In this document: piece by piece, positions 1-44,620 of the stretch
How positions within the stretch are numbered: the first letter of the stretch is position 1
Layout: every line of letters starts with the position of its first letter
Source: Acidobacteriota bacterium
GTDB taxonomy: Bacteria; Acidobacteriota; UBA6911
NCBI GenBank assembly: GCA_031271905.1
Contig: JAISUT010000006.1
Coordinates: 1 to 44,620 of the forward strand
Length of the DNA stretch: 44,620 nt
Direction of reading: 5' to 3'
Notes under the pieces: generated by a model
Databases searched by the model: none
What the model was told of the DNA's origin: nothing
The model's input: only the letters and a program-made list of their open reading frames with translations
Position numbers and translations under genes: made by a program

Positions 1-26
1 TTGTTGAGGATGCTGAAAGAGCCCAT
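1..26 (-). CDS. 5' end of an unidentified gene, possibly flagellin
   Basis: Only the first eight or nine codons are inside the window (ATG at 26 reading left: MGSFSILN...). The start is well supported by a perfect AAGGAGG Shine-Dalgarno at 35-41, 8 nt upstream. The short serine/asparagine-containing N-terminus (SILNN-like) resembles the N-terminus of some flagellins, and a sigma-28-like promoter lies upstream. Eight residues cannot prove a family, so the identity is a guess; that a gene starts here is much more certain. Confidence 0.5.
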
Positions 27-155
27 GGTGAATTCCTCCTTGAATTCGATTGTGCGTAAGACGGTCCCGCCCGCCACCGTCGGCTGTCGGAACCGGGTGG
101 CGTCCGGGGATCCGTTCCCCGGGCCGCCGCCTTTTGTTTTTGTCAGACGACCAGC

Positions 156-182
156 ATATCGACCGGGAAAATTTTTCCATTA
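156..182 (-). promoter_or_regulatory. candidate sigma-28 (FliA) type promoter for the leftward gene at 26
   Basis: Read on the minus strand, TAATGGAA (182-175) and GTCGATAT (163-156) are separated by exactly 11 nt. The sigma-28 consensus is TAAAGTTT-N11-GCCGATAA; the -10 matches 6 of 8 and the -35 only 4 of 8. It would leave a leader of about 120 nt. That leader contains a small hairpin (CCGGGGA at 104-110 with TCCCCGG at 116-122). The promoter fits the flagellin guess but is weak alone. Confidence 0.27.
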
Positions 183-254
183 GGGGAATTTCTTGCCCAC
201 GCCGTTATTTGGCGATGGGATTCAATGACGCACTTCGGGGGCGCGAACAGGGTG

Positions 255-518
255 TCAGCCGACGGGGGCGACGCGGACGAAATCGTTCTCCAGGCGCAAC
301 TGGGACGGGTCGATGGTCATCGCCGCGCCCCCCTTGCCGTCCTTGTCGAACCACATGGCGGGTGCCATGCAGTCGCAGTGCGCCACGACCTGCCGGGCCT
401 GCTCCGGCGTCAGGGTGATTTGCAGGAGCTGGCACTGGATGTAGTGGATGTCCTTCTCGGCGACTTCCAGCTTCAGTTCGGCGGGCTTGTGCCCGCAGCG
501 GACGGTCACGATGTTCAT
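255..518 (-). CDS. small Cys-rich protein of unknown function, sulfur operon
   Basis: The product is 87 aa with no family I recognise. It has cysteines at 8, 29, 48 and 50 (the last two as a C-D-C pair) and histidines at 10, 25 and 47, so metal or persulfide binding is possible. It has no signal peptide or membrane segment. The ATG at 518 overlaps the TGA of the IscU-like gene as ATGA, which fixes the start and implies translational coupling. As the third gene of a desulfurase/scaffold operon it may accept or deliver sulfur; this is inference from context and cysteine content only. Confidence 0.7.
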   Translation of the reverse strand: MNIVTVRCGHKPAELKLEVAEKDIHYIQCQLLQITLTPEQARQVVAHCDCMAPAMWFDKDGKGGAAMTIDPSQLRLENDFVRVAPVG

Positions 519-1018
519 TTCATTTTCCCTGTCACGGTGAGCGGAGAGCCGAGCAGGTCCCATTGCAGCTTCTCCGCGGCGTTATGGCCGGCCGGCGACT
601 GGTTGCGGTGGTTGGCGACCCCTTCCTTCAAAAGCTCCAGCAGACCGCGCGTCTTCAGTTGCAGCTCCTCTTCCTCGCTGCCGATGATCCCGTAGACCGG
701 CCCGTCGTCCAGCGCGGCGGCTTCGTCCAGCGTCTTCCCCTTCGCCAGCGTGCAGATGACCTCGATGGCGACGTTGGCGACCGGCTCGCAGGAGCAGAGG
801 TATTTGATGTCGGCTATCCTCCCGTCCTCGACGTTGAAGAAGATCTGCATGTAGTTGCCCGCGTTGCCGCAATGCACCATCTTCTCGCCGACGGCCTCCA
901 CGAAGACCGTGGCGTCCTCGATCTGCCCGGAATGCGGAAAATCCTCTTTCAGCAACTGGCGGTAGTATTTGATGACGGCCTGGTCCACGTGTTCCCCGCA
1001 ACTTCCGAATTTCGTCAA
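515..1018 (-). CDS. IscU/NifU-N-like iron-sulfur scaffold homologue, variant ligands
   Basis: The 167-aa product matches the IscU/NifU N-terminal fold in pattern: a first cysteine in H-C-G-N, then QIFFNVEDGRIADIKYLC, a second site C-S-C-E-P, and the helix ending KGKTLDEA typical of this family. Known IscU uses a CGD cysteine, a central cysteine and a C-terminal H-C pair as ligands. Here the aspartate is asparagine, and the C-terminal position reads LKTRGLLELLKEGV with neither histidine nor cysteine. The protein may therefore hold a cluster differently or act as a sulfur carrier. The preferred start is TTG at 1018, overlapping the stop of the desulfurase gene as TTGA; a GTG at 988 would shorten it by 10 codons. 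It lies between the desulfurase and the 87-aa protein gene in one operon. Confidence 0.75.
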   Translation of the reverse strand: MTKFGSCGEHVDQAVIKYYRQLLKEDFPHSGQIEDATVFVEAVGEKMVHCGNAGNYMQIFFNVEDGRIADIKYLCSCEPVANVAIEVICTLAKGKTLDEAAALDDGPVYGIIGSEEEELQLKTRGLLELLKEGVANHRNQSPAGHNAAEKLQWDLLGSPLTVTGKMK

Positions 1019-2328
1019 ATGTAGCAACGCTCGGCGAAGATCGCGTCGAGCGTCTCCACGAACGTCCGGCACTCCTCGAGCGTGTTGTAGAAATAGAGCG
1101 ACACGCGGTAGACCATGCGATGGTCCCTGTGCGACTTGGGCCGCTGCCACCCCGCGCCGAACTGCCCGTTGAAATACGAATGCACGCAGAACACGCCGTC
1201 GCGGACCATGATGTTCGCCTTTTTGTCCAGCTCCGTGGCGATGCCGGTGGAGTTGGGACGCCGCACCTCGAACGTCAGGACGCCCCCGCGCTTCGATGCG
1301 TCCTGCGGGCCGAAGACGCGGAACCAGCCCGCGTCGCCGTAGCGCTTCAGCAGCTCCGCCGTCAGGTAGCCGTTCAACTCGCGCTCTCTGGCGGCGATGC
1401 GCTCCATGCCGACGCCGCCGAGGTACCGCACCGCCGCCCCGGCGGCGATCTGCGCCGGATAGTTAGGGATGCCCGCCTCGAACCCCTCGGGCGCGGCCAG
1501 CAGGCTGTACCCCCCGCAGGTCGCGTCGGCGACCGTCCCGCCCCCCAAGACGGCGGGGTCGAGCCGGTCCGCGCCTTCGTCCGGAGGCTTCGCGCCCGCG
1601 CCCGTCAGCTCGCTTTTGGCGTAAAGCACGCCCAGGCCCCTCGGCCCGCACATCTTGTGGAGCGAGAAGGCGAGCATGTCCACGCCGAGCGCCCCGACGT
1701 CGATCCCCCGGTGCGGCGCGGTCTGCGCCGCGTCCAGCAGCACCCGCGCCCCGTACCGGTGCGCGAGCCGCACGACCTCGGCGGCGGGGATGGTGTAGCC
1801 GGTGAAGTTCGAGGTGAAGCCCATGCTCACCAGGCGCACCCCACCGGCCTTCAGCCGCGATTCCAAGGCGTCGAGGTCGAACTCCTCGTCCGCCCCCATA
1901 GGGAGGCACTGCACGTTGACGCCCCCGCGCGCCTGCAAGCGCAGCCAGGGGATCAGGTTGGAGTTGTGCTCCCGGTCGGTCAGGAGCACCGTGTCCCCCT
2001 CGCGGAAGTTGAACCCCAGCGCCACGGCGTTCAGGGCGTGCGTGGTGTTGAGGGCGAACAGGATCTCCTTCTCCGACGGCGCGTGGATGAAATCGGCGAT
2101 TTGCCGCCGCGAGCCGGCGGTCTCGTCCTCGACGCGCGAGGTGACCTCCTCGGCGAACCAATGGTGGCTGCGGCGACCGCCGCACCCCGGATATTTCGCG
2201 TAATACTCGCCGATGGCGTCGATGACAGGCTGCGGGACGAGCGTCGTGCAGGCGTTGTCGAAATAGATGGGGGGCTTGCCGTCGCGCCGCTGGCCGAGGG
2301 ATGGGAAGTCGTTGCGGTATCGTTCCAT
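1015..2328 (-). CDS. class V aminotransferase, SufS-like cysteine desulfurase
   Basis: The 437-aa PLP enzyme is of the SufS/CsdA group and is predicted to take sulfur from cysteine as a protein persulfide. Visible marks are the N-terminal YFDNACTTLVPQPVIDA, the THALNAVALG cofactor region, LLDAAQTAPH, the PLP lysine in FSLHKMCGPRG (about residue 225) and a persulfide-site cysteine in VRDGVFCVHSYF (about residue 379). ATG 2328 is chosen because the homologous part begins at once; a TTG at 2364 would add 12 unlikely residues. It heads an operon with the IscU-like and 87-aa genes, with overlapping stop/start codons. The mop gene nearby encodes a xanthine-oxidase-family enzyme, a family that often needs Mo-cofactor sulfuration, so a role there is possible. 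General Fe-S assembly is the alternative. Confidence 0.87.
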   Translation of the reverse strand: MERYRNDFPSLGQRRDGKPPIYFDNACTTLVPQPVIDAIGEYYAKYPGCGGRRSHHWFAEEVTSRVEDETAGSRRQIADFIHAPSEKEILFALNTTHALNAVALGFNFREGDTVLLTDREHNSNLIPWLRLQARGGVNVQCLPMGADEEFDLDALESRLKAGGVRLVSMGFTSNFTGYTIPAAEVVRLAHRYGARVLLDAAQTAPHRGIDVGALGVDMLAFSLHKMCGPRGLGVLYAKSELTGAGAKPPDEGADRLDPAVLGGGTVADATCGGYSLLAAPEGFEAGIPNYPAQIAAGAAVRYLGGVGMERIAARERELNGYLTAELLKRYGDAGWFRVFGPQDASKRGGVLTFEVRRPNSTGIATELDKKANIMVRDGVFCVHSYFNGQFGAGWQRPKSHRDHRMVYRVSLYFYNTLEECRTFVETLDAIFAERCYI

Positions 2329-2368
2329 TTTTCGTCTTGCGTATGGGAGCGTGAGCGCGCCCAAGTGA

Positions 2369-2779
2369 CTACCGTATGATTTTTCGATCTTTTTCGCCGG
2401 GCTTTTTCACGACCGACAGCCTCGGCTTCAAATCTTCGATTTTCGACATGTGCTTGTCGAACGTGGACAACCGTTCTCCCGTCAAAATCGCGGTCGCCGC
2501 AACAATCGCGTCCCCGCTCCGTATCCCGTCCGCAAGGGCATGTTTTTCAACTATTTCGGCGGCTTTTATCCCGATTTCTTTTTTCAGGTGAATTATTTTG
2601 AATCCTGCTATGGACAGCAATGTCTTGATGGCGGCCTGTTCGCGCTTGTTTTCGGCCCCTTGCATCAGCTCCAGATAGGTCTGCATCGAAATCGACCTTT
2701 CCGCAAACCTGTCTATGTGGCTGATGGCATGTTCATACCCCTTCATGCCGTCAATCAAAACGTCGGTGTCGAAAATCAA
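2369..2779 (-). CDS. vapC: PIN-domain toxin, VapC family
   Basis: The 136-aa PIN domain is predicted to be an RNA-cleaving toxin. The acidic metal-binding set is visible: D4 and D6 in IFDTDVLIDG, the glutamate of YLELMQG, the aspartate of IRSGDAIVAATA, and a C-terminal LSTFDKHMSKIEDL in the place of the usual NxxHF segment. The start is taken as TTG at 2779, overlapping the antitoxin stop (TTGA); this puts the first catalytic strand right at the N-terminus as in other VapC proteins. An upstream ATG at 2839 would run through the antitoxin gene in another frame. Base composition is visibly more AT-rich than the neighbours, which suggests horizontal acquisition. Confidence 0.85.
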   Translation of the reverse strand: MIFDTDVLIDGMKGYEHAISHIDRFAERSISMQTYLELMQGAENKREQAAIKTLLSIAGFKIIHLKKEIGIKAAEIVEKHALADGIRSGDAIVAATAILTGERLSTFDKHMSKIEDLKPRLSVVKKPGEKDRKIIR

Positions 2780-2934
2780 TCGCGTTTGCCCCTCAGCCTC
2801 GCCATCATTTCCTCTGTGGGCTCGTTCCTGTTTTTCCACATTCCTATCGCGGGATGTTTTTTCCAGTCGGCGGTTTTGCCACCAACTGGCTTGCTTTCCC
2901 TGATCTTGCCTTCCGGCGCTGTTTTTTTTGTCAT
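2776..2934 (-). CDS. vapB: antitoxin of the VapB type
   Basis: The 52-aa protein ends in a motif common to small VapC-partner antitoxins, HPAIGMWKNRNEPTEEMMARLRG, a toxin-wrapping C-terminal segment (quoted in part as HPAIGMWKNR and EEMMARLRG). The lysine-rich N-terminus is too short for me to assign a DNA-binding fold. ATG 2934 lies only 6 nt downstream of a strong -10 box and no Shine-Dalgarno is visible, so the mRNA may be leaderless. It precedes and overlaps vapC by 4 bp. Confidence 0.75.
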   Translation of the reverse strand: MTKKTAPEGKIRESKPVGGKTADWKKHPAIGMWKNRNEPTEEMMARLRGKRD

Positions 2935-2940
2935 GGATGT

Positions 2941-2969
2941 ATCATATATCGCTTTCCCCGGTTTGGCAA
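2941..2969 (-). promoter_or_regulatory. sigma-70 type promoter of vapBC
   Basis: On the minus strand TTGCCA (2969-2964) and TATGAT (2946-2941) are separated by exactly 17 nt. The expected transcription start falls on or next to the A of the vapB ATG at 2934. The -10 region sits in a near-palindromic ATATATGATACAT stretch that could be the VapBC autoregulatory site. Confidence 0.65.
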
Positions 2970-3028
2970 TGCGACGGCAAGCCGACAAGCCGCCGCATCC
3001 CACGAACGCGCTACGTCGCATCACGGTC

Positions 3029-3055
3029 GCGGGGGCGAAGGATCTTCGCCCCCGC
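3029..3055 (-). terminator. strong hairpin downstream of mop
   Basis: A perfect 12-bp stem, GCGGGGGCGAAG (3029-3040) with CTTCGCCCCCGC (3044-3055), closes a 3-nt loop 20 bp after the mop stop codon. There is no U-tract, so it may be a 3'-end-stabilising or weak intrinsic terminator between mop and vapBC. Confidence 0.55.
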
Positions 3056-3075
3056 TCCGTGTGGCATTGCGCCGG

Positions 3076-5775
<2,700 letters not shown>

Positions 5776-5902
5776 TTGCCCCCTTCTCAATCTTTAAATA
5801 TTCGAATCTCGCCGATGTTTTGAGGCTCCCGACCCGGCGGTTTTTCAGTTCCCGTTGCGTCAAATGGAGCTTTAACGACAAATTCTTACCAAAACGGCTA
5901 AA

Positions 5903-5930
5903 ATAATAACCAATAATCCCAAATTGTCGA
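5903..5930 (-). promoter_or_regulatory. candidate promoter of mop
   Basis: Minus-strand TCGACA (5930-5925, 5 of 6 to TTGACA) and TATTAT (5908-5903, 5 of 6) are spaced by 16 nt in the AT-rich part of the divergent intergenic region. This gives a leader of about 120 nt. Two copies of the CGYCAGAT motif lie just upstream of its -35, a position suited to an activator. Confidence 0.4.
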
Positions 5931-5957
5931 TAGCAAAATCCCCGATGAGCGCAAAAA

Positions 5958-6091
5958 ATTTTATCTGACGGAAAGCCGTCCCGCCAGATGGAACATTCGG
6001 GCTTGCCATACCCCCTGCAAAACACGCTCTGCCCTTTTGTCATTTTTTCAGACTTATTGTAATTTTTTGAGATAGTTCGTTTCATCTGGCG
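5958..6091. promoter_or_regulatory. three copies of a CGYCAGATRRAA motif between mop and aor
   Basis: Copies are CGTCAGATAAAAT on the minus strand at 5970-5958, CGCCAGATGGAAC on the plus strand at 5982-5994, and CGCCAGATGAAAC on the minus strand at 6091-6079. The last two form a 13-bp inverted pair with one mismatch, 84 nt apart. They sit inside the 465-bp region 5776-6240, which otherwise holds no gene I accept. The arrangement looks like operator half-sites shared by the two divergent aldehyde oxidoreductase genes; the regulator is unknown, and the HTH protein at 8408 is one candidate. Confidence 0.4.
6037..6065 (+). promoter_or_regulatory. candidate promoter of the aor cassette
   Basis: TTGTCA (6037-6042, 5 of 6) and TAATTT (6060-6065, 3 of 6) are separated by 17 nt, about 175 nt before the aor start. 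The third CGCCAGAT copy (6079-6091) lies just downstream, where a bound protein would block transcription. The -10 is poor, so this is tentative. Confidence 0.3.
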
Positions 6092-6240
6092 AAACCACTT
6101 GGCACAGAGTGGAACAGGGGCTAAAATTTCCTGTGTTCTATGGATGGCGGAATCCAGTATTCCATTGCAAGAACAGATGATTGCGGGATTCTGCGGTTTC
6201 ACCGCGCAAGCGGTCTGCTTTGATGGGGGATGCGTCTGTT

Positions 6241-7956
6241 ATGTCAACGATTGTCAGGGTGAACATGGAGACCAAGGAGGTGTCCACGGAAGACGCCGGG
6301 GTTTACAACGGTTACGGCTCGCGGGGCTTCATCGCCCGCTTCATGACAAGCGAGGTCTCGCCGACCTGCGAGCCGCTCGGCATCCACAACAAATTCATCA
6401 TCTGCACCGGCCTTCTGGGCGGCACGGCCGTGTCGAGCTCGGGCAGGCTCTCCATCGGCGGCAAGAGCCCGCTCACCAACGGCATCAAAGAGGCCAGCTC
6501 CGGCGGCACGGCCGCCAACGACTTGGCGCGCCACGGCATCCGCGCCATCATCATCGAGCGGCTGCCCGCCTCCGACGACCGGGGCACCTACGTCGTCGTG
6601 GTCTCCGACGAAGGCGTCCGGCTGGAAACCATGAACGAATTGCAGTACATGGGGGCGCGCAACACCATCAAGGCGCTGCGGCAGAGGTTCGGCGAGAAGG
6701 CGGGGGTCATCTGCAACGGCCCCACGGGCGAGCGCCTGATGCGCGGCGCGGGGGTCGTCTGCGCCTCGCCGCACGGGGAGATGCGCTTCGCCGCCCGAGG
6801 CGGCATGGGCGCGGTCATGGGCAGCAAGCAGGTCAAGGCTGTGGTCATCATCCCCGCCGCCTCGTCGAAGGTGGAGTATTTCGACAAGGCGGTTTTCACC
6901 GAGGCGGCCAAGGAATACCACCAGATGCTGGTGGACGCCATGCCCACGATCAAGAAGAGCAACCAGCTCTACGGCACGACCGGCATGTTCAAGATCGTCA
7001 ACGAGCTGGGCCTGTGCCCGACGCGCAACTTCACGCTCGGCGCCTTCGACCAGCACAAGGAGATCGGCGGCGAGAAGCTGGTCGAGCTCATCCAGGCGCG
7101 CGGCGGCGACGGCAAGACCGGCCAGGCGTGCATGAACGGCTGCATGATCAAGTGCATGTCGATCTTCCCCGACAAGGACGGGAAGGCGGTCTGCTCGACC
7201 GTGCAGTACGAGAACCTGTCGCTCATCGGCTCGAACCTCTGCCTGGGCAGCCTGGACGAGATCGCCCGCCTGAACGACAAGGTGAACGACCTGGGCCTGG
7301 ACACCATCGAGACCGGCGCGGCGCTGGGGGTGGCGGCCGAGGCGGGGGCGGCCGAGTTCGGCGACATCGACAGCTTCATGAAGCTGATGGACGAGATAGA
7401 GGCCGCGACGCCGCTGGGGCGCGTCATCGGCAACGGCGTCAAGACCACAGGCGAGGTGTTCGGCATCAAGGACCTGCCCATGTCCAAGGGGCAGGCGTTC
7501 CCCGGCTACGACCCGCGCGCCCTGAAGGGGAACGGCGTCACCTTCGCCATGACCCCGATGGGGGGCGACCATACGCTGGGCAACTGCTACGGCGCGCGCG
7601 CCACGGTGCCGCCCCTGTCCTGCGAGGGGCAGGGCGACCTTTCACGCAAGACCCAGTTGCAGATGGCGGGCTTGGAGAACATGGGATTCTGCATCTTCGC
7701 CCGCTCCTACCTGTTCAAGAAGCCGGAGCTGTTCACCAAGTTCACCTACGGGATGTGCGGGACGCAGATGACGGTGGACGAGTTCTGGGAGCAGGGGCAC
7801 GAGACCGCGCGCCTGGAGTACGAGTACAACGTCAAGGCGGGCATCGCCCCGGCGCAGGACAAGCTGCCGGAGTACATGTACCGGGTGCCGCTCCCCCCCA
7901 CCAACCACGTCTTCGACCTGACGGACGAGGAGTTGCAGAAAGGCCGCCTCTGCTGA
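6241..7956 (+). CDS. aor: tungsten-type aldehyde:ferredoxin oxidoreductase
   Basis: The 571-aa enzyme is of the AOR family, which oxidises aldehydes with ferredoxin using a bis-pyranopterin metal site, usually tungsten. Pterin-binding signatures are ARGGMGAVMGSK (about residue 190) and NDLGLDTIETGAALG, with YDPRALKGNGVTFAMTPMGG towards the C-terminus. The 4Fe-4S ligands are CMNGCMIKC (C-x3-C-x3-C) plus a fourth cysteine in MGFCIFARSY. The C-x3-C spacing differs from the C-x2-C of Pyrococcus AOR but is known in a bacterial subclade. ATG 6241 has GGGGGA at 6225-6230; ATG 6265 is possible but would cut the conserved start. It leads the MoaD-like and regulator genes. No signal peptide is seen. 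Confidence 0.93.
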   Translation: MSTIVRVNMETKEVSTEDAGVYNGYGSRGFIARFMTSEVSPTCEPLGIHNKFIICTGLLGGTAVSSSGRLSIGGKSPLTNGIKEASSGGTAANDLARHGIRAIIIERLPASDDRGTYVVVVSDEGVRLETMNELQYMGARNTIKALRQRFGEKAGVICNGPTGERLMRGAGVVCASPHGEMRFAARGGMGAVMGSKQVKAVVIIPAASSKVEYFDKAVFTEAAKEYHQMLVDAMPTIKKSNQLYGTTGMFKIVNELGLCPTRNFTLGAFDQHKEIGGEKLVELIQARGGDGKTGQACMNGCMIKCMSIFPDKDGKAVCSTVQYENLSLIGSNLCLGSLDEIARLNDKVNDLGLDTIETGAALGVAAEAGAAEFGDIDSFMKLMDEIEAATPLGRVIGNGVKTTGEVFGIKDLPMSKGQAFPGYDPRALKGNGVTFAMTPMGGDHTLGNCYGARATVPPLSCEGQGDLSRKTQLQMAGLENMGFCIFARSYLFKKPELFTKFTYGMCGTQMTVDEFWEQGHETARLEYEYNVKAGIAPAQDKLPEYMYRVPLPPTNHVFDLTDEELQKGRLC

Positions 7957-8134
7957 CCCGCGCGAGACGGAGCGGCAAACGGCGCGGTTTGTAGCAGGGA
8001 CGTTGCGATGCGGCGAAGCCGCGAGCTGCCGGCACCCGCCATCGTCCACGGTCGCACGGGCGCATGGCGGTTTAGCGGCCTGCGCCTGAAAAATCGATGG
8101 TTTGCGGCTCTAAATAATGACGGGCGGATAATGT

Positions 8135-8356
8135 ATGATTGAAATCGAGTTCAACCTGAGGCTGGCGGAGCGGCGGGAACGGACGCAGCGGCTCGACATC
8201 GGCGAAGCCATCGACCTGCACGCGCTCGAGGCCAGGCTCGGACTCAAACACGGGGACGTGGGGATGCTGCTCGTCAACGGCGCGTGGGCGCGGCTGGACA
8301 GCATCATCAAGGACGGCGACCGCGTCCAGCTCTACCCTTATATGGAAGGGGGGTAG
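8135..8356 (+). CDS. MoaD/ThiS-type ubiquitin-like sulfur carrier
   Basis: The 73-aa beta-grasp protein ends in the diagnostic double glycine (YPYMEGG), which is adenylated and thiocarboxylated in this family. The pattern VGMLLVNGAW...DGDRVQLYPYMEGG is typical of MoaD-like proteins. It lies directly behind aor, so it probably donates the dithiolene sulfur to the pyranopterin of this enzyme rather than serving thiamine synthesis. The start ATG 8135 is preceded by GGGCGGA. The 178-bp gap after aor contains a weak hairpin (GGCGCA 8059-8064 with TGCGCC 8081-8086) and no gene. Confidence 0.85.
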   Translation: MIEIEFNLRLAERRERTQRLDIGEAIDLHALEARLGLKHGDVGMLLVNGAWARLDSIIKDGDRVQLYPYMEGG

Positions 8357-8407
8357 CCCGCCGGAAGCGCGGGTGCGCAGGCGTCCGTCCACGGCATGGG
8401 TGCATCG

Positions 8408-9322
8408 ATGACCAGGGAAATGTTCACCACCAAGGAAGTCGCGGAATACCTCAGCATCAACGAGAAGCAGGTCTACCGCCTGATCAAGGAAAAGAAGATA
8501 CCCGCCACCCGCATCACCGGCAAATGGCTGTTCCCGAAAAACCTGGTCGAAGAATGGATCATGTCCAGCGCCCGCGAGAGCGTCGGGGCGGGCGTCCCGC
8601 GCGGCATCCCGGAAAACCAACTGGTCATCGCCGGCAGCAACGACATCGCGCTGGAGCTGCTGGTGAAAAACGCCGCGTCCGCCTATCCCCAGTACACGAT
8701 CTCCATCTCCAACGTCGGCTCCCTGGCGGGGCTCATCGCCCTGCACAACGGCAGTTGCCACGTCGCGGCGACGCACCTCCTGGACGTGGAGACGGGCGAG
8801 TACAACAGCAGCTTCATCAAAAAGCACTTCCCCGACATGAAGGTCGTGCTGGTGAACGTCGCGCACCGCGAGCAGGGGCTCATCGTCAAGAAGGGGAACC
8901 CCCTCGGCATCAAGAACGTCAAGTCGCTGGTGACGAAGAAGGCGACGCTCATCAACCGGCAGGAGGGCTCCGGCACCCGCGTGCTGCTCGACTACCGCCT
9001 GAAGGAGAACGGCATCGACCCGGAGTCGGTCCGGGGGTACGACCGCATCGCCTACACCCACATGGAGGTCGCGCTGGACGTTTTCAGCGGCGCGGCCGAC
9101 GCGGGAGTGGGCATCATGGCGGCGGCGCGGATGCTGGGGCTGGATTTCGTCCCGCTGGCGAAGGAGCGGTTCGACCTGGCCGTCCTGACGGAGCAATGCG
9201 GCGCCGAGCCGGTCGCGGCGTTGCGCAAGACGCTCGGCGCGGCCGAGTTCAAGGCCAGCGTCGCCGCGATGGGCGGCTACGACGTCCACGACACCGGCAA
9301 GGTGGTCTACGAGCGCGACTGA
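8408..9322 (+). CDS. HTH (excisionase/MerR-like) plus periplasmic-binding-like domain regulator
   Basis: Residues 6-55 form an HTH_17-type domain (TTKEVAEYLSINEKQVYRLI, then a K-W-L-F-P wing). Residues 70-300 form a PBP-like domain without a signal peptide (LVIAGSNDIALELL, GSLAGLIALHNGSCHVAATHL, NRQEGSGTRVLLD), the fold also seen fused to MoeA-like proteins and related to molybdate/tungstate binding. A metal-oxyanion-sensing regulator of the neighbouring aldehyde oxidoreductase genes is the natural reading; ligand and targets are inferred. ATG 8408 (304 aa) is preferred over 8396 and 8423; none has a strong Shine-Dalgarno. It is the last gene of the aor cassette, 51 nt after the MoaD-like gene. 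Confidence 0.85.
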   Translation: MTREMFTTKEVAEYLSINEKQVYRLIKEKKIPATRITGKWLFPKNLVEEWIMSSARESVGAGVPRGIPENQLVIAGSNDIALELLVKNAASAYPQYTISISNVGSLAGLIALHNGSCHVAATHLLDVETGEYNSSFIKKHFPDMKVVLVNVAHREQGLIVKKGNPLGIKNVKSLVTKKATLINRQEGSGTRVLLDYRLKENGIDPESVRGYDRIAYTHMEVALDVFSGAADAGVGIMAAARMLGLDFVPLAKERFDLAVLTEQCGAEPVAALRKTLGAAEFKASVAAMGGYDVHDTGKVVYERD

Positions 9323-9365
9323 ATTTCTATCTCCCCCGCCCCCCGCTCCCCTATAAAAAAGGAGC

Positions 9366-9393
9366 CTGACTTCCCTTCCCCGTCGTATATAAT
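9366..9393 (+). promoter_or_regulatory. promoter of the propeller-protein gene
   Basis: A perfect TATAAT (9388-9393) is preceded after 16 nt by CTGACT (9366-9371, 4 of 6). It lies 78 nt before the start codon, with a GGAGAG ribosome site close to the ATG at 9472. Confidence 0.5.
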
Positions 9394-9471
9394 ACGCGGT
9401 GCTTTGAGTGGGCTTTTCACCTGCGCGGGCGATGCCGCTTGCGTTTGAACCTCTGATCTTGGAGAGCGAAT

Positions 9472-12400
9472 ATGCGTTTCCGGTCCGTACTGGTTTTGAT
9501 CGTCGCCGTAGCCATAACGTGTTTGTCTGGAGTTCCCGAAGCCGCCGCGCAAAAGCGGGTCGCGGGCACGGTGAACCCCAACGCCAACGCCTACAACGAC
9601 ACGGCGGAGATATACAATCCGGCGACCGGGACGACGACGCCGACCGCCGGCCAGCTCGCCACGGCGCGCGAGGGGGCCATCGCGGCCCGGTTGACCAACG
9701 GCAAGGTGCTGGTCGCGGGCGGCTCCGACAACAACTACCTGCGGAGCGCGGAGCTGTACTCCCCGTCCACGGGCCTGTTCGACGAGACCGGCGACATGCA
9801 GTCCACCCGGGGCGGCGCGACCGGCTTGACGCTCTCCGGCGGCGCGGTGCTGCTCATCGGCGGCTACAACGGCAACTACGTCCAGACGATGGAGCAGTAC
9901 GACCCGGTGGCGGAGACCTTCAGCGTGGCGTCCTCGCAGATGACCACCACGCGCCAGCGCGCGACGGCGACGCTGCTCGCGGACGGCACCGTGCTCATCG
10001 CCGGCGGGTTCAACGGCTCCTTCCTCGCCAGCGCCGAGATCTACGACCCCTCCCAGAGGACGGTCGCCGCCACCGAGGACATGGACGACGCCCGCGTCGG
10101 GCACGGCGCCGTGCGCCTCCTGAACAACAAGGTGCTGGTCGTCGGCGGTTGCACCTACACCAACTCCAGCGAGTCGGTCTGCGACAGGTACCTGTCCTCG
10201 GCGGAAGTCTACGACGCGACCGAATGGACCTTCGAGCTCACGGCCGGGGCGTTGCACGACGCGCGCAGGGACGCCACGGTCACCCTGCTCCCCAACGGCA
10301 AAGTGCTGGTCGTCGGCGGGACCAACGCCACCGGCGCCCTGGCGAGCGCCGAGATCTTCGACCCGGCGACGGGCACGTTCACGCTTACGGGGAGCATGGG
10401 CTCGGCGCGGGTCCACCACACCGCCACGATGCTGAACGACGGCACGGGCAGGGTGCTGATAGCCGGCGGCGAGGACGCGAGCGGCCCCCTGCAAAGCATG
10501 GAGCTTTACGACCCCGCCACGGGGACCTTCTCCCCGGTCGGCGCGATGACCGTCCCGCGCAGCAATCACGCCGCCGTGGCGTTGACCGACGGCACAATCC
10601 TCCTGGTCGGCGGCAGCAGGGCCGCCAAGCTGGTCTTCGACGTCAACGAGCAGGTGCTCGGCGACAACGTGGGCGGGGACATCTGGTTCACCCCCGACTC
10701 GCTGACCGGCTACGTCGCCTACACCGGCTCCGGGACGGTCGTGACGTTCTCGACGGCGACGGCGGCGGTGACAAGCCGCATCTACACGGGCGGGAACCCC
10801 GTCTTCATCACGCCGGTCCTGGGCGACCAATACCTGCTGGTGGTCTCGGCGATGGACAACAAGATATTCAAGATCGACGTCGCGACCAGCGCCGTCACCG
10901 CCTACACGTTCGCAGGGGCGACCTTCGGCTTCGGCAGCCGCATCGAGCTGTCCCCCGACGGCGCGACCGGCTACATCTCCTCCACGGGGACGGGCGCGGT
11001 GATCAAGTTCGACGTCGCCGGCGGCGGCGAGCTGGGGCGGTTCACGGGCTTGCGCGCCCCCGCGCAGGTCACCGTGACCCCGGACGGCGGCGCCATCCTG
11101 GTCGTGGACGCCGCATCGGACACCGTGACGGGCGTCAACACCGCAGGGATGACCTTCAAGTACACGTTCGCCCCGAAGGATCGCTACTATCCGGCGAACT
11201 TCACCATCAGCAACAAAGTGGTCTTGAACAGCGCCGGCGACATAGCCTTCATCGCCAGCCAGGACACCTCGTCGGTCTCCGACACCTATTCCGCAGGCTT
11301 CATCTTCGACCCTGCGGACGGCGAGTGGATACTGGACGACGAGGACGATGACACCGGCGGCGACGACGAGGCCGACGACGGCATCTACGCCGTGGGCTAC
11401 GGCCCCGCCTACACCACGCTCGCCCCGGTCACCATCGACGGCGTCACGCAGGACTACTGGATCGTGCTCACGCAGAACTACCTGTCCCTGGTGCCCACCA
11501 TCGACCCGCGCAACGACGCGGTGGTGGACGAGGGCGTCTTCGCGACGAACTACGCCATCTCCGGGCAGCCGATGGGCTCGTCCAACGTCGTCATAGTCGG
11601 CAACCATGCGTTTTTCGCCGCCGCCACGACCGACAACATCTTGCAGATGGACTTGGCGACCGGCGCCATCATCGGCGCCTACCTCGTCGGCGACAACCCG
11701 AACCTGGGGCCCGACCAGCCCATCAGCCTGGCGATGTCCCCCGACGGCTCGACATTGGCGGCCATGAGCTTCGTCACCAACGAAGTCAACCTGCTGATCG
11801 ACTCCTACGCCTACCGGCAGACCCGCTACATCAGCCAGCAGGACCGCTTCACCGGCCTGTCGATCATCAACACCGACTCCCAGCCCGCGCGGATCGTCGT
11901 CACGGCGAAGACCAACGGCGGCATCGACTATTACACCTACGCCGACGACGAGATCACGAACCCGGTGGAGGTGACCATCCCTGCCGGGGCGCAACTGTCG
12001 ATCGACGTCTCGACGCTGTTCGGCTTGGACAACAGCCTCGCCAACGAGGGCTACATCTCCGTCGACAGCGACCAGCCGGTGATCATCGGCTTCACGGCGG
12101 TCGGGCAGATCCAGAGCGGCTACATGGGAGGCTTCCCGAACTCCCCGTACACGCGCTCGCTGGAGGGCAGCAAGTTCTACGCCACGAGCGACGTGTCGCA
12201 CGACTGGATCATCCCCGAGATCCCTGAGGACGACGACGCCACGACCGAGGTCAGCCTCGTGAACCCGTGGTACTCCGCCTCCTCGTACACCGTGACCCAC
12301 TACGGCACCGACGGGACGGAGATGGAGGTCGAGGAGAAGTCCCTCGCCGCGTCCGCGCGCGAGGCGACCACCGCGACCGGCGTCACGAGCAACGCCGCCA

Positions 12401-14367
12401 AGGGCCAGGTCGTGGTCATCGGCGGCAACGACGACAGCGCGACGCAGCAGAACGCGGAGATCTTCGACAGCGCCTCGCTCAGCTACCTCTCCGCCACGGC
12501 GACCACCGCGCCGCGCCAAGGGCATTCCGCCGCGCCGCTGATCAACGGCAAGGTGCTGGTCGCGGGGGGGCGCAACGGCTACGACATCCTGAACACCGCC
12601 GAGCTGTACAACCCTTCGACCGGCGCGTTCACCTCCGCCCCCGGCGCGATGAACGTCGAGCGCTACAGGCACACCGCCACGCGCCTGCTCAACAGCCTGG
12701 TGCTCCTGGCGGGCGGGCAGACCTCGCTTTCGATCACCAAGACGGCGGAGTTGTACGACTACTCGACCGGCTCGTTCACCTTCACGGCGGGAGAGATGAC
12801 CATGCCGCGCGACGCGCACACCGCCACGCGCCTGGACAACGGCAAGGTGCTGCTCATCGGCGGCATGGACGGCGTGGGCGTGACCGCCACGGCGGAGATA
12901 TACGATCCGGCGACGGAGACCTTCACGGCGACCGGCTCCATGTCCGACCCGCGCGTGTTGCACACGGCGACGCTGCTCTCGGACGGCAGGGTCTTGGTCG
13001 TCGGCGGCTACAACGGCGACTACCTGGACTCCGCGGAGATATACGACCCGGCGACGGGGGCCTTCACCAGGGTCGCCCTGATGGCCACCGCGCGCAGCAA
13101 CCACACGGCGACGCTGCTCTCGGACGGCACGGTGCTGGTCGCCGGCGGCAGGAACGCCTCCACGGAGGACACGGGCGGGTTGGAGACCGCCGAGGTCTAC
13201 GACCCCTCGACCAACCTGTTCTCCGCCACCGGCAACAACATGAGCACCTACCGCAGCTACCATACGGCGGTGAACCTCCAGGATGACGCCGAGGGGAACA
13301 ACGACCGCGTCATCGTCAGCGGCGGCTTCGGCATCGCCGTCGCGTCCATCTCCGACGAGGACGTGGAGGTGGGTGCGCTCGCGACCTCGGACATCTACAC
13401 CCCGGGGACGCGCCTCTTCACCACGGTGTCCTCGAACATGTCCTACGCGCGCATCGGGCACACCGCGCTCCTGATGGACGAGACCGTCACCTCCGGCTAC
13501 CTGAGGGTGCAATCCGACCAGGGGATACTGGGGTCGGAGAGCTTCACCCGGGAGGCGGGCGGCGCCCCGGCGTCGGTGGACGCCATCGACATGGCGAAAT
13601 ACGCCGGCGTCACGACGCTCTACTCGCCGCGCTTCGTCTTGGGCGACGACGGCACGACCGCGCCCGGCACCACCGACCGGATAACGCTGCTGAACGTCAT
13701 CAACGGCAACGAGGACGCCGCGAACGTGACCATCAGGCTCCACCTCCCGGGCGGCGTGGTGGTCTGCAAGCCCTACGCGCTCGCCGCCAATGCGCAGATC
13801 AAGGGGGCGCTGACCGACGTCTGCCGCGACCCCGCCCCCGCCCTCCCGGCGTCTGGGGAAGGCTGGATAGAGGTGGTGAGCGACAAGGACAGCGTCGTCG
13901 GCGTCGTGTCCTTCACCGACGCCACCCTCAAGTACCTGGGGGGGTTCGAGCTTTCCGGCACGCCGGCGACCGACTTCGTGTTCCCGCTGGCGTCCGAGGA
14001 CGCCGACTTTGAAACGGTGCTCACCTTCCTGAACTCCGGATCGGCGACGGCTTCGGCGACCTTGGACTTGTGCAACCAGATATTCAACCTGTCCGTCGAT
14101 GCGCTCGGCAACGCGATCGTCGCAGACACGAACGGCAACGGCATCGACGAGGTGAGCGGCGCGGTGACCGGCGGTTGCACCTCGACGACGTTTTCGCTGG
14201 CGGGGGGGGCGAACCTTTCCGGCACCCTCTCCAGCCTGACGGGGGCGGCGGTGAACATGACCACGGGATATGTCCGGGTCACGTCGTCACAGCCCCTGCA
14301 CGGCATGGGCGAGTTGCGCGCGAAAGACCTGCGCTTCATCACCCCCGTGCCCCCGGTGGAGCAGTGA
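9472..14367 (+). CDS. giant exported multi-propeller (Kelch) protein
   Basis: The 1631-aa product has a signal peptide (MRFRSVLVLIVAVAITCLSG, cleavage near AAAQ-27). Residues 45-393 hold seven Kelch-type repeats of the form AEIYDPATGTF...GKVLVAGG, one predicted seven-bladed propeller. Residues 394-780 look like a YncE/surface-layer-type propeller (SPDGATGYIS, TPDGGAILVVDAASDTV) interrupted by a very acidic stretch (DDEDDDTGGDDEADDG). Residues 790-970 look like a beta-sandwich. A second Kelch block (about 975-1333, six to seven repeats) is followed by a second sandwich (1340-1631), so the architecture appears duplicated. No catalytic residues or anchor are recognised. It is likely a secreted or surface adhesive/binding protein; function is unknown. 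Confidence 0.9.
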   Translation: MRFRSVLVLIVAVAITCLSGVPEAAAQKRVAGTVNPNANAYNDTAEIYNPATGTTTPTAGQLATAREGAIAARLTNGKVLVAGGSDNNYLRSAELYSPSTGLFDETGDMQSTRGGATGLTLSGGAVLLIGGYNGNYVQTMEQYDPVAETFSVASSQMTTTRQRATATLLADGTVLIAGGFNGSFLASAEIYDPSQRTVAATEDMDDARVGHGAVRLLNNKVLVVGGCTYTNSSESVCDRYLSSAEVYDATEWTFELTAGALHDARRDATVTLLPNGKVLVVGGTNATGALASAEIFDPATGTFTLTGSMGSARVHHTATMLNDGTGRVLIAGGEDASGPLQSMELYDPATGTFSPVGAMTVPRSNHAAVALTDGTILLVGGSRAAKLVFDVNEQVLGDNVGGDIWFTPDSLTGYVAYTGSGTVVTFSTATAAVTSRIYTGGNPVFITPVLGDQYLLVVSAMDNKIFKIDVATSAVTAYTFAGATFGFGSRIELSPDGATGYISSTGTGAVIKFDVAGGGELGRFTGLRAPAQVTVTPDGGAILVVDAASDTVTGVNTAGMTFKYTFAPKDRYYPANFTISNKVVLNSAGDIAFIASQDTSSVSDTYSAGFIFDPADGEWILDDEDDDTGGDDEADDGIYAVGYGPAYTTLAPVTIDGVTQDYWIVLTQNYLSLVPTIDPRNDAVVDEGVFATNYAISGQPMGSSNVVIVGNHAFFAAATTDNILQMDLATGAIIGAYLVGDNPNLGPDQPISLAMSPDGSTLAAMSFVTNEVNLLIDSYAYRQTRYISQQDRFTGLSIINTDSQPARIVVTAKTNGGIDYYTYADDEITNPVEVTIPAGAQLSIDVSTLFGLDNSLANEGYISVDSDQPVIIGFTAVGQIQSGYMGGFPNSPYTRSLEGSKFYATSDVSHDWIIPEIPEDDDATTEVSLVNPWYSASSYTVTHYGTDGTEMEVEEKSLAASAREATTATGVTSNAAKGQVVVIGGNDDSATQQNAEIFDSASLSYLSATATTAPRQGHSAAPLINGKVLVAGGRNGYDILNTAELYNPSTGAFTSAPGAMNVERYRHTATRLLNSLVLLAGGQTSLSITKTAELYDYSTGSFTFTAGEMTMPRDAHTATRLDNGKVLLIGGMDGVGVTATAEIYDPATETFTATGSMSDPRVLHTATLLSDGRVLVVGGYNGDYLDSAEIYDPATGAFTRVALMATARSNHTATLLSDGTVLVAGGRNASTEDTGGLETAEVYDPSTNLFSATGNNMSTYRSYHTAVNLQDDAEGNNDRVIVSGGFGIAVASISDEDVEVGALATSDIYTPGTRLFTTVSSNMSYARIGHTALLMDETVTSGYLRVQSDQGILGSESFTREAGGAPASVDAIDMAKYAGVTTLYSPRFVLGDDGTTAPGTTDRITLLNVINGNEDAANVTIRLHLPGGVVVCKPYALAANAQIKGALTDVCRDPAPALPASGEGWIEVVSDKDSVVGVVSFTDATLKYLGGFELSGTPATDFVFPLASEDADFETVLTFLNSGSATASATLDLCNQIFNLSVDALGNAIVADTNGNGIDEVSGAVTGGCTSTTFSLAGGANLSGTLSSLTGAAVNMTTGYVRVTSSQPLHGMGELRAKDLRFITPVPPVEQ

Positions 14368-14399
14368 CGGCATTGTCGTCGTGGAGTCTCGTCGCTTGA

Positions 14400-14539
14400 C
14401 GGAGCCTCTAAAAAGCTCGCAGGCGAGGCGTCGCCTCGCAGGTCGAAAAGCGGAGCCTGCCGAGACGAATGGGCATTTCGACCAAGGAGCAACGCAGCGT
14501 CCGGGGTCTTTAGGGGTTTTAGAGGTTTTAGAGGTTCCC
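14400..14539 (+). repeat. dispersed terminal-inverted-repeat element, copy A
   Basis: A 140-bp element starts GGAGCCTCTAAAAAGCTCGC and ends TTTTAGAGGTTCCC, giving inverted termini of about 14 bp. The core shares GAAAAGCGGAG, AATGGGCATTT and GCAACGCAGC with copies at 14941 and 38601. Its right end carries a small tandem expansion of TTTTAGAGG. No coding capacity is visible, so it resembles a MITE or other non-autonomous intergenic element. It lies between the propeller gene and the rpsO promoter. Confidence 0.75.
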
Positions 14540-14549
14540 TTAAAAAAGT

Positions 14550-14578
14550 TTGCAGCCCCCCGGAAGGGATGGTAATAT
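14550..14578 (+). promoter_or_regulatory. promoter of rpsO
   Basis: TTGCAG (14550-14555) and TAATAT (14573-14578) are spaced by 17 nt, and the -10 is extended by TGG. It begins 10 nt after the end of repeat copy A, so the element abuts but does not include it. Confidence 0.55.
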
Positions 14579-14618
14579 CACTGCTTTGTTTAACCTCATG
14601 GATGTGCGGAGGCTTAGA

Positions 14619-14888
14619 TTGTCACTGACAGCAGAGAGAAAAACGGAACTCATCGGAACCTATCGGACGCATGGAACCGACACCGGTTCGCCTGAAGTGC
14701 AGATCGCCATTTTGAGCGAGAAGATCAGCTATCTGACCGAGCATTTCAAGGTCCATGCCAAAGACCACCACTCCCGCAGGGGGCTCCTGCGCATGGTGGG
14801 GAGGCGGCGCCGCCTTCTGGACTACCTGAAGGAGAAGGACGTCGCGCGCTACCGGACGATCATCACCAGTCTCGGCATCCGCAAATAG
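14619..14888 (+). CDS. rpsO: 30S ribosomal protein S15
   Basis: The 89-aa protein, the usual S15 length, binds 16S rRNA in the platform. The hallmark DTGSPEVQ and [23 protein letters not shown] are present. The start codon is TTG at 14619, decided by a GGAGG at 14608-14612 spaced 6 nt and by the exact family length; in-frame ATGs further upstream would add unrelated residues. It is followed by a terminator hairpin and then pnp, the common rpsO-pnp order, but two copies of a dispersed repeat bracket the gene. Confidence 0.97.
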
Positions 14889-14903
14889 CACAGTCGTGTC
14901 GTG

Positions 14904-14939
14904 GGCGGGACGGAGGCCCGTGGCCTCCACCCCGCCTTT
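14904..14939 (+). terminator. rho-independent-like terminator after rpsO
   Basis: Stem GGCGGG (14904-14909) plus GGAGGCC (14912-14918) pairs with GGCCTCC (14922-14928) and CCCGCC (14931-14936) around a 3-nt loop, followed by TTT. It starts 15 nt after the rpsO stop. The short U run suggests partial termination, leaving some read-through to pnp. Confidence 0.6.
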
Positions 14940-14940
14940 G

Positions 14941-15062
14941 GGGAACCTCTAAAAAGCTCGCAGGCAAGGCGTCGCCGCAGATTGAAAAGCGGAGTTTACC
15001 AAGGTAAATGGGCATTTCCGATCAAGGCGCAACGCAGCATCCGGGTTTTTTCGCAGGTTCCC
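14941..15062 (+). repeat. dispersed terminal-inverted-repeat element, copy B
   Basis: A 122-bp copy begins GGGAACCTCTAAAAAGCTCG and ends GCAGGTTCCC, in the same orientation as copy A. It shares the internal AAAGCGGAGTTTACC, AAATGGGCATTT and GCGCAACGCAGCATCCGGG with the other copies. It lies immediately behind the rpsO terminator, so rpsO sits between two direct copies about 400 bp apart. Confidence 0.75.
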
Positions 15063-15070
15063 TTGAGTCA

Positions 15071-15182
15071 GTCCCATGCGATTTGTCCATCCCGTCGTCT
15101 CACTTGATTTCAAGTCTGGCTTCACAAGTCTGTTTCAGCAAATTATGGGCGCTGGAAATGGGCGCGACGAATCGCACGGGAC
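15071..15182. repeat. 112-bp inverted-repeat element in the pnp leader region
   Basis: Terminal 17-bp arms at 15071-15087 (GTCCCATGCGATTTGTC) and 15166-15182 (GACGAATCGCACGGGAC) match at 15 of 17 positions, with one mismatch being a G-U pair in RNA. They enclose 78 nt that include a short ACTTGATTTCAAGT palindrome. It could be a small MITE or a structured RNA leader; I see no second copy in the window. Confidence 0.45.
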
Positions 15183-15200
15183 GTTGTACGAAACAAAGGG

Positions 15201-15233
15201 CGCCCGCGAAAAGCCCGCAGGCTTTCGCAGGCG
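15201..15233 (+). terminator. GC-rich hairpin upstream of pnp
   Basis: Arms CGCC-GCGAAA-GCC (15201-15215) and GGC-TTTCGC-GGCG (15220-15233), with small bulges, close a CGCA loop. The hairpin is followed by TAATCTTTCTTTG. It could attenuate transcription entering pnp or end transcripts from the left; the T-rich tail is imperfect. Confidence 0.35.
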
Positions 15234-15259
15234 GCCGTAATCTTTCTTTGGGGCCGGGT

Positions 15260-15337
15260 GAATTATGGATTATGAGTTATGAGTTAAAGGCTATCCGTTT
15301 CGCATAGCCCTTAACTCAGTGCTCATAATCATAATTC
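15260..15337. repeat. long AT-rich inverted repeat in the pnp leader
   Basis: Arms 15260-15294 and 15304-15337 pair over about 33 bp with a few mismatches (GAATTATGGATTATGAG with CTCATAATCATAATTC; GGCTAT with ATAGCC) around a 9-nt loop. They are built from repeated TTATGA-like units, and more of these units follow up to 15350. The hairpin ends 56 nt before the pnp ATG. In E. coli the pnp leader has an RNase III-cleaved hairpin used for autoregulation; a similar role here is inference. With the elements above it accounts for the 505-bp gap 14889-15393. Confidence 0.6.
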
Positions 15338-15393
15338 CTAATTCATGATTCCCGTCTGACGCGCCCCTTCGAACCAACCGATTTGGAGGAACT

Positions 15394-17604
<2,211 letters not shown>

Positions 17605-17682
17605 TTGTCGGCTGTTGGTTATCGGTCGGCGGGCGTCCGTTCCCAGGCGGATCGGCACCCGCCGGCTAAAGGCTGGGAAACG

Positions 17683-18438
17683 ATGAACCCTCGACAGATC
17701 CACGCCTTGCTGGAGCAGGTGCGCGATGGGGCGTTGACCCCCGACCAGGGGCTGGAGCGCCTGAAGCACCTTCCGTTTGAAGACTTGGGCTACGCTCGCG
17801 TAGACCATCACCGCGCGTTGCGCGCGGGCTTCCCCGAGGTGGTCTTCGGCAGGGGGAAGACTCCCGCGCAGGTCGTCGGCATCGTCAAGAGCCTGTCGCG
17901 CCAAAAATCAAACATCCTGGTCACCCGCACCGACGCGGAGACCTTCAAAAAGGTGCGCCGCGTCGCGCGCAAGGCCGAGTTCAACGAGGCGGCGCGGGCG
18001 ATCACGGTCGTCAACGACACGGAGGTCTACGGCGAAGGCGTCGTCTACATCGTCTGCGCGGGGACGTCCGACATCCCGGTCGCGGAGGAGGCGGCGCTGA
18101 CGGCGCGGCTCATGGGCAACGACGTGCGCTCTTCCTACGACGTGGGGGTGGCGGGCATCCACCGCCTGCTCAGCATCCGCGACGCGCTGACCGAGGCGTC
18201 GGTGGTGATCGTGGTCGCGGGGATGGAAGGGGCGCTCGCGAGCGTGGTGGGCGGCCTCCTGAGCGTGCCGGTGATCGCAGTCCCCACCAGCGTCGGCTAC
18301 GGCAGCAACTTCGGCGGCCTGTCCGCGCTCCTGGCGATGCTCAACAGTTGCGCCTCGAACGTGGTGACGGTGAACATCGACAACGGCTTCGGCGCGGGCT
18401 ACGTCGCCAGCCTCATCAACCGCAAGCGCGCGCGCTGA
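17683..18438 (+). CDS. larB: LarB, nickel-pincer cofactor synthase (P2CMN synthase)
   Basis: The 251-aa AIR-carboxylase-like protein is predicted to carboxylate and hydrolyse nicotinic acid adenine dinucleotide to the biscarboxylic mononucleotide precursor of the lactate racemase nickel-pincer cofactor. It has the N-terminal helical LarB segment (LLEQVRDGALTPDQGLERLKHLPFEDLGYARVDHHR, seen over residues 6-45) and the PurE-like core with CAGTSDIPVAEEA, VGVAGIHRLL, VVAGMEGALASVVGG and PTSVGYG. ATG 17683 is chosen over an upstream frame opening at 17605 because the homology starts there. No larC, larE or larA is seen in the window. It follows pnp by 78 nt. Confidence 0.92.
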   Translation: MNPRQIHALLEQVRDGALTPDQGLERLKHLPFEDLGYARVDHHRALRAGFPEVVFGRGKTPAQVVGIVKSLSRQKSNILVTRTDAETFKKVRRVARKAEFNEAARAITVVNDTEVYGEGVVYIVCAGTSDIPVAEEAALTARLMGNDVRSSYDVGVAGIHRLLSIRDALTEASVVIVVAGMEGALASVVGGLLSVPVIAVPTSVGYGSNFGGLSALLAMLNSCASNVVTVNIDNGFGAGYVASLINRKRAR

Positions 18439-18453
18439 CCCCCCCTCCCGCCG

Positions 18454-19641
18454 TCACGCGATGGCGGTGGACATCACGTCGATGCACAGCACCCGCTCCC
18501 CCGGCAGGAGGTGCATGTAGGTGGCGACGTGCTCCTTGGTGGTGACGTTCTTATAGACGTCCGACAGGAAGCTGCGCCGCCCCGCGCGCAACGCGCGCAA
18601 CCCTTCGCCGAAAAACCCCCGGAAGAACCATGACGAGCCGACGTCCGCGTCTCGCACGAGCATCTGCCCCCGGAGCCCGGCTTGGCAGGTGTTGGATCGC
18701 TGTCGCCCGTGAATGTCGCAGACGAAGCAACGGATGCAGTAGTACGGCAACTTCCCGGCGAACTCCAGGAGCGCGCGCGGGGCGGCGACCTCGTCACCGT
18801 CCGGGATGAGGTCTTTGAACGCCTCGACGTCCCCGTCCATCTCTTGCGTCAATTCGTGGCGGCGGCGGATCCCCACCAGGTCGAGGTGGGTCCTGACCGA
18901 GAGGATGTTCCCGAGCAGGTCGCGGTTCTCGAACTCCGCGTCCATCTCCGGGCGCGCCTTGGAGAACACGTAGCCCTGGAAGAACCGCCCCTTGGCGGTC
19001 ACGCACCGTTCCAGTTGGTAGGCGGTCTCCACGCCCTCAAACAGCAAGTCGAAACCGGAGATGTCGCCGAACGCGCTCATGGCTCGGCAGATCTCGAAGA
19101 AGGAGCGGTGGCTGTCCACCTTTTGCACGATGGAGCTGTCGATCTTCACGATGTCGGGGTTGACGTAGGCGATGCGCTCGACGCTGCTGGCACCCTTGCC
19201 GAAGTCGTCGATGGCGAGGAGGCACCCCTCCCTCCTATAGGAGACCAGGAGCCTGCCGAACTCGTCGTTGTCCGAGAGCAGCTCCTCCTCGGTCACCTCG
19301 ATGACGACGCCACCCGGATCTATGTCCAGGCTGGAGAGTTCGTGCAGGATGGTCTCCTCGCTCCGACGGTGGCTTATCCAGGACGGCTTCACGTTCAGGA
19401 ACAGCTTGGCGCGCGGTCGCGTGGAGGCGAACCGCTCCAGCGCCAGGCGGCGGACATGGCGGTCCAGGGACAGCTTGTCCCGGTCGGGGACGGCGGGGTC
19501 TTCAAACACGGGGCCGAGGCTGCGCACCGCGCCGGAACGCACCTCGCGCGCCAGCACCTCGTAGGCGAAGACGTCCATGTCATCGACGGCGACGATGGGC
19601 TGGAAGAAGGGGACGACGTATTGCAAATCCGGGAGGCTCAT
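18454..19641 (-). CDS. EAL-domain c-di-GMP phosphodiesterase with YkuI-like C-terminal domain
   Basis: The 395-aa cytoplasmic protein has an EAL domain at about 8-240 with the residues for catalysis: E28 in YEVLAR, N in LFLNVKPSW, E in VIEVTEEE, the DDFGKG loop, K in DIVKID, E in LFEGVE, and QGYVF. The domain order (EAL first, then a PAS/Cache-like sensor region, about 250-395, with TYMHLLPGERVLCIDV) is that of Bacillus YkuI. It should hydrolyse c-di-GMP. It follows a hemerythrin gene by 15 nt in one operon, and a diguanylate cyclase gene is divergent from that pair. ATG 19641 gives a full domain. Confidence 0.93.
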   Translation of the reverse strand: MSLPDLQYVVPFFQPIVAVDDMDVFAYEVLAREVRSGAVRSLGPVFEDPAVPDRDKLSLDRHVRRLALERFASTRPRAKLFLNVKPSWISHRRSEETILHELSSLDIDPGGVVIEVTEEELLSDNDEFGRLLVSYRREGCLLAIDDFGKGASSVERIAYVNPDIVKIDSSIVQKVDSHRSFFEICRAMSAFGDISGFDLLFEGVETAYQLERCVTAKGRFFQGYVFSKARPEMDAEFENRDLLGNILSVRTHLDLVGIRRRHELTQEMDGDVEAFKDLIPDGDEVAAPRALLEFAGKLPYYCIRCFVCDIHGRQRSNTCQAGLRGQMLVRDADVGSSWFFRGFFGEGLRALRAGRRSFLSDVYKNVTTKEHVATYMHLLPGERVLCIDVMSTAIA

Positions 19642-19656
19642 GGCGACACCCCCGCC

Positions 19657-20109
19657 CTAGGCTTCGCCCACGGTCACGCAGTCCGCCTCACAGGGCGCAA
19701 GCCGCGAGACGTAGTCCGCGACGACCGTGGCGTACTGCCGGTCGCATTTGTTTATATGCTCCATCCACCAGACCTTCAGGAACCGGAGGTAGATGTCCGG
19801 GTCGCACAGGCGGACGCTCTCGCTGGCGGTGAAGAACGACTCCCGGATCAGGTCGCCGTGCAGGCGCCGGTGTTCGTCCAGCCCCTCGTAGCCCGCCGCC
19901 CGCAACAGCTCTTCCTCCGTGGAGAAGTGCAGCTTGGTGTAGCAGTCCATCATGGCGAAGGCGGTGGTGAGGAAATACTCCCCCTTGTCTTGGCGGACGA
20001 AAAAGCCCAGCGAGTTGATGACGCTGACGATCCCGCGATGCTGGTCGTCGATGAGCGGGATGCCGAGGTTGTTCACGTCTTTCCATTGAATCACTAGCGA
20101 ACAGTTCAT
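19657..20109 (-). CDS. bacteriohemerythrin
   Basis: The 150-aa four-helix di-iron O2-binding protein has the complete ligand set H24, H61, E65, H80, H84, H118 and D123, in IDDQHRG, LHFSTEEE, DEHRRLHGDL and WWMEHINKCD. The start ATG 20109 has a GGAGAGG Shine-Dalgarno; the longer upstream frame has no such signal and no homology. The adjacent EAL gene suggests it senses O2 or redox state for c-di-GMP turnover rather than serving in bulk storage; that is inference from context. Confidence 0.93.
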   Translation of the reverse strand: MNCSLVIQWKDVNNLGIPLIDDQHRGIVSVINSLGFFVRQDKGEYFLTTAFAMMDCYTKLHFSTEEELLRAAGYEGLDEHRRLHGDLIRESFFTASESVRLCDPDIYLRFLKVWWMEHINKCDRQYATVVADYVSRLAPCEADCVTVGEA

Positions 20110-20309
20110 CAGTCCTCTCCACATGGGGGAACGGGTGCGTCGGCGCGACGCGGCAAGCGGTCTGGGATGAGACGACGGCCGTGGGCGCGGAACCGCCGGG
20201 GAGGCGAGTCCCCGGCATGTTGTCTCGGGCTGAAAGCGGGCGGACGCGCCCTCGCTTCCTGTGCGAACCGGGGTCTTGCGATCAGGGCCCCGTCCAAAGC
20301 AACTGCCAA

Positions 20310-20323
20310 AAATAATATTATTT
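20310..20323. promoter_or_regulatory. AT palindrome in the divergent hemerythrin/cyclase intergenic region
   Basis: AAATAATATTATTT is a perfect 14-bp palindrome in the only AT-rich part of the 375-bp region 20110-20484. It may be a shared operator or overlap divergent -10 boxes. No convincing -35 was found on either strand, and nothing else is recognised in the region. Confidence 0.3.
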
Positions 20324-20484
20324 ATCGATACGCTTTCAAGGGGGGCTGCCGAAAAGAAACAACAGGATACTCTCGCGCCCGACACGGCGCGTCACATTGG
20401 GACACCCGCCGCAGCATCCAGACAACCATGTCGCAAACAGGCGGGCAGGCGCGGAAACGGCGCCGCACAAGGGGCTCGATAGGA

Positions 20485-22080
20485 ATGAAAAAGGAAAAGA
20501 CCGTCTCCCAGAGGATAGTGCCGTTGGTCGTCGGCATGTGCGTGTTGACCGTGGTGCTGATCTCGTTGATCACCGCCGCGCTAGTCTACCAACTGTCGCG
20601 GGACGCCCGGTTGCAGATGCTGCGCCACGCCTCGGACGCCCTAGCGGCCGACGTCGCGGGCTGGTTCCAGAGAGAGCGGTTCAACTGCGCCCAGACCGTG
20701 GGCATCCTCAACGCCTTGTACGACCGGCACGGCGGCAGGCTGGACGCGGACGAGAGGCGGGCGATGTACCAGGCGATGGTCGTCGGGGACGCCCGGTACA
20801 TAGACGCCTACGACGCGGTCGGGGACGAGTTCGTCTCCGGCGTGGACGGCGTGAAGCCCCCCGGCTTCGTGCCCACGCAACGCCCTTGGTACAAGGCCGC
20901 GCTCGCCGCCAAGGGGCGCACCGCCGCCACACAGCCCTACCTGGACGCCGGCACCGGCGAAATCTGCATGACCTTCGCCCGAACCGTGGCGCCGGACGGC
21001 GGCGGCCGGGGGGTGTTCGGCATCGACGTCTCCCTGGGCGAGATCAAGGGCTACGTCCAACGCGCCAACTACAGCCGGAACGCCCGCCTGTTCATCGCCA
21101 ACGGCCGCGGGGAGGTCGTCATGCATCCCGACCCGGCTTTGCAGCCTGCGGCGCACGGCGCCCCCCTCGAACTGTCCGTCGTCCAGCCGGAGCTGTGGAA
21201 ATCCGTCCACAACGGCGACGACTTCACCGTCGCCACCGACCACTACGGGCGGCCCTCGTACTTCATCGCCGCTTCCCTGCCCTCCACCGACTGGTACATC
21301 GTCTCCAGCATCCCGGTGTCGGTGGTGACCCGCCCCATCGTCCTCATCTTGGCGGTCATCTTGGCGGCCTTCGCCCTGATCACCGTGCTGACCGTGGCGT
21401 TGCTGAAAAGCCGCATCCGCACCTTGGTCAGCACGCCGTTGGACTCGCTGACGGCGATAGTCGACAACATCTCGGCGGAGAACTCCTGCCCGCTCATCAA
21501 CACCAGCGGATACCAGGCGGAGTTCCGCCTGTTCGCCGAGAGTTTCAAGCAGATGTGCGAACTGCGCCATCTGGCCACCCACGACGCGCTGAGCGGCCTG
21601 TACAACCGGGGGGCGTTCTTCGCCGCGGCGGGGCGCGACTTCGCCCTCATGCAACGACAGGGCGACAAGGGGTGCGCGCTGATGCTGGACATCGACCATT
21701 TCAAGCGGGTCAACGACACCTACGGCCACAGCACCGGCGACAAGGTGATCGTCGGCGTGGCGGCGATCATGCGCAACCGGCTGCGCCTCACCGACATCAG
21801 CGGGCGCTACGGCGGCGAGGAGTTTTGCGCCTGGCTCCCCGACACGGACGCGGACGGGGCGCGGAGCCTCGCCGAGGCGTTGCGTGAGACGGTGGCGGGG
21901 ATGGGCTTCACCTCCGAGGACGGGCGCACCTTCGGCGTGACCGTCAGCATAGGCTTCGCCGTCTCGGACGACACGGAGGATGTGGAGACGCTGCTCAAAT
22001 TCGCCGACGCCGCCCTGTACGCCGCCAAGGCGGGCGGGCGCAACCGCGTCGTGGACTACGGGTCGCTCTCGCCGTCGTAA
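20485..22080 (+). CDS. membrane diguanylate cyclase, dCache-GGDEF
   Basis: The 531-aa protein has an N-terminal membrane segment (about 10-35), a periplasmic dCache-type sensor (PTQRPWYKAAL, GVFGIDVSL, STDWYIVSSIPVS), a second membrane segment (about 283-310) and a C-terminal GGDEF domain (370-525). The active loop reads RYGGEEF, a functional GGEEF variant, with DIDHFKRVNDTYGH for substrate and metal. An RxxD inhibitory I-site (RLTD) stands 5 residues upstream, so product feedback is likely. ATG 20485 places the membrane helix near the N-terminus; ATG 20428 would add 19 basic residues and is possible. It opposes the hemerythrin-EAL operon. Confidence 0.92.
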   Translation: MKKEKTVSQRIVPLVVGMCVLTVVLISLITAALVYQLSRDARLQMLRHASDALAADVAGWFQRERFNCAQTVGILNALYDRHGGRLDADERRAMYQAMVVGDARYIDAYDAVGDEFVSGVDGVKPPGFVPTQRPWYKAALAAKGRTAATQPYLDAGTGEICMTFARTVAPDGGGRGVFGIDVSLGEIKGYVQRANYSRNARLFIANGRGEVVMHPDPALQPAAHGAPLELSVVQPELWKSVHNGDDFTVATDHYGRPSYFIAASLPSTDWYIVSSIPVSVVTRPIVLILAVILAAFALITVLTVALLKSRIRTLVSTPLDSLTAIVDNISAENSCPLINTSGYQAEFRLFAESFKQMCELRHLATHDALSGLYNRGAFFAAAGRDFALMQRQGDKGCALMLDIDHFKRVNDTYGHSTGDKVIVGVAAIMRNRLRLTDISGRYGGEEFCAWLPDTDADGARSLAEALRETVAGMGFTSEDGRTFGVTVSIGFAVSDDTEDVETLLKFADAALYAAKAGGRNRVVDYGSLSPS

Positions 22081-22112
22081 GGGGTTTCGCGGCGGAGCTG
22101 CGGCGCGGCGCG

Positions 22113-24401
22113 TCAATCGCCTTGCAGGCGCATCTCGTCCAGCCGCTCCAGGTAGTCGAACCCCACCAGCACCTCGCGCGGCTTGGAGCCGTCGGCAGGA
22201 CCCACGATGCCGTTTTTGAACATCATGTCCACCAGCTTGGCGGCGCGGCCGTAGCCGACGCTGAGGCGGCGCTGCAGCAGGGACGTGGAGGCGCGGCCGT
22301 CGCTGACCACCACCCGCACGGCGTCGTTATAGATGGGATCCACCGCCGCGTCGCCGTCGCTCCCATCCAGGGCGCCTTCGCCCTCCCCCCCGTCTTCGCC
22401 GTAGCGCAGCACGGAGTCGTCATAGGCGGGCGTCCCCTGCTCTTTCAAGTGCTCCACGATGGCCTGCGTCTCCTTCTCGCTGACATAGGCGCCGTGGATG
22501 CGCACCAGCCGGGACGTCCCCGGCGGGAGGAAAAGCATGTCGCCTTTGCCCAGGAGCTGTTCGGCGCCGTTGCAGTCCAAGATGGTGCGCGAATCGACCT
22601 TGGCGGTGACCTTGAAGGCGATGCGCGAGGGGAGGTTGTTCTTGATGGTGCCGTTGATGACATCGACCGAGGGGCGCTGCGTCGCCAGGATCATGTGGAT
22701 GCCGGCGGCGCGCGCCTTCTGCCCCAAGCGCGCGATGGAGGTCTCCACCTCCCTGGCGGAGACCGCCATGAGGTCGGCGAGCTCGTCGATGACCAGCACC
22801 AGGAAGGGGAGCGGCTCATCCGGCCCGCCCGCCTCCGACTCGTCCCACAGCTTGGGGGAGCGCAACCGTTCGTTGTACTGGTCGATGTTGCGCACGCCCC
22901 GGCGCGCCAGCTTCTTGTAGCGGAGCTCCATCTCGTTCACCGCCCAGCGCAGGGCGTTGGCGGCCTCCCCCGGATCGGTGACGATGGGGGTGAGCAGGTG
23001 CGGTATGTCCTTGTACAGCGCCAGCTCCACGGTCTTGGGGTCGATGAAGATGAAGCGGACCTCCCTGGGGGTCGCCTTGTAGAGGATCGAGGTGATCAGG
23101 CAGTTGAGGGCGACGCTCTTGCCCGTGCCGGTGGCGCCGGCGATCAGCAGGTGCGGCATCTTGGAGAGGTCTGTGACGTAGGGCGTGCCGTTGATGTCCT
23201 TGCCCAGCGCCAGGGTGAGCTTCGACCTCGAGCGCGTGAAGACGTCCGCCTCGAGCAGGTCGCGCAACATGATGTCCTTGTGGTTGTCGTTGGGCGCCTC
23301 GATGCCGATGGTGGCCTTGCCCGGCAACCGCTCGATGCGCAGGGACTCCGCCTTGATGCCGAGGCACAGGTCGTCCACCAGGCCGGTGATCTTGGCGACC
23401 TTGACCCCGGGGTCCGGCTTGAACTCGAAGGTCGTGACCACGGGGCCGGGGTGGATCTGCGTGATCTGCCCGCCGGCGTCGAACTCCGCGCATTTCGCCG
23501 TCAGCAGCCGGGCGCGCTCCATGAGCTCCGCCTCATCGACCGGCAACGCCTCCTCCCCCCGCTTCAGCAGGTCGAGGGGTGGGAATTCGAAATCATCCGG
23601 CTCCTCGGCCGGGGGGGCGACGGGACGCGGCGGCGGCGTGTAGGGCCTTTCCACCGTCTGCGGCGCCTCCTGGCGAATCACGGGGACGGTCTGTTGCGCG
23701 CCACCGTCCGGCGCCGTCTTGACCGGCTCGGGGCGCGGAGTCAGCTCCAGCGGGCGCGTCGAGGCGGGCGGCTTGATGCTCACGACCGTGCGGCGCGCCT
23801 TGTGCTTTTCACGCCACCTGCGGAAGCGCTCCCGCAGGCTGGGACGCGGCGGGTTGGGCGTGGACGAGAAGCGGGAGATGCCTTTGGCGATCGACCAGGA
23901 CGTGGTGCCGAGCACCCCCAGCAACAGCGAGCCTGCGACGACGATCACGCTCCCGGTCCTGTTCAGGTTCGGCAAGAGGAAGTCCGCGATCAGCGTCCCC
24001 GTCACCCCGCCCGGCATGAACGCGGGGGGCTCCTGGCCGGCGGGGACGAAAAGCTGCAACGCCGTCGCGCAACCGAACAGCAACAGCAGGAAGCCGCAGA
24101 CCTTGATGTACACCGGGCGCAGGCCGCGCCCGACGACCAGCCCGCCCCCCACCATCAGCAGCGGCAGCAGCAACAGGAATGCGGCGAAACCGAAGCACTG
24201 GTACAGCAGGTCGCTCGCGTAGGCGCCTGCGCGCCCGACGATGTTTTTCGCGAGGGCGCCCTCCCCCCGCCCCGACAACGAGTTGAAGCTGGCGTCCTGG
24301 TGGTCGTAGCCGACCAGGCAGAGGAAGAGGAGCAGGGCGCAGATGAGCAGGAGCACCCCGACCACCTCGTGTCGTTTGTCGCTGGGTTCGCTGGGCATCA
24401 T
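22113..24401 (-). CDS. ftsK: DNA translocase FtsK/SpoIIIE
   Basis: The 762-aa septal DNA pump has four N-terminal membrane helices (about 10-175), a proline-rich linker (190-300), the alpha/beta motor with Walker A GATGTGKS (about 422) and Walker B LPFLVLVIDELADL, and a C-terminal gamma winged helix (about 695-760, STSLLQRRLSVGYGRAAKLVDMM) that reads polar DNA motifs and contacts XerD. Two ATGs (24401, 24398) are adjacent; the first is used. It starts 17 nt after the RNase J stop, so it is co-transcribed with it. Confidence 0.97.
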   Translation of the reverse strand: MMPSEPSDKRHEVVGVLLLICALLLFLCLVGYDHQDASFNSLSGRGEGALAKNIVGRAGAYASDLLYQCFGFAAFLLLLPLLMVGGGLVVGRGLRPVYIKVCGFLLLLFGCATALQLFVPAGQEPPAFMPGGVTGTLIADFLLPNLNRTGSVIVVAGSLLLGVLGTTSWSIAKGISRFSSTPNPPRPSLRERFRRWREKHKARRTVVSIKPPASTRPLELTPRPEPVKTAPDGGAQQTVPVIRQEAPQTVERPYTPPPRPVAPPAEEPDDFEFPPLDLLKRGEEALPVDEAELMERARLLTAKCAEFDAGGQITQIHPGPVVTTFEFKPDPGVKVAKITGLVDDLCLGIKAESLRIERLPGKATIGIEAPNDNHKDIMLRDLLEADVFTRSRSKLTLALGKDINGTPYVTDLSKMPHLLIAGATGTGKSVALNCLITSILYKATPREVRFIFIDPKTVELALYKDIPHLLTPIVTDPGEAANALRWAVNEMELRYKKLARRGVRNIDQYNERLRSPKLWDESEAGGPDEPLPFLVLVIDELADLMAVSAREVETSIARLGQKARAAGIHMILATQRPSVDVINGTIKNNLPSRIAFKVTAKVDSRTILDCNGAEQLLGKGDMLFLPPGTSRLVRIHGAYVSEKETQAIVEHLKEQGTPAYDDSVLRYGEDGGEGEGALDGSDGDAAVDPIYNDAVRVVVSDGRASTSLLQRRLSVGYGRAAKLVDMMFKNGIVGPADGSKPREVLVGFDYLERLDEMRLQGD

Positions 24402-24418
24402 CTTTTCGCGTTTGCTCG

Positions 24419-26080
24419 TTAAATGTCGATGACGACGGGGACGATCATGGGGCGCGTCCCCGCGCCTTTGCGGAAATAGCGCTTGAGCGCCGCGCGGATG
24501 TTCTCCGTCACAACGGCGGGGTCCGCGCGCTCCTCCACGGTGCACTCATCGAAGGTGTCCACGACCATGCGCCGCGCCTCCGACAAGAAGTCCACCCCCT
24601 CGTTCTCCTGCACATGGCCCCGGATGACCAGTTCCGGCGCGCCCTTCATGGCGCCGCTGGACTTGTCGATGACCACCACCGCCAAGACCACGCCCTCCTC
24701 GGAAAGCCGCTGGCGGTCGCCGATCACGTCCTCGTCGAGCTCCCCGCCCCCGCCGGCGTCTATGATGCGGCGGCCGACGGCGGCTTTGCCGTCCACACGG
24801 ATGCGTTCGTCGTTCAGGTGGATGACGTCCCCGGTTTCGGCGATCAGTATCCGGTCCCTGGGGATCCCCACCTCCTCGGCGAGGAGGGCGTGGGCGTACA
24901 GTTGGCGGTACTCCCCGTGGATGGGGATGAAGTAGCGGGGACGGGTCAGGTTGAGCATGATCTTCTGCTCCTCCTGGCTGGCGTGGCCCGAGACGTGCAC
25001 GTTCCAACCGCCTTCCTCGTAGACCCGCGCGCCGCGCCGGCAGAAGAGGTTGATCAGCCGGGAGACGCGCCCCTCGTTGCCGGTGATGACGCGGGCGCTG
25101 ATGACCACCGAGTCGCCTTCGCCCACGCTGACGCCCTTCTGCTTGCCGAACGCCAGCTTGGTGAGGGCCGCCAGCGGCTCGCCTTGGCTGCCGGTGCTGA
25201 GGATGACCTGATCCCTGTCCGGGATCGCGTGCGCCTCGGAGACGTCCGCCATCACCCCGGGCGGGATGTCGAGGTAGCCGAGCTCGGAGGCGATGGCGAT
25301 GTTCTGGCGCATGCTCCTGCCGATGACGATGACGCGCTTGCCGAACTCGCGCGCCAAGTCGATGACGATCTGCATGCGGTGGATGCTGGAGGCGAAGCAG
25401 GCGACCACGATCTTGCGGCGCGCGGCGTGGAATATCTGCTCAAGGTTCTTCCGCACGCGGGTCTCCGAGGGGGTGAAGCCGGGCCGCTCGCTGTTGGTGC
25501 TGTCGCTCAGGAGCGCGAGCACCCCTTGCTCGCCGTAGTGGGAGAGGCGGGCGTAGTCGGTCGGCTGCCTGTCCAGCGGCGCGGAGTCGAGCTTGAAGTC
25601 GCCCGTCATGATGACCGTCCCCGCCGGCGAGGTGATCGCCAGCCCGATGCTGTCGGCGATGCTGTGGGTCATGTTGAGTATCTCCACATGCAGGTCGCCG
25701 AAGTCCCATGTGTCGCGGGCCTCCACGTCGATCAGCTCCGCCTCGTCCAAGACGCCGTTCTCCTCGAGCCGCCCGCGCGCGAAGCCGAGCGTCAGGGGGG
25801 TGGCGTAGACCGGGACTGGCAGCTCCTTGAGCAGGTAGGGCAAGGCGCCGATGTGATCCTCGTGCCCGTGCGTCAGGAACACGGCGTGGACCTTGTCGCG
25901 GTTTTCGAGCAGATAGGCGAAGTCGGGGATCACGTAATCGACGCCGAGCAAGTCCTCGCGCGGAAACATCAGCCCCGCGTCCACGACGACGATGTCATCG
26001 CCGTAGCGCACTGCCATCATGTTCATGCCGAACTCCCCCAGCCCTCCCAGGGGAACGAGTTCAAATTGGTTTTCTCTCAC
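24419..26080 (-). CDS. rnj: ribonuclease J
   Basis: The 553-aa metallo-beta-lactamase/beta-CASP ribonuclease has endo- and 5'-exonuclease activity in this family. The zinc motif HGHEDHIG is at 71-78, beta-CASP motifs LLSDSTNSERPG and ILSTGSQGEPLAAL follow, then VHVSGHASQEEQ and HGEYRQL. The length fits RNase J (about 555). The start is GTG 26080 because the conserved ENQFELVPLGGLGEFGMN follows at once. The 224-bp gap to murB contains a minus-strand TATACT at 26137-26132 as a possible -10. With pnp nearby, the organism has both RNase J and PNPase for RNA decay. Confidence 0.96.
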   Translation of the reverse strand: MRENQFELVPLGGLGEFGMNMMAVRYGDDIVVVDAGLMFPREDLLGVDYVIPDFAYLLENRDKVHAVFLTHGHEDHIGALPYLLKELPVPVYATPLTLGFARGRLEENGVLDEAELIDVEARDTWDFGDLHVEILNMTHSIADSIGLAITSPAGTVIMTGDFKLDSAPLDRQPTDYARLSHYGEQGVLALLSDSTNSERPGFTPSETRVRKNLEQIFHAARRKIVVACFASSIHRMQIVIDLAREFGKRVIVIGRSMRQNIAIASELGYLDIPPGVMADVSEAHAIPDRDQVILSTGSQGEPLAALTKLAFGKQKGVSVGEGDSVVISARVITGNEGRVSRLINLFCRRGARVYEEGGWNVHVSGHASQEEQKIMLNLTRPRYFIPIHGEYRQLYAHALLAEEVGIPRDRILIAETGDVIHLNDERIRVDGKAAVGRRIIDAGGGGELDEDVIGDRQRLSEEGVVLAVVVIDKSSGAMKGAPELVIRGHVQENEGVDFLSEARRMVVDTFDECTVEERADPAVVTENIRAALKRYFRKGAGTRPMIVPVVIDI

Positions 26081-26304
26081 GATTTTTCGCCTGAGTCTTC
26101 CTGGCCGGATAAGCCGAAAAAGAAAAATGCAAGTATAGCCCAGCCGCGCGGCCGATGGAAGGACGATGACGGCACTTCGGGGCGGTGGGCGACAAGGACG
26201 ACGGCGGGCGCGCCCCCCATGCGGCATGCGGCTGCGCGTGCGCCCGCGCCAAACGGGCCTTCCCCGCTTGCGCCGCGACGGGACCGAACCGGCGCGGCGC
26301 GGCG

Positions 26305-27393
26305 TCAGACGACGACCGGCTCGATGTCGAGCTCGACCCCGAAGGCGGCCCGCACCCCCGCTTGAATCGCGCGCGCCAGCCCCAGGACTTCGCCCGCCGT
26401 CGCGCCTCCTCCGTTGACCAGCGCCAGCGCGTGCTTGCGGGAAATCCCCGCCCGCCCCCGCCGGTGGCCTTTGTGGAACCCGGCGTGTTCGATCAGCCAC
26501 GCGGCCGAGAGCTTGACCCCTCCCCCCGGCGCGGCGAAATGCGGGACAGCCTCTTGCGGCGCGAGGACGCCGCGCCGGCGGGCGTCCTCCTCCAGCGCGC
26601 CGAACTCGCCAGGGGCGATGACGGGGTTCTTGAAAAACGATCCGGCGCTCCGGGAATCGGGGTCGTCCGGGTCGCGCAACATCCCCTTGGCTTTGCGCAG
26701 CCCCAACACCGCTTCGCGCACCTGACGCAACGTGGGCGCGGGGCGCTGGGCGAAAAGCCGCTGCAACTCCGCATATCCCAGGACGGGCGCCCCCCCCGGC
26801 GCGAGGTCGAAGACCACCCGCGTCACGATGCGCCGCCCCCGCCCCCCCCCGTTGAAGACGCTGCTCCGGTAGCCGAAGGCGCACGCCCTGCGCCCCAGCC
26901 TCACGACCTCGCCCGTCGCCACGTCGCAGGCGTACACGCAGGCGATCGCATCGCCGACCTCCTGCCCGTAGGCGCCGATGTTCTGGACCGGCGCGCCACC
27001 GACGGAGCCGGGGATGCCGCTGAGCGCCTCCACCCCCGCCAGGCCGCGGCGGACGCAGTAGCGCACGAACTCGTCCCACTCCACCCCCGCGCCGACGGAG
27101 ACCCGCCCGGGCCTTTCCGCGTCCGGCTCGATGCCGGGGATCGCCATCTTCACCACCATCCCGGCGAACCCCCCGTCGGAAACGACGAGGTTGCTCCCTC
27201 CGCCCAGCGCGAAGACCGGAACGCCCGCCCGCCGGGCGAACGCCAGCGCCTCCGCCAACCGCGCCTCGTCCTTGACGACGGCGAAAAAGCGCGCCGCCCC
27301 CCCCACGCCCAGCGTGGTCAACGGCGCCAGCGGGACGTCCTTCCGTATCCGCAACGTCGGCCCCCCCCCTGCGTCAATCCCCGGGTCAAGCAT
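26305..27393 (-). CDS. murB: UDP-N-acetylenolpyruvoylglucosamine reductase
   Basis: The 362-aa flavoenzyme reduces UDP-GlcNAc-enolpyruvate to UDP-MurNAc. FAD-binding [18 protein letters not shown] and [21 protein letters not shown], the catalytic serine in SAGSFFKNP (about 250), and a C-terminal ELDIEP glutamate are present; the long central segment fits type I MurB. ATG 27393 is followed within nine codons by a nine-G run (27361-27369), and a second nine-base run lies at 26842-26850. A TTG start just after the first run is an alternative. It is upstream of rnj and ftsK. Confidence 0.95.
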
Positions 27394-27475
27394 GGGCAGT
27401 CCGCTCCCTTCGGCTGCGCCGGACGCCGCACGCCAGCGTCCGCGAACGCGGGGATTTTACTATGCCGTTTGCCCT

Positions 27476-27503
27476 TTGCAAGGAAAAGAAATTCCTTTAC
27501 CAT
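27476..27503 (+). promoter_or_regulatory. candidate promoter of the HerA-like gene
   Basis: TTGCAA (27476-27481), a 16-nt spacer and TACCAT (27498-27503) lie 47 nt before the start codon. The spacer region is itself an inverted repeat, AAGGAA (27480-27485) with TTCCTT (27492-27497), which could be an operator. Confidence 0.35.
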
Positions 27504-27549
27504 TGGGCGGCTTGCTTTTATTTCATCTCATTGTCACGAAGGGGGAGAC

Positions 27550-29103
27550 ATGGGCATCGAACCGTTGGTCCTGGCGAAAAACCAAGAGAAGGAAATCGCG
27601 TTGCTGCCGGCGCTGGCAAACCGGCACGGTCTCATCACCGGCGCCACGGGGACGGGCAAGACCGTCACCCTGCAGGTGATGGCCGAGCGCCTCAGCTCCA
27701 TCGGCGTGCCGGTGTTCCTGGCCGACGTGAAGGGCGACCTCTCGGGCGTCTCGCAGGCGGGGCAGCCGTCGGAAAAGCTCGAGAAGCGCCTCGCCTCGCT
27801 GGGGATGCCCGTCCCGGAGTTCGCCGCCTCCCCCACGGTCTTCTGGGACGTGTTCGGCAAGGCGGGGCATCCGCTGCGCGCCACGGTCTCCGACCTCGGC
27901 CCCATGCTCCTGTCGCGCATCCTGACGCTGAACGAGACGCAGTCGGGGGTGCTGGCGCTGGTGTTCAAGGTCGCAGACGACCAAGGCCTGCTGCTGCTCG
28001 ACCTGAAAGACCTGCGCCTGATGCTGCAATACGTCGGCGAGAACGCCAAGGAGTTCGCCACGCAGTACGGCAACGTCTCCTCCGCCAGCATCGGCGCCAT
28101 CCAGCGCGGCCTCCTGCGCCTGGAGCAGGAGGGGGGCGAGGCGTTCCTCGGCGAGCCGATGCTCAACATCGACGACCTGCTCCAGACCGAGCGCGGCAAG
28201 GGGGTCGTCCACGTCCTCGCCGCCGACCAGCTCATGAACACGCCCATGCTCTACTCGACGGTGCTGCTCTGGCTCCTGTCGGAGCTGTACGAGCGGCTGC
28301 CGGAGGTCGGGGACGCGGAAAAACCCAAGCTGGCGTTCTTCTTCGACGAGGCGCACCTGCTCTTCAACGACGCGCCCAAGGTGCTGCTCGAACGCATCGA
28401 GCAGGTCGTGCGCCTCATCCGCTCCAAGGGGGTCGGCGTCTACTTCATCACGCAAAACCCCAAGGACATCCCCGACGCGGTGCTCGGACAGCTCGGCAAC
28501 CGCGTGAACCACGCCCTGCGCGCCTTCACGGAGAAGGATCAGAAGGCGGTGCGCGCGGCGGCGCAGACCATGCGCGCCAACCCCGCGTTCGACACCGAGA
28601 AGGCCATCACGGACTTGGCGGTGGGCGAGGCGCTCCTCTCCTTCCTGGAGGAGAAGGGGAACCCCGGCATGGTGGAGCGCGCCTTCATCTGCCCGCCCGC
28701 GAGCCGCATCGGACCCGCCACCGCCGAGGAACGCCGGCGGGCGATGGACGGCTCGATCATGAAAGGGGTGTACGACCGCGCGGTGGACCGCGAGTCGGCA
28801 TACGAGCTGCTCACCCAGCGGATGCAGCAGGCGTCGGAGGAGGCGGCCCGGCTCGCCGCCGAAAAGCAGGCTGCCAAGGGCGGCTCCAGCGGCAGCGCGG
28901 TCAAGGACATCATGTTCGGCACCTCGCGGCGGCAGGGCGTCATCGCCTCGGCGGGCAAGGCGGCGGCGCGCAGCGTGGCCTCGGCGGCCACCAACCAGGT
29001 GCTCAAGAGCGTCGGGATGAAGGGGGTGGGCAAGTCGGTGGCGGGCTCTTTGATGCGCGGCATCCTGGGCTCGCTCATCAGCGGCATCGGCAGCCGCCGG
29101 TGA
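27550..29103 (+). CDS. HerA-like DUF853 ATPase (YjgR family)
   Basis: The 517-aa protein resembles the E. coli YjgR family of HerA/FtsK-type P-loop ATPases. Walker A GATGTGKT is at 31-38, [11 protein letters not shown] follows, and Walker [14 protein letters not shown] is near 258-270. [28 protein letters not shown] is a family hallmark (seen at about 298-325). The C-terminus is a Gly/Ala/Ser-rich tail. No membrane segment is clear. The cellular role of this family is not established. ATG 27550 has GGGGGAG at 27541-27547. Confidence 0.92.
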
Positions 29104-29151
29104 GGCGTCGATTTCGACCACCCTCCCGTCAACGTCCGCCTCGCCCCCTCG

Positions 29152-30324
29152 TCAGTAGCAGACGAACTCGCTCGCACGCAGCAGGCGGCTATCCATCCGC
29201 CCGAGGCCGCCCAGGTCGCGAAGCCGGGAGTTCTTACGGTGTTCCAAGATGCGGCGCGCCGTGACCTCGCCGATGCCCGGCACGCGCATGAGCTGGAGCC
29301 TCGAGGCGCGGTTAACGTTGACCGGGAAGAACTCGGGGTGGCGGCGCGCCCAGTCCTCCTTGGGATCGACCCCCAACGGCAGGAAGCCCGCCTGGTCGAA
29401 GCCGATGTCCGTCTCGGTGAAGCCGTAGCGCCGCATGAGGAAATCGACCTGGTAAAGGCGGTGTTCCCGCACGTAGGCGGCTTCCAACGCCGAGGACGCC
29501 GCCCCCGCCTTGACGGCGTCGCCTCCGCCCACGACCGTCGCAACGGCGTCGCCGCCAAGGCGCCGGGGGGAGGGCTGCTGGTGGGCGCTGAAATAGACCC
29601 GGTCGAGCCTGAGCCGGTCGTACAGGCCCCATGTGTATTTGACGATCTCCGCGTCGGTCTCCTCCGTCGCGCCGACGATGAACTGCGTGGTCTGCTTGAC
29701 CCCGGCGAAACGCCCCCCTTTGCCGGTCAGGCGGCTGATCAGCTTGATGGGGGCTACGATGTCCTCCAGGAAGCGCTTGCGCTGCGACAACTGCGCCAGG
29801 TGCCGCGCCCCGGGCGTCTCGATGTTCAGCGACACGGCGCTGGAGAGGGAGACCGCCTCCTCGATGGCGGCGTCGCTCGCGCCGGGGATGACCTTGAGGT
29901 GGATGTAGCCTCGGAAGCGGCGGCGGCGCAGGAGGCGCGCCACGCCGTTCAGCCGCTCCATGGTGGCGTCGGGCGTCCCCAAGACCCCGGAGGTGAGGAA
30001 CAACCCGAAGACCTCGCCCCGCCGGTAGTAGTCGAGGAAGGCGCCAGCCACCTCCTCCTCGCCCAGCGTGCAGCGGCGGATGTCCCGCTGCGCCTTCAAC
30101 GGGCAGTAGCGGCAGTCGTTCGAGCAGACGTTGGAGAGCAACGTCTTGAAGATCAGGCTGGAGCCGCCGTTCTGAAGCGTCGCCGGGTAAATCCAGCCCT
30201 CGGCGCCGCGCCTGCGATGCTCCGCCTTGGTCGGCGCGCAGGCGCAGGACAGGTCGTATTGCGCGTCGGCGCTCAATATCTCCAACTTTCGCCGCGTGTC
30301 CGGCGCGCTGATCAATGCCGTCAT
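29152..30324 (-). CDS. radical SAM protein of the UDG-linked putative DNA modification/repair family
   Basis: The 390-aa protein has the radical SAM cluster motif C67-x3-C71-x2-C74 (CSNDCRYC), GLFLTSGV, KVIPGAS and a C-terminal helix-hairpin-helix region (VNVNRASRLQLMRVPGIGEVTARRIL over residues 335-360) that points to DNA binding. This matches the family normally paired with a uracil-DNA-glycosylase-like partner, which is not adjacent here. The start ATG 30324 has an AGGAGG about 7 nt upstream; the longer opening at 30345 lacks one. The reaction is unknown. Confidence 0.9.
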   Translation of the reverse strand: MTALISAPDTRRKLEILSADAQYDLSCACAPTKAEHRRRGAEGWIYPATLQNGGSSLIFKTLLSNVCSNDCRYCPLKAQRDIRRCTLGEEEVAGAFLDYYRRGEVFGLFLTSGVLGTPDATMERLNGVARLLRRRRFRGYIHLKVIPGASDAAIEEAVSLSSAVSLNIETPGARHLAQLSQRKRFLEDIVAPIKLISRLTGKGGRFAGVKQTTQFIVGATEETDAEIVKYTWGLYDRLRLDRVYFSAHQQPSPRRLGGDAVATVVGGGDAVKAGAASSALEAAYVREHRLYQVDFLMRRYGFTETDIGFDQAGFLPLGVDPKEDWARRHPEFFPVNVNRASRLQLMRVPGIGEVTARRILEHRKNSRLRDLGGLGRMDSRLLRASEFVCY

Positions 30325-30373
30325 AAGCCACCTCCTCCATCCCAACCGATGTTCACCATTTTTTCACCATCAA

Positions 30374-30379
30374 GTTATA
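30374..30379 (-). promoter_or_regulatory. extended -10 promoter of the radical SAM gene
   Basis: Minus-strand TGTTATAAC contains an extended -10 (TGn-TATAAC) 50 nt before the start codon; a weak TCGAAA lies 16 nt upstream as a possible -35. Confidence 0.33.
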
Positions 30380-30471
30380 ACATGGGATTTGGGGTTTTCG
30401 AGGACTTTTTGCATGGATCCGGCGTCGCGCAGGGTGCGCCGGGGCGTCAGCAAGCGCCGTCCATTTTGCTG

Positions 30472-30501
30472 GTGACAGGAAAGGCCGATCCAGATTATAG
30501 T
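30472..30501 (+). promoter_or_regulatory. promoter of the acetoacetate-decarboxylase-like gene
   Basis: GTGACA (30472-30477, 5 of 6) and TATAGT (30496-30501, 5 of 6) are separated by 18 nt, 48 nt before the ATG at 30550, which has a GGAGGA at 30540-30545. Confidence 0.55.
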
Positions 30502-30549
30502 CTCCGCCGTAGGAGGTTTTCGGAGTTCACCACTTTCCCGGAGGACGAG

Positions 30550-31470
30550 ATGAAACGAAGCGCGTTTGTCGTCACAACGGCCTGCGCCGCCGCCGCGCTG
30601 GCGGCCTTGGCGCTGATGCCCCTGATGTCCATGCTGTCCACGCCAGGCATGGCGCAGGACGGAACCACGGCGGCGGAGAAGTTCGTCCCGTCGCCCATCT
30701 TCTCCCCGCCCTACCCGACGCTGCCGCACACCTTCCGCGACCTGCACACCATCCAGATCCTCTGCCAGGCGCCCAAGGGGGCGATCAAGCGCGCCCTGGT
30801 GCCGCCGCTGGAACCGGCTGGCGACGGCGACAAGTTCGTCCTGCTCCTCGGCTGGGCGCCGGATGTGAAGGAGATGGGCTTCAACGTCCACGAGATCGCC
30901 ATCAACGTCCCGGTCATGTACGAGGGGAAGCTCGGCACGACGACGCTTATAGAATACATTGACAGCGACATGGGGCTCATCGCCGGGCGCGAGATCTACG
31001 GCTGGCCCAAGAAGATGGCCGAGATCACCTGGATGCAGCACGGCAAGTCGGGCTGGAGCGTCGCGGCGCACAAGATGAAAGACCAGGGGAGCATCCCGCT
31101 GGTGAAGGTCGATTACAAGATCGGCGACAAGCCGTCCACCGTGCAGTGGCCGGAGATGGGGCCGACCTACCTGGTGCGGCGCATCCCCCCCGCGTCCAAG
31201 ACCATGAAGGCGCTCAACCAGATGGTGTGCGTCGGCTGCGCCTCGCCCGCGGACAGCGGCATCCCGCTGGCCGCGCCGGGAGGCCCCGCCGGGGCGGGCA
31301 ACGTCAAGAACACCAACGGCACGGCCACGGTGCAGTTCTTCGACGGCCCGAACGACCCGCTGACCTTCTTCGGCCCGGTCAAGGTGCTCGACGCCAAGAT
31401 GACGATCATGGAAGGGAGCATGCCCGGCGGCCTGGGGCTGGGCGAAGTCCTCAAGCAGTGGGAGGAGTAG
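30550..31470 (+). CDS. exported acetoacetate decarboxylase family protein
   Basis: The 306-aa protein has a clear signal peptide (basic MKR, hydrophobic to about residue 33, cleavage near GMAQ). The body is of the acetoacetate decarboxylase (ADC) fold, with GREIYGWPKKMAEI carrying the lysine pair used for Schiff-base catalysis in ADC (about residue 153). GLGLGEVLKQWEE closes the protein. Classical ADC is cytoplasmic, so export is unusual; a periplasmic decarboxylase or a binding/isomerase role on a keto acid are options. It has its own promoter and stands alone between opposite-strand genes. Confidence 0.85.
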   Translation: MKRSAFVVTTACAAAALAALALMPLMSMLSTPGMAQDGTTAAEKFVPSPIFSPPYPTLPHTFRDLHTIQILCQAPKGAIKRALVPPLEPAGDGDKFVLLLGWAPDVKEMGFNVHEIAINVPVMYEGKLGTTTLIEYIDSDMGLIAGREIYGWPKKMAEITWMQHGKSGWSVAAHKMKDQGSIPLVKVDYKIGDKPSTVQWPEMGPTYLVRRIPPASKTMKALNQMVCVGCASPADSGIPLAAPGGPAGAGNVKNTNGTATVQFFDGPNDPLTFFGPVKVLDAKMTIMEGSMPGGLGLGEVLKQWEE

Positions 31471-31480
31471 CGTGACGCGC

Positions 31481-31519
31481 GGTCGCGGCGCGCCCTCCAT
31501 GACGCGCCGCGCCGCGACC
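31481..31519. terminator. convergent hairpin between the ADC-like and efflux genes
   Basis: A perfect 12-bp stem, GGTCGCGGCGCG (31481-31492) with CGCGCCGCGACC (31508-31519), closes a 15-nt loop in the gap between convergent genes. It could end transcripts from both sides, although no U-tract follows on either strand. Confidence 0.45.
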
Positions 31520-31589
31520 CGAAAACAAGCGGCCGCGCCTTTGGGTCGGCCGCGTCCGCGCGTCGCCGGAGCCGCGCAACCAGCCCCGC

Positions 31590-34500
31590 CTACTGCTCCA
31601 GCTTTATGCCGTGCGTCTCCAGCGTCCGCGCCACGGCCCGGTCCGTGTTGGCGATGGCCTCGGCCAGGTCGGCCCGCGCGCGCACCTCGCTGCTGCGCGC
31701 CGAAATGAAGCTGCTCTGGCGCTGGAACACCAGGAACATCGTGGATGTGCCCGCCTGGAACTGCCTCTGCTCGCTCTCGTACTGCTCCTCGGCGGCCTTG
31801 CGGGCGATGACCGCCGCGTCGTACCGCACCCGCGTCGAATGCCACTGCTCGAGGGCGTTGCGCACGTCGGCCTCCACGTACATCTCCTTCTGCCGCTTGG
31901 CCGCCACGAGGCGCCTGCCCTCGGCCTTCGCCACGGCGGCGTTGCCCGCCGCCTCGCGGTTGCGTAGCGGCAGCGAGACCGAGACGCCCACCTTCGCCGT
32001 CGGGTAGCGCCCCTCCCAGAGGTTGGACAGCGACCGGCCGTTGTCCCCCACGAGGTGCGCCGGGATGCCCCCCGCCCCGACGAGGGAAATCGCGTCGGGC
32101 TTCTCCAAGCCCGACAACCCCTGCAACCCGAAGGTCGCCACGGCGTTGACCTGCGGCTTTTTCAGGTCGTCGTAGAACTTCTGGTTTATCCGGTTCAGGT
32201 CGATGTCCAAGTCGCTCGAAGCCAGCTCCGGGCGCGAGGCCAGCGCCTGCTCCAGCGCCTTGGCGAAGTCCGGCGGCTCGGCGTCGTCGTCCAGCGGCGT
32301 GTCGGGGACGAGCGCGTCCTGCCACAGCGGATCACTCCTGTCGCCGGCCATCATCTGCTTCAGGTTGTTCTCGGCCGAGGCCAGCACCTGCTGCGCGGAG
32401 CCGAGGCTCTGCTGGAAGGTCGCCACCTGCGTCTGCGCCGCCACGACCTCGATGGGCGCCAGCAAGCCCTCCTCGGCCTGGCGGCGGTTGCTGGCGAACT
32501 GCGCCTCGGCCAGGCGCACCGCCTCGCGCTGCACTTCGAGGTTCTGCCAGGCGTAGGCCAGCTCCCAGTAATACTGCACCGCCTGGGTGACCCGCTCTAT
32601 CATGTCCAGGCGCATCTGCTCGAAACTCAAATCCTTGTTCTTGCGCGCCACCAGGAGCGCCCGCCGCCCCGCGTCGATGCGCAGCCCCCGCCAGAGCGGC
32701 TGGGTGAAGTCGAAGGTCAGCGACGTGGAATATTGCGGGTCGAGCGAGTTGAACATCATGTCGTTCTCCTGCTTCGCGTCGGAGAACGTCAGGCTGTAGT
32801 TCGAGCCCAGCCACGGGGTGTTGCCGCTGACCTTGGGCGAGAAGGAGAACTCCTTGTTGACCAGGCGGCCGCTGGCGTTGCCCAGCGCCGAGGCCATCGC
32901 GGTCGATGACTTCGACTTCGCGATGTCGAAGCCGAACACCGGGTCGAAATGCCCCTTGGCCGCCGTCACGCTGTGGCCGGAGCTCTCCAGCGAGATGCGC
33001 GAGATGGCGAGCGACGTGTCGTTGGCCAGCACCGCCTCGACCACTTGGGCGAGGGTGACGCGCCGCTCCCCGGTGATGCCCACGCGCGCCGGCATCCGCG
33101 CCTCCGTCAGCGGCGGGAGCTCCGGCGCGGGCGGGGCGGCGACCACCGCGCCCGCAACCCCCAAGTCGGCGGCCGCGGCGGCGGGGGCCGTTGCGCCCTC
33201 CTGCGCCTGTAGCGGCGGCGCGAAAGGCGTCACGGCGAGCAGCACGCACAGGCCGGTCGTCGCCGCCGCCGCGGCCTTGGCCGCCGCACTCTTCTTGCCC
33301 TTCTTCCCCTTGAAGATCCCCAGCGAACGGAGCCAGATCCCCAGGTCCTCCCAGATGGAGTAGAACACAGGCACGGCGAGCAGGGTCAGGAAGAGGCAGA
33401 GCGTCTGCCCGCCCGCCACCATGAAGCCGATGGAGTGGTTGGTGGACGCGCCCGCGCCGGTCGAGACCAAGAGCGGGATCATGCCGAACACCAGCGCCAG
33501 CGTCGTCATCAGGATGGGGCGCAGGCGGTCGCGGTTCGCCTGGATGATCGCCTCGTAGCGCTCCATGCCCGCTTCGCGCAAGCCGTTCATGTGGTCGATC
33601 TGCAAGATGGCGTTCTTCTTGACGATGCCGAACAGCAGCAGCAGGCCGAGGCCGGAGAAGATGCTGATCTCCTGCCCCGTCAGGAGCATGGAGAGCAGGC
33701 CGAAGGGGATGGCCAGCGGCAGCGAGATCAGGATCGTCACCGGGTGGATGAACGACTCGAACTGCGCCGCCAGGGCGATGTACATGAAGATGAACGCCAG
33801 GGCGAAGGCGATGGCGAAGTTGTAGCCCGCCTTGTTCATCTCGCCCGTCATGCCGGTCGCGCCCCCTTTGTAGTCCGGCTCCATGCCGAGCTCGTCGATG
33901 GCTTTCTCCAAGGCGTTCACAATGGTGGAGGTGGAATAGCCCGGCATCGTGTTGCCGGTGATCTCGACGATGCGCTGCCGGTTGAGCCGCTCGATGGAGG
34001 AGGGGCCCGCCCCCTCGCGGCGGCGCACCACTTCGTCAAGGCCCACGGAGCCGTTCTTGGTGGAGGCCACGGTCAGCTTCTCCAAGCCGTCCACGGAGCC
34101 GCGGAAGCGCTGTTCGGCCTGCACCACGACGTCGTACTGGTCGTCGCCGGCGTTGAACGTGCCCGCCGTCTGCCCGGCCACCAGCGTGTTGAGCGCCTGC
34201 ATGACGTTCTGCACGGAGACGCCCAGGTCGGCGGCCTTGGCGCGGTCGATCTCAAGCTGCACTTCGGGCTTGCCCGAGCGCATGGAGCTGTCCACGTCGC
34301 GGAAGCCGGGGATGGCCCGGGCCTTCTCGACCAGCCGGTCGGAGTATTCCGCGAGCTTGCGGGTGTCCGGCCCCTGCAGGTAGTACTGCACGTCGGACAT
34401 GCTGCCGCCGATGCCGCTGGCGGCCACCACCGACATGTATATGTTCGGGTCGTGGTCTTTGAACATCTCCCAGACGTAGTCGGCCATTTCGGCGGCAGAC

Positions 34501-36368
34501 ATCTCGCGGTCCCCGACGTCCGTCAAGCGGACGAAGATCTCCGACTCGTTCGACGTCCCGGTGTTGCCGCCGCCCACGGTGTTCAGCGTGTGCGTCACCC
34601 CGTCCAGCTTCCGCACCCGCCGGGCGACCGTCTCGGAGTAGCGCGTGGTCTCGGCCAGGGAGCTGCCCTCCGGCAACCGGATGCTGATGTTGAACTGCGA
34701 CTGGTCGTCCTTGGGCATCATGTTCTTGCCGATCACGAGGAACAGCGGCAGGATGCTGAAGACCACCAGCACGCAGACGGCGACGACGGTCTTCCGGTGC
34801 CCCATCGCCCAGACCAGGCTCTTGGTGTAGAACGCGTCCAGGAAGCGGAAGAACTTCGCGTCCTTGGAGCTGCGCCCCGACTCCTCCTCCGGCGGCCGCA
34901 CGAAGCGGGAGCAGAGCATCGGCGTCAGGGTGAAGGACACCAGCATGGAGACCACCACGGCGCCGGCGCAGGTGAAGCCGAAGGCGCTCATGAAGCGGCC
35001 CGTCATGCCCCCCATGAAGCCGACCGGGATGAAGACCGCGAGCAGGGAGACCGTCGTCGCCAGCACCGCGAGCCCGATCTCCTTCGTGCCGCGCTCGGCG
35101 GCGGCGAAGGGGTCGAGCTTCTTCTCCTCCATGTACCTGTAGATGTTCTCCAGCACGATGATCGCGTCGTCCACCACGACGCCCACCATGAGCGTGAGCG
35201 CCAGCATGGTGATCTGGTTCATGGTGTAGTCGAAGATCTTCATGACGGAGAAGGTGGAGATGATCGACACCGGGATGGCGATGGCGGCTATCAGCGTCGT
35301 GCGCCAGTTGGCGAGGAAGAAGAAGAGCACGACGCAGGCGAGCAGGCTGCCTTCGAACAGGTGGTCGCGGATGTTGTTGATGGCGGCCTTGATGAAGATC
35401 GACTGGTCGTTGATGATCTGCACATGGACGTCTTTGGGCAGCTCGCGGCTTATCCGCTCCAGGCGCTCTTTCACGGCGTCGGCGACCGCCGCGGTGTTGG
35501 TCCCCGACTGCTTGTAGACCGCGAGCTGGACGGCGGGCGCCCCGTCCAGGCGCACCGAGGAGGTCGGCTCCTCGCTGGCGTCGATGGCTTGGCCGATGTC
35601 GCTGACCTTGATGGTGTAGCCGTCCCGCAGGGCGATGGCGACGTTGTTGAAGTCGCCGGGCTCGAGTATCTTGCCGCTGGTGCGGATGGTGTAGTCGCGC
35701 TCCCCCGCCTTGATGCTGCCGCCGGGCATCTCCATGTTCTGGCTTTGCAGGGCGGCGAACACGTCGGTCACCGTCAGGTTGTAGGCGCGCAGGCGCTCCG
35801 GGTTCACGACGATGTGTATCTCGCGGCTGGTCCCGCCCTGGAGCTTGACCTGGCCCACGCCGCTGACGTTCTCCAGCCGCTGCTTGAGCAGCTTGTCGGC
35901 GATCAGCGTCACGTCGCGCGTCGAGCGGGGGGCGGAGACGGCGATTTGCAGGATCGACATGGCGTCGGGATCCATCTTGGTCACGACCGGGATGTCGGCG
36001 CTGGCCGGCATGTCGTTGACGACCTGGTTGATCTTGTTCTGCACCTCCTGGGCGGCGACGTTGCCGTCCTTGGAGAGGTCGAACTCGATGCGTATGAGCG
36101 CCATCCCCTCGGACGAGGTGGAGGTCAGCTCGTTCAGGCCGCTGATGCTGTTGACGGCGTCTTCGATCTTCTTGGTGATCTCGGTCTCGACCTCCTCGGG
36201 GGAGGCGCCGGGGTTGGCGACCGTGACCATGACGAACGGCGCGTCGATCTTCGGCATGCGATCCACGCCGAGGGAGAGGTAGGTGAATATCCCGGACACG
36301 AGGAACGCCGCGATGAGCATCGTCGCGAAAACCGGGCGTTTGATGCAGAGCCTTGCCAGTGAATGCAT
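31590..36368 (-). CDS. RND efflux permease fused to a TolC-like outer-membrane channel
   Basis: The 1592-aa product is two proteins in one frame. Residues 1-1015 are a full RND (AcrB/MdtB-type) proton-driven pump: N-terminal CIKRPVFATMLIAAFLVSG, VGVVVDDAIIVLENIYRYME with the TM4 acidic pair, periplasmic porter/docking domains, and GLGLLLLFGIVKKNAILQIDH. A lysine-rich stretch (KGKKGKKS) then leads into a hydrophobic segment (about 1030-1048) ending PLQAQ, like a signal peptide. Residues 1055-1592 are a TolC/OEP channel with duplicated helical hairpins (YYWELAYAWQNLEVQREAV, EQYESEQRQFQAGTSTMFLV). No stop or frameshift separates them. It is the last gene of the tetR-MFP operon; the substrate is unknown. 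Confidence 0.93.
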   Translation of the reverse strand: MHSLARLCIKRPVFATMLIAAFLVSGIFTYLSLGVDRMPKIDAPFVMVTVANPGASPEEVETEITKKIEDAVNSISGLNELTSTSSEGMALIRIEFDLSKDGNVAAQEVQNKINQVVNDMPASADIPVVTKMDPDAMSILQIAVSAPRSTRDVTLIADKLLKQRLENVSGVGQVKLQGGTSREIHIVVNPERLRAYNLTVTDVFAALQSQNMEMPGGSIKAGERDYTIRTSGKILEPGDFNNVAIALRDGYTIKVSDIGQAIDASEEPTSSVRLDGAPAVQLAVYKQSGTNTAAVADAVKERLERISRELPKDVHVQIINDQSIFIKAAINNIRDHLFEGSLLACVVLFFFLANWRTTLIAAIAIPVSIISTFSVMKIFDYTMNQITMLALTLMVGVVVDDAIIVLENIYRYMEEKKLDPFAAAERGTKEIGLAVLATTVSLLAVFIPVGFMGGMTGRFMSAFGFTCAGAVVVSMLVSFTLTPMLCSRFVRPPEEESGRSSKDAKFFRFLDAFYTKSLVWAMGHRKTVVAVCVLVVFSILPLFLVIGKNMMPKDDQSQFNISIRLPEGSSLAETTRYSETVARRVRKLDGVTHTLNTVGGGNTGTSNESEIFVRLTDVGDREMSAAEMADYVWEMFKDHDPNIYMSVVAASGIGGSMSDVQYYLQGPDTRKLAEYSDRLVEKARAIPGFRDVDSSMRSGKPEVQLEIDRAKAADLGVSVQNVMQALNTLVAGQTAGTFNAGDDQYDVVVQAEQRFRGSVDGLEKLTVASTKNGSVGLDEVVRRREGAGPSSIERLNRQRIVEITGNTMPGYSTSTIVNALEKAIDELGMEPDYKGGATGMTGEMNKAGYNFAIAFALAFIFMYIALAAQFESFIHPVTILISLPLAIPFGLLSMLLTGQEISIFSGLGLLLLFGIVKKNAILQIDHMNGLREAGMERYEAIIQANRDRLRPILMTTLALVFGMIPLLVSTGAGASTNHSIGFMVAGGQTLCLFLTLLAVPVFYSIWEDLGIWLRSLGIFKGKKGKKSAAAKAAAAATTGLCVLLAVTPFAPPLQAQEGATAPAAAAADLGVAGAVVAAPPAPELPPLTEARMPARVGITGERRVTLAQVVEAVLANDTSLAISRISLESSGHSVTAAKGHFDPVFGFDIAKSKSSTAMASALGNASGRLVNKEFSFSPKVSGNTPWLGSNYSLTFSDAKQENDMMFNSLDPQYSTSLTFDFTQPLWRGLRIDAGRRALLVARKNKDLSFEQMRLDMIERVTQAVQYYWELAYAWQNLEVQREAVRLAEAQFASNRRQAEEGLLAPIEVVAAQTQVATFQQSLGSAQQVLASAENNLKQMMAGDRSDPLWQDALVPDTPLDDDAEPPDFAKALEQALASRPELASSDLDIDLNRINQKFYDDLKKPQVNAVATFGLQGLSGLEKPDAISLVGAGGIPAHLVGDNGRSLSNLWEGRYPTAKVGVSVSLPLRNREAAGNAAVAKAEGRRLVAAKRQKEMYVEADVRNALEQWHSTRVRYDAAVIARKAAEEQYESEQRQFQAGTSTMFLVFQRQSSFISARSSEVRARADLAEAIANTDRAVARTLETHGIKLEQ

Positions 36369-36417
36369 AATCTTATCAACTCTTTTCTTAACTCTTTTCC
36401 AATTCCCGCCGCAGAGG

Positions 36418-37689
36418 TCAATCCACGGGAGCGCCGTCGTACAGGGCGGACTGGTTGTTCAGGACGACCTTCTCGCCGCCCGCAAGGCCGCTCAGGATGC
36501 GCACCTCGTCGCCCGCCGCGTCGCCGAGCTGCACCACGTTCAAGCGCGCCAGGCCGTCCTTGACGCTGTAGACGTGGTAGGCGTCGGTGGTGGTGTCGTA
36601 GAAGGGCGCCTTGGAGGGCACGAACACGGCCTTTTCCATCCCGTCGAGCATCACCTTGGCGGCGGCGAACATGCCGGGGCGGAGTTCGGCGGTCGGGTTG
36701 TCGAAGCGCGCCTCGGCCATGAAGGTGCGCGAGTTCGAGCTCACGAAGGGGACGACCGAGGTCAACTTCCCTACGAAATCCTTGTCGGGCCAGGCGGCGA
36801 CCCGCGCCGTGACCGCCATGCCTATCCGCGCCATCCCCGCCTGCTGCTCCGGTATCTGCAACTGCAGCTTGACGGTGGCGATGCGCACGATGGTGGCGAC
36901 GATGTTGTTGGTTCCGAGCCATTGGCCGACGGCGGCCGGGCGGTCGGTGATGTAGCCGTCGAACGGCGCCCGCACCGAGGTGTCTTCCAGCCCCTTCTGC
37001 GCCTGCGCCAGTTGCGACTCGGCCGCCGCCAGCGCCGCGCGCGCCGCCTCCACCGCGCCGAAGCTCTGCTTGGCGGCGTTCACCTGCGCCTCGTACTGCT
37101 TGCGCGCGGAGTCGGCGGCGGCCACGGCGGTCTCCTGCTGGGTGCGCGCCTTCTCGAAGGCGCTCTGCGACACGTCGCCGCTGCGCACCAGGTTCTCGTA
37201 CCGCTTCGCGTCGGCGGCGGCCAGCTTGGCCGAGGCCAGCGCCGACTCGTAGGCCGCCTTGGAGGAGGAGACCTCCGGCACCGACTCCGGGTTGAACTCC
37301 GCGCCGCCGGACAGGCCGACGCGCGACTGCGCCTGGCTCAGCTGGAACTTCGCCTGTTCGAGCGCGGCGCGCGACTGGTCGATGCGCAGCTCCGCGTCTT
37401 TCTTCTCCAGCTGGCAGATCACCTGCCCCTGCCGGACGAAGTCCCCGACCTGGACGGGGGTCGCCGCCACGCGCCCGCCGACGGCGGGGGCGATGTCGGA
37501 GGTGTCCTCGGCGACGAACGAGCCGTTGGCCTGGAACGATCCGGGGACTTCGCGCACGACGGCGGTGGCGGTGGAGAAGGATGTCTTCTCGGATTCCGTA
37601 TCCGCCTTGCCGGGGCCTTTCGGGGGGCCGCCGCAAGCGGCTGTCAACAACACGGGGACGAGGATCAACGCCATTCTGAATCGGAACAT
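36418..37689 (-). CDS. RND efflux membrane fusion lipoprotein
   Basis: The 423-aa periplasmic adaptor has a lipobox (LLTAAC, Cys about 19). It has a split biotinyl-lipoyl domain (GGRVAATPVQVGDFVRQGQ and VRAPFDGYITDRPAAVGQWL), a long coiled-coil alpha hairpin between them (about 100-235, Ala/Gln-rich) and a beta-barrel (ARFDNPTAELRPGMFAAAKV). It joins the RND pump to the outer-membrane channel encoded 49 nt downstream. The hairpin is long enough for direct channel contact. It is co-transcribed with the TetR gene 82 nt upstream. Confidence 0.95.
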   Translation of the reverse strand: MFRFRMALILVPVLLTAACGGPPKGPGKADTESEKTSFSTATAVVREVPGSFQANGSFVAEDTSDIAPAVGGRVAATPVQVGDFVRQGQVICQLEKKDAELRIDQSRAALEQAKFQLSQAQSRVGLSGGAEFNPESVPEVSSSKAAYESALASAKLAAADAKRYENLVRSGDVSQSAFEKARTQQETAVAAADSARKQYEAQVNAAKQSFGAVEAARAALAAAESQLAQAQKGLEDTSVRAPFDGYITDRPAAVGQWLGTNNIVATIVRIATVKLQLQIPEQQAGMARIGMAVTARVAAWPDKDFVGKLTSVVPFVSSNSRTFMAEARFDNPTAELRPGMFAAAKVMLDGMEKAVFVPSKAPFYDTTTDAYHVYSVKDGLARLNVVQLGDAAGDEVRILSGLAGGEKVVLNNQSALYDGAPVD

Positions 37690-37771
37690 CTGTCTATCTG
37701 CCTTTCATGTTTCTTGTTCTGTCCTGCCAAACGCCGTTTAATACGGCATCGTCGGCTGTATGTGACATCTA

Positions 37772-38467
37772 TTATCCATTTATCCGCCCGCGCCCTTGCT
37801 TTTTCGCCTTTTGGCGGGCGGGGGACGCTGCCGGCAACGGGCGTTTGCGCAAGCCGTCCAGCAATATCTGGGCAAAGCGTTCCGCGATGGTTTCGTCCGG
37901 GACGTCGGAGATGCCCACGTTCATGATCCGCGTGGTCAGCCCGTACTGGTGCGCGATGCCGCATAGGATGATCCAGACGGTTAACGGGTCCATCCCCGCC
38001 AAGCGCCCGTCTTCCATCCGGCGCTCGACATACTCCCGGAATTGCGCGAAGAGCGGCGAGAACTGCTGGCGCAGGCGGTTCAGCCCCCGCTCGTGCCCTT
38101 CCAGCGCGGCGAACAGCACCACGCGCTGGAAGGCGGCGTTGGTGCGGTAGCCGTGCAGGATGCGCAGGATGTAGGTCTGGAACAGCCCCGCGTCGTCGCC
38201 GTTTTCCATGCACCGGGTGATCTCGGCGATGTCCATCGCCCGTTCGCCGACTCCCAGGTTCAGCTCCAGCACCGCGCTGTAAAGCTCGTCCTTGGACGGG
38301 AAGTGCTGGAAGATGACCGCCTCGGTCACCCCCGCCGCCGCCGCGATCTCCTTGGTCGTGGCAGCCTTGAACCCCTTGCGAGAAAAGACCGTCAGCGCGG
38401 CGTCCAGCAGCTGCCGCCGCCGATCCCCCGCCGACATCCGGCGTTGCGATGATTTTTCGCGTGTCAT
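37772..38467 (-). CDS. TetR/AcrR-family repressor of the efflux operon
   Basis: The 231-aa protein has an N-terminal HTH (about 20-65, LLDAALTVFSRKGFKAATTKEIAAAAGVTEAVIFQHFPSKDEL in pattern) and a helical ligand-binding domain. ATG 38467 has GGAGACG upstream; a GTG at 38494 is possible. The operon promoter 60 nt upstream carries a perfect palindrome in its spacer, so autorepression relieved by a pump substrate is the expected control. The C-terminus is a basic tail (ARQKAKKQGRGR). Confidence 0.93.
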   Translation of the reverse strand: MTREKSSQRRMSAGDRRRQLLDAALTVFSRKGFKAATTKEIAAAAGVTEAVIFQHFPSKDELYSAVLELNLGVGERAMDIAEITRCMENGDDAGLFQTYILRILHGYRTNAAFQRVVLFAALEGHERGLNRLRQQFSPLFAQFREYVERRMEDGRLAGMDPLTVWIILCGIAHQYGLTTRIMNVGISDVPDETIAERFAQILLDGLRKRPLPAASPARQKAKKQGRGRING

Positions 38468-38526
38468 GCCGCGTCTCCGTGCCTTGATGCCCACATGCGC
38501 CGTCTCCCTACTTTAATGGCCGATGA

Positions 38527-38555
38527 ATACTAGTGAGCGCTCACTAATATTGCAA
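38527..38555 (-). promoter_or_regulatory. tetR-efflux operon promoter with embedded operator
   Basis: Minus-strand TTGCAA (38555-38550) and TAGTAT (38532-38527) are spaced by 17 nt. The perfect 16-bp palindrome TAGTGAGCGCTCACTA (38531-38546) covers nearly the whole spacer and touches the -10, a classic repressor position for TetR-family proteins. Confidence 0.72.
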
Positions 38556-38600
38556 GGGGGATTATCGGCAGGCGGCGGTTTCCCATGCGGGAAAAAACGA

Positions 38601-38709
38601 GGGAACCGCTAAAAACCCCGGATGTTGCGTTGCGCCTTGGTCGAAAACGCCCATTCACCTCAGCGAACTCCGCTTTTCGACCTTCTGCGAGGTTTTTAGA
38701 GGCGCTCCC
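38601..38709 (-). repeat. dispersed terminal-inverted-repeat element, copy C
   Basis: This 109-bp copy is in the opposite orientation to A and B: plus strand GGGAACCGCTAAAAACCCCG at the left and TTTTTAGAGGCGCTCCC at the right. The internal GTTGCGTTGCGCCTTGGTCG and CTCCGCTTTTCGACC are reverse complements of the core of copies A and B. It lacks the GGCGTCGCC block seen in A and B. It lies in the 339-bp gap 38468-38806 between the efflux promoter and ruvC; the rest of the gap holds the promoter/operator and a nine-G run (38722-38730). Confidence 0.72.
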
Positions 38710-38806
38710 ATGCATTGGGGCGGGGGGGGGATTGGATGTTTTAAATGTTTCAGAACGCCAAGTGGCGGGCGGGACGGGTGGGGCGTCGCGTCGCGCGCCC
38801 TGTCGC

Positions 38807-39298
38807 CTACCCGGCGGGGAAGCGCAAGCGGTTGGCGTGGCAGATCGCGGCCGCCAAGGCGTCGGCGGCGTGGTCGGGCGTCGGCGGCGAAGGCATCCGC
38901 AAAATCAGTCGCACCATGGCTTGGACTTGGGACTTGTCGGCGCGCCCGTAGCCGACCACGGCACCCTTGATCTCGAGGGGCGCGTATTCATGGAGCGTCA
39001 TGCCGTGCTCGGCGGCGACCAGGAGCGCGACGCCGCGCGCGTGTCCCAGCCGTAGCGCCGACTGCACGTTGGCGGCGTGGAAGACCCCTTCGATCGCCAT
39101 CGCGTCGGGCTTCGCCACGCCCGCCACCACCTCGTTCAACCCTCGGTGGATGGTGAGCAACCGCTCATGGAAAGGTTTTTTGGGGTTGGTCGGGATCGCC
39201 CCATAGGTGACAAGCCGGAGTTCGGAACCGGGTTCGCCCGCGTCGATGATGCCGTAGCCGGTGGCCCCGCTGCCAGGGTCGATCCCCAATATGCGCAT
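38807..39298 (-). CDS. ruvC: Holliday junction resolvase RuvC
   Basis: The 163-aa endonuclease cleaves Holliday junctions. Active-site residues D7, E70, H143 and D146 (GIDPGSG, AIEGVF, PDHAADALA) match the Thermus-type set with histidine in the third position. It starts 20 nt after yebC, the usual yebC-ruvC pairing, but ruvA and ruvB do not follow; a repeat element and the efflux locus do. Confidence 0.96.
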   Translation of the reverse strand: MRILGIDPGSGATGYGIIDAGEPGSELRLVTYGAIPTNPKKPFHERLLTIHRGLNEVVAGVAKPDAMAIEGVFHAANVQSALRLGHARGVALLVAAEHGMTLHEYAPLEIKGAVVGYGRADKSQVQAMVRLILRMPSPPTPDHAADALAAAICHANRLRFPAG

Positions 39299-39318
39299 GT
39301 CAGCCCCAGCGGCGCCTT

Positions 39319-40062
39319 TTACCCTTCGCCGATCTCCGACTCGTCCACGTCGAAGTCAGACCAGACGTTTTGGATGTCCTCGTGGTCTTCGAGCGTGTCC
39401 ATGAGCTTGAGCATCGTCTGGGCGTTCTTGCCTTCGAGCTTGACGTAGTTTTGCGGGATCATCGAGATCTCCGCCTCGGTCGTCGCGATACCCGCCGCCT
39501 CCAACGCCGCGCGCACGGCGTCGAAGCTCTCCGGCGCGCTCAGGATCTCGAAGTTGTCGCCGTCCTCGCGCACGTCGTCGGCACCCGCCTCGATGGCGAC
39601 CTCCATCAGCTTCTCCTCGTCGGCGGCGGAGCCCTCGACGACGAAGTACCCCTTGCGCTCGAACTTCCAGGCGACGCTCCCGTTCGCCCCCAGGTTCCCG
39701 CCGTTCTTGTCCAACAGGTGGCGCAGCTCGGAGACCGTGCGGTTCTTGTTGTCGGTCAGGGTGCGCATGATGATGGCGACGCCGCCCGGCCCGTACCCTT
39801 CGTAGGTGATGTCCTCGTAGGTGACGCCCGGCAGCTCCCCCGTGCCGCGCATGATCGCCTTCTTGATGTTGTCGGCGGGCATGTTGTTCGCCTTCGCGGT
39901 CGAGACCGCCAGCCTCAGCCGGGGGTTGGAATCGATGTCGCCGCCGCCGTTGCGCGCCGCGACCGTCATCTCCTTGATCAGGCGCGTGAATATCCGGCCG
40001 CGCTTGGAATCGGTCGCAGCCTTCTTATGCTTGATGGAATGCCACTTTGAATGACCTGACAT
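39319..40062 (-). CDS. yebC: YebC/PmpR-family protein (TACO1 type)
   Basis: The 247-aa protein has the family N-terminus MSGHSKWHSIKHKKAATDSKRG and the GPGGVAIIMRTLTDNKNRT core. Members act as transcriptional regulators or help translation of proline stretches; which applies here cannot be told. ATG 40062 has AAGGAGT upstream; the longer opening at 40167 has no homology. It is divergent from pyrE with overlapping promoter regions. Confidence 0.96.
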   Translation of the reverse strand: MSGHSKWHSIKHKKAATDSKRGRIFTRLIKEMTVAARNGGGDIDSNPRLRLAVSTAKANNMPADNIKKAIMRGTGELPGVTYEDITYEGYGPGGVAIIMRTLTDNKNRTVSELRHLLDKNGGNLGANGSVAWKFERKGYFVVEGSAADEEKLMEVAIEAGADDVREDGDNFEILSAPESFDAVRAALEAAGIATTEAEISMIPQNYVKLEGKNAQTMLKLMDTLEDHEDIQNVWSDFDVDESEIGEG

Positions 40063-40075
40063 AAAAATGACTCCT

Positions 40076-40103
40076 TTGCCAAGAGAATTCGGTATTCTAT
40101 CAT
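40076..40103 (+). promoter_or_regulatory. promoter of pyrE
   Basis: TTGCCA (40076-40081) and TATCAT (40098-40103) are separated by 16 nt, 78 nt before pyrE. The complementary strand of the same stretch gives TATGAT/TAGAAT boxes for yebC, so the divergent promoters overlap. Confidence 0.45.
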
Positions 40104-40181
40104 AACTCCCGCCGCCGCATAAGACATTGTGCGCGTCGCGGCGGGGGAAACGCGATTTTTCTGACAAAGGGGTTTTGCCGT

Positions 40182-40763
40182 ATGACCATGACGCAAGATG
40201 AAGTGCTGGACATCTTCAAGAGATCCAACGCCCTGTTGGAGGGGCATTTCCGGCTCACCTCGGGCCTGCACAGCGAGCGCTACCTGCAATGCGCGCTGGT
40301 GCTGCAAAACCCCGGGGACGCCTTGCGGCTCGGCGCGGCGCTGGCGGAGAAGCTCGTCGGGCTGGCGGGAAAGCCGGACCTGGTCATCGCCCCCGCCCTC
40401 GGCGGCATCTTGGTGGCGCACGAGGTCGCCCGCGCCGCAGGGGTGCGCGGCGTCTTCGCCGAGCGGCAGGACGGCGCGCTGCGGCTGCGGCGCGGCTTCG
40501 AGATCCGCCCCGGCGAGAAGGCGTTCGTCGTGGAGGACGTCGTCACGACCGGCGGCTCCACCAAGGAGACGATGGAGGTGGTCGCCGCCGCGGGGGGCGT
40601 CGTCATCGCCGCCGGGTCGCTCATCGACCGGAGCGGCGGGCGCACGGACCTGGGCGTGCCGCGCGCGGCGCTGGCGGTGCTGGACGTGCCGACATTCGCG
40701 CCGGAGGAATGCCCCCTGTGCAAGGCCGGGAGCCAGGCGGTCAAGCCCGGCAGCCGTGCATAA
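40182..40763 (+). CDS. pyrE: orotate phosphoribosyltransferase
   Basis: The 193-aa enzyme converts orotate and PRPP to OMP. The PRPP loop VVEDVVTTGGS is at about 115-125 and GHFRLTSGLHSERYLQCA begins the fold. ATG 40182 has AAAGGGG upstream. The C-terminal CPLCKAG resembles longer archaeal/bacterial PyrE forms. It begins a rightward run with truA, uppS, cdsA and dxr. Confidence 0.95.
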   Translation: MTMTQDEVLDIFKRSNALLEGHFRLTSGLHSERYLQCALVLQNPGDALRLGAALAEKLVGLAGKPDLVIAPALGGILVAHEVARAAGVRGVFAERQDGALRLRRGFEIRPGEKAFVVEDVVTTGGSTKETMEVVAAAGGVVIAAGSLIDRSGGRTDLGVPRAALAVLDVPTFAPEECPLCKAGSQAVKPGSRA

Positions 40764-40779
40764 GGGGGGGCGGGCGGCC

Positions 40780-41541
40780 GTGGCGGCCGAACGCCGGCGC
40801 AACGTCCGGCTGACAATCGCCTTCGACGGCGCGGCGTACCGGGGCTGGCAGATCCAGCCCGACGCGCCCACCGTCCAAGGGGAGGTCTCCGCCGTCCTCG
40901 GGAGGATCACGGGCGAGGCCGTGGCTTTGAAGGGGAGCGGTCGCACCGACTCCGGCACCCACGCGCGGGGGCTGGTCGCCAACTTCTCCACCGGATCGAT
41001 GCTCCCCGCCGCGCAGATCCGCCGGGCGTGCAACGCCATGTTGCCGCGCGACATCCGCATCCTCGGGGCGCGGGACGCCGACCCCGGCTTTCACGCCCGC
41101 AAGAGCGCGCGCTCGAAGACCTACCGCTACCAAGTCTATGGCGGGGCGGTGCTGCCCCCGCACCTGCGGCGCGAGTACTTCCACTTCCCTTTCCCGCTGG
41201 ACTACGCCCGGATGCGGGAGGCGGCGGCGCTGTTCGTGGGCGAGCACGATTTCGCCGCCTACGCCAAGACCGGCTCTGCCGCCGCCGGCTCCCCCGCGGG
41301 CACCGTGCGGAAGGTCTTCCGTTGCGACCTCAAACGGACGGGGGCGCGCCTCCACCTGACGGTCGAGGGGGACGGCTTCCTGCACCACATGGTGCGAAAC
41401 ATGGCGGGGACGCTTCTGGAGGTCGGGCGCGGGCAGATCGACCTCGGGGGTTTCGCCGCGCTTTTCGACAAGCGGGACCGCACGCAGGCGGGTTTCACCG
41501 CCCCCGCCCACGGGCTCATCCTGGTGAAAGTCACATACTGA
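40780..41541 (+). CDS. truA: tRNA pseudouridine(38-40) synthase
   Basis: The 253-aa enzyme carries the catalytic aspartate in GSGRTDSGTHARG (about D57), FDGAAYRGWQIQP at the N-terminus, and GDGFLHHMVRNMAGTLLEVG. The start is taken at GTG 40780, preceded by a long G run in AAGGGGGGGCGG; GTG 40756, overlapping the pyrE stop, is an alternative adding eight residues. Confidence 0.94.
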   Translation: MAAERRRNVRLTIAFDGAAYRGWQIQPDAPTVQGEVSAVLGRITGEAVALKGSGRTDSGTHARGLVANFSTGSMLPAAQIRRACNAMLPRDIRILGARDADPGFHARKSARSKTYRYQVYGGAVLPPHLRREYFHFPFPLDYARMREAAALFVGEHDFAAYAKTGSAAAGSPAGTVRKVFRCDLKRTGARLHLTVEGDGFLHHMVRNMAGTLLEVGRGQIDLGGFAALFDKRDRTQAGFTAPAHGLILVKVTY

Positions 41542-41584
41542 GCATGCCCCGTGCATTTCCGGCGTCTCACGGGGGATTCTCTGC

Positions 41585-41590
41585 TATCAT
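41585..41590 (+). promoter_or_regulatory. extended -10 promoter before uppS
   Basis: TGC-TATCAT forms an extended -10 at 41582-41590, 25 nt before the uppS start and in a short AT-rich interval; no clear -35 is seen. Confidence 0.33.
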
Positions 41591-41615
41591 ATTTGATTTT
41601 TGGAGAAGACGCGGC

Positions 41616-42377
41616 ATGCGGCTTGACGGCTTTGTCGAACCCGGAAGCGAGGAGGTTGCGCTCTTGGAGTCCTTGGACGCCGGACGCCTGCCCAGGCACA
41701 TCGCCGTCATCATGGACGGCAACGGGCGCTGGGCTGGGCAGCGCATGCTCCCGCGCGTCATGGGACACCGCGCCGGCATCGACTCCGTACGGGAGATCGT
41801 CGAGGACACGCGACGGCTCGGCATCGGCGCGCTCACCCTGTACGCCTTCTCCACCGAGAACTGGAAGCGCCCCAAGGCGGAGGTCCGCACGCTCATGCGC
41901 CTGCTCAAGGAGTTCATCCGCAAGGAGATGCGCCGGGTTCACGAGAACAACATAAGATTCCAGGCCATCGGCAGGGTGCGCGAACTGGACGAGTCGGTGC
42001 AGGGGGAGCTGCGGCGCTTCGAGGAGCTGACCGCCGGCAACACCGGCATGGTGCTCAACGTGGCGCTCAACTACAGCGGGCGGGCGGAGCTGACCGACGC
42101 ATGCAACCGCCTGATCGCCGAACGCGCCCGCGCGGGGGATGCGTCCGAGGTGGACGAGGACGCCATCGCCGGCGCGTTGTACACGGCGGGCCTGCCCGAC
42201 CCCGACCTGTTGATACGGACCAGCGGCGAGGTGCGCATCAGCAACTTCCTGCTGTGGCAGATCGCCTACGCCGAGATATACATCACCCCGACCTTCTGGC
42301 CCGACTTCCGCCGGCGGCACCTCTTGGAGGCGCTCGTGGAGTACCAGCGCCGCGACCGCCGCTACGGGGGGATATAG
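41616..42377 (+). CDS. uppS: undecaprenyl diphosphate synthase (isoprenyl transferase)
   Basis: The 253-aa cis-prenyltransferase makes the lipid carrier for peptidoglycan. HIAVIMDGNGRWA (D34), GHRAGIDSVREIVED, YAFSTENWKRPKAEV and DLLIRTSGEVRISNFLLWQIAYAE are all present. ATG 41616 has GGAGAAG spaced 7 nt. It is followed by cdsA 5 nt later. Confidence 0.97.
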   Translation: MRLDGFVEPGSEEVALLESLDAGRLPRHIAVIMDGNGRWAGQRMLPRVMGHRAGIDSVREIVEDTRRLGIGALTLYAFSTENWKRPKAEVRTLMRLLKEFIRKEMRRVHENNIRFQAIGRVRELDESVQGELRRFEELTAGNTGMVLNVALNYSGRAELTDACNRLIAERARAGDASEVDEDAIAGALYTAGLPDPDLLIRTSGEVRISNFLLWQIAYAEIYITPTFWPDFRRRHLLEALVEYQRRDRRYGGI

Positions 42378-42382
42378 CCGAG

Positions 42383-43231
42383 ATGAAAAGAACCCTGTCC
42401 GCGCTCGTCCTGGTCCCCGTCGCCATCCTGGTGGTGGTCTACGCCCCCCCCGCCGTCTACCTGGTCGGCGTCGGCGTGCTCGGCTCGCTCTGCCTGCACG
42501 AGTATTTCGGGCTCATGAAGAACATGGGGGTCAGGGTCCGCCCCGCGTTCGGCTTCGCGGCATTCTGGTTCCTGCTGGTCGCGCTCCAACCCGCCCCCCC
42601 CGCCCTGCCCTGGCTCGCGTCCCGGCATGAGGGCCTGCCCCTCCCCGCCCTTTTGGCGGTGTTGGTCGCGGCATTCCTCGTCAACATGTGGCGCCCCGCC
42701 CTGCCCGTCCGCGACCGCGCGCAGGCGTTGCTTGCGGACGCCTTGGGGGTCTTCTATTTCGCGATCTTCCTCTCCCCGGTGGTCGCCGTGCGCTACGGGT
42801 TCGACGCGCCTGCGGACGCCCCCGTCGGCATGCCGTGGACCGTCACGCTATTGGCGGCCGTCTGGGCGGGGGACACGGGGGCGCTGGCGGTCGGCAAGAC
42901 GTGGGGCCGCACCCCCTTCGCGCCGTTGCTCAGCCCGAAGAAGAGCTACGAGGGGGCGGCGGGGGGATTGCTGGCGGGCGTCTTGGTCGCCGCCGTGCTG
43001 CAACGTTTCCTTTTCCCCGTCCTGCCGCTGGGGCATGTGGTCGCCGTCGCGGCGCTCGCCGGCGTCTTCGGGCAGCTCGGCGACCTGGGCGAGTCGATGC
43101 TGAAACGGGCGGCGGAGGTCAAGGACAGCTCCCGGTTGATCCCCGGCCACGGCGGCGCGCTCGACCGCATGGACAGCCTGCTGTTCGCGTTCCCCATGCT
43201 TTACGTCTACCTGTTTTTCCTCTATCGGTGA
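42383..43231 (+). CDS. cdsA: phosphatidate cytidylyltransferase
   Basis: The 282-aa integral membrane enzyme makes CDP-diacylglycerol. There are about seven hydrophobic segments and the C-terminal signature SPKKSYEG...DLGESMLKRAAEVKDSS, then IPGHGGALDRMDSLLF. ATG 42383 is 5 nt after the uppS stop, indicating coupling. Confidence 0.95.
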   Translation: MKRTLSALVLVPVAILVVVYAPPAVYLVGVGVLGSLCLHEYFGLMKNMGVRVRPAFGFAAFWFLLVALQPAPPALPWLASRHEGLPLPALLAVLVAAFLVNMWRPALPVRDRAQALLADALGVFYFAIFLSPVVAVRYGFDAPADAPVGMPWTVTLLAAVWAGDTGALAVGKTWGRTPFAPLLSPKKSYEGAAGGLLAGVLVAAVLQRFLFPVLPLGHVVAVAALAGVFGQLGDLGESMLKRAAEVKDSSRLIPGHGGALDRMDSLLFAFPMLYVYLFFLYR

Positions 43232-43273
43232 GAATCCAACGACCTAATATTCACCTGAAGATTTGGATGGCAA

Positions 43274-44431
43274 ATGAAAGTCCTTTCCGTACTAGGTTCC
43301 ACAGGCTCCATCGGCACCAACACCCTCAAACTCGTCAAGGAGTTCCCCGACGACTTCCGCGTGGAGGGTCTGGCGGCGGGGCATAACGCGGCTCTCCTTG
43401 CGGAGCAGGTCGAGGCGGTGCGCCCGCGCATCGTCTCCAGCGGCGACGAGAAGGTCTCCGCCGAGGTGCAGGGGCTGTTGCGCCAACGCGGCTACGACAT
43501 GGCGGCGACCCGCTTCACGCACGGCGTCGAGGGGAACGTCGAGGTCGCCTGCCACCCCGGGTGCGAGATGGTGCTCTCGGCGATCTCCGGCGGCGCGGGC
43601 CTCCTTCCCACCTACCGCGCGCTCGAAAGCGGCAAGGGCATCGCCTTGGCGAACAAGGAGACGATGGTGATGGCGGGCGAGCTGATGATGCGCAAGTCGC
43701 TGGAGAAGAACCTGCCCATCCTGCCGGTGGACAGCGAGCACAACGCCATCCACCAGTGTCTGCGCGGCGGCGAGGGGAAAGAGGTGCGCCGCCTGATACT
43801 GACCGCGTCCGGCGGTCCGTTCCGCACGACGCCGAAGGAGAAGTTCTCCGAGATCACGCTCGCCGACGCGCTGAAGCACCCCACCTGGAACATGGGGCGC
43901 AAGATCACCATCGACTCGGCGACGCTGATGAACAAGGGGCTGGAGGTGATCGAGGCGGCGCGGCTCTTCGGCGTCGGGGCGGAGCGCATCTCCGTCGTCG
44001 TGCATCCGCAGTCGGTCGTCCACTCCATGGTGGAATACGTGGACGGCTCGATGCTGGCGCAACTGGGGGTGACCGACATGCGCCTCCCCATCCAGTACGC
44101 GCTGACCTGGCCGGAGCGGTGGACGACCCCCTTGGAGCGCTTGGACATATACAAGCTCCCGTCGCTCGAGTTCTTCGAGCCGGACATGGACAAGTTCCCC
44201 TGCCTGGGGCTCGCCTACGAGGCGTTGCGCGCCGGGGGGACGGCGCCCGCGGTGCTGAACGCCGCCAACGAGGTCGCCGTGGAGGCGTTCCTCGGCGAGC
44301 GGCTGGCCTTCACGGACATCCCGCGCATCATCCGGGCGGTGCTTCGCGCGCACACGCCCCGCCCCGCGGACGAGTTGGAGACCGTCCTTGAGGCAGACGC
44401 CTGGGCGCGCGAGGCGGCGAGGGGAATGTAG
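43274..44431 (+). CDS. dxr: 1-deoxy-D-xylulose 5-phosphate reductoisomerase
   Basis: The 385-aa enzyme catalyses the committed step of the MEP isoprenoid pathway. NADPH-binding GSTGSIG is at 8-14, GIALANKETMVMAG, the metal-binding PVDSEHNAI and LTASGGPFR, and MNKGLEVIEA are present. The C-terminus appears complete. In many bacteria rseP follows; here a truncated phosphatase reading frame follows directly, in the same frame after the TAG. Confidence 0.97.
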   Translation: MKVLSVLGSTGSIGTNTLKLVKEFPDDFRVEGLAAGHNAALLAEQVEAVRPRIVSSGDEKVSAEVQGLLRQRGYDMAATRFTHGVEGNVEVACHPGCEMVLSAISGGAGLLPTYRALESGKGIALANKETMVMAGELMMRKSLEKNLPILPVDSEHNAIHQCLRGGEGKEVRRLILTASGGPFRTTPKEKFSEITLADALKHPTWNMGRKITIDSATLMNKGLEVIEAARLFGVGAERISVVVHPQSVVHSMVEYVDGSMLAQLGVTDMRLPIQYALTWPERWTTPLERLDIYKLPSLEFFEPDMDKFPCLGLAYEALRAGGTAPAVLNAANEVAVEAFLGERLAFTDIPRIIRAVLRAHTPRPADELETVLEADAWAREAARGM

Positions 44432-44512
44432 GGCGAGCCGAGGCCGCGCCGCGCACGCCCTGCTCCCGGCGCAGACGGCGCGGAACCGTCCCGATTTGGA
44501 ACCGCGATTCAA

Positions 44513-44620
44513 ACCTATTCCCTCGACAACCCGGTGACCGACAGCGCGGCGGGCGCCACGGCGCTGGCGACGGGGAACAAAACCAACAACGGGCAGATCG
44601 GAAGGATAGGCGCCGAGGAT
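44513..44620 (+). pseudogene. 5'-truncated alkaline phosphatase fragment
   Basis: Codons from 44513 encode TYSLDNPVTDSAAGATALAT followed by a lysine-Thr-Asn-Asn-Gly segment, the active-site serine motif of PhoA-type alkaline phosphatases. The metal-binding GDGMG motif, normally about 50 residues earlier, and the signal peptide are missing. Only 27 codons separate the motif from the dxr stop at 44429-44431, and none of them is ATG, GTG or TTG in this frame. The frame is open to the window edge. It is either a gene remnant fused behind dxr by rearrangement, or an assembly junction near 44500. Confidence 0.62.

Follow-up and report, generated by a model that had tools for sequence, protein, structure and literature searches.

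In a member of the Acidobacteriota, three clustered genes encode a SufS-like cysteine desulfurase, an IscU-fold protein that has lost every IscU ligand and a small protein of no known family with a CxC motif. Within the sampled genomes of the phylum this trio was found only together with mop2, the gene of a divergent molybdenum enzyme. By analogy with the XdhC-NifS4 system, we give about even weight to the idea that the trio is a dedicated persulfide relay sulfurating (or selenating) the molybdenum cofactor of Mop2, rather than an Fe-S scaffold. We infer all of the catalytic and transfer steps of such a relay, the order of its carriers and the target atom.

The window, that is the whole stretch of 44,620 nucleotides that was analysed, comes from a genome of 3.4 Mb in 67 contigs (G000). 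Its genes discussed here are the following.

255..518, minus strand: 87-aa CxC protein, no known family, present in three genomes of the phylum sample of 396
515..988, minus strand: IscU-fold protein, 157 aa with its start at GTG 988, devoid of IscU ligands (PDB profile, AF2 model, ligand columns)
1015..2328, minus strand: SufS-like (type II) cysteine desulfurase, 437 aa (Aminotran_5, NCBIfam SufS, 1t3i alignment, orthologues)
2369-2779, minus strand: PIN-domain (VapC-like) gene (PF01850, E 2.9e-12)
2776-2955, minus strand: small ORF of no family just before the PIN-domain gene, between mop2 and sufS
3076..5775, minus strand: Mop2, 899-aa molybdopterin aldehyde oxidoreductase of the Mop type, divergent, with Mo-binding domains and two [2Fe-2S] domains
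6241-7956, plus strand: aldehyde:ferredoxin oxidoreductase-family protein (W-type AOR), divergent from mop2
8408-9322, plus strand: HTH_17 + PBP_like protein, C-terminal part resembling the final portion of NF011068, a fused molybdopterin biosynthesis protein (252 bits)

The minus-strand placement of the three genes given in the initial annotation holds (2328-1015, 518-255 and, for the iscU-like gene, 1018 or 988 to 515), and mop2 lies upstream of them on the same strand. In the window genome the PIN-domain gene and the small ORF intervene before sufS. Neither of the two other genomes with the module has this pair inside its mop2-sufS operon; the pair resembles a recent insertion and is outside the conserved module. 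The protein at 8408-9322 is possibly a Mo/W- or cofactor-sensing regulator; a similar HTH protein adjoins the canonical mop gene of G188, another genome with the module.

Sequence and fold of the three proteins

The SufS-like protein belongs to Aminotran_5 (E 7.9e-89; 298.6 bits against the Pfam cut-off of 21.5), and its best NCBIfam model is SufS TIGR01979, where its 298.2 bits stay under the curated cut-off of 475. Alignment to 1t3i located the PLP lysine, K225 (codon 1656-1654), and the persulfide cysteine, C381 (codon 1188-1186), both of which are invariant in the orthologues; a conserved insertion of ~12 residues follows the Cys loop. In Mycobacterium tuberculosis SufS, as described in PMC10216065, His354, located 19 residues before the active Cys373, swaps onto the zinc of SufU. 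The matching position in our protein, again via 1t3i, is T361 (T/T/V in the three orthologues). As far as sequence can tell, the loss of this histidine and the loss of the zinc site in the IscU-like partner would be mutually consistent.

Homology of the second protein to IscU is solid from both sequence and model. Its two orthologues reach 28.7 and 29.6 bits with PF01592 and thus exceed the Pfam cut-off of 22 for NifU_N, the window protein itself falling just below it with 20.4 bits. The AF2 model (pLDDT 82.9) matches IscU in Foldseek with E 2.3e-8 and in VIA with Z 16.4 (rmsd 3.2 over 124 residues), while its likeness to the SufE/CsdE sulfur acceptors is weaker (Z 8-9). Since this model was built on an alignment that included 15 ordinary IscU proteins, it may be biased toward the IscU fold; the search of the PDB with the family profile, which retrieved IscU at E 4.6e-8, is independent of that alignment. 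Membership in SufU is contradicted by a score of 16.8 bits against the TIGR01994 cut-off of 92.5 and by the absence of the Zn ligands. No SufE family appeared among Pfam and NCBIfam matches up to E 10, so that the resemblance to SufE is one of fold alone.

The ligand site was read in an alignment of the three orthologues with 15 ordinary IscU/NifU proteins, which keep all or most of the ligands. In all three orthologues C37 is replaced by A/S/T, D39 by N, C63 by E, H105 by K and C106 by T/V, the numbers being those of E. coli IscU. The missing C-terminal His-Cys pair had been recognized earlier and is confirmed in each orthologue, but the accompanying view that only this third site was lost, with CGD turned into CGN and CSCEP retained as a cysteine site, has to be abandoned. 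The CGN reading was misaligned by three residues: the C-G-D columns hold A/S/T-G-N, and the cysteine of HCGN stands three columns earlier. Likewise, the C63 column is occupied by the glutamate of CSCEP, with new cysteines at -1 and -3. As every ligand column is changed in 3/3 orthologues, we are not dealing with a scaffold minus one ligand but with a site rebuilt as a whole. Invariant instead are C40, C65, C67 and C79, which are new relative to IscU (codons 871-869 for C40, 796-794 for C65 and 790-788 for C67). H39-C40 is conserved, and the new cysteines (HC40 and C65xC67) lie at most three residues from the old ligand positions. Residues 39-41 have pLDDT below 50 in the AF2 model and, as expected, such low confidence around C40 would fit a mobile hairpin. 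With none of the IscU ligands left, this protein is more plausibly part of a sulfur relay than a site of Fe-S assembly.

The 87-aa protein does have the four cysteines and three histidines originally counted in its translation. Across the three orthologues C8-x-H10, C29, C48-x-C50 and the stretch MTIDPSQ are invariant, H25 and H47 are not. The earlier failure to name a family also stands, as HMM searches of Pfam and NCBIfam gave no meaningful match. Comparison with PDB sequences yielded chance-level matches alone (best E 0.62 and 0.19). The AF2 model, built from 3 sequences (pLDDT 77.6), found no Foldseek match under E 0.2, and VIA-align gave at most Z 3.8, to flavin-reductase-like barrels, which we treated as no result. 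That we are looking at a real gene follows from orthologues at 70% and 41% identity and from differences concentrated at third codon positions. Moreover, a profile made from the G000 and G074 copies alone finds that of G188 with E 4.3e-15, calculated for a database size of one million. Judged by residue content, the four cysteines and one histidine might suit a metal site or a thiol carrier. Identity with DVU_1557 was considered and rejected: there was no NF045645 match at E 10 for the window protein, nor at 1e-4 for the G188 orthologue.

Distribution and neighbourhood of the trio

In G074, a genome of the same genus, mop2, sufS, the iscU-like gene and the CxC gene form a single row. In G188 the first three are in a row and the CxC gene is divergent, just upstream of mop2. 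Both loci are free of the PIN-domain pair, and mop2 and sufS are ~60 and ~125 bases apart. In other words, the module stays together despite the relocation of the CxC gene in one genome and a toxin-antitoxin-like pair inside it in another. Identities to the window proteins are 73 and 66% for the SufS-like, 61 and 54% for the IscU-like and 70 and 41% for the CxC protein, and 81 and 77% for Mop2; in all twelve pairwise comparisons of the four genes, third codon positions differ most.

The same loci bear on the gene overlaps, from which a fixed-ratio complex had been deduced. An alternative iscU-like start in the window is TTG at 1018 (167 aa). Both orthologous genes begin at a GTG equivalent to window 988, leaving a gap of 13 or 21 bases, and TTG 1018 is therefore probably not the start, which leaves the proposed TTGA overlap with sufS unsupported. 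The ATGA overlap of the iscU-like and CxC genes is present in the window. With one overlap gone and the CxC gene outside the chain in G188, the argument for a fixed-ratio complex fails.

We examined the family (15 genomes, 10 of them in the genus) and a sample of 396 genomes of the phylum, reduced to 199 for the IscU-like protein. Within the family, SufS-like orthologues (at least 658 bits) and mop2 are present in the identical three genomes and the other 12 have neither; proteins of G196 and G201, with 209-213 bits and 40% identity to the SufS-like enzyme, were counted as other desulfurases. Throughout the phylum sample, the CxC protein has matches in 3/396 genomes (E <1e-44) and no further one. 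Mop2 is found in three at 1953 bits or more, followed by canonical Mops of four genomes (577-591 bits), and the SufS-like protein in three at no less than 908 bits, followed by three genomes of other families (337-344 bits). Because these scans at first look scored only two (Mop2) and four (SufS-like) candidates per genome, distant copies of both may be missed. IscU-like matches came from 31/199 genomes, three of them close (at least 177 bits); among the other 28, the 27 that were examined are IscU/NifU proteins with all or most of the ligands in place. A contig scan with a single IscU-like sequence returned one locus, that of G074; it used exact peptide patterns and would miss distant relatives. 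Viral contigs scanned with all four families contained no relative. Of three plasmid tblastn searches, one was empty and two gave only matches below 60% identity, of which the listed ones were for the most part family 2A encapsulin cargo desulfurases and proteins resembling XDH. The literature searched contained no paper on such a three-protein module.

The trio and Mop2 thus share the identical three genomes, always at a single locus, and genus members without Mop2 are also without the trio. Placement relative to molybdenum enzymes had been set beforehand as a test, and within the phylum it is not random, the trio always accompanying Mop2. With only three genomes, all of one genus, this co-occurrence represents few independent events. 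It nevertheless gives strong contextual support to the molybdenum half of the earlier suggestion of a dedicated sulfuration or Fe-S delivery route for the nearby Mo/W enzymes. The tungsten half is rejected, since the W-type AOR is not near mop2 in either G074 or G188, and the Fe-S assembly option is disfavoured by the ligand losses.

Could the trio donate sulfur elsewhere, for instance to tRNA thiolation, a thio-metabolite or sulfide supply and detoxification, and share a regulon with Mop2 through one substrate pathway? Cysteine desulfurases feed many acceptors, contact with Mop2 is a prediction, and the modelled CxC protein has no recognised fold match. However, no biosynthetic or tRNA gene is common to the three loci and mop2 alone is, and we hold this explanation to be fairly improbable.

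In G188 a canonical mop gene and a DVU_1553/DVU_1555/TrsS set are the tail-to-tail neighbours of the mop2 module. The region (L033:5065-18517, ~13.5 kb) comprises the module, this set, a further large Cys-rich protein and the canonical mop. TrsS as a specific partner of the trio was rejected, as it is present in 10/10 genus members, with or without the trio.

Mop2 as the candidate target

Mop2 has the domains of a Mop-type enzyme (Fer2, Fer2_2, Ald_Xan_dh_C, MoCoBD_1 and MoCoBD_2 in Pfam). Its closest PDB entry is 1sij, the Mop of Desulfovibrio gigas (639 bits), with the [2Fe-2S] cluster cysteines kept and the catalytic Glu motif GATGVGE (GxxGVGE) aligned with GASGVGE. With NF045668 the Mop2 proteins of the three genomes score 750, 769 and 794 bits, below the cut-off of 1100. 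Mop2 shares 35-39% identity with the canonical Mops of the genus, eight in number (L044:7622-10486, L045:8091-10934, L046:7910-10741, L033:15662-18517, L050:7402-10233, L051:8222-11038, L052:130-2979 and L053:2347-5187). The Gln of the GG..QG.G stretch, shared by D. gigas Mop and Mop2, is His in all eight, in which GS.G.SE also stands in place of GA.GVGE. Judged by these residues, the active site of the eight proteins may be a different one.

In the family of Mop2, the molybdenum usually bears a terminal sulfur; for D. gigas Mop, this sulfido ligand has been a matter of debate. XdhC_C is encoded in 15/15 family genomes, with two copies in G000; XdhC is not adjacent to the module in any of the three genomes, and G074 and G188 each have one copy far away on the module's contig. 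According to PMC2997495, NifS4 of Rhodobacter capsulatus sulfurates Moco bound to XdhC. The usual terminal sulfur, the NifS4 precedent and the ubiquity of XdhC in the family are why we read the trio as a persulfide relay for Mop2. Supporting this reading is the observation that the canonical mop clusters of G074 and G113 also encode a desulfurase, albeit of another family: the G074 locus includes a dicluster oxidoreductase, DVU_1557, DVU_1555, DVU_1553 and a TIGR01977 desulfurase, in an order identical to that of G113. In such a relay, the SufS-like enzyme would draw on L-cysteine and bind its sulfur as a C381 persulfide. The IscU-fold protein, having given up the role of a cluster scaffold, would dock on this enzyme, accept the persulfide on a cysteine of the mobile hairpin (C40) or on C65/C67 and pass the sulfur onward, with the CxC protein as a putative second carrier binding it through thiols or a metal. 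Finally, the sulfur would reach the molybdopterin cofactor, held by XdhC or already on Mop2, and form the terminal Mo=S ligand.

Besides the few independent events, the distance of XdhC from the module and the debated ligand of D. gigas Mop, it counts against the relay that SufS/IscU-type pairs usually serve Fe-S assembly. The pair might then build or deliver the two [2Fe-2S] clusters of Mop2, the CxC protein being the true cluster or iron carrier. Both homologues are Fe-S assembly proteins by family, Mop2 retains its cluster cysteines, and H39, C40, C65, C67 and C79 of the IscU-like protein could be new ligands, yet all classical ligand columns are changed. This route is further weakened by genus members that have canonical Mops with identical cluster cysteines and no trio, from which it also follows that the trio is not needed for the [2Fe-2S] clusters of canonical Mop. 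We therefore regard it as unlikely.

A selenium version of the scheme, in which the SufS-like protein would carry selenium or be a selenocysteine lyase and labile Se would be passed by the relay to the molybdenum of Mop2, as in selenium-dependent molybdenum hydroxylases (SDMHs), seems rather unlikely to us. SelD is present in 10/10 genus members including G000, most copies having an in-frame TGA, but genus members without Mop2 have it too. TrsS has an in-frame TGA in 6/11 copies. Against TIGR03311, the model of selenium-dependent XDH, Mop2 reaches 482 bits where the cut-off is 830. According to PMC2276186, a selenocysteine-lyase-like gene is carried by SDMH loci, which would favour selenium, whereas the module itself holds no selenium-specific gene. 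Counted over the family, 15/19 SelD copies contain an in-frame TGA, and in G000 SelD has one (G000:C3:17258-18190) and TrsS does not (G000:C53:36735-38174). The TGA being present in some TrsS copies and absent from others, Sec/Cys exchange in this protein can be studied inside one genus.

Relation to known systems and implications

The persulfide relay proposed for Mop2 shares features with several known systems. Like SufS-SufU of Bacillus subtilis and M. tuberculosis, it has a type II desulfurase gene beside that of an IscU-fold sulfur acceptor; SufU, according to PMC10216065, needs its Zn site and the SufS histidine swapping onto it, whereas the trio has neither the Zn ligands nor the histidine. 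With IscS-IscU and NifS-NifU it has the IscU fold and homology in common, and it differs by the absence of C37, D39, C63, H105 and C106 and by a desulfurase that is SufS-like, not IscS-like. In SufS-SufE and CsdA-CsdE, too, a type II desulfurase works with a persulfide acceptor that is free of metal (as predicted here) and related in fold, and the acceptor cysteine lies in a loop, modelled here with low confidence; the acceptor of the trio is by sequence a relative of IscU (PF01592) and not of SufE. XdhC-NifS4 offers the parallel of a specific desulfurase for a xanthine-oxidase-family enzyme (again predicted here). There, according to PMC2997495, XdhC-bound Moco takes sulfur directly from NifS4, whereas here two extra small proteins would take part and XdhC is encoded elsewhere in the genome. 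Mop accessory clusters of the DVU_1551-1559/TrsS type, one of which adjoins the mop2 module in G188, also include a desulfurase and a small Cys protein (DVU_1557), but their desulfurase is of the TIGR01977 family and the model of DVU_1557 does not recognise the CxC protein.

A bolder proposal, which we make tentatively and place clearly below even, is that a metal-free IscU-fold persulfide (or selenide) relay, with its own SufS-like enzyme and a new CxH/CxC carrier, finishes the Mo cofactor of one divergent hydroxylase and constitutes a previously undescribed sulfuration pathway of three proteins. None of the enzyme classes is new in itself; what is new, within the libraries and literature searched, is their combination, an IscU devoid of ligands and the family of the CxC protein. 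The CxC protein thus adds a new family, likely with a metal or thiol site. Few bacterial enzymes of the xanthine-oxidase family have a known route for delivery of the terminal sulfur to molybdenum, and a compact operon in which one such enzyme is coupled to a desulfurase and relay of its own would offer a model that can be tested. The module would also be a natural case of an Fe-S scaffold turned into a sulfur carrier.
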